NCBI GenBank assembly: GCA_903848645.1
Contig: CAINGU010000005.1
Span: forward strand, 1-64,000
DNA: 64,000 nucleotides
Source of the DNA: an uncultured cyanobacterium
GTDB taxonomy: Bacteria > Cyanobacteriota > Cyanobacteriia > Cyanobacteriales > Nostocaceae
Direction: 5' to 3'
Under the pieces are notes generated by a model. It saw only the letters and a program-made list of their open reading frames with translations, ran no database searches and was not told the origin of the DNA. This document shows positions 1 through 64,000 of the stretch, in pieces; the stretch's first letter is position 1; each line of letters opens with the position of its first letter. The translations under genes and the position numbers were made by a program.

Positions 1-221
1 GGAATTTTAGATTTTAGATTAAAAAAATTTGGTACAAGCCCCGTCCTTCTCCGACGGAAAAATTGTCAATCCAAAATCCAAAATTTTCAAGCTCTACACT
101 TGTTTGGTGGAGTCAATCCAAAATCCAAAATACTCGCTGCGTACGCTTCGCTAACGTAAATCCAAAATCGGTTGACAATTTGTGTAAAAATACAAAAATC
201 TCAAATTTGAAATTTAAAATT
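1..221. repeat. Degenerate repeat tract upstream of truB
   Basis: This AT-rich stretch contains many copies of short direct repeats of the type AATCCAAAATCC, with an embedded GCTGCGTACGCTTCGCTAACG-like block around 137-157. Such low-complexity repeats are common between genes in Nostocales. The tract is open in the truB frame, so an open frame begins at 63, but its translation is repeat-derived (Asn/Lys/Ser/Gln-rich) and resembles no TruB N-terminus. The same repeat type occurs inside cysS near 16471-16512. Confidence 0.7.
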
Positions 222-1103
222 GTGCAAGGCTTTCTGAATTTAAACAAACCATTTGACTGGACTTCTCATGACTGCGTAGCTAAGGTACGAAAACTACTGA
301 AAATGAAACGAGTCGGACACGCAGGGACTTTAGACCCCGCAGCTACCGGAGTATTACCTATAGCCTTGGGTAAAGCCACAAGATTATTACAATATTTACC
401 CGGAGAAAAAGCTTATCAAGCTACTATTCGGCTCGGTGTACGCACTACCACTGATGATTTACAAGGTGAAATAATTACCTCTGCACCTTGTCCGGGATTG
501 GATTTGCAGACCGTGAAAACCGCACTTTCCCAGTTTATCGGTAAAATTGAGCAAATCCCCCCTAGTTACAGCGCCATTCAAGTTGATGGAAAACGCCTGT
601 ATGATTTAGCACGGAAAGGAGAAATAGTCGAAGTCCCCGTGCGAACAGTAGACATTTCCCAAATTCAGGTGTTAGATTGGCGGCAAGGAGATTTCCCCGA
701 ATTAGATATAGCCATATCCTGTGGTGCGGGAACATATATTCGAGCGATCGCCCGTGATTTAGGGATAGTATTAAATACAAATGGTACTTTAGCAGCCTTA
801 ATCCGCACAGAAAGCAGCAGTTTTCACATACCAGACAGTCTCACCTTTACAGATTTAGAAACCCAACTCCAAACCTACACATTTCAACCTATAGCCCCAG
901 ACGCACCATTACAACATTTAGCATCTATAGATTTACCACCAACATCAGCAAAAAAATGGTGTCAAGGTCAAAAAATTCCCCTGAATCTAGCTATTCCTGA
1001 CTTTGTACGAGTTTATGAAACAGAAAGCAATTTTTTGGGAATCGGAAAATTAAAAGATGATTTATTAATTCCCCAAATGGTATTTTATGAATTTAGAAAT
1101 TGA
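222..1103 (+). CDS. truB: tRNA pseudouridine(55) synthase TruB
   Basis: Isomerises U55 to pseudouridine in the T-arm of most tRNAs. The N-terminus [15 protein letters not shown] and the catalytic motif [15 protein letters not shown], with its catalytic Asp, are diagnostic. [12 protein letters not shown] and the typical C-terminal extension follow. The GTG at 222 is chosen as start because it directly precedes the conserved GFLNLNKP segment and gives about 293 residues, the usual size. An open frame reaches back to a TTG at 63, but that part is translated repeat sequence. No clear Shine-Dalgarno is visible before 222. The gene stands alone, with 332 bp before the next one. Confidence 0.95.
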
Positions 1104-1435
1104 AAATTAAACAACTTAAAAAGGAGTATAGCTAAGGCCACGCTCCGGAGATTCTGTATTCTGATTAAAATTAGTTAATTCTTCTGAAAAATTTCATTTT
1201 CATTTGGACATTTTAAGGATGACTGGTATAATTTTCCTAATTCCATAAAAATAAAATGATTTATACCCTGAGTGTAGTTCAGTATCTTGAATATCTGTAG
1301 AGAAGTATATACCTACGGAACAATTCGTCAAAGGATTATTTCTGGACAGAAGCTGGGTAAAATTTCACTCAGTATAACATGAGATCATTTTTTGTGACTA
1401 TTCTTTTAGTTCATTCTTAAACGCAGATCAAAATT
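1104..1435. other. Intergenic region without recognisable gene
   Basis: 332 bp between truB and the first exported-protein gene. It is AT-rich. I see no RNA gene, strong hairpin or convincing promoter, although the promoter for the downstream pair must lie here. Confidence 0.5.
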
Positions 1436-2512
1436 GTGGGGAGTACGACTTTGAAGACAACAAAATTTTTATCTATGCTGTTACGCCTTAATTGGGCGCA
1501 GTTGATAGGAACAACCTTATTAAGTTACATTTGGTTCACCACTGCTATTTCAGTGACCCCTGCTGCTGCGGCAGATAAGAGCGTTTCTGAAAACCAGAGT
1601 AGTGAATTAATTACTAATCAAACTGCCCAAGAGAATACTTTACCGGATCTCAAACAGGTAGTAACGGAAAAAGTAGAATTAGGACAAAAGGCAGCATCTC
1701 TGGTTGAGCAAAAACAACCACAGGTAACTGCTCAAACAGACTCTTCTGTACCTGCTAGTAAAAGTTCAATTGATACTGAAAAATTACGCCAAGATTTATT
1801 GATTGAACCCCTTGTTAAAGCAGCTTCAGTCAAGCGAACCTACAGACCTGGACTCAATTTTGGCACTCCCAGTGCTTTTGGGGCAAGCTGGGGGGAATTT
1901 TCGATAGAAGCATCCGGGGCAACTGCCGGTAAACTTAGAAACGGTGACGTAGACGGGAGTATCAGCACAAGTGTTGGTTTAGGAGATGCCCGAAAACTAC
2001 TTGGTCTAGAACTTGGCTACACTATCGGGAGTATCAAGAATTTTGGGGAAAATGGCGTTTTTGACCTCAAAGCTCACCGCATTGTCTATAATCAAGGCAA
2101 CAATATAGTAGCTGTAGCTGCTGGCTGGAATACCTTTGCTCAATATGGCAATGAAGGGATTAGACCTTCCGGTGCTTATGGTGTTGTCACAACTTACTCC
2201 TTTTTAAAGCCTAATGATCCTGTCAATCAAATGCCCGTCTCCTTCTCCGTAGGTGCCGGCGGTGGTGACTTCCGACAAGGTAATGCTAGTACGGGTGTAT
2301 TTGGTGGTGTGGGTCTGCAAGTCCATCCCCAGGTAGGTATAGGTCTCGGTTGGAGTGGAGTTGGTTTAAACGTTGGGGCTTCTTTCGTTCCCGTCCCTAC
2401 CATCCCCTTAACAATTACAGCCCAGGGTGCTGATCTCACTGATAACAGCGAAGGTGGTACCGTATTTGTTCTGACTGTAGGTTATGGTTCGAGTTCTTCC
2501 TTACCTAAATAA
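1436..2512 (+). CDS. Exported glycine-rich protein of unknown function, probable beta-rich
   Basis: No family recognised. The first 45 residues form a signal peptide: positively charged, then hydrophobic, with an Ala-rich end TPAAAADK that suits signal peptidase I. Residues about 50-130 are polar and low in complexity. From about 140 to the end the chain is rich in Gly, Ser, Val and aromatics in alternating patterns (for example GVVTTYSFLKPN and GVFGGVGLQVHPQVGIGLGW), suggesting a beta-barrel or beta-sandwich at the outer membrane or surface; this is inference. GTG 1436 gives 358 residues. The TTG at 1451 has GGGGAG seven bases upstream and could be the true start. The next exported-protein gene begins 25 bp downstream, so the two are probably co-transcribed. 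Confidence 0.6.
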   Translation: MGSTTLKTTKFLSMLLRLNWAQLIGTTLLSYIWFTTAISVTPAAAADKSVSENQSSELITNQTAQENTLPDLKQVVTEKVELGQKAASLVEQKQPQVTAQTDSSVPASKSSIDTEKLRQDLLIEPLVKAASVKRTYRPGLNFGTPSAFGASWGEFSIEASGATAGKLRNGDVDGSISTSVGLGDARKLLGLELGYTIGSIKNFGENGVFDLKAHRIVYNQGNNIVAVAAGWNTFAQYGNEGIRPSGAYGVVTTYSFLKPNDPVNQMPVSFSVGAGGGDFRQGNASTGVFGGVGLQVHPQVGIGLGWSGVGLNVGASFVPVPTIPLTITAQGADLTDNSEGGTVFVLTVGYGSSSSLPK

Positions 2513-2537
2513 ACACTTCAATACTTAGAGAATCACC

Positions 2538-3347
2538 ATGTTAAAAATCAGAACTTTTATTCTTGCCCTCAGTCTGTTTCCCATACTGTCGCTCACTCTG
2601 TCGCTACCGAGCCAAGCTGGATCTAATTCAACTAGTAAAGGTACAGCCGGTTCTTTGAGTGGAGCAGGTGCTAGTAAAGGTGCAGCCGGTTCTTTGAGTG
2701 GAGGCGGTTCTAGTAAAGGTGGAGCCGGTTCTTTGAGTGGAAGTGGTAGCACTGGACTGCCTCTATCAGTTTCTCCCAACGTCAAAATTCTCCCAAATGG
2801 TTTATTGGTAATTTCCCAGCCAATTCAGATTATTCTCAATGAAACTGGCCGGATAACATTGTTGAATTTTCCTGGTGGTAATTCTTCGCTCATCGTCCTC
2901 ATTTTCCGGGGAATTCCAGGTGTAACCAATAGCAACATTCAATCCTTAAATACTCGTTGGGTCAGTCTTGGCGCTCCTCGAGGGCGTGTAGAGGCCTTGA
3001 TAAAGGCAATGTTCGGTCTGTGTCGTTTTCGTTCTAGTAGAGAATCCTCTGTCCCAGGTCTTCAATTAGCTCAATTACCACAAGAAACCCTAGTAGCCAG
3101 CACCAAAGCTGTAAAAGCTAGTTTAACCATCGCTCAGGCGGCTGATACTCAACCAAGTGATAATCCTATGCCAATTGCTGAGGATCAAGTAACTGTAGAT
3201 ATCAACCAGTTGAACGACGCTATTATTGCTTATAACGATATTGTCCAAGAAAGCAGCCCGGAAACTCGGCAAAAACTTTCACAAGACCCAGAGTTTGTAG
3301 CAACTGGTAAAGCACTAAAAGAATTAAGAGCATCTCTTAACAAATAA
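2538..3347 (+). CDS. Exported Gly/Ser-repeat protein of unknown function
   Basis: No family recognised. A signal peptide (MLKIRTFILALSLFPILSL, cleavage likely after SQA) is followed at residues 33-72 by near-identical repeats of the pattern SKGxAGSLSGxG. A hydrophobic beta-rich segment follows (residues 75-140), then an Ala/Gln-rich linker, and the C-terminal 60 residues look helical and acidic. It lies 25 bp after another exported protein, so both may act together at the cell surface. A strong terminator follows at 3372-3414. Repeat copy number may vary between strains. Confidence 0.6.
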   Translation: MLKIRTFILALSLFPILSLTLSLPSQAGSNSTSKGTAGSLSGAGASKGAAGSLSGGGSSKGGAGSLSGSGSTGLPLSVSPNVKILPNGLLVISQPIQIILNETGRITLLNFPGGNSSLIVLIFRGIPGVTNSNIQSLNTRWVSLGAPRGRVEALIKAMFGLCRFRSSRESSVPGLQLAQLPQETLVASTKAVKASLTIAQAADTQPSDNPMPIAEDQVTVDINQLNDAIIAYNDIVQESSPETRQKLSQDPEFVATGKALKELRASLNK

Positions 3348-3371
3348 CCTCAAGCCTGATTACACACTGAT

Positions 3372-3414
3372 AAAAAATAACGGGGGGACAAAAAGAGCTT
3401 CTCCGTTATTTTTT
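3372..3414 (+). terminator. Rho-independent terminator
   Basis: A perfect 12-bp stem (AAAAAATAACGG at 3372-3383 with CCGTTATTTTTT at 3403-3414) and a 19-nt loop end in a T run. It closes the two-gene exported-protein unit before lpdA. Confidence 0.85.
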
Positions 3415-3484
3415 GTAAATTTGAGAAAGTTCCACAAAAAAGTTAAGTTAAGAAAAAATAGCCCAAGAAAACGGGGAAACAAAC

Positions 3485-4915
3485 GTGAGTCCTGGATTTG
3501 ATTACGATTTAGTCATTATCGGCGCTGGTGTAGGTGGACATGGTGCTGCTTTACACGCTATCAGTTGCGGTCAGAAAACAGCGATTATTGAAGCTGGGGA
3601 TATGGGAGGAACTTGTGTAAACAGGGGCTGTATTCCTTCTAAGGCATTGTTGGCAGCTTCAGGAAAAGTGAGAGAATTACGCAACGCCCATCACCTCAAG
3701 TCTTTGGGAATACAGATTGGTAATGTCGAATTTGAACGGCAAGCGATCGCTGATCATGCTAACAATCTCGTTTCCAAAATTCAAGGAGACTTAACCAACA
3801 GCCTCAAACGCTTGGGAGTTGATATTATCCGGGGTTGGGGCAAGGTATCTGGGACACAAAAAGTTACCATTGTCACAGATAAAGGTGAAAAAACCATCAC
3901 CGCCCAAAATATCATCCTTTCCCCCGGTTCTGTCCCCTTCGTTCCCCCTGGAATTGAAGTAGATGGTAAAACAGTATTTACCAGTGACCAAGGCGTTAAA
4001 CTAGAAACCCTCCCTAAATGGGTGGCGATTATTGGTAGCGGTTATATCGGCTTAGAATTTTCTGATGTTTACTCGGCTTTAGGTTGTGAAATCACCTTAA
4101 TTGAAGCTCTAAGTGAGCTAATGCCAGGATTTGACCGAGATATCGCTAAACTGGCAGAACGGGTCTTAATTAACCCCCGTGACATTGAAACCAAAGTCGG
4201 TATTTACGCCAAAAAAGTCATTCCTGGTTCACCAGTAGTCATTGAGTTGGCTGACTTTGAAACTAAAGAAGATTTAGAAGTTTTGGAAGTTGATGCTTGT
4301 TTAGTGGCTACTGGTCGTGTTCCCGCTACTCAAAATCTTGGTTTAGAATCCGTTGGTGTCGAACTTGACCGCCGCAATTTTATCCCTGTTAATGATAATA
4401 TGGCCGTATTATCAGCCGGGGAAGTTGTCCCCCATCTCTGGGCTATTGGTGATGCTACCGGGAAAATGATGTTAGCTCATGCCGCATCTGCCCAAGGTAT
4501 CATTGCTGTAGAAAATATTCTGGGTCGTCAAAAAACAGTTGACTATCGCAGTATTCCCGCCGCTGCTTTTACCCACCCAGAAGTTAGTTATGTGGGCTTA
4601 ACAGAAACCGCCGCCCATGCTTTAGGTCTAAATGAAGGTTTTGAAATCGCCACCAGTAAGAGTTACTTTAAAGGTAATTCTAAAGCTTTAGCGGAAAATG
4701 ATACTGATGGCATGGCGAAGGTAATTTATCGCAAAGATACTGGCGAGGTCTTAGGTGTACATATCTTTGGTCCCCACGCCTCAGATTTAATTCACGAAGC
4801 CGCAGCCGCTGTTGCTAACCGTCAATCTATCCAAACTCTTGCTTATCTGGTTCACGCCCACCCAACGCTTTCAGAAGTTCTAGATGAAGCTTATAAACGG
4901 GCATTAGTTAGTTAA
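3485..4915 (+). CDS. lpdA: Dihydrolipoyl dehydrogenase (E3)
   Basis: Flavoprotein that reoxidises dihydrolipoamide with NAD+ for the pyruvate dehydrogenase complex and the glycine cleavage system. Visible are the FAD-binding [15 protein letters not shown], the redox disulfide [16 protein letters not shown], the NAD-binding [12 protein letters not shown], the second FAD segment [12 protein letters not shown]...LWAIGDATG, and the dimer-interface catalytic [13 protein letters not shown]. Length 476 is normal for cyanobacterial E3. The start is GTG with AACGGGGAAAC upstream. It stands alone; trpC follows after 200 bp of repeat sequence. Confidence 0.96.
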
Positions 4916-4997
4916 TAATAAAAATTAAGGAGTTACAGGTAATAGGTAATAGGTAATGGGGAAGATAAAAATTTTCTTTCTTCTTCATTCTTATTTC

Positions 4998-5058
<61 letters not shown>

Positions 5059-5066
5059 TACTGGCT

Positions 5067-5085
5067 GGGCGCAGGCCCTGCGCCC
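5067..5085. repeat. GC-rich palindrome, repeat family member
   Basis: GGGCGCAGGCCCTGCGCCC is a perfect palindrome with 9-bp arms around one central base. A near-identical copy lies at 14513-14531 and a partial one near 45269. Confidence 0.85.
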
Positions 5086-5116
5086 CTACCTCCTAACTCC
5101 TAAATTCTTACACAAT

Positions 5117-5998
5117 ATGCAAATCCGTCGTCGTTCACCTAGCACAGTTATTAATATTTCTATACTTCAATATCAATCTGCTATAGAAGGGGCTGCGCCA
5201 AATAACATTTTAGAAGAAATTGTTTGGCTCAAAGAAACAGAAGTTGAGAAAATGCGAGAAAGGCTACCTTTGCGGGAATTGCAAACACAAGCTCTATCAG
5301 CACCACCAACTCGTGATTTTGTGGCTGCGTTGCGTCAAGGTAAAACTAACCCTGCTTTAATTGCCGAAGTCAAAAAAGCTTCTCCTAGTAAAGGGGTATT
5401 TAGGGAGAATTTTGACCCAGTAGCGATCGCTCAATCTTATCAAGCAGGTGGAGCTAGTTGTCTTTCTGTGCTGACAGATGTTAAATTTTTTCAAGGTAGT
5501 TTTGAAAATCTAGCTTTAGTCCGTTCTGCGGTGGATTTACCTTTGCTCTGTAAGGATTTTATTATCTATCCTTACCAAATGTATTGGGCGCGAATTCATG
5601 GAGCAGATGCAGTTTTATTAATAGCAGCAATTCTTAATGATCAAGATTTGCAATACTTTATCAAAATTGCTAATAACTTGAAAATGGCAGCTTTAATAGA
5701 AGTGCATAACTTAGAAGAATTAGATCGAGTTTTAGCTTTAGATGCTGTTTCTTTAGTCGGGATTAATAATCGTAACCTGGAAGATTTTTCTGTTGACTTG
5801 CAAACTACTTGTCAATTACTAACAGCCAGAGGTGAGGAATTACAAGCAAAGAACATTCTTGTAGTTAGTGAATCTGGATTGCATCACCCAGAGGATTTAA
5901 GTGTAGTAAAAACAGCAGGTGCATCCGCTGTATTAATTGGTGAATCATTGGTGAAACAACCAGATCCTCAATTAGCAATTACCAATCTGTTTGCTTAA
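5117..5998 (+). CDS. trpC: Indole-3-glycerol phosphate synthase
   Basis: Fourth step of tryptophan synthesis: ring closure and decarboxylation of carboxyphenylamino-deoxyribulose phosphate. A (beta/alpha)8 barrel with [15 protein letters not shown] (catalytic Lys), [12 protein letters not shown] (second catalytic Lys), [11 protein letters not shown] and VVSESGL with the phosphate-binding GESLV near the end. The N-terminal extension (residues 1-35, MQIRRRSP...ILEEIVW) is the form found in cyanobacteria, and 293 residues is usual there. It is monocistronic; a MITE lies downstream. Confidence 0.96.
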
Positions 5999-6080
5999 TT
6001 ATAAACTCTTACCTCTTGCTTTTTGCCTAACTTCAATTATTGATTTCCTGTGTAACAATTAATTTAGGATTAGCGAAACT

Positions 6081-6269
6081 TTAACTAGTACACTGCGGCG
6101 TAAGTTAATGGACTATTCTCAATCGTTCAAAAGCTGATTTCATATTACTTTTGACTTTTGATTTTTGACTTTTGACTTCCGAGAAAGCGGTACTAGTACC
6201 GCTTTCTCGGAATTAAAAATTAAAAGATTTTTAATGGTTGGTTGATTTACGCCGTTGTGTACTAGTTAA
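6081..6269. mobile_element. MITE-like element with terminal inverted repeats and a 36-bp central palindrome
   Basis: The ends match as inverted repeats: TTAACTAGTACACTGCGGCG from 6081, and on the other strand TTAACTAGTACACAACGGCG reading inward from 6269. They differ at two adjacent bases over the first 20 or so. CTAG (or TA within it) could be the duplicated target. The inside has no coding capacity. It contains TTTGACTTTTGA-type repeats and a perfect, loopless 36-bp palindrome at 6177-6212 centred on ACTAGT. This is the structure of a non-autonomous miniature element. It fills the 311-bp gap between trpC and the next gene. Confidence 0.7.
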
Positions 6270-6309
6270 AAAATAAAAATCCTTAAGTGGCAACTTCACA
6301 ATAAACTAC

Positions 6310-6555
6310 ATGGAGCCAATTCCTTTACCATCTCCTATTCATTACGAACTTATACTTCAACTTTTAGAAAAGCAAACCATGACTTCTTTAGGTCAAAATC
6401 AAGACCTCCGCAATCAAGTTAATCAACTGATTATTACCATGCGAAAAGCGGCCTCTCAACAAAAAAGACTTGAAGAAACTTTTCAATCTTCCTCCCTCAT
6501 GATTGATCATCGTTGGTCTATTAATCATTTTGCGGATAAAGTTGATTGTTCCTGA
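6310..6555 (+). CDS. Small conserved cyanobacterial protein of unknown function
   Basis: 81 residues, no signal peptide or membrane segment. The N-terminus MEPIPLPSPIHYELILQLLE followed by an amphipathic helix resembles a small cyanobacterial family that I believe is catalogued as DUF5340; that label is from memory. The middle is Gln-rich and looks coiled-coil (residues 25-60). A terminator follows at 6579-6609, which supports a real transcription unit. Function unknown. Confidence 0.6.
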   Translation: MEPIPLPSPIHYELILQLLEKQTMTSLGQNQDLRNQVNQLIITMRKAASQQKRLEETFQSSSLMIDHRWSINHFADKVDCS

Positions 6556-6578
6556 TAAATGCCAATTTCCACCTGGAT

Positions 6579-6609
6579 AAAAACCCAGCCCTGCAAAAGC
6601 GGGGTTTTT
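6579..6609 (+). terminator. Terminator after the small conserved gene
   Basis: AAAAACCC at 6579-6586 pairs with GGGTTTTT at 6602-6609 around a CCCTGCAAAAGCGG-type loop and ends in a T run. Confidence 0.7.
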
Positions 6610-6640
6610 CACTGGCATTCCTAAGGAAGATTTTAGTTGA

Positions 6641-6674
6641 CAAAAACCCACCCCTCAACGCAGTAGGGGTGGGT
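6641..6674 (-). terminator. Terminator of groEL
   Basis: Stem ACCCACCCCT (6646-6655) with AGGGGTGGGT (6665-6674), 9-nt loop. On the minus strand it is followed by a T run (complement of 6642-6646), 35 bp after the groEL stop. Confidence 0.85.
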
Positions 6675-6708
6675 AATTCATAAATTATGGATTTGGGAGA
6701 GTGGCAAA

Positions 6709-8409
<1,701 letters not shown>

Positions 8410-8441
8410 GTTTTATTTTTCTATTGCTTCCATTAGACAAT

Positions 8442-8468
8442 TTAGCACTCACTGACAAAGAGTGCTAA
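8442..8468 (-). promoter_or_regulatory. CIRCE operator (HrcA site)
   Basis: TTAGCACTC (8442-8450), 9-nt spacer, GAGTGCTAA (8460-8468): an exact match to the CIRCE consensus in both arms and spacing. It lies just upstream of groEL. HrcA is the known repressor of this element. Confidence 0.97.
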
Positions 8469-8572
8469 TCTCTTTCCCCAATTTAGATTAACAATCAAAA
8501 TCCCAAAATTGATTAATATTAACAGTTGATACTTATGTTTGACAATAAAACTAATGATTGTCTTGGGAGCAG

Positions 8573-9655
8573 ATGAACCTAGAAAACTTCCTTAAATCCC
8601 TTGGCATTGCTGACCCTAGCGGCTCCGGCTGGTTAGCTGTAGTATTTACGTTTCTATTAGCTTTAGTTGTCACCTGGCGTTTAATTCCCACAATTCGCAA
8701 ATTTGCCTTAGAGGTAGGCTGGGCAGATCAACCCAACGCCCGACGACTGAATCAAGAACCCTTACCTAATGCGGGGGGTTTGGCAATTTATGCCGGTGTT
8801 ATTGCGGCTTTGGTCTTAGCTAGTCTCTTGCGGCCGATTGAACTGCAAGGGGTTTTGGCTCAGGTATTAACAATTCTCCTAGGTGGTTCAATCTTAGTTC
8901 TGGTTGGTTTTATTGATGACCAATTTGGCTTACCTCCATCCGTGCGGTTATGGGCGCAGGTAACTACAGCACTTTTGCTAGTTGGTAACGGGATTAGCAT
9001 TAAAGTTGCCTTTGGGACACCCATTGATTCTCTTCTGTCTATGGCGTTAACGGTGCTGTGGGTAGTGGGAATCACCAATGCTATTAACCTCATGGATGGC
9101 ATGGATGGTTTGGCTGGTGGTATCAGCTTTATTACTGCTATCAGTTTGTTAGGAGTTTCTGCCCAGTTTGATAATCGCGCTGCTGCGACTTTGGTTTTAG
9201 CGGCTTTGGGAGGGGCAGCACTGGGCTTTTTACGCCATAATTTTCACCCCTCACACATCATTATGGGTGATGCTGGAGCATACTTTTTTGGCTATGTGTT
9301 AGCAGCAACCAGCATTTTAGGTAAACTCCAATTAAATACAATCTATGCTCTGATACCCACAGTTTTATTTCTGCTCTTGCCAGTTATTGACACTACTCAA
9401 GTGTTTGTGCGTCGGCTTATGGCAGGAAAAAATCCTTTAAGTACACCAGGTAAAGACCACCTCCATCACCGCTTGTTAGCCTGGGGACTATCCCAACGCA
9501 ATGCGGCTTTTATCCTCTGGTCAATTACTTTAGGCTGTAATTTGCTGGCTATGAAAGTCCAGGGTATGAGTTTACCAGTAATGCTGGCTACTGCTGTTGG
9601 TATTATTTTGCTGTTAGGATTTACCCTTTGGCAAAGAATATTAAGTAATCCGTGA
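8573..9655 (+). CDS. UDP-GlcNAc (or related) : undecaprenyl-phosphate sugar-1-phosphate transferase, WecA/TagO family
   Basis: Polytopic membrane enzyme (about ten segments) of the MraY/WecA family that starts lipid-linked glycan synthesis. Motifs: GFIDDQFGLPPSVRLW (Asp-Asp), NLMDGMDGLAGG, MGDAGAYFFG, and the His-rich cytoplasmic loop DHLHHRLLAWGLSQR characteristic of WecA/TagO rather than MraY. The ATG at 8573 is preferred over the upstream TTG at 8558 because GGGAG precedes it closely, giving 360 residues. It is divergent from groEL, so the 163-bp interval holds both promoters. The exact sugar substrate is not shown by sequence. Confidence 0.88.
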   Translation: MNLENFLKSLGIADPSGSGWLAVVFTFLLALVVTWRLIPTIRKFALEVGWADQPNARRLNQEPLPNAGGLAIYAGVIAALVLASLLRPIELQGVLAQVLTILLGGSILVLVGFIDDQFGLPPSVRLWAQVTTALLLVGNGISIKVAFGTPIDSLLSMALTVLWVVGITNAINLMDGMDGLAGGISFITAISLLGVSAQFDNRAAATLVLAALGGAALGFLRHNFHPSHIIMGDAGAYFFGYVLAATSILGKLQLNTIYALIPTVLFLLLPVIDTTQVFVRRLMAGKNPLSTPGKDHLHHRLLAWGLSQRNAAFILWSITLGCNLLAMKVQGMSLPVMLATAVGIILLLGFTLWQRILSNP

Positions 9656-9659
9656 ATAG

Positions 9660-10620
<961 letters not shown>

Positions 10621-10651
10621 TCACCTTGCAAAATTTATGGTTTTTATTTCC

Positions 10652-12064
10652 TTATTTCTCAACACCTGTATGGACTGTTTTTACCCATTTGAGGCGTTTT
10701 GGTCGGAAAGACATTCGCGCCGTCGTGCTACCCATAACTACTAACCAATGCAACATATATAAACTGCCGCGCAGGGTTTGTAAAAGTACCATTAAATAGG
10801 TAGATGGTTTAAATTGTTGATCGGAACGGACGTGCTTTAAACCAGCAAACATTCCTACTACTGACATTCCCAGAGATAAGCCAGTTACAGGACTTAATAC
10901 GGGGGGACGATGACGAGCGATCGCCATGAATATATCTGGTATTGCTGCGGTAGGTAAAATATACATTGTTACCATAAATATCAACAAATCCCAGGTTTTC
11001 TTTGTCCCCATGCGGTTTTTGAGGATGAGATCCCAGTAGTCTAAATAACGTTGATAACCACCTTCTGCCCACCGATTACGTTGATGCCAAAGGGCTGTAG
11101 CATTGGTGACCGCTTCTTCTTCGACGGGAGGATGAAAAACACATTCAATATCCCATTTATCTAGATGTAAACGGATAGTTAAATCTAAATCATCAGTAAT
11201 AGTTTCCTCATTCCAACCACCGCAACTTGCTAAGGCTTGACGACGGACAAATTGACCATTCCCTCGAAGTTCACCAATCCCACCAATGGCAGTCCGCTGT
11301 TGTTGAAACCAGATATCCAACAACATTTCTGCCATTTGTCCCTTAGTCCAAAAATTTTCCTTAGCATTGGCGATCGCTTTACGCATTTGTACCGCCCCTA
11401 CCCGTTCTTTTTGAAACAACGGAACTATTTGTAATAGTAAATCTGGTGTAACTTGGGCATCCGCATCAAATACAGCAATAATGTCTCCCTTGGTCAGAGG
11501 TAATACTTGATTTAATGCCCCCGATTTGCCCCCACTAGCGTCAGGATCACGCCTAAATACATTAAGTTGTTGATATTCCTGCTTGAGTTGGGCTAATAAT
11601 TGAGGTGTACTGTCCGTACTATTATCATCAATAATCCAGACTTCATATTGACCATTACCGTATTCCAAATTACACAGATTCTTGACTAATCTGCCAATTA
11701 CCGCTTCCTCATTTTTAGCAGCCACTAACACAGAAACAAAGGGCAAATCTCCCTCTATTTCTTGGGAATGGTGGCGGGGTTTGGCAAAAATAATCCCCAA
11801 GGCATGAATGCCTAGCATTGTTGTCAGTCCCAGGATAAATATTGAACCCCAAGAAACTAAATGCAAGGTGATAGTACCACTCCAGACTATAGTTAAAACT
11901 AGAGCAGCTTTGCCTCTCCGTCCTTTAAAGCGGGATGGTCGTAAAAATACGGAATCTGTATTTACTTCTGATTCCTCGTCTACTGATAGGTCAGTTAAGA
12001 TAGAGTCAAGGGGATCAGAGCTTCCGTCATAAGCATCGTTTTCAGGCCAGGAATTCGCTGGCAT
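10652..12064 (-). CDS. Beta-monoglucosyldiacylglycerol synthase (GT2 family)
   Basis: Membrane glycosyltransferase that uses UDP-glucose and diacylglycerol to make monoglucosyldiacylglycerol, the precursor of the thylakoid galactolipid MGDG in cyanobacteria. Visible: an acidic N-terminus, two membrane segments (about 55-95), VSVLVAAKNEE, DDNSTDST, AVFDADAQ (DxD), ETITDDLDLTIR and HQRNRWAEGGYQRYL (QxxRW), then three C-terminal membrane segments. Length 470 and the motif set match the Synechocystis Sll1377/Anabaena family as I recall it. fabG follows on the same strand after about 170 bp. Confidence 0.87.
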   Translation of the reverse strand: MPANSWPENDAYDGSSDPLDSILTDLSVDEESEVNTDSVFLRPSRFKGRRGKAALVLTIVWSGTITLHLVSWGSIFILGLTTMLGIHALGIIFAKPRHHSQEIEGDLPFVSVLVAAKNEEAVIGRLVKNLCNLEYGNGQYEVWIIDDNSTDSTPQLLAQLKQEYQQLNVFRRDPDASGGKSGALNQVLPLTKGDIIAVFDADAQVTPDLLLQIVPLFQKERVGAVQMRKAIANAKENFWTKGQMAEMLLDIWFQQQRTAIGGIGELRGNGQFVRRQALASCGGWNEETITDDLDLTIRLHLDKWDIECVFHPPVEEEAVTNATALWHQRNRWAEGGYQRYLDYWDLILKNRMGTKKTWDLLIFMVTMYILPTAAIPDIFMAIARHRPPVLSPVTGLSLGMSVVGMFAGLKHVRSDQQFKPSTYLMVLLQTLRGSLYMLHWLVVMGSTTARMSFRPKRLKWVKTVHTGVEK

Positions 12065-12200
12065 AGGTTATATAATTTAAAAACAGCTATCTTATGTAGC
12101 TTTTAATTACAGACTGATTCTGTAACAGATTACTAGCTACCTAATTAATATAGTTCTAAAGAGTGCCAAAGGGAATAGATAGTTACCAATTACCAATTTC

Positions 12201-12322
12201 AGGGCGATTGAAAGTCACTGCTATACAGACAAAACCTGCCTCCGCAGGTTAGCAAATCAATAATATTAGATTAGTCCACGCAGGTGGACTTTGATTGTGT
12301 AGTAGCGACTTCTAGTCGCCCT
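12201..12322. repeat. Imperfect inverted-repeat element (family member 1)
   Basis: AGGGCGATTGAAAGTCACTG at the left matches, inverted, the right end AGTAGCGACTTCTAGTCGCCCT. Inside are hairpins such as ACCTGCCTCCGCAGGT and GTCCACGCAGGTGGAC. A related element with GTCGCGGCTATACA and a similar internal hairpin lies at 41228-41335. It looks like a dispersed non-coding repeat of the MITE/REP kind. Confidence 0.65.
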
Positions 12323-12331
12323 TTTCAAAGT

Positions 12332-13681
12332 TTATAAGGTATATGTGAAATCTTTCACCAACATACCAGGAACTAAACTACCTCCTAATTGCCTATTTTC
12401 GTAAGTTCCCACTTCGGGAATAAATTCTTGGAAGTTGGTTAAATCAAGGAGATTTTCTGCACTCCAAAAACGATAGAGACTTTCATCAAAGCGCAGGTTG
12501 GCAATGGGGGCAATGATTTCGCCATTTTCTACCCAAAAGCAAGCATAACGAGTCATTCCTGTAATTCTGCCAGATGGGCGATCGCTCCAGTTTAAATAAT
12601 GTAAATTAGAAACATATAATCCTGTATCTAAACTTGATAAAATCTGTTCAAATGCTAAATTACCAGGATTAATTTCGGGAGAACGTAAGGTTTCTGAACT
12701 ATTTGCACCATTAGCAGGTTTATGATATTCTTTCGCAGTGCGAGAATTAACTAAGCTATTAATTAAAATACCTTTTTCAATTAAAGTCAATTCCGGTGCT
12801 GCCATTTCTCCCAAATTATTGAATCTCGGAACTAAACCACTTTGAAAATTTTCCTTTAACGTGAATTTTGGAGAAAGTTGTTTTTCTTGACGTGATAAAA
12901 TAGCTAAAGCACTATTACCTTGTTGAATACTAGCTTCACTGATAGCACCCCAGGAAAGCATACCCAATAAATCAGCCACCGCAGCCGGAGCAAAATAAGT
13001 TTTGTATTGTCCTTTTGGTAATTCTTTAACTGGACGAGATAGCATTTCTAGCTGCTGTTTCCCATCATTTATTTTAGCTAAATAAGCAGCTTCATTCCAT
13101 TCACTTCCGGCAAAAGTTCCTTTTACAGCTTGTCCTGATGCCATAAATAAGGAATAATCTAAATTGAAGGAATCAGTTGCAAACCAGTGTTTTTGTCCAC
13201 TAGAGTCACCATAACCTCTGATGACAATTCCCCCAGCATACATCCCAGTAAAATCTAAATTAGTTACAGTTTCGAGAATACTGGGAACTAATATTTCTGG
13301 AGTGAGTAATTTACCAGTATTAACTTCTCGACTGGTATTATTTCCTGATGGTATTACTAAATAAGGATCAATTGGTAATAAAGGCAATTCATCCCGTAAT
13401 TCTTGTAAAGCTGTAGATGCTAATTCCCAATCTATATCCCAATTTCCAGTAAAAGGAAACTGACGAAAACTACTGCGTTGATTAGCCATTAATGTCAATT
13501 GAATCGAACCATCATGAACATAACCAGTTTGTCTAACTTTGGCAGAATTAAAGCGAGTAAATTGACTGCTTTCGCTGCTAAGTCTCACAGTAAAATGTTC
13601 ATTTTCTGCTTTTTTAATCAGCAGGGTTTCCACAAGTTGATTAAAAGTTTTTTCTAGCGTTGATAATTCTTCTGGTTTCAT
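12332..13681 (-). CDS. tldE: TldE/PmbA-type metalloprotease-partner protein
   Basis: 449 residues of the TldD/PmbA family. The HExxxH zinc motif of TldD is absent, as expected for the E (PmbA) subunit. In other bacteria TldD-TldE form a heterodimeric protease acting on unfolded peptides and in maturation of some ribosomal peptides. C-terminal features such as GALVNSRTAKEYHKPANG-like segments (INSLVNSRTAKEYHKPANG), GNLAFEQIL and the end LGGSLVPGMLVKDFTYTL suit PmbA. It starts three bases after the stop of a Uma2-type gene, so translation may be coupled. tldD lies upstream of that gene on the same strand. Confidence 0.85.
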   Translation of the reverse strand: MKPEELSTLEKTFNQLVETLLIKKAENEHFTVRLSSESSQFTRFNSAKVRQTGYVHDGSIQLTLMANQRSSFRQFPFTGNWDIDWELASTALQELRDELPLLPIDPYLVIPSGNNTSREVNTGKLLTPEILVPSILETVTNLDFTGMYAGGIVIRGYGDSSGQKHWFATDSFNLDYSLFMASGQAVKGTFAGSEWNEAAYLAKINDGKQQLEMLSRPVKELPKGQYKTYFAPAAVADLLGMLSWGAISEASIQQGNSALAILSRQEKQLSPKFTLKENFQSGLVPRFNNLGEMAAPELTLIEKGILINSLVNSRTAKEYHKPANGANSSETLRSPEINPGNLAFEQILSSLDTGLYVSNLHYLNWSDRPSGRITGMTRYACFWVENGEIIAPIANLRFDESLYRFWSAENLLDLTNFQEFIPEVGTYENRQLGGSLVPGMLVKDFTYTL

Positions 13682-13684
13682 TTT

Positions 13685-14449
13685 TTAAATTGTATCTGGA
13701 TCAATATTTAATTCTCGCAATTTTGCTGCTAAACGTTCTGATCTTCTAGCTTCCCATTCTGCTCTTTGGGATTCTATTTCTGCTCTTTGGGATTCTATTT
13801 CTGCTCTTTGCACTTGTATTGCTGTTTTTTTAGTTTCCTCTTCTGCGGTTTCTTCTGGTGTCGGCACTAACTCTCCTGCTGGGGTAAAATACCTTAACAG
13901 TCCTTGGTGAATTCCTAAATATAACCCTAACTGTTCACTCCATAAATATCCTTTTTTATTGGGTTCTAAAGGTTGATATTTATTATCTATTAAATGAAAA
14001 CCTGCAAATTCTAATGTATAAGGGTCAAACCAAAAATAATCCGGTGTGCGGAAAGTATTTTGATAAAGTTCTTTTTTAAATTCTCTATCAGTATTAGCTG
14101 TACTGGGTGAAAGAATTTCTAAAATGAAATTAGGATATTTACCATCTTCTTCCCACACTACCCAGCTTTTGCGGGTTTTGCGTTCAGTTTCCAAGACGAC
14201 AAAAAAATCAGGACCTCGGAAAAATTGTGATTTTTTCTGATTAGGACTATAGTAAATAGTCAAATTTCCCGCAGCATAGAAATTTGTTCTATCTTTCCAT
14301 AACCATTCTAAACATTTGAAAAGTAAAATTATTTGTCGTAGATGTAGTTCAGTTTCCACGGGAGGTTCATCACTATATAAATCACTAGGTGGAAATATTA
14401 CATCTGCGGAGATGTCTTGTTGTGATTCTAATTCTTGAGCAATGATCAT
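13685..14449 (-). CDS. Uma2 (DUF820) family putative PD-(D/E)XK endonuclease
   Basis: Cyanobacteria carry many Uma2 proteins with a restriction-endonuclease-like fold and unproven biological role. Here RGPDFFVVLE (metal-binding Asp), NFILEILSPSTANTDREFKK (Glu and Lys) and YFWFDPYTLEFAGF are visible. The last 60 residues are a charged coiled coil built from the repeats VQRAEIESQ / RAEIESQ / RAEWEARR, which raises the length to 254. Its position is odd: it lies between tldD and tldE on the same strand, 3 bp from tldE, so it is likely expressed with them. Confidence 0.8.
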   Translation of the reverse strand: MIIAQELESQQDISADVIFPPSDLYSDEPPVETELHLRQIILLFKCLEWLWKDRTNFYAAGNLTIYYSPNQKKSQFFRGPDFFVVLETERKTRKSWVVWEEDGKYPNFILEILSPSTANTDREFKKELYQNTFRTPDYFWFDPYTLEFAGFHLIDNKYQPLEPNKKGYLWSEQLGLYLGIHQGLLRYFTPAGELVPTPEETAEEETKKTAIQVQRAEIESQRAEIESQRAEWEARRSERLAAKLRELNIDPDTI

Positions 14450-14512
14450 ATTGATATGGCATCAAGTAGTTACTTGTTTATTGTAGCATTAATAGGAGGA
14501 GTCAGGAGGTAG

Positions 14513-14531
14513 GGGCGCAGGGCCTGCGCCC
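14513..14531. repeat. GC-rich palindrome, repeat family member
   Basis: GGGCGCAGGGCCTGCGCCC, with the same 9-bp arms as the copy at 5067-5085 and only the central base changed. It lies between the Uma2 gene and tldD. Confidence 0.85.
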
Positions 14532-14573
14532 AGTCAGAAGTTATAAAGAAGAAAGAAGGAAAAAGAAAATTCA

Positions 14574-16010
14574 TTAACCACCACCAAAAACCTCAACATT
14601 TGCAAATTCACAAATGGGTGAACCATGTCCTACAGAAATGGCTTGATTTGGTTCTCCCTTACCGCAGAAAGGTGTACCGTAAATTTGCCAATTAGTATCA
14701 TTACCAACTTTAATTAAACTATGCCAAAATTCTGGCGTAGTGGCACGATAGTTAGGATTACGAAGGGTTTTAGTAAGTTTACCATTTTCAATTAATTTGG
14801 CATATTCACAACCAAATTGAAATTTATAACGTTGATCATCTATTGACCAAGAACGGTTAGATTCCATATAAATCCCATGTTCTATTCCTGAAATAATTTC
14901 CTCAAAAGTGGCGTTTCCTGGTTCTAAATTCAAGTTAGCCATTCTGTCTATGGGGGGACGATTCCAGGAACAAGCCCGCGCACAAGCAACACCTGGTAAA
15001 TCTGCTCTGGCTTGACTTTCTAAACTACCTAAACCCCGTTGTAAAATACCTTTTTTAATAACATATTCTTTGGTAGCTACTGCACCAGTATCATCAAATC
15101 CATAACTGGCAAATTCACCTGATACTGTAGGATCAAAGGTGATATTCATGAGCGGTGAACCATATTCTAATTTACCAAAATCATCTTTGGTAACAAAGCT
15201 ACCGCCGGCATAATTGCGCTCATCTCCTAAAATGCGGTCAATTTCTAAAGGATGTCCGATACTTTCATGAATTTGGAGCATCATTTGATCTGGTGCTAAA
15301 ACTAAATTAGTCCGAGTATTTGGACATTCTTCCGCTGTTAATAATTCTAATGCCTGTTCACCAACTTTTTGAACTTGATGCCATAAATTATCGTGTTTGA
15401 AAAGTTCCCAACCACCTTGATAAGAGTTAGCATGAGCGCCGTTATTACTGCGTTGTTGGACTATTGCACCATCTTGAGCGATCGCTCCAAAATGATGACT
15501 AAGAGATAGAATATTCTGATATACTTCTGAACCGTTACTACTCACAAACCAAGTTTCTTTTTGATCTGTACCAACGGTGGCTGTAGTTTGAATGATTTTA
15601 TCGTTAATTTTGAGTTGCTGACAAATCCGAATTAGTAAATTGTTGATTTCTCCAGGACTAAAAGCGTTAAATGGTTCTAAAAATGGTGAGTTATATTCAC
15701 CAACTACTTGAGGGCGGGTATTTTCGCTCAGGGGATATATCCACCATTTACTGGCTGCTAATGCTTGTTTATAGGCAATTTCAGCGGCGTTTTGTAAGCT
15801 AGAAATATGTAAAGAGTTGGTAGCTGCATAACCTAAACAACCATCAACTATGACTTCTATCATTGCTCCCATATCCAATGATTTACCATTGCTTTGGGGT
15901 AAACCATCACGCACGGAATGATTGGTAGAAGTGGTTTTTACGGCTCTAATTCCTACCCAATCAGCGGGGATGTTTAAATGAGAAATTGCGATTGTTAATT
16001 GTTTCCACAT
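14574..16010 (-). CDS. tldD: TldD family zinc metalloprotease
   Basis: 478 residues. HESIGHPLEIDR carries the HExxxH zinc-binding motif of the active subunit. ACARACSWNRPPIDRMANL and the C-terminal VGHGSPICEFANVEVFGGG are typical of the family. It should form a heterodimer with the TldE-like product at 12332-13681. A Uma2 gene separates the two. cysS lies 76 bp upstream on the same strand. Confidence 0.9.
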   Translation of the reverse strand: MWKQLTIAISHLNIPADWVGIRAVKTTSTNHSVRDGLPQSNGKSLDMGAMIEVIVDGCLGYAATNSLHISSLQNAAEIAYKQALAASKWWIYPLSENTRPQVVGEYNSPFLEPFNAFSPGEINNLLIRICQQLKINDKIIQTTATVGTDQKETWFVSSNGSEVYQNILSLSHHFGAIAQDGAIVQQRSNNGAHANSYQGGWELFKHDNLWHQVQKVGEQALELLTAEECPNTRTNLVLAPDQMMLQIHESIGHPLEIDRILGDERNYAGGSFVTKDDFGKLEYGSPLMNITFDPTVSGEFASYGFDDTGAVATKEYVIKKGILQRGLGSLESQARADLPGVACARACSWNRPPIDRMANLNLEPGNATFEEIISGIEHGIYMESNRSWSIDDQRYKFQFGCEYAKLIENGKLTKTLRNPNYRATTPEFWHSLIKVGNDTNWQIYGTPFCGKGEPNQAISVGHGSPICEFANVEVFGGG

Positions 16011-16086
16011 GGTGTTAATTAAAAATTGAGAATTATTTTTTTTGCACGCAGAGACGCTCGAGGCACAGAGAGGAATTTTAAATTTA

Positions 16087-17547
16087 TTATCTATGCCAGC
16101 GTGTGCCTTCTTTGCTGTCTATTAATGTGATGCCTTTTGTTAATAGTTCATTGCGAATGCGATCTGATTCGGCGAAGTTTTTCGTTTTTCTTGCTTCTTG
16201 TCTTTGTTGAATTAAATCTTCAATATAAACATCGCTTAAACTATCTTGTTGAAAAGTTTCTGGTTCTGGTTTCGCAGTTAAACCCAAAACATCTGCTAAT
16301 GTAATTAGGGTTTGCCATTTTTCAAGTAACTCATTTGCTGGGGTTTCTGTTTTTCCTTGATGTACAATAATATTCCCTTCCCGATTTAGTTCTTTGGCTA
16401 ATTCAAAAATTATTGCTAATCCACCAGGGAAGTTAAAATCATCATTTACTGCTTCTTTAAATCTCTCAATCTGGGAATTTTGGATTTTAGATTTTGGATT
16501 TTGGATTTGGTTAGATTCATCCCACTCTAGTTTTTTACCATGTTGATAACCGAAAAGTAATCCTTCTTTGATGGTATGCCAGCCATTTGTTGCGGCTAAT
16601 ATGGCATCATCGGTAAAATCTATGGGTTTGCGATATTGTGCCATCATCACAAATAAACGCACGGCCATTGGGTCTACACCCCGATCTAATAATTGGCGAA
16701 TGGTGATAAAATTACCCAAGGATTTGGACATTTTTTCCCCATCTACCTTCACCATACCATTGTGTAACCAATAATTGGCTAAAGGCTTACCTGTAACGGC
16801 TTCCGATTGGGCAATTTCGTTTTCATGGTGGGGGAAAATTAAGTCCGCACCACCAGCATGAATATCTATGGTATCACCCAGGCGATCGCGCACCATCGCC
16901 GAGCATTCTATATGCCATCCTGGGCGGCCTTTTCCCCAAGGAGACTCCCACGCGGGTTCACCGGGTTTTGCAGCCTTCCAGAGGGCAAAATCAAAGGGGT
17001 ATTTCTTCTTTTGATATTCTGCATCTTCGACGTTTACCCGTTCACTCGCACCGGCTTGCATATCCTCTAATTTGCGTCCCGAAAGTTTGCCATATTCAGC
17101 AAAATTCTGTACCGCATAATATACATCACCATGAGACGGATAAGCAAAACCTTTATGTTCTAAATCGTGAATTAATCGCACAATCCCATTCATTGTATGT
17201 GTAGCGCGGGGGTATTCATCAGCTTCTTTAATTCCCAACCGCGACATATCTTCAAAATATGCTTGAATATATTTTTCTGCGACAACTTCCATGGAAGAAT
17301 CTTCTTCTCTGGCGCGTTTGAGAATTTTATCATCAATATCCGTAAAATTTTGGATATAACGCACATCATAGCCAATAAATTGAAGGTAACGACGCACTAC
17401 ATCCCAAACAATGCACGCTCTAGCATGACCCAAATGGCAGTAATCATAAACCGTCACGCCGCAGTAATACATCTTAACCTTGTTAGGTTCGACGGTGGTA
17501 AATTGTTCTTGACGACGGGTGAGAGTATTGTAAATAGATAGGGTCAT
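16087..17547 (-). CDS. cysS: Cysteinyl-tRNA synthetase
   Basis: Class I synthetase charging tRNA-Cys. YCGVTVYDYCHLGHAR holds the HIGH-type motif and the first zinc Cys. WHIECSAM and GGADLIFPHHENE supply the other zinc ligands, and KMSKSLGNF is the KMSKS loop. The ATG at 17547 (MTLSIYNTLTRR) is chosen over an ATG 33 bp upstream, since the family begins there; it gives 486 residues. At about residues 345-359 lies NQIQNPKSKIQNSQ, the translation of an AATCCAAAATCC repeat (16471-16512), inserted in frame just before the C-terminal helical domain (RFKEAVNDDFNFPGG). The enzyme must tolerate it, as the gene is essential and intact. Confidence 0.95.
   Translation of the reverse strand: MTLSIYNTLTRRQEQFTTVEPNKVKMYYCGVTVYDYCHLGHARACIVWDVVRRYLQFIGYDVRYIQNFTDIDDKILKRAREEDSSMEVVAEKYIQAYFEDMSRLGIKEADEYPRATHTMNGIVRLIHDLEHKGFAYPSHGDVYYAVQNFAEYGKLSGRKLEDMQAGASERVNVEDAEYQKKKYPFDFALWKAAKPGEPAWESPWGKGRPGWHIECSAMVRDRLGDTIDIHAGGADLIFPHHENEIAQSEAVTGKPLANYWLHNGMVKVDGEKMSKSLGNFITIRQLLDRGVDPMAVRLFVMMAQYRKPIDFTDDAILAATNGWHTIKEGLLFGYQHGKKLEWDESNQIQNPKSKIQNSQIERFKEAVNDDFNFPGGLAIIFELAKELNREGNIIVHQGKTETPANELLEKWQTLITLADVLGLTAKPEPETFQQDSLSDVYIEDLIQQRQEARKTKNFAESDRIRNELLTKGITLIDSKEGTRWHR
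16471..16512. repeat. Repeat insertion inside cysS
   Basis: About 42 bp of GGATTTTGGATTTTAGATTT-type repeat, the same unit as in 61-220, lying in frame within cysS and encoding an Asn/Gln/Lys/Ser-rich loop. Confidence 0.85.
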
Positions 17548-17691
17548 AACACAGTAATGCGGCAATCGAACGATAAACAATGATAACGCAAGTTGATGAC
17601 AATGGCGTAAGTGAAAATTTTAGTATCTCATAATTGGCTATAATTATTGTTAGTAATACTTCGTAATCTTGTCAACACTTGGAGGTAAAGT

Positions 17692-18019
17692 ATGATTCAA
17701 GCATTACCAAAAACTAAATCAGTAACTTTTGAGGAATTTGTCCAATGGAAACCAGAAGGAAAGTATTATGAATTACATAATGGAGTAATTGTTGAAATAC
17801 CACAACCACCAGGAGATTCCTGAATATTGGATTGTTGATTATTTAGGTTTAGGTGGAACTCCCTATATAGGAAATCCTAAACAACCAACCATTTCTATCT
17901 ATGATTTAATTAATGGAGAATATCAAGTTAATCAATTTAGAGAAAATGAAACTATAGTATCACCAACTTTCCCAGAACTTACCCTCACTGCTAACCAAAT
18001 TTTTCAAGCTGGGATGTAA
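17692..18019 (+). pseudogene. Uma2 family gene with internal deletion (remnant)
   Basis: An ATG at 17692, preceded by GGAGG, opens a normal Uma2 N-terminus (MIQALPKTKSVTFEEFVQW, KYYELHNGVIVEIPQP) that stops at TGA 17821-17823. In another frame, from about 17800 to the TAA ending at 18019, the Uma2 C-terminus appears: IPEYWIVDYLGLGGTPYIG and FPELTLTANQIFQAG. The central part, roughly 80-90 codons with the metal-binding residues, is missing. An internal deletion fused the ends out of frame, so no functional nuclease can be made. Confidence 0.85.
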
Positions 18020-18086
18020 ATATGTTACTCTAATGCCGAGTAGCTCAAATCAAGATAAAATTTAGAATACACCAAAATCCTACTTT

Positions 18087-19211
18087 ATGACTATGCAAAC
18101 AACAGTTAATTCCGAATCTCACCCTATGGAAGTTGCTAAACAAGGCTTACCAGTAACAATTATTACGGGTTTCCTTGGTAGCGGTAAGACGACTTTGCTC
18201 AATCATATTCTCACAAATCAGCAAGGTGTTAAAACTGCCGTTTTAGTCAATGAATTTGGCGAAATTGGCATTGATAATGAATTAGTGGTTGCCACTGATG
18301 AAAATATGGTGGAATTAAGTAATGGCTGTATTTGTTGCACCATTAATAATGACTTAGTTGATGCTGTTTACAAGGTTTTGGAAAGGGAAGAAAAGCTAGA
18401 TTATCTAGTTGTAGAAACAACTGGTTTAGCAGATCCTTTACCTGTAGCTATGACATTTCTAGGTTCAGAATTGCGAGATTTAACCCGGCTGGATTCTATT
18501 ATTACTGTAGTTGATGCGGCAAATTATAGCTTAGATTTATTCAATTCTGAAGCAGCTTTGAGTCAAATTACTTATGGTGATGTAATTATTCTCAATAAAA
18601 CTGATTTGGTTGATGAAACCACTTTGCAGGAATTGGAGAAAAAAATCAACAATATTAAGGAAGGTTCCAGAATTATTCGGACGACAAAATCTCAAGTTCC
18701 CCTTCCCTTAATTCTCAGTGTCGGTTTGTTTGAATCTGATAAATATTTTGATGACCACGCAGAAGAACATCATGATCATGATGACCATGATCATGCTGAT
18801 TCCGGACATGAACATCACGATGATCATGATCATTCTACCTGTGGCCATGACCACCATGATCATGAACATCATCATCATTCTGACCACTTAGAAAATGATG
18901 GTTTTATCTCTATTTCTTTCCAAAGTGAAAAACCTTTTTCGATTAGAAAGTTTCAACATTTCTTAGATAATCAATTACCCACAAATGTCTTCCGTGCTAA
19001 GGGAATTATGTGGTTTGATGAAAGTCCCCAACGTCATATTTTCCATCTTTGCGGTAAACGCTTCACTATTGATGATGATCAATGGAAAGGTGAAAAGAAA
19101 AATCAGTTAGTGTTAATTGGTCAAAATCTGGATACCGAAACCTTACTTCAGCAGTTAGAAAACTGTATTTGTCTTCCTTCTATTAGTAGAGGTAAGGGAT
19201 TTGGGAAGTAA
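18087..19211 (+). CDS. CobW/COG0523 family GTPase, putative metal chaperone
   Basis: G3E GTPase. IITGFLGSGKTTLLNHIL is the Walker A motif, NGCICCTINNDL the CxCC metal-binding motif, ETTGLAD the switch region, and NKTDLVD the guanine-specificity motif. A His/Asp-rich stretch at about residues 230-268 (pattern HxHxxHDH, over 15 His) links to the CobW C-terminal domain (FISISFQSEKPFSIRKFQHFL). Such proteins deliver or insert zinc or other divalent metals. The His-rich loop favours Zn, Ni or Co binding, but the metal is not determined. No Zur-like palindrome was seen in the 67 bp upstream. The gene faces the ACD-GNAT gene, with a hairpin repeat between them. Confidence 0.88.
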   Translation: MTMQTTVNSESHPMEVAKQGLPVTIITGFLGSGKTTLLNHILTNQQGVKTAVLVNEFGEIGIDNELVVATDENMVELSNGCICCTINNDLVDAVYKVLEREEKLDYLVVETTGLADPLPVAMTFLGSELRDLTRLDSIITVVDAANYSLDLFNSEAALSQITYGDVIILNKTDLVDETTLQELEKKINNIKEGSRIIRTTKSQVPLPLILSVGLFESDKYFDDHAEEHHDHDDHDHADSGHEHHDDHDHSTCGHDHHDHEHHHHSDHLENDGFISISFQSEKPFSIRKFQHFLDNQLPTNVFRAKGIMWFDESPQRHIFHLCGKRFTIDDDQWKGEKKNQLVLIGQNLDTETLLQQLENCICLPSISRGKGFGK

Positions 19212-19228
19212 TAATTAGGGAATAATTC

Positions 19229-19264
19229 GTAGGTTGGGTTGACGCAAGGAAACCCAACCTAAAC
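19229..19264. repeat. Hairpin repeat, TGTAGGTTGGGTT family
   Basis: AGGTTGGGTT (19231-19240), 10-nt loop, AACCCAACCT (19251-19260), between convergent genes, where it may also serve as a bidirectional terminator. Related copies lie at 31373-31450 and 55573-55610. Confidence 0.8.
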
Positions 19265-19287
19265 AATTTCAGGTTTTTCGTTATGTT

Positions 19288-22059
19288 TTAATTTAGATAA
19301 ATTTCTGCCCTTAATACTGTGGTATCAGTTGTGGGTATGATTTGCAAACCAAGTTTTTCACATACTCTTTGCATACCTGAATTATCAGCTAAAATATCAG
19401 CATAAATACAGCAGATTTTTTCATTTTTACCAACTTCTAGTAATCTGCGAAGTAATTCTGTACCTAAGCCTTGACATTGAAAGCGATCGCTTACCAGCAT
19501 AGCAAATTCTGCCGCATCACTACCATGTAGTTTACTTAATCTTCCTACTGCTAATATTTCCCTATTTTCTGTTTCGGGATTTTGATATTCTGCAACTAAA
19601 GCCATTTCTCGATCATAGTCTATAAAGCAGATCCGCGTTAGTCGTTCATGGGTGATGCGGTGACTTAATTTAATCAGATGGAAATAACGGAAATAAACAC
19701 TTTCTTCTGATAGGGTTTGATGAAATTCAACCATTAATGGTTCGTCTTCGGGACGAATGGGACGAATAGTAATTGGTGTCCCATTTCGCAATTTCCAATT
19801 ACTAATATATTGACTGGGATAGGGACGAATTGCTAATTTTGGTAATTGATTTTCTTCAACATCAGCAGAATGTAAAACTATTCTTGCATCTAATGCTATT
19901 AATCCCCCAGGATTTGCTGGAGTGGGAGGAATAGCTAACAAGGGATTAATATCAATTTCTTTAATCCAAGGTTGTTCCACAACTAATTGACTAAATTCTA
20001 CCATTAATTGTTCAAGGGCAGCAATATTAATACTTTTCCGTCCTCTGACTCCTTGCAAGGCTTTGTAAATTTTGGTTTGTTCCATCATTCGCCGTGCTAG
20101 GGTAGTATTGAGAGGGGGAATGGCAATAGAACTATCTTGAAAAACTTCTACCAATTGTCCCCCAGCACCAAATAATAATACTGGACCAAATTGCGGATCT
20201 AAACTACTCCCAATAATCAATTCATAACCGTCAGTTTTTATCATTTGCTGTACAGTTACACCAAGAAAATCTGCTGCTTTAGCTTTCTCTTTTACCGATA
20301 TTTCAATATTATGAAAAGCGCGTTTTACAGCTTCGGCATTTTGCAGATTTAACTGCACACCACCCACATCAGTTTTATGGGTAATTGTTTGAGAATAAAG
20401 TTTTAAAACAACTGGATAACCCAGATTTTCTGCACATTCAACTGCTTTATTTGCACTTTCAGCAATGCAAGCAGAAACTACAGGAATACCGTAAGCGGCT
20501 AAAATCTCTTTAGATTCAAATTCCGTGAGAATTGTTCTTTTTGCTGTTCTTGCGGCTTGAATAATATTTTCAACTATGGCACAATTGCGAGTATTAACAT
20601 CACAAGTTAATGTCGGTAAAACCGGAGTTTCATAAATACCACGCAGGTTATAACTCGACTTCCACATATAACTAAATACCCGCGCTGCTGTATCGGGATA
20701 AGAGTATGTGGGAATACCTTGATGGTTAAGAATTTGTTGTCCCGCAGCCACATCTGCACCACCCATCCAACTTGCTAAAATCGGTTTACCAGACATTTGC
20801 GAGTAGGGTTTTAATTGTTCCGCTGTTTGGGTAGGATCTGTCATCGCTTGGGGTGTTAAAATCACTAACAAACCATCACTATTGGGATCTTTTGCCGCAA
20901 TTTCTAAGGCTTTTGTATAACGTTGGGGATCAGCATCTCCTAAAATATCAATAGGATTATTATGACTCCATTGTGGGGGTAAAATTTCATTAAGAGAAGT
21001 CATTATTTCTGGAGAAATTGATGCTAATTCTCCCCCAGTTTCAATTAATGTATCTGTTGCTAATACTCCCGGACCTCCAGCATTAGTTAAAATCGTTAAC
21101 CGTGGACCTTTGGGACGGGGTTGTTTTGCTAATACTTCTGACATATCAAATAAATCAGAAATACTATTAACTCGTAATACCCCACAACGGCGAAAAGCTG
21201 CATCTAAAACAGCATCACTTCCTGCTAATGCACCTGTGTGGGAAGCTGCGGCTTTTGCTGCGGCTGCGGTCCGACCGGCTTTAATAACAATAATCGGTTT
21301 TGTTAAAGCCACTTCTCGCGCTGCTGACAGGAAAGAACGCGCGTCCCCAATGGATTCCATATAAATTACAATACTTTTTGTATGGGGATCATCACCAAGA
21401 TAATAAATTAAATCACCCCAGTTTATATCTAACATTGAACCAATAGAAATAAAGGCACTAAAACCCACATTTTCCTGTAAACTCCAGTCCAAAATTGATG
21501 TACATAAAGCTCCACTTTGGCTAATAAAACCAACATTTCCAGGTTGTGCAATTTTACTAGCAAAGGTAGCATTTAAACCGGAAATTGGGTTCATTACTCC
21601 TAAGCAATTTGGTCCGATAATTCTAATTTTTCCTCGGTGTGCTTGTTCAAGAATTTCCTGTTCTAAAGCTATACCTTTTTCTCCAGCTTCTTTAAAACCA
21701 GCGGAAATAATAATTGCTCCTTTAATTCCGGCATCTACACAATCAGATATAATTTTTGGTACAGTTGGTGCAGGGGTAGCTATGACTGCTAAATCAATTT
21801 TTTCAGGAACATCAAAAATAGTCGGATAAGCCTTAATTCCTAAGACACTATGACGGTGAGGATTAATCGGAAAAACTGTGCCTCCGAAGGGATTAGTAAT
21901 TAAATTCCAAAGTAAAGTTCTTCCCACACTTCCAGGTTTTTCAGTAGCACCAATTACAGATACTGTTGTGGGTTTAAATATAGCATCTAAAGGATTAATT
22001 CTCTCTGTTTGTAAGATATCATAAGCTTTATCGCTAGTTTTTTTAGTAGATGTTTCCAT
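19288..22059 (-). CDS. ADP-forming acyl-CoA synthetase fused to GNAT acetyltransferase
   Basis: 923 residues in three parts. Residues 20-460 are the CoA-binding/ligase alpha module, with [25 protein letters not shown] and [18 protein letters not shown], whose His is the phosphohistidine site. Residues 500-730 are the ATP-grasp beta module, with [13 protein letters not shown] and [12 protein letters not shown]. Residues 760-915 are a GNAT domain ([16 protein letters not shown] acetyl-CoA loop). Two roles are known for this architecture: acetate plus ATP formation from acetyl-CoA, and protein lysine acetylation (Pat type). The alpha His, which I recall as replaced in Salmonella Pat, is present, so catalysis is plausible. 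It follows hoxW by 30 bp, at the end of the pflA-adhE-pflB-hoxW run, which favours an acetate- and ATP-yielding fermentative role. Confidence 0.88.
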
Positions 22060-22089
22060 TCATAACTCCTGGTAATTTGTAGTTAATCT

Positions 22090-22533
22090 CTATACGCTAT
22101 TAATAATATTAATTATTTTGGTTAAAGCGATACCAATTCCTGTTTCGGCTATTGGTGAAAGACAATCTCCTAATTCAAAGTTAACCCCCGGTACTGTTAC
22201 TATCCATGCTGGTGGACAATAGCCATAGAGCAATTTTGTCAAAGCTAAGAGCGATCGCGGATCAGCACGATGTCCTAATATTATACTAGATTCAGTAGGC
22301 AATATAGATTCTACTTGCACATCTGCTGATTCTGAATTAATACTAGCATCTACAAAAATTGCTAAATTGGCATTTGCTAAAGTTGCTGCTAATTCTGGGG
22401 TAAGTTGGTGAACTGCAAGGGATTGGACATTAGATAAATGCCAGAAATTGATGACATTTGCTACTCTTTGACCAATAGCATCATCACTACGTAATTCATT
22501 CCCATAACCAATCACCATTGCAGTTTTTGTCAT
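22090..22533 (-). CDS. hoxW: Hydrogenase maturation protease, probably HoxW
   Basis: 147 residues of the HycI/HupD/HoxW endopeptidase family, which cleaves the C-terminal tail of the NiFe large subunit after nickel insertion. GYGNELRSDDAIGQRVAN carries the conserved nickel-binding acidic residue, and VDASINSESADV and HRADPRSLLALTKLLYG (His) fit the family. HoxH at 29893-31341 still has a cleavable tail and no uptake-hydrogenase genes are nearby, so HoxW rather than HupW is inferred. It is unusual that it sits 25 bp after pflB and 30 bp before the ACD-GNAT gene, not among the hox genes. Confidence 0.83.
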   Translation of the reverse strand: MTKTAMVIGYGNELRSDDAIGQRVANVINFWHLSNVQSLAVHQLTPELAATLANANLAIFVDASINSESADVQVESILPTESSIILGHRADPRSLLALTKLLYGYCPPAWIVTVPGVNFELGDCLSPIAETGIGIALTKIINIINSV

Positions 22534-22558
22534 TTTTATTACCCCTTTTTAATCAATT

Positions 22559-24835
22559 TTAAATGTGATTATGGAAAGTCCGTTTAATCACATCTAGCTG
22601 TTGTTCATGGGTTAATTTAATGAAGTTAACCGCATATCCAGAAACGCGAATTGTTAGTTGAGGATATTTTTCAGGATGGTCTATTGCATCGAGAAGTGTA
22701 TCCTTATCCAGAACATTAACATTAATATGGTGTCCTCCATTATGGAAATAACCATCTAACATTCCACTGAGGTTATTAATTTTGTCCTGAGCAGTTTTAC
22801 CCAAGGCATTAGGGATAATAGAAAAGGTGTAAGAAATGCCATCTTGAGCGTGTTCATAAGGTAGTTTAGCCACAGATTCAAGAGATGCAATTGCTCCTTT
22901 TGTATCTCTACCATGTAGAGGATTTGCACCAGGAGCAAAGGGTTCACCGGCTTTTCTACCATCAGGTGTATTCCCTGTCATTTTGCCATAAACAACGTTC
23001 GAGGTAATTGTTAAAACTGATTGAGTTGGTACAGCATGACGATAGGTTTTTTGTTGACGAAGTTTATTCATGAAGGTGTGGACAAGATTAACTGCTATTT
23101 CATCCACCTGATCATCATTATTACCAAACTGAGGATAATCTCCTTCAATTTGATAATCTATCGCTAAACCATTTTCATCACGAATTGGTTTTACTTTCGC
23201 ATATTTAATTGCTGATAAAGCATCTGTTACCACCGATAAACCTGCAATACCACAAGCTAATGTCCGATAAACATCACGATCATGTAACGCCATTTCGATG
23301 CGTTCATAACTATATTTATCGTGCATATAGTGGATGACATTTAGAGTATTGACATACAAGTTAGCCAACCAATCCATGATTTTGTCGAATTTTTCCACCA
23401 CTTCTTCATAATCTAAATATTCGGAAGTAATGGGGACAAAACCCGCAGCGATAATCTTGCCTGTTTTTTCATCTTTGCCACCATTAATGGCATATAATAA
23501 CGCTTTGGCTAAGTTCGCACGAGCGCCAAAAAATTGCATTTGTTTACCAATTCGCATCGCTGAAACACAGCAAGCAATGGCATAATCATCGCCATATTCT
23601 GGACGCATTAAATCGTCATTTTCGTATTGAATAGAACTGCTATCAATGGAAACTTGAGTACAGAATTGTTTAAAGCTAACGGGCAAATTTTCTGACCAAA
23701 GCACAGTTAAATTAGGTTCTGGTGCAGCACCTAAATTATATAAAGTGTGTAAAAAACGAAAGCTAGTTTTAGTAACTAAAGAACGTCCATCTTCTCCCAT
23801 ACCACCAATACATTCTGTTACCCAAGTAGGATCACCAGAGAATAATTGATTATATTCTGGTGTTCTTAAAAAGCGCACCATTCGCAATTTGATGACAAAA
23901 TGATCAATGATTTCTTGAGCTTGCGATTCTGTTAATGTGCCATTTTTAAAATCTCGCTCAAAGTAGATATCGAGGAAAGTAGAAACTCTTCCCAAAGACA
24001 TGGCTGCACCATTTTGTTCTTTAACAGCACCTAAATAAGCAAAGTAAGTCCATTGCACAGCTTCTTTGCCATTAGCAGCCGGCAAACTGATATCAAAGCC
24101 ATAACTAGCTGCCATAACTTTGAGTTCTTGCAATGCTCGAATTTGCTCAAAAATCTCCTCATGTAGTCGAATTGTTGCTTCTACCATATCGTCTAATTCT
24201 AACGATTCTAGTTGCTCTTTTTTATCGAGAATTAAACGATCAACTCCATACAATGCGACACGACGATAATCACCAATAATTCTCCCCCGTCCATAAGCAT
24301 CTGGTAATCCGGTAATAATCCCAGAATGCCTTGCTAATTTCATTTGTCGAGTGTAACCACCAAAAACACCATCATTGTGGGTTTTACGATATTTAGTAAA
24401 TATCTCTTCTGTTTGCGGATCAAGTTGGTAATTATAAGATTCTAAAGAATTTTTTACCACCCGAATTCCACCAAAAGGCATAATCGCCCGTTTCAATGGT
24501 TTATCAGTTTGTAACCCGACAATTTGCTCTATTGTAGGATCAATATAACCAGGAGCATGAGAAACAATTGTTGATGGTACTTGAGTATCAGTATCTAAAA
24601 TGCCTTTTTCCCGTTCCAATTTCATCAAATCACCGACTAAACTCCAGAGGGTTTGAGTGCGTTCAGTCGCATTAGCTAAAAAGCTATCATCTCCAGAGTA
24701 AGGTGTGTAATTAGTTTGAATAAAATCACGCACATCTATTTCTTGATTCCATTTACCAACCACAAAATCTTGCCATTGTTCGCACAAATTAGAGCTAGAT
24801 TTTTCTGGGCTTTGACGTTCTAAATTAGCAACCAT
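22559..24835 (-). CDS. pflB: Pyruvate formate-lyase
   Basis: Glycyl-radical enzyme splitting pyruvate with CoA into acetyl-CoA and formate under anoxia. The adjacent catalytic cysteines are in [15 protein letters not shown] and the radical glycine in [14 protein letters not shown], close to the C-terminus. [20 protein letters not shown] and [19 protein letters not shown] are standard PflB. Length 758 equals E. coli PflB. It needs the activase at 27607-28395. Downstream are hoxW (25 bp) and the ACD-GNAT gene; upstream is adhE, separated by 117 bp holding a hairpin. PFL occurs in only some cyanobacteria and marks real fermentative capacity. Confidence 0.96.
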
Positions 24836-24876
24836 AATTACCTCTTTTACAATTCAAACTTAAAAATGTGGGGGCA

Positions 24877-24941
24877 AGATCCCCGACTTCTTATTTGCTG
24901 ATGTCAATAATTTATCACTCGTCTTCAGAAGTCGGGGATCT
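24877..24941. repeat. Inverted repeat between adhE and pflB
   Basis: AGATCCCCGACTTCT (24877-24891) and AGAAGTCGGGGATCT (24927-24941) form perfect 15-bp arms with a 35-nt loop. Similar but imperfect hairpins lie at 29854-29888 and 41103-41135, so this is a dispersed repeat. Within the operon it could set the relative adhE and pflB mRNA levels by attenuation or mRNA-end protection. Confidence 0.8.
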
Positions 24942-24952
24942 GGTTTCTACTA

Positions 24953-27547
24953 TTACTTATTTCCCCGATAAGCTTTGATATACAAATCCTGTAAATCACT
25001 AATTAAAGGATAACGAGGATTTGCCCCTGTACATTGATCATCAAAAGCTTGTTCTGCCATTGATTCTAACTTGTCATAGAAGGTTTGTTCATCTGCTTTA
25101 ATGAAATCCTTAATAGTTAGGGGAATTTCTACATCCTGTTTGAGTTTTTCCACAGCAGCAATTAGCAATTCTACTTTCTCATCTTCTGTGTTTCCTCCTA
25201 AGTCTAAATAATCGGCAATTTTGGCATAACGCCATTTTGCATTTGGATATTCATACTGGGGAAAAATTGCTTGTTTGAAGGGTGCATCTGTCGCATTATA
25301 GCGAATGATATGAGAAATCATTAGGGCATTTGCTAACCCGTGGGGAACGTGGAATGTAGAGCCTAATTTATGAGCCAGGGAGTGACAAATTCCTAAGAAA
25401 GCATTAGCAAATGCCATGCCGGCGATTGTTGCAGCATAATGGACTTTTTCTCTGGCTTTAGGATCTTTTGCCCCATTTTTGTAAGCAGAAGGCAAGTATT
25501 TAAATAGCAAGCGAATTGCTTCTAAAGCTAACCCCTTGGTATATTCGGAAGCACAGATAGAAACATAAGCCTCCAAGGCGTGAGTTAGGGCATCAATGCC
25601 ACCATAAGCTGTGAGTGGTTTGGGCATATTTAGCACTAATTCGGGGTCAATAATTGCCATATTCGGAGTGAGAGCATAATCAGCCAAGGGGTATTTTATG
25701 CCCGTCCTATCGTCTGTCACAACTGCAAATGGTGTTACTTCTGAACCTGTTCCCGATGTGGTCGGAATTGCCACTAAAATGGCTTTATTTCCTAATTCTG
25801 GCAACGCATATACCCGTTTACGGATGTCCATAAATCGCATTGCTAAACCATCAAATTCTGTTTCTGGATGTTCATACATTAACCAAATTACTTTTGCTGC
25901 GTCCATGGGAGAACCACCACCAATGGCAATAATTACATCTGGATGAAAACTATTAATTTGGGCAAGTCCTTTATTAATAGTTGTTAATGTTGGGTCAGGT
26001 TCAACATCATAAAAAACTTGGGTTTTAATGCCCATTTCTTCGAGAACATTAGTAACTTTTTCCGCAAGTCCTAATTCAAATAATGGTTGATCTGTGATAA
26101 TAAAAGCGCGGTGTTTTCCTGCTAAATCTCCGAGAGCAACGGGTAAGCATCCATATTTAAAATAAACTTTGGGAGGGACGCGAAACCAAAGCATATTTTC
26201 CCGTCTTTCTGTGACGGTTTTAATATTGATAAGATGACGGGGTCCGACATTATCACTAACAGAATTATTTCCCCAACTACCACAGCCTAAGGTTAAAGAT
26301 GGATCAAGTCTAAAGTTATATAAATCACCAATTGCTCCTTGAGAAGATGGCGTATTAACTAACACTCGACTTGTGTGCAATTTATTTTCAAATTCGATAA
26401 TGTGAGGACGGTTTTCTGGTGCTGTGTAAAGTACAGAAGTATGTCCGAGTCCGCCAAATTCAATCAACTTTTCGGCTTTATCAACTGCTTCCGAAAAAGT
26501 TTCTGCCCGATACATTGCTAAAATTGGGGAAAGTTTTTCAGAGGATAAGGCTTCTGTTGTTCCAATTTCTGCGACTTCAGCAATAATTAATTTCGCTTCT
26601 TTGGCTTTTTCTACTCCAGCCATTTCCGCTAGTTTAGCCACAGTTTGACCCACAATTTCGGGATTCAAACGACCATTAACTAAAATCAAATCTCTGACTT
26701 GATGTTTTTCCTGTTCATTCAAGAAATAAGCACCACGAGTCATAAATTCTTGCTTAACACTTTCGTAAATATCATCTAAAACAATCACTGATTGTTCACT
26801 GGCACAAATCATGCCATTATCGAAAGTTTTGCTGATTAAAATTGAAGAAACTGCCATTTTTATATCAGCGGTTGAATCAATTAAAGCGGGGGTATTTCCC
26901 GAACCAACACCCAAGGAAGCATGACCAGAAGAATAAGCAGCCCGCACCATTCCTGGTCCACCAGTGGCGAGAATTAGGTTAATCTGGGGATGCTGCATTA
27001 ACTGTTGAGAAAGTTCAACTGTTGGTTCATCAATCCAACCAATAATTCCTGGGGGCGCTCCTGCTTCAATAGCAGCTTCTAGGATAATTTGTGCAGCTTT
27101 AATTGTGCATTTTTTGGCACGAGGGTGGGGTGAGAAAATAATCCCATTCCGGGTTTTAAGAGCCAATAAAGCTTTAAAAATAGCTGTCGAAGTTGGGTTT
27201 GTAACGGGAACAATTCCGGCTAGTATTCCTACAGGTTCAGCTATTCTTTGAATGCCAAATTGTTTATCATCTTCAATGATGCCACAGGTTTTTTCGGTTT
27301 TGTATTTGTTATAAATATATTCGGAAGCAAAGTGGTTTTTAATCACTTTATCTTCTATAACACCCATGCCTGTTTCTTCTACAGCCATTTTTGCTAAGGG
27401 AATCCGAGCCGAATTCGCAGCGCGAGCAGCTTGTTTGAAGATGTGATCTACCTGTTCTTGGGTATATTCTGCATATTGAGTTTGAGCGGCTTTAACTTGT
27501 TGAATTAAAACTTTGAGTTCTTCTAAATTTGTAACTTTAGTTTTCAT
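24953..27547 (-). CDS. adhE: Bifunctional acetaldehyde-CoA/alcohol dehydrogenase AdhE
   Basis: Reduces acetyl-CoA to ethanol with two NADH, recycling NAD+ from glycolysis. Residues 1-440 are the aldehyde dehydrogenase module, with the catalytic Cys in NGMICASEQSVIV and ATGGPGMVRAAYSSG. Residues 460-860 are the iron-dependent alcohol dehydrogenase, with IIAIGGGSPMDAAKVIWL, PTTSGTGSEVTPFAVV and the iron-binding GICHSLAHKLGSTFHVPHG. Length 864 is normal. It lies 59 bp after pflA and 117 bp before pflB, all on one strand, and uses the acetyl-CoA that PFL makes. Confidence 0.96.
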   Translation of the reverse strand: MKTKVTNLEELKVLIQQVKAAQTQYAEYTQEQVDHIFKQAARAANSARIPLAKMAVEETGMGVIEDKVIKNHFASEYIYNKYKTEKTCGIIEDDKQFGIQRIAEPVGILAGIVPVTNPTSTAIFKALLALKTRNGIIFSPHPRAKKCTIKAAQIILEAAIEAGAPPGIIGWIDEPTVELSQQLMQHPQINLILATGGPGMVRAAYSSGHASLGVGSGNTPALIDSTADIKMAVSSILISKTFDNGMICASEQSVIVLDDIYESVKQEFMTRGAYFLNEQEKHQVRDLILVNGRLNPEIVGQTVAKLAEMAGVEKAKEAKLIIAEVAEIGTTEALSSEKLSPILAMYRAETFSEAVDKAEKLIEFGGLGHTSVLYTAPENRPHIIEFENKLHTSRVLVNTPSSQGAIGDLYNFRLDPSLTLGCGSWGNNSVSDNVGPRHLINIKTVTERRENMLWFRVPPKVYFKYGCLPVALGDLAGKHRAFIITDQPLFELGLAEKVTNVLEEMGIKTQVFYDVEPDPTLTTINKGLAQINSFHPDVIIAIGGGSPMDAAKVIWLMYEHPETEFDGLAMRFMDIRKRVYALPELGNKAILVAIPTTSGTGSEVTPFAVVTDDRTGIKYPLADYALTPNMAIIDPELVLNMPKPLTAYGGIDALTHALEAYVSICASEYTKGLALEAIRLLFKYLPSAYKNGAKDPKAREKVHYAATIAGMAFANAFLGICHSLAHKLGSTFHVPHGLANALMISHIIRYNATDAPFKQAIFPQYEYPNAKWRYAKIADYLDLGGNTEDEKVELLIAAVEKLKQDVEIPLTIKDFIKADEQTFYDKLESMAEQAFDDQCTGANPRYPLISDLQDLYIKAYRGNK

Positions 27548-27606
27548 ACAGTATGGTAAAATGTTGGTATTTGCAGCTTGGATTTTTACAAATTAATCAA
27601 TCGAAT

Positions 27607-28395
27607 TTATTGTACATGAAGTTCATAGCTAATAAAAATGTCTTTCACTTTTTGAATTTGTTCACAAGTAGGAGGTTGAGTATTTTCCAGTTCGTAGTGA
27701 TATCCAAGTTGATGCCACTTGTATTCACCTAATTTGTGAAAAGGTAAAATTTCGATTTTTTCTACATTCGGTAATTTGGACACAAATTCAGCTATTTTGG
27801 TAACATTTTCAGGATGATCCGTCATGTTAGGAACTAACACAAACCGAATCCATGTTGGTTTATTAATGTCTCGTAAATATTCCGCAAATCTCAATGTTGG
27901 TTCGATAGAAACTCCAGTTAAATGTAGGTAAGTCTTAGGATCAAAAGATTTGATATCTAATAATACTAAATCAACAAATTCTAGCACAGGTTTAGATGCT
28001 GTCAAATCGGGAAATCCAGAAGTATCAAGAGCGGTATGAATTTGCAATTCTTGGCAGCGGCGAAAAATTTCTCTGACAAATTCTGGTTGTAGTAAAGGTT
28101 CACCACCGCTAATGGTAACTCCTCCACCAGAAAATTGCATATAAGACCGATATTTTTTAATTTCAGCAATTAATTCATCTGGGGTTGCTTCTATCCCACC
28201 TCCAGTATCACGAGTATCAGGATTGTGACAATAGAGACATCTGAGTAAACAGCCTTGGGTGAAAATAACAAATCGGATACCCGGACCATCAACTGTGCCA
28301 CAAGTTTCTACAGAGTGAATACGACCTGATATTTGAGAAGGTTGGGAAATGGTTTGAGCGAACCTGTTTGGATTTTCATAAGTTGGAGTAGTCAT
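27607..28395 (-). CDS. pflA: Pyruvate formate-lyase activating enzyme
   Basis: Radical-SAM enzyme that generates the glycyl radical on PflB. CLLRCLYCHNPDTRD holds the CxxxCxxC iron-sulfur ligands; GGGVTISGGEPLLQPEF (SAM contact) and LLDIKSFDPKTYLHLTG are typical PflA. 262 residues. The start has a good site, GAGGATTTACT, before ATG. It is first in the presumed pflA-adhE-pflB-hoxW-ACD operon, an inverted gene order compared with E. coli. Its 306-bp upstream interval, shared with a divergent pentapeptide-repeat gene, carries the 17-nt sequence also found before usp-hoxE. Confidence 0.95.
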   Translation of the reverse strand: MTTPTYENPNRFAQTISQPSQISGRIHSVETCGTVDGPGIRFVIFTQGCLLRCLYCHNPDTRDTGGGIEATPDELIAEIKKYRSYMQFSGGGVTISGGEPLLQPEFVREIFRRCQELQIHTALDTSGFPDLTASKPVLEFVDLVLLDIKSFDPKTYLHLTGVSIEPTLRFAEYLRDINKPTWIRFVLVPNMTDHPENVTKIAEFVSKLPNVEKIEILPFHKLGEYKWHQLGYHYELENTQPPTCEQIQKVKDIFISYELHVQ

Positions 28396-28701
28396 AGTAA
28401 ATCCTCGATTTTGGGTTCAGGACAAACACATATCAGTATACATAATCCAAGTTACTATTTATCTGAATTGTGCCAAGGAAAAAGGTCATGGGTAATTAGG
28501 TAAGAATAGCATAACTGTTTGTGATTTATTCTTTACTTCGAGTCTACTAGCAAAATTTGAGGAACTTGTGAGGAAACACAAAAACACTAAAAACAAACTT
28601 ATGTGAACAGGGCATTTATTTTTCGGCTTATTAGTTATATGATTAATTTGGGTGGTTTGATAAAACCTGTAAAAAATTTAAATAAATTGTGAGGCTGTTC
28701 T
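28396..28701. other. Divergent regulatory interval between pflA and the pentapeptide gene
   Basis: 306 bp, AT-rich, no small gene seen. It holds the shared 17-nt sequence at 28556-28572. On the minus strand, downstream of that sequence, TTGCTA (about 28550-28545) and AT-rich -10-like sequences could be the pflA promoter; this is weak and inferred. Confidence 0.5.
28556..28576 (-). promoter_or_regulatory. Candidate regulator site shared with the usp-hox promoter
   Basis: TTTGAGGAACTTGTGAG (28556-28572) is identical to 36855-36871 upstream of usp-hoxE. Within it GAGGAA, five bases, then GAGGAA form a direct repeat of 11-bp period, the spacing used by many response regulators. It lies 161 bp upstream of the pflA start. 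On the minus strand it reads TTCCTCACAAGTTCCTC, ahead of a possible promoter. Confidence 0.55.
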
Positions 28702-29097
28702 ATGACTGAAGTGAATTTTCAACAGCCGATTAATAGTGCTGCTAGGATTGTAGAAGAATATGCGGTTGGAAAACGAAACTTTGAAAGAGCAGAATTAGGT
28801 GATGCTGATTTACAAGGTTTGGATCTAAAAGGCTCTGATTTCAGTTATGCTGATTTTAGTAGAGCTAACCTCAGTGGTACAAATCTGCGAGGATGTGATT
28901 TGAGTTTTGCTGATTTAAGTGAAGCTAATTTAGCAAATGCAGATTTACGAGGAGCAATGCTATTTTCTGCAAATTTGCGTAAAGCTAATTTACAGGGGAC
29001 GCATTTAGAAAAAGCAGATTGTGATCATAACACTCATTTTCCCCCAGATTTTGACTCTATTGCAGCAGGTGTAAACATGAGTGAAGCATCTGTATAG
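28702..29097 (+). CDS. Pentapeptide-repeat protein
   Basis: 131 residues. From residue 32 to about 105 the chain follows the A(D/N)LxX pentapeptide pattern (ADLQGLDLKGSDFSYADFS, ANLSGTNLRG, ANLANADLRG), predicting one right-handed quadrilateral beta-helix of about 15 pentads. There is no signal peptide. The flanks (1-30 and 106-131) are unique. Function is unknown, as for most of this family. It is divergent from pflA across 306 bp and could share regulation with the fermentation operon. Confidence 0.85.
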   Translation: MTEVNFQQPINSAARIVEEYAVGKRNFERAELGDADLQGLDLKGSDFSYADFSRANLSGTNLRGCDLSFADLSEANLANADLRGAMLFSANLRKANLQGTHLEKADCDHNTHFPPDFDSIAAGVNMSEASV

Positions 29098-29229
29098 ATA
29101 CTGATGCGGCTATATCAGCCGCTAATATTGATATTAGTATTAGTATAAATTGTCAATATTAGCCTAATTTATCACTTGACAATTAAAATAGCATATTTTC
29201 TCAATTTTTGCAAATTTTAATTTTATAAC

Positions 29230-29811
29230 TCAATCTTTTCCTGGGAATACTTTAGTTAAATCTAAAATTAATTCAGGGAAAGATGGCAATTTTACAGCCT
29301 CATTAGGGAGGATAATTGATTTGTGACGATAGCCAAATTTACCTTGTAAGTCTTGATATGGTTCACTGTAGCATTCTAAATAATAGGCGATTAAATTAAA
29401 TATCCAATAATCAGAAATACCAGCTTCTGAATATAGGGGTAACTTAACTTCTTGGTCATATTTTAAAGATGAATCAGCTACTTCAATAATTAGGAAAATG
29501 TCAGATGGAGTAGGATGATTTAGAAAATAATCATCAGTTCTATTACGGAGGATAGCTATATCTGGTTCTGGTTCGCTATTTGGAGGTATATATATAGGAT
29601 CTTGAGACTGTAAAGTGGCAAGATTTCCTAATAATGTTGTTAATTCTCTGATTAACCGTCTATTGTATGTTGAATGTGGTCTACCTTTTGCAGCCATTTT
29701 GATAATTTCACCTTTAATTAATTCAAATCTGTCATCTTCTGTGAAGAAGCCAAGGTCTGCTAGACGGTGATATTCATTTATAGTGAAGCGTTTAGCGGTA
29801 GTGAAAGTCAT
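29230..29811 (-). CDS. Uma2 (DUF820) family putative endonuclease
   Basis: 193 residues, complete. RFELIKGEIIKM, SEPEPDIAILR (Asp), IFLIIEVADSSLKYDQEVKLPLY (Glu, Lys) and ISDYWIFNL match the catalytic core of the Uma2 family. It lies downstream of hoxH on the same strand, 81 bp away, with an imperfect hairpin between, so read-through from the hox operon is possible. No link to hydrogenase function is suggested. Confidence 0.82.
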   Translation of the reverse strand: MTFTTAKRFTINEYHRLADLGFFTEDDRFELIKGEIIKMAAKGRPHSTYNRRLIRELTTLLGNLATLQSQDPIYIPPNSEPEPDIAILRNRTDDYFLNHPTPSDIFLIIEVADSSLKYDQEVKLPLYSEAGISDYWIFNLIAYYLECYSEPYQDLQGKFGYRHKSIILPNEAVKLPSFPELILDLTKVFPGKD

Positions 29812-29892
29812 AAAATTTGGGTAATATGAGTTTAACTTAAATCATATCATACAAGATCCCGAACTTCTTTAATAAGTCAGGTATCTAGATAT

Positions 29893-31341
29893 TTAATTAC
29901 GCCAAATTTGATTAACTACAGTTCCGTTTTTATCCACTAATTCTATTAATAAAGGCATTTGTCCCATAGCATGAGTTGAACAACTTAAACAAGGATCAAA
30001 AGCCCGAATTCCGGCTTCGACACGGTTTAACATTCCTTCTTTTATTTGATCACCTTGGATAAAATGACGGGCAATTTGGGCAACGGTGCGATTCATGGCT
30101 AAGTTATTTTGACCAGTAGCAATAATCAAATTTACCTTTAACATTAAACCATTTTCATCAACTTGATAATGATGAAATAATGTCCCTCTTGGGGCTTCAC
30201 TTGCACCCACAGCTTCTAGACAATTAATACCAGCTTCTGCCCGCAGACGAGTTGATAAAATATCAGGATCATCAAGGATAATTTCTATGTGTTCAATACA
30301 GGCTAAAATTTCAATTAAACGGGCATAGTGATAGAAGAATGATGATTTAACAGTGCCGTTGCCATGACTGCGAAATTCTTTTAATTCTGCGTCTGCTAAA
30401 GGTGTACCAATATGACTGCAAATATTTAATCTAGCTAATGGTCCAACGCGGTACATTCCACTATCTAAACGACAATGATCACTACTATCAGGATAACCTA
30501 AAGGACGGTAGTAAGGAGATTTTAAATAAGAATCTGCTTGCACCGCTTCACCGAGAAATTCATGATAGTTATTGGGGTCAAGTTGATCAGCAACAATGTT
30601 TCCCCCACTATCAACAAAACGGATATGTCCATCATAGGTTTCCCATAAACCTTCAGAACTGACTAAACCCATAAATAAACTAGGGAAATTACCAAAGGTT
30701 TGTGCTTCTTTTTCGTAATCTTTTAATAACCCTTTAAATAACTCTATGGCATTAATTACAGTAGTCCTAGCTTCAGGAATCCGTTGTTGAATGTGAGTGC
30801 GATTTTCTTCAGTTAAAGGATCACGAACTCCACCAGGAACAGCCCAGGAAGGATGGACTTTTTTACCTCCTAATAATTCAATGATTTCTTGTCCAAATTG
30901 CCGTAAACGAATCCCACCTCTAGCCAATTCTGGTTCAGCAGCAATTAAGCCAAATACGTTACGTTTTTGGGGATCACTATCCATGCCTAATAATAAGTCC
31001 GGTGCGCTGAGGTGAAAGAAGCTGAGAGCATGGGATTGGACAATTTGACCTAAATTCATTAAACGGCGTAATTGAGAGGCTGTTTTGGGGATTGTGACAG
31101 CCAAAATGCGATCGCCTGTTTTGGCTGATGCTAATAAGTGACTGACTGGACAAATACCGCAAATTCTCGCCGTAATTCCCGGCATTTCTGGGAAAGGACG
31201 ACCAACACAAAACTTTTCAAAACCGCGAAATTCAGTTACATGAAAATGTGCATCATTTACTTGACCTTCATCATCTAAATAAATGCTAATTTTGGCGTGT
31301 CCCTCAATGCGAGTAACCGGATCAATAACAATTGTTTTCAT
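29893..31341 (-). CDS. hoxH: Bidirectional NiFe hydrogenase large subunit HoxH
   Basis: Carries the NiFe active site. [19 protein letters not shown] is the N-terminal CxxC and DPCLSCSTH the C-terminal CxxC nickel-ligand motif. The latter is followed by a 25-residue tail ([11 protein letters not shown] and on) that HoxW must remove. [14 protein letters not shown] at the N-terminus and 482 residues fit HoxH of the NAD(P)-linked type rather than HupL. It pairs with HoxY (32112-32657). It is last in the hox run, after the CBS-CP12 gene and a 78-bp repeat. Confidence 0.96.
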
Positions 31342-31372
31342 AAATCATTGGTAATTGGTAATAATAGAAAAT

Positions 31373-31450
31373 TGTAGGTTGGGTTGACGCAAGGAAACCC
31401 AACAAAAGCTTTGATAATGTTGGGTTTTACTTCGTTCTACCCAACCTACA
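31373..31450. repeat. Inverted-repeat element, TGTAGGTTGGGTT family
   Basis: Twelve-base ends TGTAGGTTGGGT (31373-31384) and ACCCAACCTACA (31439-31450) are perfect inverted repeats; an inner copy GTTGGGTTT/AAACCCAAC is also present. It fills most of the gap between the CBS-CP12 gene and hoxH and touches the 3' end of the former. Confidence 0.85.
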
Positions 31451-31452
31451 TA

Positions 31453-32067
31453 TTACAAATCATAAAACCTAGATTCTGCGGCTTCTGGATATTCATCACA
31501 GTAATCTTCAAAGGCAGTTTTCAGAGGTTTTTCGGCGCGTTGGTGAGCCATTTCCGCTTGTATTTCTTCTACCACATCCCAAGCGGCGGCACATTCGGCA
31601 GAATTAGCCCCTTTTTCTGCACAAACAATCCGAGCTTTTTTAATTTCATCTTGTAATTCTTGTTCTAATAAAAATGAGCGCGGTTGTTCTAAACAACTAC
31701 TTCTTGCTAAGATATCAGTAAGTGAAATAATTCCTAATAGTTTACCACTAATTACAGGCGCACGCCGGAGATGATGGTTAGCAAATAATCTGGCTACATA
31801 TTCTAAACCTAATTCTGGATTAACCACAATACAAGGTTTAGTCATAATTTCATAAACACGGATTTTATTCGGATCTTTGCTATAGGAAATTACTTTATAA
31901 ACAATGTCGCTTTCTGTGATAATTCCATAAGCATCTTGTTCATGCCGACGATCTACAATTAATGCTCTCCAATCTCTTGCCCTCATTAAATCAACTGCTT
32001 CTTTAACTGTGGCTGAACTGCGAATCATTGCTACATCTTTGGTCATTACATCTGCTGCTGTTAACAT
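31453..32067 (-). CDS. CBS-CP12 fusion protein in the hydrogenase operon
   Basis: Two CBS domains (residues 1-60, MTKDVAMIRSSATVKEAVDL; 70-125, YEIMTKPCIVVNPELGLEYV) that commonly bind AMP or related adenylates. Residues 135-204 are a CP12 domain: KKARIVCAEKGANSAECAAAWDVVEEIQ contains the CP12 core AAWDxVEE and its N-terminal cysteine pair. The C-terminal segment YCDEYPEAAESRFYDL keeps one cysteine, but Ser replaces the second (canonical ECR becomes ESR), so the GAPDH-binding disulfide should not form. CP12 proteins control GAPDH/PRK of the Calvin cycle, and CBS-CP12 fusions are known in cyanobacteria. Its place between hoxY (44 bp) and hoxH suggests an energy-charge link to hydrogenase or carbon flux; this is inference. 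Confidence 0.88.
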   Translation of the reverse strand: MLTAADVMTKDVAMIRSSATVKEAVDLMRARDWRALIVDRRHEQDAYGIITESDIVYKVISYSKDPNKIRVYEIMTKPCIVVNPELGLEYVARLFANHHLRRAPVISGKLLGIISLTDILARSSCLEQPRSFLLEQELQDEIKKARIVCAEKGANSAECAAAWDVVEEIQAEMAHQRAEKPLKTAFEDYCDEYPEAAESRFYDL

Positions 32068-32111
32068 AAGTTACCTCTGGGATAATTGAAAATTGAAAAT
32101 TAAAAATGGTA

Positions 32112-32657
32112 TTAACCAAATTTAATCATGTTTCGTCCATCCATAGCAGGTTTTTCTCCTCTTAATAAGGGTTCAATTGCAGCCTTAATTCGGGAGGCTG
32201 AAGGGGGACAACCTGGTAAATAAATATCAACATCTACTACCTTATGGACAGGGACAACTCTATCTAGTAAAGGGGGAACAATACCTGGTGAATGGGGAAT
32301 TTGTTGATTAATATCTGCTTCTTGAACATAAGCTAATTGTAAAGCTGGTTCAGCACCACCAGCAAGATTACGTAAAGCGGTAATATTACCAGTGACAGCG
32401 CAATCTCCAAAGGAAATGATTGTTTTAGTCCGTTTTCTAATTTTGTGAATTAATTCTAAATGTTCTTCATTAGCTATAGCCCCTTCAACTAATACCACAT
32501 CTACACCTTCTGGATATTCTTTAATATCAGCAATAGGACTATAAACTATATCTACTTGTGCGGCTAAATCTATTAACCATTCATCCAAATCGAGAAAGGA
32601 CATATGACAACCAGAACACCCACCTAACCACACTGTTGCTAATTTAATTTTAGTCAT
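32112..32657 (-). CDS. hoxY: Bidirectional NiFe hydrogenase small subunit HoxY
   Basis: Iron-sulfur electron-relay subunit that contacts HoxH. WLGGCSGCHMSFLDLDEWL, SFGDCAVTGNITALRN and DIYLPGCPPSASRIK supply the Cys ligands of the proximal 4Fe4S cluster. 181 residues with no Tat signal or extra clusters, as expected for a cytoplasmic HoxY. Its start overlaps the stop of the DUF3122 gene by four bases (32654-32657), so translation is coupled. Confidence 0.95.
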   Translation of the reverse strand: MTKIKLATVWLGGCSGCHMSFLDLDEWLIDLAAQVDIVYSPIADIKEYPEGVDVVLVEGAIANEEHLELIHKIRKRTKTIISFGDCAVTGNITALRNLAGGAEPALQLAYVQEADINQQIPHSPGIVPPLLDRVVPVHKVVDVDIYLPGCPPSASRIKAAIEPLLRGEKPAMDGRNMIKFG

Positions 32658-33190
32658 TTTTTCACCTCTTTAGTTGAAATTAATGATTGCCATTCTTTCA
32701 CAACATGGGTAGGAACTGAAATATTAATGAAGTTGTTTCCAGGTAAAGATATAGATAAAGATAAAGTTAAAGATTCTAGAGGCAATTGGGGTAAGATTTC
32801 TGTGAAATCATATTGACCAATTGTAGGGGCTGGGGCTTCATCTACAAATATATCATCAGCTTGCCAATTTTTACCTGTATTGGTAGTAATTCTTAAAGGT
32901 TGGGGATGAATTAATTCCGCAGAACCAGGAAAGCCCACTAAGCGAAGATTTATATTAGATGATTGTCCAGAATTTACTTGTTTAAATAAAACAACCTGCC
33001 AAACTTTCCCTGATTGATCATCTAATTTTACTTGTGAGCGATAAATAACTTCTCCTGGTGGGTTTCCTAACTGAGTAACAGCAGCAAATGCTTTCCCAGA
33101 TGTGAGGTTTACTAAACCCAGGAATATAAATATTGTCAATATCCCCAGTAATAGAATTTTTCTAAATGTTTGTCGAATATGGTGGATCAT
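32654..33190 (-). CDS. Exported DUF3122-like protein in the hox operon
   Basis: 178 residues. An N-terminal signal or anchor (ILLLGILTIFIFLGLVNL, then SGKAFA/AV) is followed by a beta-rich domain (VIYRSQVKLDDQSGKVWQVV, INLRLVGFPGSAELIHPQPL). It resembles the cyanobacterial DUF3122 family as I remember it. It overlaps hoxY by four bases and follows hoxU by 45 bp, so it is firmly within the operon, yet the hydrogenase is cytoplasmic and this protein is predicted to be exported to the thylakoid lumen or periplasm. Role unknown. Confidence 0.75.
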   Translation of the reverse strand: MIHHIRQTFRKILLLGILTIFIFLGLVNLTSGKAFAAVTQLGNPPGEVIYRSQVKLDDQSGKVWQVVLFKQVNSGQSSNINLRLVGFPGSAELIHPQPLRITTNTGKNWQADDIFVDEAPAPTIGQYDFTEILPQLPLESLTLSLSISLPGNNFINISVPTHVVKEWQSLISTKEVKK

Positions 33191-33235
33191 AAGATTGATT
33201 TTTTGTAAGTTATTTATTGCTATATAAATCTAGAA

Positions 33236-33952
33236 TTAAAAATTCCATTGTTTTTTCTCTCTAGCCGTTACTAAAAATTCAATTTTACCGCGATCATGTA
33301 CCATTTCCCCAACACTTGAACCTTTATCAAATAGCGCACCTGTGGGACAAGCATTCACACATTTACCACAGGAAGTACAAGTTTGGGAAGTTCCCCAAGG
33401 CTGATTTAAATCAGTAATCACGTGAGATTTTGAGCCTCTTCCTGCCATATCCCAAGTATGTGCGCCTTCGATTTCATCACATACCCGCACACAGCGAGTA
33501 CAAAGGACACAACGATTATGATCTATGCCAAAAAGATGATGAGAAGTATCAACAGTTCGCTGAGGATTTTGATATTCTAACCGCACATGATCCATGCCCA
33601 TTTCTATGGCTAAATCTTGTAATTCACAATTACCATTAGCAACACAAACTGAGCAAATGTGATTACCTTCAGCAAATAACATTTCTACAATTGTCCGACG
33701 ATATTTTTGTAAGCGATCGCTATTTGTATTTACCTCCATTCCTTCTGTAACCTTAGTCACACAAGCCGGTTGTAATTTATTACTACCTCCGATTTCTACC
33801 AAACATAACCGACAAGCACCCACTTCTCCTACACCTTCTAAATGACATAATGTAGGAATATGAATACCAGCTTGCTGGGAGGCTTCTAGTAAGGTTTCAT
33901 CCTCACGGGCGCTCACAAGTTCGCCATTTATTGTTAAAGTTTTTACAGTCAT
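33236..33952 (-). CDS. hoxU: Bidirectional hydrogenase diaphorase subunit HoxU
   Basis: 238 residues, relative of the NuoG N-terminus. A 2Fe2S ferredoxin-like domain ([20 protein letters not shown]) comes first, then a His-Cys3-type cluster site ([15 protein letters not shown]), then a 2x4Fe4S ferredoxin domain ([28 protein letters not shown]). It carries electrons between HoxF and HoxY. It is separated from hoxF by 128 bp of heptamer repeats and followed by the DUF3122 gene. Confidence 0.95.
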
Positions 33953-34009
33953 AAGAATTTGGTAATTGGTAATGGGTGATTAGTAATTGGTAATTGGAAA
34001 AGAATTCTG

Positions 34010-34093
34010 ACAACTGACAACTAACAACTAACAACTGACAACTGACAACTGACTACTGACAACTGACTACTGACTACTGACTACTGACTACTA
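34010..34093. repeat. Heptamer tandem repeats reaching into the 3' end of hoxF
   Basis: Runs of ACAACTG, ACAACTA and CTACTGA units. The hoxF stop codon and its last residues (VSSQ) are read from the repeat (minus strand ...AGTAGTCAGTAG), so the tract has eroded or rewritten the gene's end. Confidence 0.85.
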
Positions 34094-35685
34094 ACCAAAG
34101 CTAAATATTCATCATGAAAATAACGCAAAGTGCTAAAAACTGGATTTGGTGCAGACTGTCCTAAACCACACAAACTGGTGTGTTTTACCATGTCGCAAAG
34201 TTCCTCTAACAAATCTAAATCAGCTAGTGAACCTTCTCCTTTACTAATCTTTGTTAATAACCCGTGTAATTGCACAGTTCCCACTCGACAAGGAATGCAC
34301 TTACCACAAGATTCATCCATGCAAAATTCCATGAAAAAGCGAGCGACATCTACCATATTCGTAGTTTGATCCATAACAATCATCCCACCCGAACCCATCA
34401 TTGAACCCAAGGCGGTTAGGGATTCATAATCTACAGGTGTAGCAAAAGCCGACGCAGGAATACATCCCCCTGAAGGACCACCAGTTTGTACTGCTTTAGC
34501 AATACCATTGGGAACACCTCCCCCCATTTCCTCGACAATTTCTTGTAAAGATGTTCCCATTGGGACTTCTATCAAACCCGTATTGCGGATTTTTCCAGCT
34601 AAGGCAAATACCTTTGTGCCTTTGCTTTTACCAGTGCCAATATTAGCAAACCAATCAGCACCTTTACGGACAATGGGCGCGATATTGGCGAAGGTTTCCA
34701 CATTGTTAATTAAGGTCGGATAGCCCCATAAACCGGACTCAGCGGGATAAGGGGGACGGGGATGAGGGACACCGCGTTTACCTTCAATCGAAGCCATTAA
34801 AGCCGTTTCTTCACCGCAGACATAAGCCCCTGCACCAATGCGGATGGCGATTTTAAAATCAAAGGGAGAGTCAAAGATTTGTGAACCTAAAAGTCCTAAG
34901 TGTTGGGCTTGACGAATTGCCGTTTCTAGGCGTTTAATAGCAATGGGATATTCTGCCCTAACATAAATATAGCCTTGATTTGCGCCGATGGAGTAAGCAG
35001 CGATCGCCATTCCTTCCAAAACTCGATGGGGATCACTTTCTAATACACTGCGATCCATAAATGCACCGGGATCACCTTCATCAGCATTACAAATCACAAA
35101 CTTTTTCTCACCGGGAGATTTTGCCACTGTTCCCCATTTTAAACCCGTGGGATAACCAGCCCCACCCCGTCCCCGCAAACCGCTTTTGGTAATTGTTTCC
35201 ACTACCTGACTGGGTTTCATTTCTCGCAGCACTTGGTAAAGGGCTTGATAACCATCAGCCGCAATGTAAGCTTGAATGCGTTCGGGGTCAATTTTGCCGC
35301 TATTTTCCAAAACAATGGGGAATTGACGGCTAAAAAATGGCTGATTCAAATCACCCTGTTGTAAATTTGTGGCTTCTCCATTTACCCCCGCAATAATTTT
35401 TGCGGCATGATCTGGGGTAACTTTTTCATACAACTTTGCTTCCGTAGGATGTTCTGGAATATCCACCTGTACCAATGGTCCTTGACAGCACAGACGCATA
35501 CAACCCACACCGGAAACTTCTACAGTATCTTGTAAACCCGCAGCTTTCACAGATGATTCTAAATTATCTTTGACAGCTTGGGAGTGAGAAGACAGACAAC
35601 CCGCAGCGGTACAACAGCGAATCTGCACAGGTTTCTGTTGAGAACGTTCTTTTTGACCAATTTCTAATAATTCATTTAGTTCCAT
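34081..35685 (-). CDS. hoxF: Bidirectional hydrogenase diaphorase subunit HoxF
   Basis: 534 residues with FMN, NAD(P)H and Fe-S sites. The N-terminal thioredoxin-like 2Fe2S domain is [13 protein letters not shown]...[29 protein letters not shown] is the NADH/FMN-binding loop. [12 protein letters not shown] plus [11 protein letters not shown] hold the C-terminal 4Fe4S cysteines. It overlaps hoxE by 14 bp (translational coupling). Its final residues come from a heptamer repeat tract. Confidence 0.96.
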
Positions 35686-36184
35686 CTTTCAACCATTCTC
35701 CCACTTTTTTAGATACTGATTCCGGGGTTTGATCACCTAAAACAGCGCCATCAAACACTACCGCAGGGGCAATTCCACAAGCCCCCAAACATCTAGCTGT
35801 CATCAGAGAAATTTGACCATTTGGGGTAGTTTCTCCTGCGTGAATTTGCGTAAATTGCTCTAACTTAGTTAAGATAGTCTGTGAGCCTTTGACATAACAA
35901 GCTGTACCCGTACAAATCACACAGTTATGAACCCCTTTCGGTACAAGAGAAAACAAATGATAAAAAGTAGCCACCCCGTAAACCCGACTAGGTGGTAATT
36001 TCAGGCTATGGGAAATGTACAATAATAAATCCAGTTCTAAATAACCAAATAGTTCAGAAGCCCGATGCAGAATTTCAATAAGTGCATCTTGTTGATATTG
36101 ATGACGCTTGATAGTTGCGTCCAACATCTTTAAACGCTTATCTTCACTTGGATGATTTGAAGAAGGTAAAACTGAAGTTTTCAT
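35672..36184 (-). CDS. hoxE: Bidirectional hydrogenase subunit HoxE
   Basis: 170 residues, related to NuoE. A thioredoxin-like fold with a 2Fe2S cluster: [11 protein letters not shown] provides two cysteines and [14 protein letters not shown] the others. [36 protein letters not shown] is typical of HoxE/NuoE. It mediates electron exchange of the diaphorase with ferredoxin/NAD(P)H or the membrane in cyanobacteria. It follows usp by 35 bp. Confidence 0.95.
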
Positions 36185-36219
36185 AGAAATTGCCCTTTAT
36201 CCCTTGCCCCTACTCCTAA

Positions 36220-36750
36220 CTAATTACTAAAAGTGGTAGTTTCTGAAGCAACATTTGTTGTTTTCTCACTCACAGGTAAATGTATAATCTGCACTGAACA
36301 AGGTGCATGATGTAATACATAGTTACTCACACTACCGAGAAAAAATTCTGCAACTCCAGAACGTCCCCGTCGTCCCATCATAATCAAGTCAGCATTCCAA
36401 TTTTTGGCTAATTCACAAATCATCCGTCCTGGATTACCAGCATTTTGAGTAAATTCTGTATTAATACCGGATGTGTTCGCTTGGGCGCTTAGTGACTGTA
36501 AGATTTGCAAACCTTCGTTTTTAAATTTTTCCCAATGTTCTTGGTATAATTGAAAACTTTGCTCACTCCATCCGGGATAGTAGTCAATATTGGGGAAAAT
36601 CAGTGCTTCTGGACTACCTTCTTCTTCCTGTGAGAGAACGTGCAGTAACATTAAGCTTGCAGATGTTAACTTTGCTAAAGATAAAGCTTGTTTAAAAACT
36701 TCTGCACTCATTTCTGAACGATCTATTGCAACTAAGATTTTTTTAACCAT
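36220..36750 (-). CDS. Universal stress protein (UspA family)
   Basis: 176 residues. KKILVAIDRSEMSAEVFKQAL begins the fold, and MMGRRGRSGVAEFFLGSVSNYVL carries the ATP-binding G-2x-G-9x-G-S pattern, so it should bind ATP. Usp proteins of this kind often appear with anaerobic or energy-starvation regulons. It is the first gene of the unit running into hoxE (35 bp gap), and the shared 17-nt sequence lies 105 bp upstream. Confidence 0.88.
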   Translation of the reverse strand: MVKKILVAIDRSEMSAEVFKQALSLAKLTSASLMLLHVLSQEEEGSPEALIFPNIDYYPGWSEQSFQLYQEHWEKFKNEGLQILQSLSAQANTSGINTEFTQNAGNPGRMICELAKNWNADLIMMGRRGRSGVAEFFLGSVSNYVLHHAPCSVQIIHLPVSEKTTNVASETTTFSN

Positions 36751-36854
36751 ATATCTTACCTATGTTAATGTGTGAAAGCACTGTTAATTACTATGTCTGG
36801 TTTTCGGGTTCATCTCCTCAATTCTAGTCATCACTCAGACTTATAAGCAAAGAA

Positions 36855-36875
36855 TTTGAGGAACTTGTGAGAATA
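36855..36875 (-). promoter_or_regulatory. Candidate regulator site shared with pflA promoter
   Basis: TTTGAGGAACTTGTGAG (36855-36871), identical over 17 bases to 28556-28572. Preceding AGCAAA is also shared, with a 2-base offset. On the minus strand it is followed by TTGCTT, 18 nt, TAGAAT, a fair promoter for usp-hox. The 11-bp direct repeat appears as GAGGAA-n5-GAGAAT. Confidence 0.55.
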
Positions 36876-36948
36876 GATTTTTAACAGAGTTGATTGATCA
36901 AAACAGAATTCTACATGATCAGTGGATTGGTGGTTAACAAAAATAAAT

Positions 36949-36967
36949 ATATGACAAGTTGTCATAT
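36949..36967. promoter_or_regulatory. Perfect palindrome in the petE promoter region
   Basis: ATATGACAA, G, TTGTCATAT: perfect 9-bp arms, 56 bp upstream of the petE ATG. TTGTCA at 36960-36965 could be the -35 box, with AT-rich -10 candidates at 36981-36990. A palindrome over the -35 suggests a repressor site. A BlaI/CopY-type copper-linked regulator (PetR) is one possibility; this is inference. Confidence 0.5.
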
Positions 36968-37022
36968 TTGGCATTGATTGTATTTAAAATGAGATCAGAA
37001 CAATATTTCTCAGAAAAAAAGC

Positions 37023-37442
37023 ATGAAATCCATAGCAGCAACTTTGCGACGCTTGAGCCTAGCCGTATTGACAGTTATTGTAATTTTTGGTAGCTTTGCT
37101 GTATTTACCCCCACTGCATCTGCGGACACATATACAATTAAATTGGGTACGGATAAAGGTTTATTACAATTTCAGCCTAAAAAGCTAACTGTTAAGCCCG
37201 GTGATACAATTGAATGGAAGAATAACAAAGTTCCCCCCCACAACGTTGTCTTTGATCCTGCTAAAAACCCCGGTAAGGATGCTGTTTTAGCCAAATCTTT
37301 GTCCCACAAGAAATTATTAATGAGTCCCGGACAAACCGAAACCACCGTTATTCCTGCTGACGCTGCACCTGGTTCTTATACATTTTATTGCGAACCTCAC
37401 CGTGGCGCTGGTATGGTTGGTAAAATCATTGTTGAAGGCTAA
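37023..37442 (+). CDS. petE: Plastocyanin
   Basis: Lumenal blue-copper electron carrier from cytochrome b6f to photosystem I. A 34-residue signal peptide (ends FTPTASA/DTYTIKLG) is followed by a 105-residue mature protein. Copper ligands: His in NKVPPHNVVFDP, then Cys, His and Met in YCEPHRGAGMVGK. It is monocistronic and downstream of a perfect palindrome. A hairpin (ACCATCCC/GGGATGGT, 37456-37483) follows. petE is typically copper-induced. Confidence 0.97.
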   Translation: MKSIAATLRRLSLAVLTVIVIFGSFAVFTPTASADTYTIKLGTDKGLLQFQPKKLTVKPGDTIEWKNNKVPPHNVVFDPAKNPGKDAVLAKSLSHKKLLMSPGQTETTVIPADAAPGSYTFYCEPHRGAGMVGKIIVEG

Positions 37443-37455
37443 TATCTAGCTATAA

Positions 37456-37483
37456 ACCATCCCTGTGAATAGATGGGGATGGT
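37456..37483. terminator. Hairpin between convergent petE and ubiD
   Basis: ACCATCCC pairs with GGGATGGT across a 12-nt loop. The flank is A-rich on the plus strand and T-rich (TTTATA) on the minus strand, so it could end either gene. Modest evidence. Confidence 0.5.
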
Positions 37484-37616
37484 AAAAGCAATCCTTATGA
37501 TAGATAATCAATACAGACAAAAACTTTTATAATTGTAGATACAGGCTTTTTATTTAATATGAATTTTATTTTGAAAATAACACTCCCCTCCTGACAGAGA
37601 AGGGAAAGTGTAAGTA

Positions 37617-39125
37617 TTACTTCATATCATAACCAAACAAATTCGGATCAACTTCTCCTAATTGTAAATCGGCTAAACCATACTCAGCCCAACGTCTTTC
37701 TACCATTGCAGCTATATCAATATCTGATTTTAATGGTTCACCCCATTCATGTTCTGTTTCTGGAGGAATTTTTGTAGTGGCATCTATGCCCATTCTCCCA
37801 CCTAACCCTAATTTTTCACTAGCAAAATCTAAAGTATCAAAGGGAGTATTTGGTAAAATAAATACATCTCTGGTAGGATCAACTTTAGAACTTATCGCCC
37901 AAACCACTTGACGCGGATCACGAACATTGATATCCTTGTCAACTACAATCACAAATTTAGTGTAGGTAAATTGTGGTAACGCACTCCAAAACGCTAAAGC
38001 TGCCCGTCGTGCTTGTCCAGGATAGGCTTTATCTATGGAAATAATTGCGGCTTTGTAACTTAACGCTTCCATGGGCAGGAAGAAATCAACTATTTCTGAC
38101 ACCTGTTGGCGTAAAATGGGGGTGTAAATCCGATTAAGAGCGATCGCCATCATCGCTTCTTCTTTCGGTGGCAACCCGCTAAATGTGGTAAGATAAATTG
38201 GATCTCTGCGATGTGTCATACACTGAAACCGCACCAAAGGCGAATCTTCCACACCGCCATAATATCCCATGTGGTCGCCAAAGGGTCCATCGGGTAAAAC
38301 TTCCCCCGGTGTAATTGTCCCTTCTAAAACAAACTCGGAATCTGCGGGAACTTCCAAATCTACGGTTTTACACTTGGCTAAGTTGACTCCCGAACCGCCA
38401 TATAATCCAGCAAATAACCATTCTGATAAATCTACAGGAATGGGTGTGGCTGCTGCCATGATAATTAAAGGATCTACACCTAGAGCGATCGCCACTTCTA
38501 ACTTTTTACCATGTTCTGCCGCCTTCCGCAAATGTCTCGCACCACCCCGCACCGATAGCCAGTGTACGGTCATGGTATTATTGGATTGGAGTTGTAACCG
38601 ATACACACCGACATTGGGGATTCCTGTCTCACAATCCTTAGTAATTACCAATCCTAGGGTAATAATCTTTCCGGCATCTCTCGGATAAGGACGTATTAAA
38701 GGTAACTTATTTAAATCTAAATCATTCCCTTCTACTACCACTTGTTGACAAGCGGGAAAAAAGTCCCTTCCCGGTTTGGCTTTGATTACGTCAAACAGCA
38801 CTTTACCAAAATCTATGGCTTGGGAAATCTTTTTGGGTGGTTTGGGTTGCTGAAGCATACTCAGCTTCTTTCCCAGGGTTTCCAACTCCTCTGGTTTTTC
38901 CATGTTCATAGCCCAGCATATCCTTTCCACTGTCCCCATTAAATTTACCGCAACGGGGAAAGATGCACCTTTAACATTTTCAAATATTAAGCCTGGTCCA
39001 CCTTTTTGCAGCATTCGGTTGGAAATCTCCGCAATTTCCATGTCTGGGTCAACTAAAGCCGAAATGCGCTTTAATTGTCCTCTTTCTTCTAGAATTTTGA
39101 TGAATCCCCGTAAATCTCGCGCCAT
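37617..39125 (-). CDS. ubiD: UbiD family decarboxylase
   Basis: 502 residues of the prenylated-FMN- and Mn-dependent (de)carboxylases. In cyanobacteria UbiD with UbiX is thought to decarboxylate the polyprenyl-4-hydroxybenzoate intermediate of plastoquinone synthesis. Visible: MARDLRGFIKILEERGQLKRI, VALALG-type loop (EVAIALGVDPLIIMAAATP), GDHMGYYGG, and THRRDPIYLTTFSGLPPKEE. It ends LADLQLGEVDPNLFGYDMK. Monocistronic. UbiX is not in the window. Confidence 0.9.
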   Translation of the reverse strand: MARDLRGFIKILEERGQLKRISALVDPDMEIAEISNRMLQKGGPGLIFENVKGASFPVAVNLMGTVERICWAMNMEKPEELETLGKKLSMLQQPKPPKKISQAIDFGKVLFDVIKAKPGRDFFPACQQVVVEGNDLDLNKLPLIRPYPRDAGKIITLGLVITKDCETGIPNVGVYRLQLQSNNTMTVHWLSVRGGARHLRKAAEHGKKLEVAIALGVDPLIIMAAATPIPVDLSEWLFAGLYGGSGVNLAKCKTVDLEVPADSEFVLEGTITPGEVLPDGPFGDHMGYYGGVEDSPLVRFQCMTHRRDPIYLTTFSGLPPKEEAMMAIALNRIYTPILRQQVSEIVDFFLPMEALSYKAAIISIDKAYPGQARRAALAFWSALPQFTYTKFVIVVDKDINVRDPRQVVWAISSKVDPTRDVFILPNTPFDTLDFASEKLGLGGRMGIDATTKIPPETEHEWGEPLKSDIDIAAMVERRWAEYGLADLQLGEVDPNLFGYDMK

Positions 39126-39287
39126 TGTTTTGTTTTAATTATGAAGAAGTGTAAAGCTATTTTTATCTTAGTCTTCATTCAGCTAATTTGACTTTTTAGT
39201 ATATATGTACTATAATAGGAAAAAGATGAATTTTCCTCACGCAGAGTCGCAGATTGAGTTTTTACCTGATAAAAGTTAGGGGGTTTT

Positions 39288-40655
39288 ATGACGAACTTAA
39301 ATCACCAGATTTCCCTGTTAGAACTTATCCAAATTTTATCGGCACATCGTCAAAACATTATTTTGAATTTACATAAGTTAAAGGAAGATTACCACAGAAC
39401 TGGTATTAAAAGAGTGAGAGGTGTGAGAGATATCAATGGTGATTTAATTACTCCTGGGTTACAAACTGAAGATATTTATGCTAGTGATTTTGTGCAAATG
39501 GGTGTATTTGCTATAAATCGCAATACCGCTACTATTAATATGTTGGTAAAGCGGAAGGTTAGGCTGGTAAAAGCTGAAGATAATACACCCATGATTGAAG
39601 TTGCGGGTTTACTGGCTCATGATTTAGATAACTTTAATAATTATACAATTGTTAAAGATGGGAAAGTTAATGTTTCTACTTTAAATATCAAAGTCAGCAA
39701 CAAGAAAGTATTTGATTTATTGCAAGCTAAAGGTGTAATTATTGCTGACAAGTTTGATTTCAATTCTGAGTATACAATTCAGTTAGATAATTTACCATTA
39801 GTCCCTGTTAATATCAATTTTGGTAGTATTGATGGGTTATTTACTCAATTAGCAGAAATCAAAGTTGTTATGAGTATTTTATCCGCTTGTTTACGCCATC
39901 AATCTGATGTATTTGTCAGTAATCAAGTAGAGGAATTAAAACAACATTATTTGTCAAAAAATCTCTATCTGAATTTTCCTAAAACTCAGGAGTATTCAGA
40001 TCCAATTGATTCTCATATCAGTTATAAAATTGAGTTTGGTAATCAGGATATTCTCAACTTGAGTAAATTATATACTGCTAATCAATTTTTAGCCCGAAGA
40101 TATGAGGTTTACGACCAAGAAACTGGGGAGATTTTCCTGAAACCAACTTTAGAAATGGGTTTAAATCACAATATGGCTTTTCGACAAAAAGCCATTTCTG
40201 CGAGAATGAAACTCACTAAAGTTGATGATTTAATGAAACCTATTTTTGACGACTTTCTAGGAATCAATATCAATGGGAAAGTAGGGGAAATTCTCAATAA
40301 AGTTGGTGATCATAATTTAGCGTTGTTATTATATGCTCAACACGCTGGTAAATCTGTTAATAGAGAAGATTTGATTGCAGCTATGACGACAGCTTACCAA
40401 AAATTAGCAGCTTATGTTGAGCAAATTTACCAAGAAAATATTTCTCCAATGGTATTTTACATTGGTGCGACAGGAATTTTACCAAATAAAATAACAACTC
40501 AAGCCATGACTGCTGATGAATTAGCAGCTAAATATCCCCATTTGCAATTTTCCAAACATGAACAAGAGGGGACATTTTTTGAAGTTGAAAATAGCATTAT
40601 TAGTGTTTATCCGCAAACTGAATATTACAGTAAAAAGTCATTAGCGGTTAGTTAG
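39288..40655 (+). CDS. Uncharacterised 455-residue protein
   Basis: I do not recognise a family. No signal peptide or membrane segment is seen; composition is that of a soluble cytoplasmic protein. Residues 1-40 look helical (LLELIQILSAHRQNIILNLHKLKEDYHRTG). Residues 80-175 are beta-rich (VKRKVRLVKAEDNTPMIEVAG, ITVKDGKVNVSTLNIKV-like). Residues 180-260 are helical, and the C-terminal third contains VGDHNLALLLYAQHAGKSVNREDLIAAM, resembling a winged-helix or helical bundle by eye only. AATTTTGTAGGGGTTTAGC hairpin DNA follows. It may be a structural or nucleic-acid-handling protein; no function is claimed. Confidence 0.6.
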   Translation: MTNLNHQISLLELIQILSAHRQNIILNLHKLKEDYHRTGIKRVRGVRDINGDLITPGLQTEDIYASDFVQMGVFAINRNTATINMLVKRKVRLVKAEDNTPMIEVAGLLAHDLDNFNNYTIVKDGKVNVSTLNIKVSNKKVFDLLQAKGVIIADKFDFNSEYTIQLDNLPLVPVNINFGSIDGLFTQLAEIKVVMSILSACLRHQSDVFVSNQVEELKQHYLSKNLYLNFPKTQEYSDPIDSHISYKIEFGNQDILNLSKLYTANQFLARRYEVYDQETGEIFLKPTLEMGLNHNMAFRQKAISARMKLTKVDDLMKPIFDDFLGININGKVGEILNKVGDHNLALLLYAQHAGKSVNREDLIAAMTTAYQKLAAYVEQIYQENISPMVFYIGATGILPNKITTQAMTADELAAKYPHLQFSKHEQEGTFFEVENSIISVYPQTEYYSKKSLAVS

Positions 40656-40665
40656 TTAATTTTGT

Positions 40666-40690
40666 AGGGGTTTAGCAATGCTAAACCCCT
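40666..40690 (+). terminator. Palindromic hairpin after the 455-aa gene
   Basis: AGGGGTTTAGCA, A, TGCTAAACCCCT: 12-bp perfect arms 11 bp after the stop, followed by AAATATTTTT. Likely terminator; it also has the look of a dispersed repeat. Confidence 0.7.
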
Positions 40691-40717
40691 AAATATTTTT
40701 GAAGTTTGATATGGTAA

Positions 40718-41062
40718 AATATCAATAAAGTAGGAGAAGCTGTAGCAGCCATTACAGATCAAAAGATACAAGGAAATATTGCTGCTGCTAGTGCAGTTTT
40801 AGCCGGTCTTGTGTTAAAAAAAGATGTAATTAGGAAGATTTTCAGGAGCGAGATTATGCGAGAATCAGTGATATATCAAGAAATTCTGGAAGAAGGTGAA
40901 GCTAAAGGTAAAGCTGAAGGAATAGCGGAAGCAACCAAAAAGTTAGCTTTAAATTTGTTGAGAATTGGTATGAGTTTAGAACAAATTTCTGAAGTTCCAG
41001 AATTATCTCTGGAACAAGTTAAAACTTTAGAAAAAGAGATCAAAAATTCTCATTCCAACTAA
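40718..41062 (+). pseudogene. C-terminal remnant of an Rpn/PD-(D/E)XK transposase-like protein
   Basis: An open stretch from about 40718 encodes VGEAVAAITDQKIQGNIAAA, VLAGLVLKKDVIRKIFRSEI, MRESVIYQEILEEGEAKGKAEG and a helical end. This matches the C-terminal part of cyanobacterial Rpn-type proteins, where the IAASxxLAGLVL...MRESVIYQEI segment follows the nuclease domain. The nuclease domain is absent, so it is a 5'-truncated relic. The ATG at about 40856 could still give a short peptide, but there is no reason to think it functions. Confidence 0.7.
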
Positions 41063-41102
41063 AGTAAGTTCGATGTTTTTGGTTTCAATCTTCATAAAAA
41101 TA

Positions 41103-41135
41103 ATATCCCTGATTTTTAGCGCAAGTCGGGGATAT
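41103..41135 (+). terminator. Hairpin after the Rpn remnant
   Basis: ATATCCCTGA pairs with TCGGGGATAT (one G-U pair), followed by TTAATATG. Similar in core sequence to the inverted repeat at 24877-24941. Confidence 0.55.
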
Positions 41136-41227
41136 TTAATATGAAAATTTCGCGCAATCTCTCTTAAAAATCTCGCTTTTCGCTGAAAATAAAACATCGG
41201 ATTCATATTGGTTAGAATCCCTGGCTA

Positions 41228-41335
41228 CTGAAAGTCGCGGCTATACAAGCAAAGTCCGTCTCTGCGGACTAAATAAAAATCAAGAGTTTGAAAGCTACGC
41301 AGGTAGGTTTTACCTGTATAGACCGCTATTTTCAC
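41228..41335. repeat. Imperfect inverted-repeat element (family member 2)
   Basis: GTCGCGGCTATACAAGCAAA with the hairpin AGTCCGTCTCTGCGGACT on the left; the right end TACCTGTATAGACCGCTAT matches it inverted. Related to 12201-12322. It abuts the 3' end of the TPR lipoprotein gene. Confidence 0.65.
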
Positions 41336-41337
41336 TA

Positions 41338-42180
41338 TTATTTCCCCAATTCCTCAATATTCTTCATTGCTTGTTGATACAAATCTTTATTTCCTTGTTT
41401 GTCAAAAATAGCTGCTGCCCGTTGTAAATCTTTTAATGCACCCCGTTTATCGCTAATTGCAGCATAGGCGTTACCGCGATTATTAAAAGCAGCACCAAAA
41501 TTAGGATTAATGCGAACGGCTTCATTATAATCGGATATTGCTTTTTGCTGTTCTCCTCTTGCAGCATAAGCATTACCCCGATTATTATAAGCTACAGCAT
41601 ATTCTTGATTGATACGAATCGCTTGAGTATAGTCCTCTAACGCCCCGCTTTTATCACCTTGGTTTGCACGAGCATTACCTCGATTATTGTACACTTCAGC
41701 AGAGGTAGGATTAATAGTAATTGCTTGATTATAATCCTTGATCGCTCTTGTATAATCTCCTGTAGATGCCAAAGCATTACCACGATTATTGTACGCTTCC
41801 GCATCATTGGGATTGAGACGTAATGCCTGATTATAATCCGCGATTGCTCCTTCTTTATTGCCAGTATCAAAATAAACTAAACCCCGACTTTTAAATGCTG
41901 GTGCATATTGAGGATTGAGACTAATTGATTTACTATAAGCAGCAATAGCGGCTTGGGAATTACCTTTAAGATGTTGAGTTTGTCCCTGAACATAAAATTC
42001 CCCAGATTTGGATGTTTTTCCTATCTGTGGGTTAGGGGTACTTGCTCCTTTTTCTGTCACCAATACATCTTGATTATTACTGCAAGAAACGCAAATAATT
42101 CCGCTAAAAATGGTAAACATTGCTATAGTGAATGCTTTGTTTACTCTTTGCTGCTTGTGTGTCAATAACTGCCATTTCAT
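41338..42180 (-). CDS. TPR-repeat lipoprotein
   Basis: 280 residues. N-terminal signal with a probable lipobox ending VSC/SNN (Cys at about residue 33). From residue 55 to 270 there are about six tetratricopeptide repeats with the pattern AYNNRGNAxAxxGDxxxAIxDYNQAIxINP, nearly identical in sequence, suggesting recent unit duplication. Likely a membrane-anchored protein-protein interaction scaffold; partner unknown. Monocistronic, with 571 bp of non-coding DNA upstream. Confidence 0.85.
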   Translation of the reverse strand: MKWQLLTHKQQRVNKAFTIAMFTIFSGIICVSCSNNQDVLVTEKGASTPNPQIGKTSKSGEFYVQGQTQHLKGNSQAAIAAYSKSISLNPQYAPAFKSRGLVYFDTGNKEGAIADYNQALRLNPNDAEAYNNRGNALASTGDYTRAIKDYNQAITINPTSAEVYNNRGNARANQGDKSGALEDYTQAIRINQEYAVAYNNRGNAYAARGEQQKAISDYNEAVRINPNFGAAFNNRGNAYAAISDKRGALKDLQRAAAIFDKQGNKDLYQQAMKNIEELGK

Positions 42181-42751
42181 AATTTACTATAAATCGCTAT
42201 TCTACCTGGAGTAAATCATTCACTAAATCCCTTGCTTATTTCTGCAATATTCTAGCTTTTTGATGAATATTCAATCTAAATCACAAGATTCCCTGACGTT
42301 ATCTTGAATTAATAAATAATTTTATCCAGCCAATTACCGTATATTAGTAAATATTAAAAATAAAATCCTTGATATCTACATTTATATTATTACTAGACTA
42401 CTGCTGATGATTCTGTTAATTTTGTTAGCACTTTCAAAAAAAATTTATACCAGCATTAGTATTTAGCTTGTATTATCGTTAACATTATTTCTCCTCACCT
42501 TCTTGATTTTTAGGAGTTATAGCAATTACCATTCAAGTGAGGTACAAGAAGTAAGAATTGAACGCAGATAAACGCAGATAATTTTGTACCTCTTTAGATA
42601 TGATGATTTTTGCGAATAACTTCTGCCAATTTGTCAAAATACGCCGTTTAGAACCAGTTACAATTAAAAAAAGCTCAGACATAAATGCCTGAGCTTTTGG
42701 TAAACTTAATTATTGTTAAGGCAGAATTTGTCCACCCTCAGTCTATGGATA
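42181..42751. other. Long intergenic region with rbp terminator
   Basis: 571 bp, AT-rich. The rbp terminator lies at 42664-42698, and ACGCAGATAAACGCAGATAA repeats are near 42560-42580, the same unit as near 54698-54726. No small gene or RNA recognised. Confidence 0.5.
42664..42698 (-). terminator. Terminator of the RNA-binding protein gene
   Basis: AAAAGCTCAG (42669-42678) with CTGAGCTTTT (42689-42698), 10-nt loop; on the minus strand it runs into TTTTTTT. 54 bp after the stop. Confidence 0.85.
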
Positions 42752-43048
42752 TTAGTAGCGGTTATTGCGGCTGAAGTTTCCACCACCACCAAAAGAGCTA
42801 CGTTCTTCTCTTGGTTTAGCTTTGTTCACTTTCAAGTCACGTCCCATCCATTCAGCGCCATCAAGGGCTTCAATAGCGGCTGTTTCTTCTGCCTCTGTAT
42901 TCATTTCCACAAAACCGAAACCGCGAACTTTACCTGTTTCCCGGTCGGTAGGTAGCTGAACACGCTTTACAGTGCCATACTCCTTGAAAATTTCGCTCAA
43001 ACCGTCTTGGGTAACTTCATAAGAGAGGTTGCCTACATAAATTGACAT
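42752..43048 (-). CDS. RRM-type RNA-binding protein (cold-shock Rbp family)
   Basis: 98 residues: one RNA recognition motif with RNP2 IYVGNL and RNP1 RGFGFVEM, then a short Gly/Arg/Asn-rich tail (SSFGGGGNFSRNNRY). This matches the cyanobacterial Rbp proteins, several of which are cold-induced and bind mRNAs. The tail is shorter than in RbpA1-type proteins. A long AT-rich interval upstream (416 bp to the next, divergent gene) would fit a long regulated 5' leader, as in cold-shock genes; this is inference. Confidence 0.92.
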   Translation of the reverse strand: MSIYVGNLSYEVTQDGLSEIFKEYGTVKRVQLPTDRETGKVRGFGFVEMNTEAEETAAIEALDGAEWMGRDLKVNKAKPREERSSFGGGGNFSRNNRY

Positions 43049-43464
43049 AGATTTTCTCCAAAATCATAAGAGTGTAGAGATTTAGATTTCGGAGAAAAGT
43101 CTGTAAATACCAAAGGGAAAAAGCCTATCAATACTAAAAACAAACGTGGTCAGCCGAATTACTTCTCGACTACCATTATTGCATAAAAAATGGATATCTA
43201 ACCACTAAATAAAAAAAAATTAGTAAAGATTTTTTCACCCCTCAACCAGAAATCACAAAAGCAGATTTTTGGAGCATCATCTCATTATACTTAGTTTAGT
43301 GAATTTAGAGTCGGCAGTATTGTCAATTTTCGTTATTTTATGCAGTTTAAGCTACTTTTAATCACCATTGCCAGATTTTGTCCGTGCGGTGGGATAAAAA
43401 TACGCTAGGCATAAAATATAGATACTGACTGAATCTGAAGGCTAAATTTTAGGTTTTTTTGTCC
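43049..43464. other. Divergent intergenic region, probable rbp leader
   Basis: 416 bp between rbp and the divergent SRPBCC gene. AT-rich; the rbp start has GGAGAAAATCT before it. No gene or strong hairpin recognised. Confidence 0.5.
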
Positions 43465-43911
43465 ATGTTGCACTTTGAACATTCCTCAATCATTAACGCA
43501 CCAGTAGAAGTAGTTTGGAAATTTCACGAAAGGCCAGACATACTACAACTGCTCACCCCACCTTGGCAACCTGTACAAGTAATTAGACGGGAAGGAGGAC
43601 TAGGGACAGGGGCAATTACAGAATTTCGGCTTTTTTTGGGGATTCTACCCTTAACTTGGTTAGCAAGTCACACAGACTATGAAAAATATCGTCTGTTTAC
43701 TGATGAACAAATATCTGGACCTTTTGAGTCCTGGGTACATCGTCATGAGTTTACAGAAGAAAATGGAAAAACTAAATTAACCGATAATATTAACTATTCT
43801 CTGCCTGGTGGCAATGGAGTGGAATTTATGAGTGGTTGGTTAGTACAAGCCCAGTTAGAAGCAATGTTTCGCTATCGGCATTATGTAACTAAACGCGAAT
43901 GTGAAAATTGA
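43465..43911 (+). CDS. SRPBCC (START-like) family protein
   Basis: 148 residues of the helix-grip ligand-binding fold: HFEHSSIINAPVEVVWKFHERPDIL start, SGPFESWVHRHEFTEENGKTKLTDNINYSLPGG centre, and a C-terminal helix LVQAQLEAMFRYRHYVTKRE. The family binds hydrophobic ligands or acts as cyclase or coupling factor; the specific role is unknown, though the protein is common in cyanobacteria. The ATG at 43465 is preferred over the TTG six bases upstream. A bidirectional terminator separates it from psbA. Confidence 0.82.
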   Translation: MLHFEHSSIINAPVEVVWKFHERPDILQLLTPPWQPVQVIRREGGLGTGAITEFRLFLGILPLTWLASHTDYEKYRLFTDEQISGPFESWVHRHEFTEENGKTKLTDNINYSLPGGNGVEFMSGWLVQAQLEAMFRYRHYVTKRECEN

Positions 43912-43915
43912 ACAC

Positions 43916-43951
43916 AAAAAAAACGCCCCCCATGATTGGAGAGCGTTTTTT
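43916..43951. terminator. Bidirectional terminator between the SRPBCC gene and psbA
   Basis: AAAAAACGC (43918-43926) and GCGTTTTTT (43943-43951) around a CCCCCATGATTGGAGA loop, with A and T runs outside on both sides, between convergent genes. Confidence 0.85.
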
Positions 43952-43971
43952 ATTTAACTAAACTTTAGTTA

Positions 43972-45054
43972 TTAACCGTTGATTGCAGGAGCAGTTAAAG
44001 CCACAGGAGCAACATCAGCAGCAGCCAAGTCTAGAGGGAAGTTGTGAGCGTTACGCTCGTGCATTACTTCCATACCTAAGTTAGCGCGGTTGATTACGTC
44101 AGCCCAGGTAGCGATGACGCGACCTTGAGAATCAATGATGGATTGGTTGAAGTTGAAACCGTTTAAGTTAAACGCCATGGTGCTGATGCCCAAAGCGGTG
44201 AACCAGATACCAATTACAGGCCAAGCAGCTAGTAAGAAGTGTAGTTGACGGCTGTTGTTGAAAGAAGCGTATTGGAATATTAAGCGACCGAAGTAACCGT
44301 GTGCCGCAACGATGTTATAGGTTTCTTCTTCTTGACCGAATTTATAACCGTAGTTTTGTGATTCGTTTTCGGTTGTTTCTTTAACTAAGGAAGAAGTTAC
44401 TAGTGAACCGTGCATTGCTGAGAACAAAGAACCACCGAATACACCAGCTACACCTAACATATGGAAGGGGTGCATCAAGATGTTGTGTTCAGCTTGGAAC
44501 ACAATCATGAAGTTGAATGTTCCAGAGATACCCAAAGGCATACCGTCAGAGAATGAACCTTGACCGATTGGGTAGATTAAGAATACTGCGGTAGCTGCTG
44601 CTACAGGTGCGGAAAATGCTAGGCAAATCCAAGGACGCATTCCTAAGCGGTAAGAAAGTTCCCATTCACGACCGAGGTAGCAGAATACGCCGATCAAGAA
44701 GTGGAATACTACTAACTGGTAAGGACCGCCGTTATACAACCACTCATCTAAGGAAGCTGCTTCCCAAATGGGGTAGAAGTGTAAACCGATAGCGTTAGAA
44801 GAAGGAACAACTGCACCGGAGATGATGTTGTTTCCGTAAATCAAAGAACCTGCAACTGGTTCGCGGATACCGTCAATGTCAACGGGAGGAGCAGCGATGA
44901 ATGCAATTACGAAGCAAGCGATCGCAGAAAGCAGGGTAGGGATCATCAATACGCCGAACCAACCGATGTATAAACGGTTGTCTGTGCTGGTAATCCACTC
45001 GCAAAAGCGGTTCCACACATTGGCGCTTTCGCGCTGTTGTAAGGTTGTGGTCAT
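43972..45054 (-). CDS. psbA: Photosystem II D1 protein
   Basis: 360-residue precursor of the reaction-centre subunit that binds P680, pheophytin, QB and the Mn cluster. Tyr161, Asp170, Glu189 and His190 are in place ([26 protein letters not shown]), as are His332/Glu333 ([12 protein letters not shown]) and the CtpA-processed tail after Ala344. Residue 130 is Glu ([10 protein letters not shown]), the pheophytin ligand type of high-light (D1:2) isoforms. The QB pocket [10 protein letters not shown] is normal. A consensus promoter lies at 45115-45143. Confidence 0.98.
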
Positions 45055-45114
45055 GTGTTTATAATTGCGTTTGAGTTATGTATGTTTTGGTAGGTGTTTC
45101 TACCTCATGAATTT

Positions 45115-45143
45115 ATATTAAGCCTTATGTTTCGATTTGTAAA
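45115..45143 (-). promoter_or_regulatory. psbA promoter
   Basis: On the minus strand, TTTACA (45143-45138), 17-nt spacer, TAATAT (45120-45115). This is a near-consensus sigma-70-type promoter, giving a 5' leader of about 50 nt before the ATG at 45054. Confidence 0.8.
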
Positions 45144-45287
45144 GGGGTTTTCGTAATATTTTTTAATAAATCTGGACAAGAAAGTTATCTTTAGAGCTAT
45201 AAACTAGATATAGCAAGCTTCTCAAGCATTAATCTTTTTTGTCACAAGTTTTTATTCCTGAAGTTTTGGGCGCAGGCCCTACTATAT

Positions 45288-46250
45288 ATGTCTTTATCTA
45301 GTCAAAATATTGTTACCTACAGCCCTGCTTATACTATCGTTCCCACTTATGAATGCTTTAACCGCTGTTCTTACTGCAATTTTCGCAGCGAACCGGGTAA
45401 AAGTCCTTGGTTGACTCTTGCAGAAGCTCAAGAAATTTTGTTACAACTTAAAAATAAAAATGTCTGTGAAATTCTCATCCTGAGTGGTGAAGTCCATCCA
45501 GATTCGGCGAGGCGTGAAGCTTGGTTTCAGAGAATTTATGATTTGTGCGAATTGGCACTAAAAATGGGATTTTTACCCCATACCAACGCCGGTCTACTGA
45601 GTTGGGTAGAAATGCAAAAACTCAAAAATGTTAATGTGTCAATGGGATTAATGTTGGAACAGTTAACACCAAAACTATTAAATACAGTCCATCGTCACGC
45701 GCCGAGTAAATTACCCCAAGTGCGATCGCAACAATTACAATGGGCAGGAGAGCTAAAAATCCCTTTTACTACAGGGTTGCTTTTAGGAATAGGGGAAACA
45801 GAAGAAGATTGCTGGGAAACTCTCACAGCTATTTCTGAATCTCATGCACATTACCATCACATTCAAGAGGTAATTCTCCAACCCCACAGCCCCGGAACTA
45901 TACAAACCTTTGATGCAGAACCATTTAACCCCCATCAACTACCGACAATTATCGCCAAAGCGCGGGAAATTTTACCACCAGATATTACAATTCAGATTCC
46001 CCCCAATTTAGTTAAAGATGAAAATTGGTTACTTGCTTGTATAGCCGCTGGAGCGAGGGATTTAGGAGGAATAAGTCCCAAGGATGAAGTTAATCCTGAT
46101 TATCCCCATTTACAGGAACAGGAACTCAGAAGAATTTTAGAGCCTAGAGGGTGGAAATTAGTACAGCGCTTACCAGTGTATCCCCAGTTTGATGACTGGT
46201 TAGATGAAGAGTTCGGAGAAAAGGTGAAAAAATGGCGGAGAAAACTTTAG
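45288..46250 (+). CDS. cofG: 7,8-didemethyl-8-hydroxy-5-deazariboflavin (FO) synthase subunit CofG
   Basis: Radical-SAM enzyme that, with CofH, makes FO, the deazaflavin antenna of cyanobacterial photolyases and core of F420. The Cys motif FNRCSYCNFRSEPG (with preceding ECFNRC giving CxxxCxxC), EILILSGEVHP, TGLLLGIGETEEDCWETL and ISPKDEVNPDYPHL fit CofG. 320 residues. The start is just after a partial GGGCGCAGGCCCT repeat, and no good ribosome-binding site is visible. Monocistronic; CofH is not in the window. Confidence 0.92.
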   Translation: MSLSSQNIVTYSPAYTIVPTYECFNRCSYCNFRSEPGKSPWLTLAEAQEILLQLKNKNVCEILILSGEVHPDSARREAWFQRIYDLCELALKMGFLPHTNAGLLSWVEMQKLKNVNVSMGLMLEQLTPKLLNTVHRHAPSKLPQVRSQQLQWAGELKIPFTTGLLLGIGETEEDCWETLTAISESHAHYHHIQEVILQPHSPGTIQTFDAEPFNPHQLPTIIAKAREILPPDITIQIPPNLVKDENWLLACIAAGARDLGGISPKDEVNPDYPHLQEQELRRILEPRGWKLVQRLPVYPQFDDWLDEEFGEKVKKWRRKL

Positions 46251-46464
46251 TCTCTTTTCCCACTAGTAACTTACGTTGGTATAAACACAAAGTGCATTAC
46301 AAATGATACTGTAGTATAGTTGAAAATCCAAAGACCACTAGATTAATTAGTAATAATTTTTACTAAATATGTTGCCACCAGGTTGATCTTGTTGAGAACA
46401 TCATGAAAGTAACTTCAAATATGCTAATTAATGTGTTGTATTAACATTAACACTGTGAACGAAT

Positions 46465-47316
46465 ATGGTTAATCGTGCTGCTTCTTCTAATACATCCATC
46501 TCACTGAAATTAGTAGGGATAATCTGTATACTGTCTTTTTTCCTAGACTTTATATTTTTATTAGTCCCTTTCCAACCTACAGATAAAATCTGGCAAATCA
46601 ACCTGTGTAGAAATCTTGTTGATAGGGGTATTGTCCCTATGGTTGGTTTGGGAGCAGTTCTGACTGCATACTGGTTTGATAGTGTGGATGAAAGTAGTCG
46701 TTCATCATCTTTAAATTTAAAACTACCAACTTTTATCATCTCAAGTTTGCTGGGGTTGATATTTTTACTGATTTTTCCTCTCCACTTGAATAACGTTAAT
46801 CAAGTAAAAGGGCAAGCGTTAACACGGGTTAACCAAGAAGTAGAACAGTTAGAAAACCAAGTTAAAGCTCAATTAGCACAAGTACAAAACCAACTTGGCA
46901 ATGATCAGGTAAAAGCGGCTGTAGAGAAACAACGCGCTGCATTAAAAGAGCAACTAGGTACTCAGCTAAATGAACTAGTTAAAGATGAGCAAAAGTATAA
47001 TCAGGCACTTAGCAATAACCAATTACCTGCCGCACAGAAGGATTTACTCAAGAAGTATAAAACAAATCCTAAAGCTCTTGATGATTTTATCGCGGAGCAA
47101 ACAGATCCTCAACAACTAGCAACCCAGAGAGTTACTCAAATTCGCAGTCAAAAAGAACAACAGTTACAAAAAATTCAGGACGATGCTGTCAAGGAATTGC
47201 GAATTGGTATTAGTAGTTTATTGTTGTCAATTGGTTACATCGTCATCGGTTGGACAGGATTAAGGGGTATGGGTGTTTTGCAAAGTAGTTCTAAACGCAA
47301 TACATCAGTACGCTAA
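46465..47316 (+). CDS. HpsJ-like membrane protein
   Basis: 283 residues with membrane segments at about 14-36, 50-68 and 90-108, a long Gln/Lys-rich coiled coil (about 115-235: VNQEVEQLENQVKAQLAQVQ), and a final membrane segment at about 245-268. This layout and the PFQPTDKIWQINLCRNLVDRGIVPMVG loop fit the HpsJ family found with hormogonium polysaccharide genes in filamentous cyanobacteria. The assignment rests on memory of the family. A GT2 glycosyltransferase follows on the same strand, but a terminator lies between. Confidence 0.7.
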   Translation: MVNRAASSNTSISLKLVGIICILSFFLDFIFLLVPFQPTDKIWQINLCRNLVDRGIVPMVGLGAVLTAYWFDSVDESSRSSSLNLKLPTFIISSLLGLIFLLIFPLHLNNVNQVKGQALTRVNQEVEQLENQVKAQLAQVQNQLGNDQVKAAVEKQRAALKEQLGTQLNELVKDEQKYNQALSNNQLPAAQKDLLKKYKTNPKALDDFIAEQTDPQQLATQRVTQIRSQKEQQLQKIQDDAVKELRIGISSLLLSIGYIVIGWTGLRGMGVLQSSSKRNTSVR

Positions 47317-47329
47317 ATACAGTATTTAT

Positions 47330-47370
47330 ATGGCAGCAAGAAGTTATCCTTAATGAATTCTTGCTGCCAT
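47330..47370 (+). terminator. Terminator after the HpsJ-like gene
   Basis: ATGGCAGCAAGAA (47330-47342) and TTCTTGCTGCCAT (47358-47370): 13-bp perfect stem, 15-nt loop, followed by TTATATA. Confidence 0.8.
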
Positions 47371-47433
47371 TTATATACATCATCTGCAATTGAATGGTTG
47401 TCATAAATTTAACTAAATCACTATAAAACCAGA

Positions 47434-48273
47434 ATGTTCTCAGTTTACATACTGACATATAACGAAGAAATAGATATTGCTGCTTGTATAGAGTCGGCTA
47501 TGCTATCCGATGACATTATTGTAGTTGACTCTTGTAGTAGCGATCGCACTGTAGAAATCGCTAGTCGTTATCCTGTGCGGATCTTCTCACATCCCTTTGA
47601 AAGTCACGGAAAACAACGCACTTGGATGCTAGAGTCTATACCACCTAAACATGAATGGGTGTATATTTTAGAAGCTGATGAGCGGATGACACCAGAACTA
47701 TTTGCTGAATGTGAACAAGTTTCTCAAAATCCAGAATACATTGCCTATTATGTCGCCGAACGGGTGATGTTTATGGATCGTTGGATTCGCTATAGTACCC
47801 AGTATCCTCGCTATCAGCTACGTCTTTTCCGTCATGGGAAAGTTTGGTTTACAGACTACGGACATACTGAAAGAGAAGTTTGTGATGGTGCTACAGGCTT
47901 TCTCAAAGAAACTTATCCTCATTTTACTTCTGGTAAGGGCTTAAGTCGCTGGATTGAAAAACATAACCGTTATTCTACAGATGAAGCCAAAGAAACATTA
48001 ACTCAGTTAACAAGCGGCAAAATTAACTATAAAGATTTATTGTTCGGTAATTCAGAAGTAGAACGGAGACGGGCTTTAAAAGATTTATCATTGCGTATAC
48101 CAGCTAGACCAATGATTCGTTTTATATATATGTATTTTTTCTTAGGTGGGTGTTTAGATGGACGGGCTGGATTTACTTGGTGTACTTTGCAAGCATTTTA
48201 TGAGTATTTAATTTTACTCAAAGTCTGGGAAATGAGAAATATGCCTATACCTAGTGTAGATACAGATCATTAA
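47434..48273 (+). CDS. GT2 family glycosyltransferase (WaaE/KdtX type)
   Basis: 279 residues. YILTYNEEIDIAACIESA at the N-terminus, DIIVVDSCSSDRTVEIA, FSHPFESHGKQRTWMLESIP and LEADERM (DxD-like) mark the GT2 nucleotide-sugar fold. RHGKVWFTDYGHTERE is typical of the lipopolysaccharide-core glucosyltransferase subgroup. Probably acts in polysaccharide or LPS synthesis at the membrane; the sugar is unknown. It is near an HpsJ-like gene, which hints at exopolysaccharide work. Confidence 0.83.
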   Translation: MFSVYILTYNEEIDIAACIESAMLSDDIIVVDSCSSDRTVEIASRYPVRIFSHPFESHGKQRTWMLESIPPKHEWVYILEADERMTPELFAECEQVSQNPEYIAYYVAERVMFMDRWIRYSTQYPRYQLRLFRHGKVWFTDYGHTEREVCDGATGFLKETYPHFTSGKGLSRWIEKHNRYSTDEAKETLTQLTSGKINYKDLLFGNSEVERRRALKDLSLRIPARPMIRFIYMYFFLGGCLDGRAGFTWCTLQAFYEYLILLKVWEMRNMPIPSVDTDH

Positions 48274-48390
48274 AAATCTCCCGAATTCAGTTCTCTAAAT
48301 AAATTGTAGAAATATGTAACTCTAGTTAGCGTCCTATTTACACGCTGTTTGGTAGAATATCTAGGTTGTTTAATCTCATGATCTTCATCT

Positions 48391-48894
48391 TTGAGTCAGT
48401 CAATAGACACTATCAACCTCGATACATTAGCCCAAGAACTAGCAACAATCCAGCAAACAGGTTCCAAGCGGATTGCCTTGCTAGGTTCTCGTCATGTGCC
48501 GATTACCCATCAGAACCTCATTGAAATGATGACTTATGCCCTGATTCTATCGGGCAACCGCGTCATTACCTCTGGTGCTACAGGCACAAACTCTGCTGCC
48601 ATCCGGGGCGCAACACGGGCTGATCCCAACTTACTTACGGTAATTTTACCCCAGAGCTTGGAACGCCAACCCCAAGAATCGCGCCAGCAATTAGATCAGG
48701 TAATGCACCTGGTGGAAAACCCCAGCAATGATAACCTGTCCTTAGCTGAAGCGAGTTACTTATGTAACAAGGAAATCGTCTCTCGTTGTCAACAACTAAT
48801 CTGCTTTGCATTTCACGATAGTCGCACCCTCCTACAAACCTGTAAAGAGGCAGAAGAACAGCGAAAAGTGGTAACACTCTTCTACTTTGACTAG
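48391..48894 (+). CDS. SLOG/DprA-like Rossmann-fold protein of unknown role
   Basis: 167 residues. RIALLGSRHVPITHQNLIEM and VITSGATGTNSAAIRGA resemble the nucleotide-binding Rossmann core of the DprA/LOG (SLOG) superfamily, and the C-terminus ends KEAEEQRKVVTLFYFD. DprA proper is longer and binds ssDNA, so this is not called DprA. The start is a TTG at 48391, since no in-frame ATG lies nearby before the conserved part. Monocistronic. Confidence 0.65.
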   Translation: MSQSIDTINLDTLAQELATIQQTGSKRIALLGSRHVPITHQNLIEMMTYALILSGNRVITSGATGTNSAAIRGATRADPNLLTVILPQSLERQPQESRQQLDQVMHLVENPSNDNLSLAEASYLCNKEIVSRCQQLICFAFHDSRTLLQTCKEAEEQRKVVTLFYFD

Positions 48895-49032
48895 AGTGAA
48901 CCGCAGTCTTTGCAAAGCGAATGATCAAGATGGGAAAATTATTGGGTAAAGGGTAATGACTGGACTAAATTACCCCTTATCCATTGATAAAAATGATCAA
49001 CACCACACCAAGCACCCTATTAAATTAGTTTA

Positions 49033-49455
49033 ATGTTTCTATCTCTATCTCAATTACCAGTACCTGCTATTTTTTTATACTCTATCGTCGTCGCGGCTAT
49101 TCTCATTTATGTACCCTATTTATTAGTAGCCTTTGCTAGAGTGCAAATAGGATATGATTTGTCTGCTCCTCGCGCCATGTTTGATAAATTACCACCCTAT
49201 GCCCAACGGGCAGCATGGGCCCATGAAAACTCCTTTGAAGGGTTTATGGTTTTTGCCGCAGCAGCATTAATGGCTTATGTCACTGGGGTGAATTCTCCCC
49301 AAGCAGTAAACGCAGTCATCGCCTTTATTATTGCTCGTTTGCTATACTCTATTTTCTATATTGCAAATATACCTTTGTTAAGATCACTAATGTTTGGTAT
49401 TGCTTCTTTTAGTTCTGGAACTCTGTTTTTCCTCAGTCTCATGCAAATTAAATAA
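49033..49455 (+). CDS. MAPEG family membrane protein
   Basis: 140 residues with four predicted membrane helices (about 13-35, 68-88, 93-110, 118-137). The family signature region AQRAAWAHENSFEGFMVFAAAALMA, with the conserved Glu-Asn-x2-E stretch, is clear. Eukaryotic MAPEG enzymes are glutathione transferases or peroxidases of lipids; bacterial roles are largely unproven. Monocistronic, followed by heptamer repeats and yajQ. Confidence 0.85.
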   Translation: MFLSLSQLPVPAIFLYSIVVAAILIYVPYLLVAFARVQIGYDLSAPRAMFDKLPPYAQRAAWAHENSFEGFMVFAAAALMAYVTGVNSPQAVNAVIAFIIARLLYSIFYIANIPLLRSLMFGIASFSSGTLFFLSLMQIK

Positions 49456-49497
49456 TTAGGTGGAGGGAATGAGGACTTTTAATTTTACCTCTTCTCT

Positions 49498-49540
49498 ATT
49501 ACCAATTACCAATTACCAATCACCAATTACCAATTACCAA
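49498..49540. repeat. Heptamer tandem repeat (ACCAATT)n
   Basis: Six or so ACCAATT units with variants, ending nine bases before the yajQ start codon. Confidence 0.85.
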
Positions 49541-49548
49541 TTTTATTT

Positions 49549-50040
49549 ATGGCTGCTTCTTTTTCCTTTGATATCGTCAGCGACTTTGATAGACAAGAAC
49601 TAGTTAATACTATTGATCAAGTCACAAGAGACGTTAAAAGCCGTTACGACCTTAAAGACACTCAAACCACAATCGAATTAAGCGAGGAAAAAATTACCAT
49701 TGGCACTGACAGCGACTTTACCTTAGAATCTGTGCATACCATCCTGCGGGAAAAAGCTGCCAAGCGTAATCTTTCCCAAAAAATCTTTGAATTTGGTAAA
49801 GTCGAATCTGCCAGCGGCAACCGTGTCCGTCAAGAAATCACCCTCAAAAAAGGCATCAGCCAAGAAATTGCCAAACAAATTTCTAAATTGATTCGGGACG
49901 AAATTAAAAAGGTGCAAGCCTCAATTCAAGGTGACGCTGTGCGAGTGACAGCTAAATCAAAAGATGACTTACAACTCGTTATTCAACGTCTTAAACAAGA
50001 GGACTTCCCCGTCGCTTTGCAATTTACAAATTATCGTTAG
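49549..50040 (+). CDS. YajQ family nucleotide-binding protein
   Basis: 163 residues, full length. [21 protein letters not shown] at the N-terminus and the repeat-related halves with [22 protein letters not shown] and [20 protein letters not shown] at the end are diagnostic of YajQ/UPF0234. Some members bind cyclic di-GMP; others bind tRNA or nucleotides. The start codon follows a heptamer tract and lacks a visible ribosome-binding site. Confidence 0.93.
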
Positions 50041-50061
50041 AAAAAGACAACACCAAAAAAT

Positions 50062-50132
50062 AAATTATCCCATTTTGTGGGATGGGCTTCTAGCCCGTCC
50101 ATTCAAGAGCAGGCAAGATGCCTACTCCACAA
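50062..50132. repeat. Hairpin repeat downstream of yajQ
   Basis: Adjacent small hairpins: ATCCCATTTTGTGGGAT, GATGGGCTTCTAGCCCGTC and AGGCAAGATGCCT, in a pattern repeated in many Nostocales intergenic regions. May also terminate yajQ. Confidence 0.65.
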
Positions 50133-50176
50133 GGATTAATTGAATATTTTATTATTTGGAAGTCCCTAATTATCAA

Positions 50177-50734
50177 TTACTTCCGTCCACCGATGCTTTT
50201 TTGAAACGCGGGGCGTTCAGAGAGTGACTTGATATAATTCACAATTGCTGGGTAAGCGCTCAAGTCTAACTTGAGCATAATGGGGATGTAAGAGAGAATT
50301 GATCCCACAGCCACATCAGCAACGGTAAAATCATTACCCAGTAAGAAAGGCTGTTTTCCGAAAATTTCATTCAAAGGAGTCAGTAAGCGGGGCATTTCTC
50401 GCTCACGATTTGCTTCTGAAAAAATGCCTGTTCCTACAGTAGAATTAGCAAATAATACCCACTGGGTAAAGATAGCTTTTTCTTCAAGTGAATAAGGATT
50501 TTTAGCGTATTTTTCAGCCAAATAAAGCAAAATCGCCCCTGATTCCCAAAGTTGGAAATCACCATCAACTATCGCGGGAACTTTACCCATAGGGTTAATT
50601 TTGAGGAACTCAGGTTGGAGGTGTTCCCCTGCTTGCATATCCAAAAGCACGAACTGATAGGGAACTTCTAGTTCTTCTAAATACCACTGAATAATTGAAG
50701 CCCGACTACGAGCGCCGCCGTAAAGTTTTAACAT
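50177..50734 (-). CDS. Glutathione S-transferase family protein
   Basis: 185 residues. An N-terminal thioredoxin-like domain (KLYGGARSRASIIQWYLEEL; Ser/Arg near the active site; GKVPAIVDGDFQLWESGAILLYLAE with the cis-Pro and the ESGAI glutathione loop) and an all-helical C-terminal domain (GNDFTVADVAVGSILSYIP). Substrate unknown. It is 12 bp downstream of a conserved hypothetical gene, likely co-transcribed. Confidence 0.88.
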   Translation of the reverse strand: MLKLYGGARSRASIIQWYLEELEVPYQFVLLDMQAGEHLQPEFLKINPMGKVPAIVDGDFQLWESGAILLYLAEKYAKNPYSLEEKAIFTQWVLFANSTVGTGIFSEANREREMPRLLTPLNEIFGKQPFLLGNDFTVADVAVGSILSYIPIMLKLDLSAYPAIVNYIKSLSERPAFQKSIGGRK

Positions 50735-50746
50735 AGTAATCTGAAA

Positions 50747-51211
50747 TTAAAGAACTTTGTGAGTGTGGGAATGTTGTTTTACATTGTCGTCTTTGGTGAC
50801 AACTCTAGCGGCATTTAGTACCCGTTTGCGCTCTATCGAATAATTCAAATCGGTTTTAGTAGTTCCCAAGGGAATCAGGGTTTGGGCGGCTTCACGGCGC
50901 TTATAGGTACGAGCCGCAGAAAACAACCGTAATGGAAATTCATCTCCAAATTGGGCTGACTCAGGGAAACCTTCTGGCAAGAGCATTTTATCACCATCTA
51001 ATACAGATCCCAAATTCGTTGCATAAGCCAATCTGTAAGAGGTGGGAATCTGTTTAAATAGGGCTTCTAATGCTGCGGAGGGAATGGGTTCTATCACTTC
51101 AATTTGATGCACTTCTCCATCTTCTTTATAGAAGCACGTAGCTAAACCAAGAACAATATAGTCATCGGTATGGAGATCGGTAGCATCAGCATAAGAAATT
51201 GTTGTTGTCAT
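50747..51211 (-). CDS. Conserved cyanobacterial protein of unknown function
   Basis: 154 residues with no recognised domain, signal or membrane segment. YIVLGLATCFYKEDGEVHQI and VIEPIPSAALEALFKQIPTS are the most conserved-looking parts, and the C-terminus is basic with SHTHKVL. The ATG at 51211 is chosen. The frame stays open 120 bp further, but that part is translated heptamer repeat (NDNGQRTMDNGQRTTDNGQ) and should not be protein. It is followed closely by a GST gene. I do not recognise its role. Confidence 0.65.
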   Translation of the reverse strand: MTTTISYADATDLHTDDYIVLGLATCFYKEDGEVHQIEVIEPIPSAALEALFKQIPTSYRLAYATNLGSVLDGDKMLLPEGFPESAQFGDEFPLRLFSAARTYKRREAAQTLIPLGTTKTDLNYSIERKRVLNAARVVTKDDNVKQHSHTHKVL

Positions 51212-51245
51212 TATAAATGTCTCTTCTAGAATTAGTAAATAGGGT

Positions 51246-51340
51246 TTGGTCAGTTGTCCATTGTCAGTTGTCCGTTGTCCGTTGTCCATTGTCCGTTGTC
51301 CGTTGTCATTGGTAGAACTCTTATTACCCATTACCCATTA
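51246..51340. repeat. Heptamer tandem repeat (GTTGTCC)n
   Basis: About eight copies of GTCCGTT/GTCCATT-type 7-base units, followed by (ACCCATT) units, upstream of the 154-aa gene. Confidence 0.85.
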
Positions 51341-51551
51341 CCTCTTCCCCCCATCATTAAAATTTACACTTCAATTCTTTAGAATTTTACTGATTCGGGA
51401 ATTGAACTTGGGTATGAAGTATACATTATTAGATTTATGGCTGATGCTGTTGCAGGATTTAAAATCCACTTCCTTCAGCAATCCTAGAGCCATTAGGACA
51501 GGAAAACTGTAACTTTATTTGACAAACCAAGTAAATCAAATAGGCAACATA

Positions 51552-52262
51552 ATGAATAAGCACTCTTTTTTAAATTCTGGTATTCAAAACAATCAAGTAT
51601 GTCTTTTTGATCAAAACAATCCTTGTCATCAATGTGCGCGGTTACAGGATGGTAATGAATCAATGTTAGAAGAACGTTATTTACGCTCTTGTGCTTTGAA
51701 ATTAGCACAAAAAGGGGATTATACCAAAGCGATCGCTCTGTTAAGTCACCTTATTGACCATCATCCCGAAAATGCTGTTGATTACAATAACCGGGGGCTG
51801 ATTTATTTTCAAAGTGGTGACAGACAAAAAGCCCTCTCCGATTATAACAAAGCTCTAGACTTAAATTCTAAATTAGCTAGTGCCTACAATAACCGGGCTA
51901 ATTATTACGCTGCTTGTGGTCAGTTAACAGCAGCATTGGCTGATTACGAACAAGCATTAGATTTAAATCCCCATCATGTTCGGGCTTGGATTAATCGCAG
52001 TATTACTTTGCGCGATTTGGGAGAATATGGAGAAGCCATTGAAAATCTAGAAATTGCTCTACTGTTTGGTCAACTAAAAGGACACATTTGGGCTGAACGA
52101 GGACGGACTTATCATCTTTGGGGTGATTGGAATTGCGCTATCGCTGATTATCGCCGCGCATTGGCAGAACTACCATCCTTGAATTATCAAGATGTTTCCG
52201 GTTATCGCTTGCGGTTACAAATCGAAAACTGGTTAAACGAGTTGCTATTTTTTGAAGAATAA
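51552..52262 (+). CDS. TPR-repeat protein
   Basis: 236 residues, cytoplasmic. A short N-terminal part contains CLFDQNNPCHQCARLQDG with three Cys, including CxxC, a possible metal site. From about residue 45 four or five tetratricopeptide repeats follow (AVDYNNRGLIYFQSGDRQKA, LASAYNNRANYYAACGQLTA, HVRAWINRSITLRDLGEYGEA). The ATG at 51552 is preferred over an in-frame TTG at 51519. Function is probably protein-protein interaction; partner unknown. Confidence 0.82.
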   Translation: MNKHSFLNSGIQNNQVCLFDQNNPCHQCARLQDGNESMLEERYLRSCALKLAQKGDYTKAIALLSHLIDHHPENAVDYNNRGLIYFQSGDRQKALSDYNKALDLNSKLASAYNNRANYYAACGQLTAALADYEQALDLNPHHVRAWINRSITLRDLGEYGEAIENLEIALLFGQLKGHIWAERGRTYHLWGDWNCAIADYRRALAELPSLNYQDVSGYRLRLQIENWLNELLFFEE

Positions 52263-52409
52263 TTTGGTAGATAGCTAAATTGAGAATTCGGAGTTTTAGC
52301 AGTCACTAGTAAAACTAACTCAAAAATTTGAATTTTATCACTAAATATAAACTTGCATCATTTGGTAGTCACCCTAATAACCATGATGATTAATATATTT
52401 TCTGCACTT

Positions 52410-52820
52410 TTATGGCGCTGAGTCAGATTGTTCCGTTATAGTTTGATCTTGATTCATCAATATAACTGGACGCTGACTAGGATCAAAGCGGTATGATTTT
52501 TGTTGCATAATACTCTTAGCTTCCCCAGGATCAAAATTGCGGCTAAATTCCGTCCGTAATTTTTGGACACGTCCTTCCATAACTTTGACTTCGGTACGTA
52601 CTTCTCGCAACTTGTCCTGTTGTGACCAATGATAAGGCAATAATTGTACTAAAGCAGATACCGATGCTGCACTAATAACTATATTAACTATTACTTTAGC
52701 TGTAGTCTCGAGTGCCATTACCTGATAAGCACGTTGGCGTAAATGTCGTTTAGGTCTTGGTACAGTTTGGCGTTGTTCTACTGGCTGTAGAGGAGGTCTA
52801 GATGGTTGAAACGCATTCAT
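52410..52820 (-). CDS. Small single-pass membrane protein with coiled coil, unknown function
   Basis: 136 residues. A basic N-terminus (RPKRHLRQRAYQ) is followed by a membrane helix at about 36-60 (KVIVNIVISAASVSALVQLL). Next comes a short coiled coil (KLREVRTEVKVMEGRVQKLRTEF, about 70-92) and a polar tail with FDPGEAKSIMQQKSYRFDPSQRPVIL. The basic-tail, single-helix, coiled-coil layout recalls the FtsB/FtsL divisome proteins, but no sequence signature proves it. Transcribed toward 52410, with psaM upstream on the same strand. Confidence 0.65.
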   Translation of the reverse strand: MNAFQPSRPPLQPVEQRQTVPRPKRHLRQRAYQVMALETTAKVIVNIVISAASVSALVQLLPYHWSQQDKLREVRTEVKVMEGRVQKLRTEFSRNFDPGEAKSIMQQKSYRFDPSQRPVILMNQDQTITEQSDSAP

Positions 52821-53069
52821 AGTAATAACAAAAGGCTTGCATAATCTACGGTAATTACCGTCAAAAGCAAACAGGTGCTAATTGCGGCTTAATTTAGCTG
52901 CCATATTACTTCATTTTTGGGAAATTTATACAAGTATGAAGATGAATAAAATATTACCTAGTAAAGTAAAGTGCAGTTTCCATAATCCTGATAGCTTAGA
53001 ACCACAAGCCTTTGGAAACCACACTCACTCATACTAGGGTTAATCACCTGTAACAGAGTTACATTGGTG

Positions 53070-53165
53070 TTATTTGTATAGTTCTGTAGCTAAACGCCAA
53101 GCTAGAATTCCTGGAATTAGCGCCACAACCAAAGCAATGTAAACTTGGGTATCTGAGATAGGCAT
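53070..53165 (-). CDS. psaM: Photosystem I subunit XII (PsaM)
   Basis: A 31-residue protein, [20 protein letters not shown] then [11 protein letters not shown], matching PsaM (start SDTQ, one membrane helix, end LATELYK). The start is set by AGGAGG nine bases upstream of the ATG at 53165 (minus strand), the best ribosome-binding site in the window. PsaM sits at the trimer-side edge of photosystem I. Stands alone, divergent from the FGGY kinase gene. Confidence 0.93.
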
Positions 53166-53280
53166 GATGGAAATCCTCCTAAGTTGAACTAGATTTTCAA
53201 GACTCCGTTTACTACTTTTCCCTGTTTTGCCAAAATTAGGAAACATCTTGTTACAAGATGCAACAAAAACCGGGGATTGG

Positions 53281-53366
53281 TCAGTTGTTAGTTGTCAGTT
53301 GTTAAGAAGTTTCCCCAGTCCCCAGTCCCCAATCCCCTGTTCCCTGTTCCCTGTTCCCTGTTCCCT
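53281..53366. repeat. Tandem short repeats upstream of the FGGY kinase
   Basis: TTAGTTGTCAG units, then (CCCCAGT)n and (TCCCTGT)n heptamers, ending just before the kinase start codon. The frame is open through them but the translation (Pro/Phe/Val-rich) is repeat-derived. Confidence 0.85.
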
Positions 53367-53372
53367 AAATCT

Positions 53373-54620
53373 ATGAATTTATCCCTTGGTATTGACTTTG
53401 GTACTTCTGGCGCACGGGGTGTGGTAATTGATGAAGAAGGTCGCATTCTGTGCGAAATGCGCCATTGTTGGCAGGTTGGGACTGTTGATTGGGTGAAATG
53501 TTGGCAACAGGCTTTATGGAGTCTTTTAGGGCAAATTCCGGGGGTATTCAGACAGGAAATCGGGGCGATCGCTATTAATGGGACTTCTTCCACTATTTTG
53601 CTAACTGATGGGGCTGGAGAGCCTGTGGACGCGCCGCTATTGTACAATGATGGTCGGGGTGCAATGGCTTTAGAACGGTTAAGCAAGATTGCACCACCCA
53701 ATCACACTGTATTAAGTGCTACATCTAGTCTAGCGAAACTCCTCTGGATGCAAGAATTACCTGATTTTCCAAAAGCTAGATATTTATTGCATCAAGCCGA
53801 TTGGCTGGGATTTCTCTTGCATGGGCAGTTAGGTATTAGCGATTACCACAACGCCTTAAAATTGGGTTATGACGTGGAAAAATTCCAATATCCAAAATGG
53901 TTGGAACAGTTAGAAATTCCCCTGCATTTACCACAGGTCTTAGCTCCGGGAACTGCTATTGGTGAATTACTTCCCCAGATTGCGGCTGATTTTGGCTTTA
54001 AAGGCGATTGTTTGGTGGTAGCCGGGACAACGGACAGTATTGCGGCTTTTCTAGCCAGTGGAGCTAAATTTCCGGGGGAAGCGGTAACTTCTCTGGGTTC
54101 AACTTTGGTACTAAAACTTTTAAGTCGGCACAGAATCGAAGATGCGCGATATGGAATTTATAGCCATCGTTTAGGAAATTTATGGTTAACTGGTGGTGCA
54201 TCTAATACGGGTGGTGCTATTTTAAAGCAGTTTTTCAGCGATGTTGAGTTAGTGCGGTTAAGTGCCGAAATTGATCCGACTCAAGCCAGTGTGTTAGATT
54301 ATTACCCATTATTGAAACCAGGCGATCGCTTTCCCATTAATGATCCCCAATTATCACCTAGACTAGAACCACGTCCAGATCAAAATAAAGAATTTCTGCA
54401 TGGTTTATTAGAAAGTATGGCTAGAATAGAAACTAGAGGATATGAACTATTACAATATCTAGGTGCAGATCCTTTAACTCATATTTATACTGCTGGTGGT
54501 GGTGCTGCTAATTCTACTTGGACAGCTATTCGTCAACGTTATTTAAAAGTACCTATTGTTTCATCAAAAAATACAGAAGCAGCTTATGGAACAGCACTTT
54601 TAGCAATGGGAAGAATTTAG
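53373..54620 (+). CDS. FGGY family carbohydrate kinase, possibly D-ribulose kinase
   Basis: 415 residues with the actin-like ATPase fold. LSLGIDFGTSGARGVVID is the phosphate-1 motif; AINGTSSTILLTDGAG, LLYNDGR, GTTDSIAAFLASGA, SLGSTLVLKLL and HIYTAGGGAANSTWTAIRQ follow. This compact form resembles the cyanobacterial and plant plastid XK-1-like kinases, for which D-ribulose has been reported as substrate; that assignment is from recall. The ATG at 53373 is chosen because the preceding frame is heptamer repeat. Confidence 0.83.
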   Translation: MNLSLGIDFGTSGARGVVIDEEGRILCEMRHCWQVGTVDWVKCWQQALWSLLGQIPGVFRQEIGAIAINGTSSTILLTDGAGEPVDAPLLYNDGRGAMALERLSKIAPPNHTVLSATSSLAKLLWMQELPDFPKARYLLHQADWLGFLLHGQLGISDYHNALKLGYDVEKFQYPKWLEQLEIPLHLPQVLAPGTAIGELLPQIAADFGFKGDCLVVAGTTDSIAAFLASGAKFPGEAVTSLGSTLVLKLLSRHRIEDARYGIYSHRLGNLWLTGGASNTGGAILKQFFSDVELVRLSAEIDPTQASVLDYYPLLKPGDRFPINDPQLSPRLEPRPDQNKEFLHGLLESMARIETRGYELLQYLGADPLTHIYTAGGGAANSTWTAIRQRYLKVPIVSSKNTEAAYGTALLAMGRI

Positions 54621-54811
54621 TTGAAAATTAAAGTTAATCAGGCATAATATTAACTTTAAGATGAGGCTATATAGAGTCATATTTCCAGAATAATTAAACG
54701 CAGATGAACGCAGATAAACGCAGATAAATTAATGGATTTGATGATTCTGTGCCGCATCAGATAAAATTAGTACAAGAAGATTAAATCACTAACTTGTTAA
54801 TTGATATCATT

Positions 54812-55522
54812 ATGAACTTATTTACTCAGCTATTTTCTCAAATTCGCAGTTTTCCGCAAATATTTGTCTTTATTCTCATTATTACCAGCTTGTTTGCTTG
54901 TGGTTTAGGTGTAACTGAAAATAATACATCTGCCAATGCTAAAAATCCCGAACAGTTACAGTTAAACAAAAATACTTTACCTAAATCTATTTCTCAAGCT
55001 GTGCTAAGAGATGCTGCTAGAGTTTCTGGGGTGAAAATTCCTAATTTGCAAATTACTCAAGTGACATCTACTAATTTTAGTAATCCCTGTGTTTTCAAAT
55101 TTGGGGAAGTTTGCACAAGGGAATATAATCCTATTTCTGGTTGGGTTGTAATTGTGCAAGTCAAAGAACAATCTTGGACTTATCATGTCAATAAATCCGG
55201 TTCACAAATTATTTTAGATCCGAAAATTAGCAGTAATCAATTACCGAAAAAAATTGCTAATGCGGTTTTGAGTGATGCTTCTAAACGTTCTGGTTTAGCA
55301 GTAAGTTCTCTAAAAATTACTCAGTCAATTCAGAAAACTTTTAGTAACTTCTGCGTGTTTAATTTTGGTGAAGTCTGCGCTCAAAATTTTGATCCCATTC
55401 AAGGTTGGGAAGTAATTGTCAAAGTTAAAAGCCAATTCTGGACTTATCATGTAGATATAGCTGGTACACGCCTTGTTTTAGATCCTCAAGTCACTAAAAC
55501 TAGTGCAGGAAAGCTAAAATAA
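54812..55522 (+). CDS. Lipoprotein with two tandem copies of an uncharacterised domain
   Basis: 236 residues. Signal peptide with lipobox LFAC/GLG (Cys at about 30). Two repeats of about 78 residues follow. Repeat 1 has SISQAVLRDAARVSGVKIP, CVFKFGEVC and WTYHVNKSGSQIILDP. Repeat 2 has KIANAVLSDASKRSGLAVSS, CVFNFGEVC and WTYHVDIAGTRLVLDP. Each contains a Cys-x7-Cys pair likely to form a disulfide outside the cytoplasm. The fold looks alpha then beta, like small secreted inhibitor or binding domains, but I recognise no family. The ATG at 54812 is chosen over a TTG 18 bases upstream. Confidence 0.7.
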   Translation: MNLFTQLFSQIRSFPQIFVFILIITSLFACGLGVTENNTSANAKNPEQLQLNKNTLPKSISQAVLRDAARVSGVKIPNLQITQVTSTNFSNPCVFKFGEVCTREYNPISGWVVIVQVKEQSWTYHVNKSGSQIILDPKISSNQLPKKIANAVLSDASKRSGLAVSSLKITQSIQKTFSNFCVFNFGEVCAQNFDPIQGWEVIVKVKSQFWTYHVDIAGTRLVLDPQVTKTSAGKLK

Positions 55523-55572
55523 ATCATCAGCATTAACATTGCAACTTTGAGGTTGTAGTAAATATTATACTC

Positions 55573-55610
55573 TGTAGGTTGGGTTAAATAATAACGCAAC
55601 CCAATCTACA
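55573..55610. repeat. Hairpin repeat, TGTAGGTTGGGTT family
   Basis: TGTAGGTTGGGTT and AACCCAATCTACA are inverted repeats with one mismatch. Confidence 0.8.
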
Positions 55611-55742
55611 TTGATAGGATATAAGTTATTTGTATGGGATTTTGGCAAAAAAGATTTTTATCAATAAAGAGGGGTCTATTCTCAATAATCATGAGAATAT
55701 TATCAATAATTAAACGAGTTTTCGTGATTTCAGCTAGGGGGG

Positions 55743-55771
55743 TTGACAGTGTTTCGAGTTTTGGATATACT
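55743..55771 (+). promoter_or_regulatory. Near-consensus sigma-70 promoter with overlapping palindrome
   Basis: TTGACA (55743-55748), 17-nt spacer, TATACT (55766-55771). The -10 lies inside GATATACT-CAT-AGTATATC (55764-55782), perfect 8-bp arms, a candidate operator. The transcript would begin near 55778 and contain the conserved block TAGAAATCTGCCCGCGCATA from 55783. The Uma2 start is about 140 bases further. Confidence 0.7.
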
Positions 55772-55916
55772 CATAGTATATCTAGAAATCTGCCCGCGCA
55801 TATATAGTGATTTTCACAATTCACCTATCCTAACTTCTTGAAGTTTCAGGGTTTCACATGGGCAATATACCCAATTTTGCTACAATCATAATCACTTCAA
55901 TGTAATCGGTTGCAAA

Positions 55917-56489
55917 ATGATGATTACTACTGTTGAGCGTCGTTATAGTTTAGATGAATATCGCGCTATTGAAGAAAAAGCTGAAGGACGCAGTGAATAT
56001 CGTGATGGAGAAATTGTCCCAATGGCTGGAGGATCACTTAACCATAGTCGGATAGGCGGAAATATTTTTGCATTTCTCAAGTTTCTTTTACGTGATAGTA
56101 AGTGTGAGCCAATTAATAGTGATTTGAGGTTATGGATTCCTGAATATAAACGCGGAGTATATCCAGATGTGATGGTTTTTGCAGGTGAACCGCAACTCAA
56201 TGAGAACCGCAATGATGAAGTTGTGAATCCTATTTTAATTGTGGAAGTATTATCTCCTTCAACAGCAGATTATGACCGACAAAGTAAATTTCGGATGTAT
56301 CGTTCAATTAGCAGTTTTTGTGAATATTTATTAATTGAACAAGATGAACCTTTTATAGAAAAATATAGCAAACAGTCTCAAGGTTGGTTATTATGTGATT
56401 TTAATGGTTTAGAGCAATCTATTTCTTTGGAGTCTGTTGGTGTGGAATTACCGATAGCGGAAATTTATCGTGGTGTTGTTTTTGGGTAA
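55917..56489 (+). CDS. Uma2 (DUF820) family putative endonuclease
   Basis: 190 residues, complete. YSLDEYRAIEEKAEGRSEYRDGEIVPMAGGS, VYPDVMVFAGE (Asp), PILIVEVLSPSTADYDRQSKFRMYRSI (Glu, Lys) and CEYLLIEQDEPFIEKYSK are the classical Uma2 segments. It is flanked on both sides by inward-pointing consensus promoters with a common leader block, one of them antisense to it. ATG at 55917 or 55920. Confidence 0.85.
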   Translation: MMITTVERRYSLDEYRAIEEKAEGRSEYRDGEIVPMAGGSLNHSRIGGNIFAFLKFLLRDSKCEPINSDLRLWIPEYKRGVYPDVMVFAGEPQLNENRNDEVVNPILIVEVLSPSTADYDRQSKFRMYRSISSFCEYLLIEQDEPFIEKYSKQSQGWLLCDFNGLEQSISLESVGVELPIAEIYRGVVFG

Positions 56490-56534
56490 TCTTAACTATT
56501 TGGGTATTTGGTGTATTTGATTAATGTTATCAAA

Positions 56535-56629
56535 CAGAATTCAGGAGTCAGAATGAATTCTGTGCAAGTGGCGGATGATGTTGATGGTTGAAAAATTTAA
56601 TATATATGCGCGGACAGATTTCTACTAAT
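56535..56629 (-). ncRNA. Candidate small RNA opposite the Uma2 3' flank
   Basis: Predicted to start near 56629 from the promoter at 56636-56664, to begin with the conserved TAGAAATCTGTCCGCGCATA block, and to end at the hairpin CAGAATTCA (56535-56543)/TGAATTCTG (56554-56562), followed on the minus strand by TTTGATAA. About 95 nt. Inference only. Confidence 0.3.
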
Positions 56630-56635
56630 AACATA

Positions 56636-56664
56636 AGTGTAATCTAAAATTTTCGCCTTGTCAA
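56636..56664 (-). promoter_or_regulatory. Second copy of the promoter-leader block, inverted
   Basis: On the minus strand, TTGACA (56664-56659), 17-nt spacer, TACACT (56641-56636). The downstream sequence TAGAAATCTGTCCGCGCATA matches 55783 onward, 23 of 24 bases overall. Confidence 0.65.
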
Positions 56665-56791
56665 GTCTTGAAGTAAAATATTCTGAAGATGATGGCTATG
56701 TCCTGGGAATCCTTGCCGATCTTGCCAATGGTGCATACAATTTGCCTTTTCTCATATATAATAATAGATTGTGTTGAATTAAAGCCATCCC

Positions 56792-56989
56792 ATGCCTAAA
56801 CTAAAGACTCGCAAGGCTGCGGCGAAGAGATTCCGCGCCACCGGTAGCGGTAAAATCGTCCGCCGTAAACCATTCAAAAACCACTTGTTAGAGCATAAAT
56901 CCTCTAGTAAGAAGAACGATATGTCAAAAATGGCAGTTGTTCATGAACGGGACGAACCTAACGTGCGTTTAATGCTTCCATATTTGTAA
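56792..56989 (+). CDS. rpmI: 50S ribosomal protein L35
   Basis: 65 residues, highly basic: [20 protein letters not shown] and [20 protein letters not shown] are L35 signatures. Located 20 bp before rplT, the standard pairing; infC is not adjacent, unlike in many other bacteria. Confidence 0.98.
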
Positions 56990-57009
56990 AAGATCACAGG
57001 TAATAAGAT

Positions 57010-57366
57010 ATGACTCGGGTAAAACGCGGTAATGTAGCTCGTAAACGCCGCAATAAAATTCTCAAATTAGCTAAAGGTTTCCGTGGTTCTCACTCAACTT
57101 TGTTTAGAACCGCTAACCAACAGGTAATGAAGGCGCTTCGCAGTGCTTACCGCGATCGCAAAAAGAAGAAGCGTGATTTTCGCCGTCTGTGGATAGCCCG
57201 GATTAACGCGGCTTCTAGACAACACGGATTAAGCTACAGCCGCTTAATTGGTAATTTAAAAAAGGCCAATGTGGAACTAAACCGCAAAATGTTGGCACAA
57301 TTGGCAATTCTTGATCCTGCAAGCTTCGCTAAAATTGCGGAACTCGCTAACTCAGTTAACGGATAA
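57010..57366 (+). CDS. rplT: 50S ribosomal protein L20
   Basis: 118 residues. [20 protein letters not shown] at the N-terminus and [20 protein letters not shown] are classic L20. An early 23S rRNA-binding assembly protein that also represses its own operon in several bacteria. Second gene of rpmI-rplT. Confidence 0.98.
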
Positions 57367-57476
57367 AGGTGGCAACGGATGAATAACGGATGTAACAGAT
57401 GGCACTTCGGAAAATTGAAAATTAAAAATAACGAAACTTTTTGGCATTTTTAATTGGAGTAAAACGCAGAGCGATT

Positions 57477-58262
57477 ATGAATAAGTTACATCTGGTATTA
57501 TCCGCTACCCTGTCTTTGATTTTTTGGTTGTCTTTTCTGAGTGGGAACTTAACTGCATCTGCCGCAACAATGGCGGAAATTCAGCAACGAGGCTATTTAA
57601 ATATGGCAGTTAAGGATAATCTTCGCCCTTTGGGATTTAGGGATGACAAGGGCAATTTACAAGGGTTAGAGATTGATTTAGCTAAACGGTTAGCCAGTGA
57701 TTTGTTGGGTAAAGCTGATGCTGTGAAATTGCAACCAGTAGCTAATAGCGATCGCTTACCTATAGTCTTTAATCAGCAAGTTGATTTGACTATTGCTGGA
57801 GTCACAGCCACAGAATCACGTTCTCGCATTGTGAGCTTCAGTGTTCCCTATTATTATGATGGGGCAGCGATAGTTACAAAAAATACATCTATTCAAGAAT
57901 TAAAAGATGTAGGCAAACGGAAAATAGCTGTTCTCAACAACTCTAGCACTGTCGGATACTTAAAATATTTTACACCATCTGCTAAATTAATTAGTGTAAG
58001 TTCTTATGCCCAAGGCTGGGAAAAAATAGCAAGTAATCAAGTAGATGGTTTTGCTGCGGATGTCAGCGTTCTTAGTGGTTGGGTGCAAACACATCCTGAT
58101 TATCGCATATTGCCAACTAAATTATCAGCAGAACCGTTATCTGTAGTTATACCTAAAGGATTGCAGTATGACGAGTTAAGACGCAACGTGAATGAAGTGA
58201 TCGCTCGTTATACAGTTACAGGTTGGCTAAAAGAACGGATAGAATATTGGGGATTGTACTAA
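57477..58262 (+). CDS. Periplasmic amino-acid-type solute-binding protein
   Basis: 261 residues of the SBP_bac_3 type II binding fold. Signal peptide at 1-30 (ends GNLTASAATM). MAEIQQRGYLNMAVKDNLRPLGFRDDKGNLQGLEIDLAKRL and VDLTIAGVTATESRSRIVSFSVPYYYDGAAIV are the ligand-binding core; LKDVGKRKIAVLNNSSTVGYL and the hinge follow. The ATG at 57477 is preferred over a GTG-type start 36 bases upstream. It should deliver amino acids or similar compounds to an ABC permease, but no permease or ATPase gene is adjacent (orphan binding protein). Confidence 0.88.
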   Translation: MNKLHLVLSATLSLIFWLSFLSGNLTASAATMAEIQQRGYLNMAVKDNLRPLGFRDDKGNLQGLEIDLAKRLASDLLGKADAVKLQPVANSDRLPIVFNQQVDLTIAGVTATESRSRIVSFSVPYYYDGAAIVTKNTSIQELKDVGKRKIAVLNNSSTVGYLKYFTPSAKLISVSSYAQGWEKIASNQVDGFAADVSVLSGWVQTHPDYRILPTKLSAEPLSVVIPKGLQYDELRRNVNEVIARYTVTGWLKERIEYWGLY

Positions 58263-58332
58263 TTTAGTGAGAAATATACAACCTAATAACTGATAATAGA
58301 TAGAGTATTTTAATAATTTGTATTTGTAGAAA

Positions 58333-58857
58333 ATGGATAGCAATTTAGTCGTCATTTATCTGTCAATTTTTGTTGGTTTACTTGCATTTGCAGGTGTGAG
58401 TGTTTTTCGTCAAGTATTCAAAACCCGCAAACTGGAAAACTCTCTAGGTAAGTTAAAAAACAAATTAACTAAAGAAAAAGGTACGGCTCAAGAATATTAT
58501 GAATTAGCTAGTATCTATTCAGAAAAAAAAGTATTTAGCCAAGCTATACCCCTATTTCAAAAATCTCTCAAAGCAGCAGAAGAAGAGGGAGAAGAATCTA
58601 TTGCTCCCATTTACAATGGCTTGGGATATGTTTACTTTGCTCAAGAGCAATATGACTTAGCAATTCGTCAGTACAAAGAAGCCATCAAATTGAACCCAGA
58701 TTATGTATCAGCCCTAAATAATCTCGGACACGCTTATGAGAAGAAAAAATTGAATGCTCAAGCTTTGGAAATGTATGAAGCAACACTCAAATTAGCACCA
58801 AATAACGCCGTTGCTAAACGTCGCGCTGAATCCTTACGTCGCTTAGTTTCTATATAA
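58333..58857 (+). CDS. Membrane-anchored TPR protein
   Basis: 174 residues. N-terminal membrane helix (VVIYLSIFVGLLAFAGVSVF, about 4-25), a charged linker, then three tetratricopeptide repeats (AQEYYELASIYSEKKVFSQAI, IAPIYNGLGYVYFAQEQYDLAI, VSALNNLGHAYEKKKLNAQAL). Resembles small TPR proteins that assist photosystem assembly in cyanobacteria, but nothing fixes the role. Follows the binding-protein gene by 70 bp. Confidence 0.82.
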   Translation: MDSNLVVIYLSIFVGLLAFAGVSVFRQVFKTRKLENSLGKLKNKLTKEKGTAQEYYELASIYSEKKVFSQAIPLFQKSLKAAEEEGEESIAPIYNGLGYVYFAQEQYDLAIRQYKEAIKLNPDYVSALNNLGHAYEKKKLNAQALEMYEATLKLAPNNAVAKRRAESLRRLVSI

Positions 58858-58876
58858 GCTCAAACCTTCACTATAT

Positions 58877-58983
58877 CTCGTTCCCAGTCTCTGACTGGGA
58901 ATGCTATCACAGAGGCTCTGCCTCTACTATTATTAAAGGCAGAGCCTTCTAGAATTCATTCCCATACAGAGTATGGGAACGAG
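58877..58983. repeat. Covarying hairpin repeat, copy 1
   Basis: Stem TTCCCAGTC/GACTGGGAA with a TCT loop (58881-58901), then GAGGCTCTGCCTC (58912-58924), and outer arms CTCGTTCCCA/TGGGAACGAG closing at 58983. The same family recurs at 61065-61118 in the same orientation. Confidence 0.85.
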
Positions 58984-59044
58984 AAGAGTTTGATATTAGC
59001 CTCTTAATCTTACGGTTTCTCATCTTTAGTTGAGGAATCAATAA

Positions 59045-61054
59045 ATGTACTTTTTTGGAAAAATGTGCAAGATGATTAAGAGGCTAAATCTTTTTTACCA
59101 GCTAACTATTAGCATTATTATTTTCATTAATATCTTCTTGGGATTTCCTCACATTGTATTAGCTGAAGAAGCGATAATTCCACATCCTCTCAACCCCTTA
59201 ACAGAACAAGAGATTAATACAGTAGTTACCATAGTTAAAGAGCAAAAAAATCTCAGTGAAACCGCAATTTTTCCCATAATTGCCTTACAAGAACCTGATA
59301 AAAAAGCAGTCTTAAATTTTACACCTGGCCAATCATTTCCACGTCAGGTTTTTTTGCAAGTTTATGAACGCGAACTCAACAAAACTTTTACCGCAACAGT
59401 TAATTTAAACACTAAAAACCTCACTTATTGGCAAGAAATACCTCACGGACAACCTGCTATTTCATCACCAGATTATGCAATAGCGCGGGAAGTAGTAAAA
59501 TCAGATTTACGTTGGCAAATAGCAATGCAAAAACGCGGAATTAAAGATTTTGATCATGTAGAAATCAGTTGTTGGGGAGCAGGAATACTCAATAAAGCAG
59601 AAGCAAAATCTGGTAATCGAATTTGTCGAGCATTATCTTATTATCAAGGTAAATATTGGAATTTTTATGCTCGTCCCATAGAAGGTGTTTTAGTTACAGT
59701 TAATTTAAATAAAGGTGAAGTTGATAGTTTTGTTGATAATGGAATAGTTCCTCTTTCCCAAGAAAATTGGGATTATGATGTTAATGCTTTTAGTCAAGTA
59801 ATTGCACCACCAAAACCATTAAATATTAATCAACCAGAAGGGACAAGTTTTAAAATTCAAGGTAATGAAATTAGTTGGCAAGGTTGGAAATTTCGTTATT
59901 TAATGAACCCCCGCGAAGGGTTAGTTTTGTATCTTGTTAAATATAATGATGGTGAAAAAGATAGATCAATTTTATATCGTGGTAGTCTCTCAGAAATGGC
60001 AGTTCCTTATGGTGATTCTAATCAAAATTGGTCATTTCGTAATGCCTTTGATGTGGGAGAATATAATTTAGGCTTGTTAGCAAATAAAATAGAAACAGGT
60101 AAAGAAATTCCTGAAAATGGAGTTTTATTAAATACAGTGTTTGCTAATGCTGAAGGAGAACCTTTTACCATACCTGGATTAATTGGTATTTATGAAAGAG
60201 ATAACGGTATCCTGTGGAAACATTTTGACTACAGGAGTCAAAAAAATTATGTGCGTCGCAATCGTGAATTAGTCATGAAAATGATAACAACAGTTGATAA
60301 CTATGATTACAGTATCAATTGGATATTTCGTCAAGACGGTACTTTAGAAGTAGAGAATGAGTTGACAGGGATTGATTTAGTTCAAGGAACAGCCAGCATA
60401 AAACAAACTGAAAATAAGTCATTTGGCAGATTATTAGCTAAAAATATCTTTGGTGTAAATCATCAGCATTTTTTCAATTATCGCTTAGATTTAGATATAG
60501 ATGGACAAGCTAATTCTGTGATGGAAATGAATGTTGAATCTTTGCCAATGGGTGATAAAAACCCGTTAGGAAATGCCATAACTGTAGAAGATACACCACT
60601 AAAAACCGAAAAATCTGCTGTGCGTGATCTGGATATTAAACATAGTCGAGAATGGATGATTGCTAGTGCAGATAAACAGAATAATTTAGGTGTTTCACCT
60701 GCATATATGTTAATGCCGGGAGGAAATACAATTTTGTATGCAGTAGAAGGTGCAAAGATTAGGAAAAAAGCAGGTTTTGCAACTCATCATTTTTGGGTAA
60801 CAAAATATAAACCCAGTGAAATGTATGCAGGTGGAGATTATCCCAACCAAACACAATTGGGGGAAGGTTTACCCAAATATATTGCTGATAATGAATCTGT
60901 GAATGGTGAAGATTTAGTTGTGTGGTACACAATGGGAATCACTCATATTCCCCGTCCAGAAGATTGGCCTGTAATGCCAACTCACCGCGTAGGTTTTAAA
61001 TTGATGCCAAGAGGATTTTTTAATAGGAATCCTGCGATTAATTTGGGTGAGTAA
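59045..61054 (+). CDS. Copper amine oxidase (primary-amine oxidase)
   Basis: 669 residues, exported (signal at about 12-40; start ATG 59045 or the internal ATG at residue 10). Oxidises primary amines to aldehydes, NH3 and H2O2 with a topaquinone cofactor. The cofactor Tyr is in VDNYDYSINW (T/N-Y-D/E-Y rule), the catalytic-base Asp in AFDVGEYNLG, copper His ligands in NHQHFFNYRLD, and the third in ITHIPRPEDWPVMP. All essential residues are present, so it should be active. Location is probably periplasmic. Supplies nitrogen from amines. Flanked by two copies of one hairpin repeat. Uncommon in cyanobacteria as far as I know. Confidence 0.92.
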   Translation: MYFFGKMCKMIKRLNLFYQLTISIIIFINIFLGFPHIVLAEEAIIPHPLNPLTEQEINTVVTIVKEQKNLSETAIFPIIALQEPDKKAVLNFTPGQSFPRQVFLQVYERELNKTFTATVNLNTKNLTYWQEIPHGQPAISSPDYAIAREVVKSDLRWQIAMQKRGIKDFDHVEISCWGAGILNKAEAKSGNRICRALSYYQGKYWNFYARPIEGVLVTVNLNKGEVDSFVDNGIVPLSQENWDYDVNAFSQVIAPPKPLNINQPEGTSFKIQGNEISWQGWKFRYLMNPREGLVLYLVKYNDGEKDRSILYRGSLSEMAVPYGDSNQNWSFRNAFDVGEYNLGLLANKIETGKEIPENGVLLNTVFANAEGEPFTIPGLIGIYERDNGILWKHFDYRSQKNYVRRNRELVMKMITTVDNYDYSINWIFRQDGTLEVENELTGIDLVQGTASIKQTENKSFGRLLAKNIFGVNHQHFFNYRLDLDIDGQANSVMEMNVESLPMGDKNPLGNAITVEDTPLKTEKSAVRDLDIKHSREWMIASADKQNNLGVSPAYMLMPGGNTILYAVEGAKIRKKAGFATHHFWVTKYKPSEMYAGGDYPNQTQLGEGLPKYIADNESVNGEDLVVWYTMGITHIPRPEDWPVMPTHRVGFKLMPRGFFNRNPAINLGE

Positions 61055-61064
61055 ATTCTCGTTT

Positions 61065-61118
61065 CTCGTTACCTGTCTCTGACAGGTAATACAATATAAG
61101 AGGCTCTGCCTCAACTAT
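61065..61118. repeat. Covarying hairpin repeat, copy 2
   Basis: Stem TTACCTGTC/GACAGGTAA with a TCT loop (61069-61089) and GAGGCTCTGCCTC (61100-61112), same orientation as copy 1 at 58877. Confidence 0.85.
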
Positions 61119-61220
61119 AAAAAAATATTAAACTTTACTACCATCCAATATGATTAATTAAATGTATTGTATAATTTAATCCGAAAGTGCAAAATTATAT
61201 TGCTTTTGGAGGTAATAATT

Positions 61221-62858
61221 ATGGTGAATCAGCTATTTTATGGGGATAATCTGGAAGTATTGCGGAAACATATTAAAGATGAAACTGTTGATCTTTGCTA
61301 TATTGATCCTCCATTTAATTCTAAACGTAATTACAACCAAATTTATAATAATATTGGCAAAGAAGACCAAGCACAAGCTCAGGCTTTTATAGATACATGG
61401 ACATGGGATGATCACGCTAATCAAGGTTTAGCAGAAATTCAAGAAAACTATCAAGGTCATTTTACATCTCAAAGTATTGATCTGATTTCTGGTTTAACAA
61501 AAGTTCTAGGTAAGGGTAGCTTGTTAGCATACTTGGTGAGTATGACTTTGCGGGTTGCAGAAATTCATAGAGTTTTGAAACCTACAGGTAGTTTTTATCT
61601 GCATTGTGATCCAAGTGCCTCTCATTATTTGAAAATAATTATAGATGCTATTTTTTGTTCTCAGGGTGGGGATTTTAAAAATGAAATTGTCTGGAAACGG
61701 ACATCAGGTCATAGTGATTCCGGTAAATATGGTAGTGTTCATGATGTAATTTTTTACTATACCAAGAGGTTAAAAAATATCTGGAATCAAGTATATCAAA
61801 AATATGAGCAAAACTATATTGATAAATATTATAGATATCAAGATGAAGATGGTAGAAAATGGATGTCTGATAATTTAAGTGCTGCTGGTTTAGCTGGTGG
61901 TGGTTATCAATATGAATGGAATGGAGTGAAAAAACTGTGGAGATGTCCAAAAACTACAATGGAAAAACTTGATGCGGAAGGTAAAATTTATTATACTAAA
62001 AATCGTGTTGCTAGGATCAAAAGATATTTAGATGAAAGTAAAGGATTACCTGTTCAAGATGCTTGGAATGATATAGAAGCTTTGCGTTCTTGGCATAAAG
62101 AACTATTAGGATATCCTACACAAAAACCCGAATCTCTACTAGAAAGAATTATTCAAGCTAGTAGTAACGAAGGTGATATAATATTAGATGCTTATTGTGG
62201 TTGTGGAACAACAGTAGCAGTTTCACAAAAACTCAATCGTCAATGGATTGGGATTGATATTACCTATCAAAGTATTGGTTTAATTCTCAAGAGATTAGAA
62301 GAATCTTTTGGCAAGGGAGTATTAGATACTATTAATATTAGTGGCATTCCTAAAGACATGAAATCTGCTGAAGCTTTAGCATTAAAACCAGATGACCGTA
62401 CCCGTAAAGAATTTGAAAAATGGGCAGTATTAACCTATTCTAATAACCGTGCCACCATTAATCAAAAGAAAGGTGCTGATAAAGGTATTGATGGTATTGC
62501 TTATTTTACAGGAGATAAATACGAACCAGAAAAAATTATTTTACAGGTGAAATCAGGTAATGTTAAATCTGGAGATATTCGAGATTTACAAGGGACAATT
62601 ACCCTCATAGGGGCAGCATTAGGGGTTTTTATTACTCTTAAACCACCTACAAAAGATATGATCAAAACTGCCAAAGAAGCCGGAATTTATAAAAGCCGCT
62701 ATATGAGTCAACCTGTAGATAAAATTCGTATTGTTACCGTTCAAGAAATTATCGAATCACAAAAACGTTTAGATATTCTTCTCAGTTTAGAAGTTTTGAA
62801 ATCTGCCGAAAAACAAATAGAAGTTAAACAAACACAATTAAACCTTTTTGATGAATAA
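61221..62858 (+). CDS. Single-chain restriction-modification protein: N6-adenine/N4-cytosine methyltransferase fused to Mrr-like endonuclease
   Basis: 545 residues. VDLCYIDPPFNSKRNYNQIY holds the DPPF catalytic motif IV near the start, and LDAYCGCGTTVAVSQKLNRQWIGID, the SAM-binding motif I, comes after it, the beta-class order. The region between (about 130-290) is a target-recognition part. Residues about 405-520 form an Mrr-like PD-(D/E)xK nuclease: KGADKGIDGIAYFTGD (Asp), IILQVKSGNVKSGDIRDLQG (QxK), GVFITL. GGAGG lies eight bases before the ATG at 61221, fixing the start. The next gene, of Rpn type, begins within or 4 bp after its end. Confidence 0.87.
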   Translation: MVNQLFYGDNLEVLRKHIKDETVDLCYIDPPFNSKRNYNQIYNNIGKEDQAQAQAFIDTWTWDDHANQGLAEIQENYQGHFTSQSIDLISGLTKVLGKGSLLAYLVSMTLRVAEIHRVLKPTGSFYLHCDPSASHYLKIIIDAIFCSQGGDFKNEIVWKRTSGHSDSGKYGSVHDVIFYYTKRLKNIWNQVYQKYEQNYIDKYYRYQDEDGRKWMSDNLSAAGLAGGGYQYEWNGVKKLWRCPKTTMEKLDAEGKIYYTKNRVARIKRYLDESKGLPVQDAWNDIEALRSWHKELLGYPTQKPESLLERIIQASSNEGDIILDAYCGCGTTVAVSQKLNRQWIGIDITYQSIGLILKRLEESFGKGVLDTINISGIPKDMKSAEALALKPDDRTRKEFEKWAVLTYSNNRATINQKKGADKGIDGIAYFTGDKYEPEKIILQVKSGNVKSGDIRDLQGTITLIGAALGVFITLKPPTKDMIKTAKEAGIYKSRYMSQPVDKIRIVTVQEIIESQKRLDILLSLEVLKSAEKQIEVKQTQLNLFDE

Positions 62859-62862
62859 AAAT

Positions 62863-63795
62863 ATGACTGAAAGCATAGATCATGACCGATTGTTCAAAGA
62901 ATTAATATCCACATTTTTTCTAGAATTTATAGAACTATTCTTTCCCGAAATTATCCAATATCTAGATCCCAACTCTATCATCTTATTAGATAAAGAAATA
63001 TTTACCGATGTTACCGCAGGAGACAAGTATGAAACAGATTTAATCGCTAAAGTACAATTTCTCGGACAACCTTCTTACTTTCTGATTCACATTGAAGCAG
63101 AATCAGGTTCACGTCGCAAATTCAATCAACGAATGTTTCGATATTTTGCCAGATTACATGAAAAATTTGACTTACCAATTTATCCTATCGTAATATTTTC
63201 TTATGATTCCCCAAAAACTGTAGCAGTCAATAACTATCAAATCAACTTTCCTGACTTTGAAGTGTTAAAATTTAATTATCGAGTTATCCAACTCAATCAA
63301 TTAAATTGGCGAGATTTTTTAAATCGTCAAAACCCAGTTGCATCTGCTTTAATGTCAAAAATGAACATAGTAGTAGCAGACAGACCAAAAGTAAAAGCAG
63401 AATGTTTAAGGTTGTTAGTCACTTTAAAATTAAATCCTGCTAAAATGCAATTAATATCAGGGTTTATTGATAGTTATTTAAGACTGAATCAAATAGAAGA
63501 AGAGAAATTTAAAACAGAATTAGGTTCACTAATCGCAGAAGAGCGAGAGGAAGTTATGCAAATAGTAACTAGCTGGATGGAACAAGGTATTGAACGAGGT
63601 ATTGAACGAGGCATTGAACGAGAAAAAGATTTAATTGTCCGTCAAATTAATCGCAAGTTAGGAAAAATTGATGCTGAATTAGAAGCACAAATTAGAAGCT
63701 TAAATGTACAAGTTATTGAACTTTTAGGAGAAGCAATATTTGATTTATCTACAATAGAAGATTTACAAAATTGGTTAAACAATCTTCAGAGTTAA
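62863..63795 (+). CDS. Rpn/DUF4351-type PD-(D/E)XK nuclease family protein
   Basis: 310 residues. DHDRLFKELISTFFLEFIELFFPE is the standard start, and TDLIAKVQFLGQPSYFLIHIEAESG with RRKFNQRMFRYFARL holds the predicted nuclease residues (D, E-x-E/Q-S). The C-terminal part has the 12-bp-repeat-encoded GIERGIERGIEREKD and a DUF4351-like end (IVRQINRKLGKIDAELEAQIRSL, VIELLGEAIFDLSTIEDLQNWL). Rpn proteins promote RecA-independent recombination, and some act in phage defence. ATG 62863 is chosen; ATG 62851 would overlap the upstream gene by eight bases. Likely an operon with the restriction-modification gene. Confidence 0.82.
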   Translation: MTESIDHDRLFKELISTFFLEFIELFFPEIIQYLDPNSIILLDKEIFTDVTAGDKYETDLIAKVQFLGQPSYFLIHIEAESGSRRKFNQRMFRYFARLHEKFDLPIYPIVIFSYDSPKTVAVNNYQINFPDFEVLKFNYRVIQLNQLNWRDFLNRQNPVASALMSKMNIVVADRPKVKAECLRLLVTLKLNPAKMQLISGFIDSYLRLNQIEEEKFKTELGSLIAEEREEVMQIVTSWMEQGIERGIERGIEREKDLIVRQINRKLGKIDAELEAQIRSLNVQVIELLGEAIFDLSTIEDLQNWLNNLQS

Positions 63796-63944
63796 ATTAA
63801 AAATAGCCCTGAGTCACAATTTCAGCCTTTTACCAGGGTTGGAGGTTTATTTGTGAATATGTCTATGGTAGAGACAGGTTGTAGATAAAATTTTGGCTGT
63901 ACTGTCAGACTTTTTCAGCCCTGTCCCTACTTTGAAGCGTAGTT

Positions 63945-64000
63945 TTAACTGTCTCCTGTTTTTTCAATGGTTTCAATCACGGCTAAACCTATACTAGAAA
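63945..64000 (-). CDS. Possible C-terminal end of a gene entering from beyond the window
   Basis: On the minus strand, an open frame from the window edge reads SSIGLAVIETIEKTGDS and ends at TAA (63947-63945). Only 17 codons are visible, too little to identify or to be sure it is coding. Confidence 0.25.
   Translation of the reverse strand, partial: SSIGLAVIETIEKTGDS

Follow-up and report, generated by a model that had tools for sequence, protein, structure and literature searches.

CBS-CP12 proteins, in which two CBS domains are followed by a CP12 domain, constitute an already known family. The Microcystis CBS-CP12 protein is described, in the available part of a review, as a light-induced hexamer that binds AMP and inhibits the thioredoxin activation of phosphoribulokinase (PRK). 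According to the accessible text of a review and of a research paper, CBS-CP12 does not form the GAPDH-PRK complex; modelling suggested that GAPDH binding is impossible for CBS-CP12 fusions (PMC3906501, portion available), and the CBS-CP12 protein of PCC 7002 is reported, again in partial text, to fail to replace CP12 in Synechocystis. The class name CP12-N-CBS, as it appears in the accessible text of the review PMC3906501, agrees with a broken C-terminal cysteine pair. Within the literature text available, we found no account of CBS-CP12 as a part of the hox operon or as a gene that outlives hox, although Hackenberg 2018 and Stanley 2013 may contain one, and no CBS-domain gene is mentioned in the available text on the hox clusters of Lyngbya.

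In this work, we analyzed a window of 64,000 nucleotides, the whole stretch of DNA under study, from an uncultured cyanobacterium of the Nostocaceae, focusing on a gene located within its hox operon. A single minus-strand open reading frame matches positions 31453-32067, and the plus strand displays many stops there. In the 204-aa product, Pfam recognized a complete CP12 domain at residues 134-203 (E 1e-28), preceded by two CBS stretches (E 9e-26), the order that defines the CBS-CP12 family; the closest solved structure by sequence was that of Microcystis CBS-CP12 (PDB 5nmu), aligned over residues 2-203 (E 3e-73), and an NCBIfam search of the protein returned no family above the cut-off. These matches lie far beyond chance and confirm a genuine CBS-CP12, including the C-terminal CP12 part, as the first-pass annotation had proposed. 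The residues on which that annotation relied were equally borne out by the translation, namely the N-terminal pair C149 and C159, the CP12 core AWDVVEE (residues 162-168), C190, and a serine at position 199, within ESRFYD, where the second cysteine of the C-terminal pair would stand. The N-terminal pair, the core and the incomplete C-terminal pair place the protein in the CP12-N-CBS class, and Ser199 sets it apart from a canonical GAPDH-locking CP12, which has two cysteine pairs. In CBS domains, the motif G-h-x-[T/S]-x-x-D contacts the ribose of the adenylate. This adenylate-site motif is intact in both CBS domains of the window protein, with T51, D54, S115 and D118 all present; both aspartates are found in 177/177 CBS-CP12 sequences from five classes, and position 51 is T or S in 176 of them. 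The window genome holds this one CBS-CP12 gene and two further CP12 genes, which their short open frames (96 and 85 aa) mark as stand-alone. As a protein, the window CBS-CP12 is ordinary; what is informative is its genomic place and its history, and its retention pattern is the part for which the literature text available gave no description.

On the minus strand, the operon reads Usp (universal stress protein), hoxE, hoxF, hoxU, DUF3122, hoxY, CBS-CP12 and hoxH (Table 1), and the position between hoxY and hoxH reported in the first-pass annotation therefore holds, with all three genes on one strand, a point on which that annotation was silent. The same order was observed in Anabaena, Dolichospermum, Sphaerospermopsis and Nostoc records (L124, L136, L140, L144), and the median gaps are 85 bp from hoxY to CBS-CP12 (n = 91 loci, duplicates included) and 114 bp from CBS-CP12 to hoxH (n = 89).

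Table 1. Features of the CBS-CP12 gene and of the surrounding hox operon in the window.
Feature	Position	Strand	Basis
CBS-CP12 fusion protein, 204 aa	31453..32067	-	ORF, Pfam domains, PDB match 5nmu
First CBS domain, about residues 5-62	31882..32055	-	Pfam, boundary by eye; motif GIITESD 48-54
Second CBS domain, residues 71-121	31705..31857	-	Pfam; motif GIISLTD 112-118
CP12 domain, residues 134-203	31459..31668	-	Pfam
N-terminal Cys pair, C149 and C159	31591..31623	-	Translation, 5nmu alignment
C190 codon, first Cys of C-terminal pair	31498..31500	-	Translation
S199 codon, replaces second C-terminal Cys	31471..31473	-	Translation; Cys in aligned 5nmu and 6gfo
hoxY (hydrogenase small subunit), next gene upstream, gap of 44 bp	32112..32657	-	ORF, Pfam
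hoxH (hydrogenase large subunit), next gene downstream, gap of 111 bp	29893..31341	-	ORF, Pfam
DUF3122 protein, remains beside CBS-CP12 after hox loss	32654..33190	-	Pfam, locus comparison
hoxU	33236..33952	-	ORF, Pfam
hoxF	34081..35685	-	ORF, Pfam
hoxE	35672..36184	-	ORF, Pfam
Universal stress protein (Usp), with CBS-CP12 in 10/11 hox-less-locus genomes	36220..36750	-	Pfam, locus comparison

Two further traits of this region were recorded. An imperfect inverted repeat with 28-nt arms (79% complementary) lies at 31373-31450, in the gap between CBS-CP12 and hoxH, and is perhaps a dispersed repeat. The hox operon is closely followed, in the same orientation, by pflB, adhE and pflA at 22559-28395; these three genes were detected at more than 55% identity in none of the 71 related loci scanned (flanks of up to 7-8 kb, some shorter).

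The missing cysteine was compared across 177 CBS-CP12 sequences, after duplicate removal, divided into five classes. The second C-terminal cysteine is absent from every parsed sequence of the hox-linked (0/60; 64 in all), hox-less-locus (0/11), other heterocystous (0/14; 15 in all) and outside-family classes (0/59; 67 in all), and present in 16/17 parsed second-copy sequences (20 in all), whose three unparsed tails likewise read PECR. These second copies (L264-L283) nearly always carry all four cysteines, and 18 of their 20 loci in the family have an LptF/LptG permease gene next to them. The absence thus characterizes much of the CBS-CP12 family, being the rule in four of the five classes and no peculiarity of the window gene, and the idea that the Cys-to-Ser change marks the hox-linked copies was discarded. 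Within the hox-linked class, the N-terminal pair is kept as CC in 61/63 parsed sequences and lost in two (L048 and L137), and some lineages display tails that end in WCSG, with a new cysteine, or that lack C190, such as SESLKYEV. Mean pairwise identity is 0.80 for hairpin and core and 0.64 for the tail in the hox class, vs 0.70 and 0.65 outside the family, so the hox-class tail is less kept relative to its hairpin, by a modest difference. Among heterocystous CBS-CP12 sequences, WCSG endings were recorded in L151-L153, L155, L158, L161, L163-L165, L167, L175, L176, L178, L179, L181, L183, L189, L191 and L203; their cysteine stands about 14 residues past the first C-terminal one, possibly a rebuilt disulfide with a longer loop.

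Across the 145 genomes of the window's family, 76 hold a hox-type copy (several broken by stops), 69 hold hoxH and 58 hold both, in a count where hox-type and second copies were separated by eye at a gap near 275 bits, the pseudogene of G698 was added by hand, G714 (38% contaminated) was kept, and G326, with the two genes on different contigs, was scored as not linked. Hox-type copies are found in 58/69 genomes with hoxH vs 18/76 without it (Fisher p = 1.4e-13, a value that ignores kinship), and in 47 of the 69 no more than 4 kb separates CBS-CP12 from hoxH, which sustains the conserved place beside hox that had been put forward. Order-wide (388 genomes), among the best 150 CBS-CP12 matches (262 genomes with a match) and the best 150 hoxH matches (204 genomes with a match), at least 35 genomes carry CBS-CP12 upstream of hoxH in the same orientation, with 21-1050 bp between the two; among the same matches listed, families f58 and f50 contribute at least five genomes in which it lies on the downstream side of hoxH at 2.7-3.9 kb, in some of them beside hypA, hypB and hypF. 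Nevertheless, CBS-CP12 does not behave as an obligate part of the Hox system, always found with hox and lost with it, since 11 of the 69 genomes with hoxH lack any hox-type copy, 18 of the 76 without hoxH have one, and intact copies stand beside hox scars. One genome with hoxH and no hox-type CBS-CP12 is G282, taken as Nodularia spumigena CCY9414, whose hox cluster is described, in the accessible text, as hoxEFUYHW without additional ORFs. The possibility that such operons represent a separate hydrogenase lineage was considered; on the hoxH tree, built with a quick search, they are scattered (63 rows; four changes, of which well-supported branches force at least two). At locus L121 (genome G243), CBS-CP12 is intact and hoxH reads as two separate open frames, which may reflect either incipient decay of hox or an error of assembly.

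The gene also survives the loss of its operon. Eleven genomes (19 loci before repeat removal) keep DUF3122 and CBS-CP12 together with no hox gene between or beside them, and Usp is likewise present in 10 of these 11 genomes, being absent in Anabaena lutea; the Nostoc 106C locus (L148) encodes a shortened DUF3122 of 91 aa. On the CBS-CP12 tree (122 rows, also built with a quick search), the hox-less loci occupy four places, at least three of them forced by well-supported branches, corresponding to three or four lineages. Scars of hoxU and hoxY stand beside the intact CBS-CP12 of A. lutea: with respect to G740, its nearest neighbor on the CBS-CP12 tree, this locus misses 2311 bp (hoxE, hoxF and the hoxU start), 525 bp in hoxU, 496 bp inside hoxY and 1529 bp over hoxH, and the segments with DUF3122 and CBS-CP12 are retained at 94-95% identity. 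Furthermore, Nostoc FACHB-152 holds a 19-residue stretch like the start of hoxY (58% identity). In the other two hox-less-locus clades no hox remnant was found, and the direction of change there consequently rests on the tree. The reverse course, in which hox would have entered an older Usp-DUF3122-CBS-CP12 module, was considered and rejected for A. lutea and FACHB-152, whose scars and hoxY-like stretch show loss.

No hoxH match was found in the genomes of A. lutea (G729), Calothrix brevissima NIES-22 (G730) and Nostoc sp. T09 (G662), each of which carries one other NiFe-hydrogenase large-subunit gene, probably hupL; hoxH was located elsewhere in five hox-less-locus Nostoc genomes (G638, G715, G741, G750 and G755, a count outside L147, L148 and L157), and the hoxH operon of G638 lacks CBS-CP12. 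Heterocystous strains are known to carry a hupL excision element. An interruption of about 12 kb divides the window genome's other NiFe-hydrogenase large-subunit gene (G000:C42:50410-63561), which fits such an element, and a split hupL is described for Nodularia in the text available.

By simple pairwise counting, dN/dS for CBS-CP12 was 0.055 between Nostoc T09 and C. brevissima, both without HoxH (75 synonymous and 26 other changes). Five further comparisons among hox-less loci gave 0.103-0.146, that of A. lutea with G740 gave 0.07, and five pairs of hox loci spanned 0.05-0.25. For DUF3122, values ranged from 0.1 to 0.43, faster than CBS-CP12 in most pairs. The low values at hox-less loci indicate that the function of the protein is kept without the hydrogenase and, because the gene outlives the hox genes in several lineages, its job is probably not the control of the hydrogenase itself. 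That the hydrogenase is not the sole target of CBS-CP12 is, in our judgment, much better than an even bet; action on the Hox enzyme, which the first-pass annotation had offered, is contradicted as the sole role both by this purifying selection where hox is gone and by the genomes with hoxH that lack a hox-type copy. In G383 and G698, which belong to a single genus, the hox genes are broken and CBS-CP12 is likewise interrupted by stops.

The reading we favor, whose chances we put at about even, is that CBS-CP12 acts as an adenylate-gated brake on Calvin-cycle entry, through PRK, and is co-regulated with the hydrogenase without having it as a target. The gene would represent the heterocystous-cyanobacterial type of CBS-CP12, whose CBS pair would read adenylates, if it binds AMP as we infer from the Microcystis homologue; the CP12 hairpin, with its intact cysteine pair and AWD_VEE core, would act on PRK, as suggested by that same homologue, such that a falling energy charge would lead to PRK action and to a slower entry into the Calvin cycle. 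The C-terminal disulfide, the grip of CP12 on GAPDH, is lacking in the window protein, and the role without GAPDH contemplated in the first-pass annotation is rendered plausible by the reported failure of CBS-CP12 to form the GAPDH-PRK complex, in the partial text cited above. The place in the hox operon would bring about co-production with the hydrogenase in dark or micro-oxic conditions, given a probable co-transcription, and the target would lie outside the hydrogenase. The observed basis comprises the domain architecture, the intact motifs, the absent second cysteine, the conserved operon place and the repeated hox-less survival under purifying selection. Against a PRK brake, the characterized Microcystis protein keeps the fourth cysteine, and a role in the dark is poorly suited to a protein whose Microcystis counterpart is reported, in the text available, as light-induced; besides, two hox-linked sequences lack the N-terminal pair, and G383 and G698 lose CBS-CP12 along with hox. 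In addition, the protein could still serve Hox in the five of 11 hox-less-locus genomes that hold hoxH elsewhere, the correlation of its presence with hoxH is as a hydrogenase role would predict, and a Hox role may exist in genomes that hold both. The initial interpretation is, as a whole, partly supported.

A rather unlikely alternative, although the one that survives best, is that CBS-CP12 regulates, in response to adenylates, a target other than PRK, e.g., thioredoxin (as proposed for plant CBSX) or another low-energy enzyme, forming a unit with Usp and DUF3122. The company kept at the hox-less loci, with DUF3122 in all 11 genomes, points in this direction, as does the presence of Usp within 4 kb of the gene in 5/12 other heterocystous loci without hox (4/11 counting the duplicate L203/L216 once) and 0/40 controls, together with the strong alteration of the C-terminal tail in the WCSG and SESLKYEV lineages. 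However, the CP12 hairpin and core are kept better than the tail, the sole characterized homologue acts on PRK in the text available, the A. lutea locus has no Usp, DUF3122 is truncated in Nostoc 106C, and outside the family Usp occurs in only 1/45 and 2/18 loci (L110 and L182 being one locus). A bolder reading, which we regard as unlikely, holds that in heterocystous cyanobacteria a CBS-CP12 left the GAPDH-PRK complex and became the adenylate sensor of a Usp-DUF3122-CBS-CP12 module serving low-energy metabolism; this module would have the bidirectional hydrogenase as only one client of its regulation and would outlive it, its C-terminal redox latch being rebuilt in some lineages (WCSG tail) or discarded.

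That the protein regulates the Hox hydrogenase itself, or helps to assemble it, appears quite improbable. The merits of this reading are the conserved hoxY/hoxH position and the association within the family, the f58 and f50 loci downstream of hoxH, some of them beside hyp genes, and the joint decay in G383 and G698; yet intact, constrained copies persist in genomes without HoxH, and hoxH genomes such as G282 do without a hox-type copy. Some hydrogenase target is still conceivable, given that each of the three HoxH-less genomes retains another NiFe-hydrogenase gene, probably hupL.

Beyond the family, one locus per genus was considered, with the 42 genera drawn from the matches listed nearest the window protein and second genus members omitted (L105, L109, L236, L262, L263). 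Among these matches, hox, hyp, nifJ or pfl-adhE genes lie within 6 kb in 8/42 genera, as opposed to 0/20 stand-alone CP12 loci and 0/20 second-copy loci, these controls being centered on the midpoint (off by 1-1.4 kb in L295 and L302); the one-sided Fisher values (0.035 vs stand-alone CP12 and 0.0033 vs both controls) are too favorable, because the gene set was drawn up after the neighbors were known. For the same set, 3/18 named outside-family loci were positive, all with hypA-hypB, and so were 3/12 other heterocystous loci (two with pflB, one with a weak hypA). As for individual arrangements, nifJ is found directly 3' of CBS-CP12 in the distant cyanobacteria L234, L250, L104 and L108, hypA-hypB precede CBS-CP12 in L239 and L185-L187, and hypF follows it in L105-L107. 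The least probable reading, which we consider very doubtful, is that of a passenger, a gene that adjoins hox by chance, is retained for some unrelated reason and shares no regulation with it. In its favor, the gene outlives hox and is also found away from it in many genomes, but its place is stable across many genera with short gaps, and outside the family it recurs near hydrogenase or fermentation genes.

Should the PRK brake be correct, one operon would yield both an H2-venting enzyme for surplus electrons and a stop on carbon fixation at low energy charge. Genomes with the gene and without HoxH (A. lutea, Nostoc sp. T09 and C. brevissima NIES-22), set against hox without a hox-type CBS-CP12 (G282), constitute a natural experiment that separates the gene from the hydrogenase and allows the role of CBS-CP12 to be tested in vivo, which matters for hydrogen-making strains.

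Among known systems, alr0765 of Anabaena/Nostoc PCC 7120 follows hoxY (alr0764) in the hox gene table of PMC4915528, where the text available calls it a hypothetical protein; hoxH is alr0766, and the position in relatives suggests that alr0765 is a CBS-CP12. Plant CBSX1 and CBSX2 are CBS proteins proposed, in partial text, as thioredoxin modulators; unlike the window protein, plants are described in the accessible part of PMC3906501 as lacking CP12 fusions with CBS. The stand-alone CP12 6gfo aligns with the window protein in hairpin, core and tail, but has no CBS domains and carries a cysteine at the position of S199. With the CP12-N-CBS class (Stanley, Raines and Kerfeld 2013; named in PMC3906501), the window protein shares the CBS fusion, the N-terminal pair, the core and the incomplete C-terminal pair, and the class description, in the portion available, mentions no hox-operon subgroup. 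Finally, the Microcystis aeruginosa CBS-CP12 (PDB 5nmu, 5npl and 5nvd; Hackenberg 2018) shares the architecture over residues 2-203, both CBS motifs and the N-terminal pair, and differs in retaining the second C-terminal cysteine (LECRIYD) where the window protein has serine.
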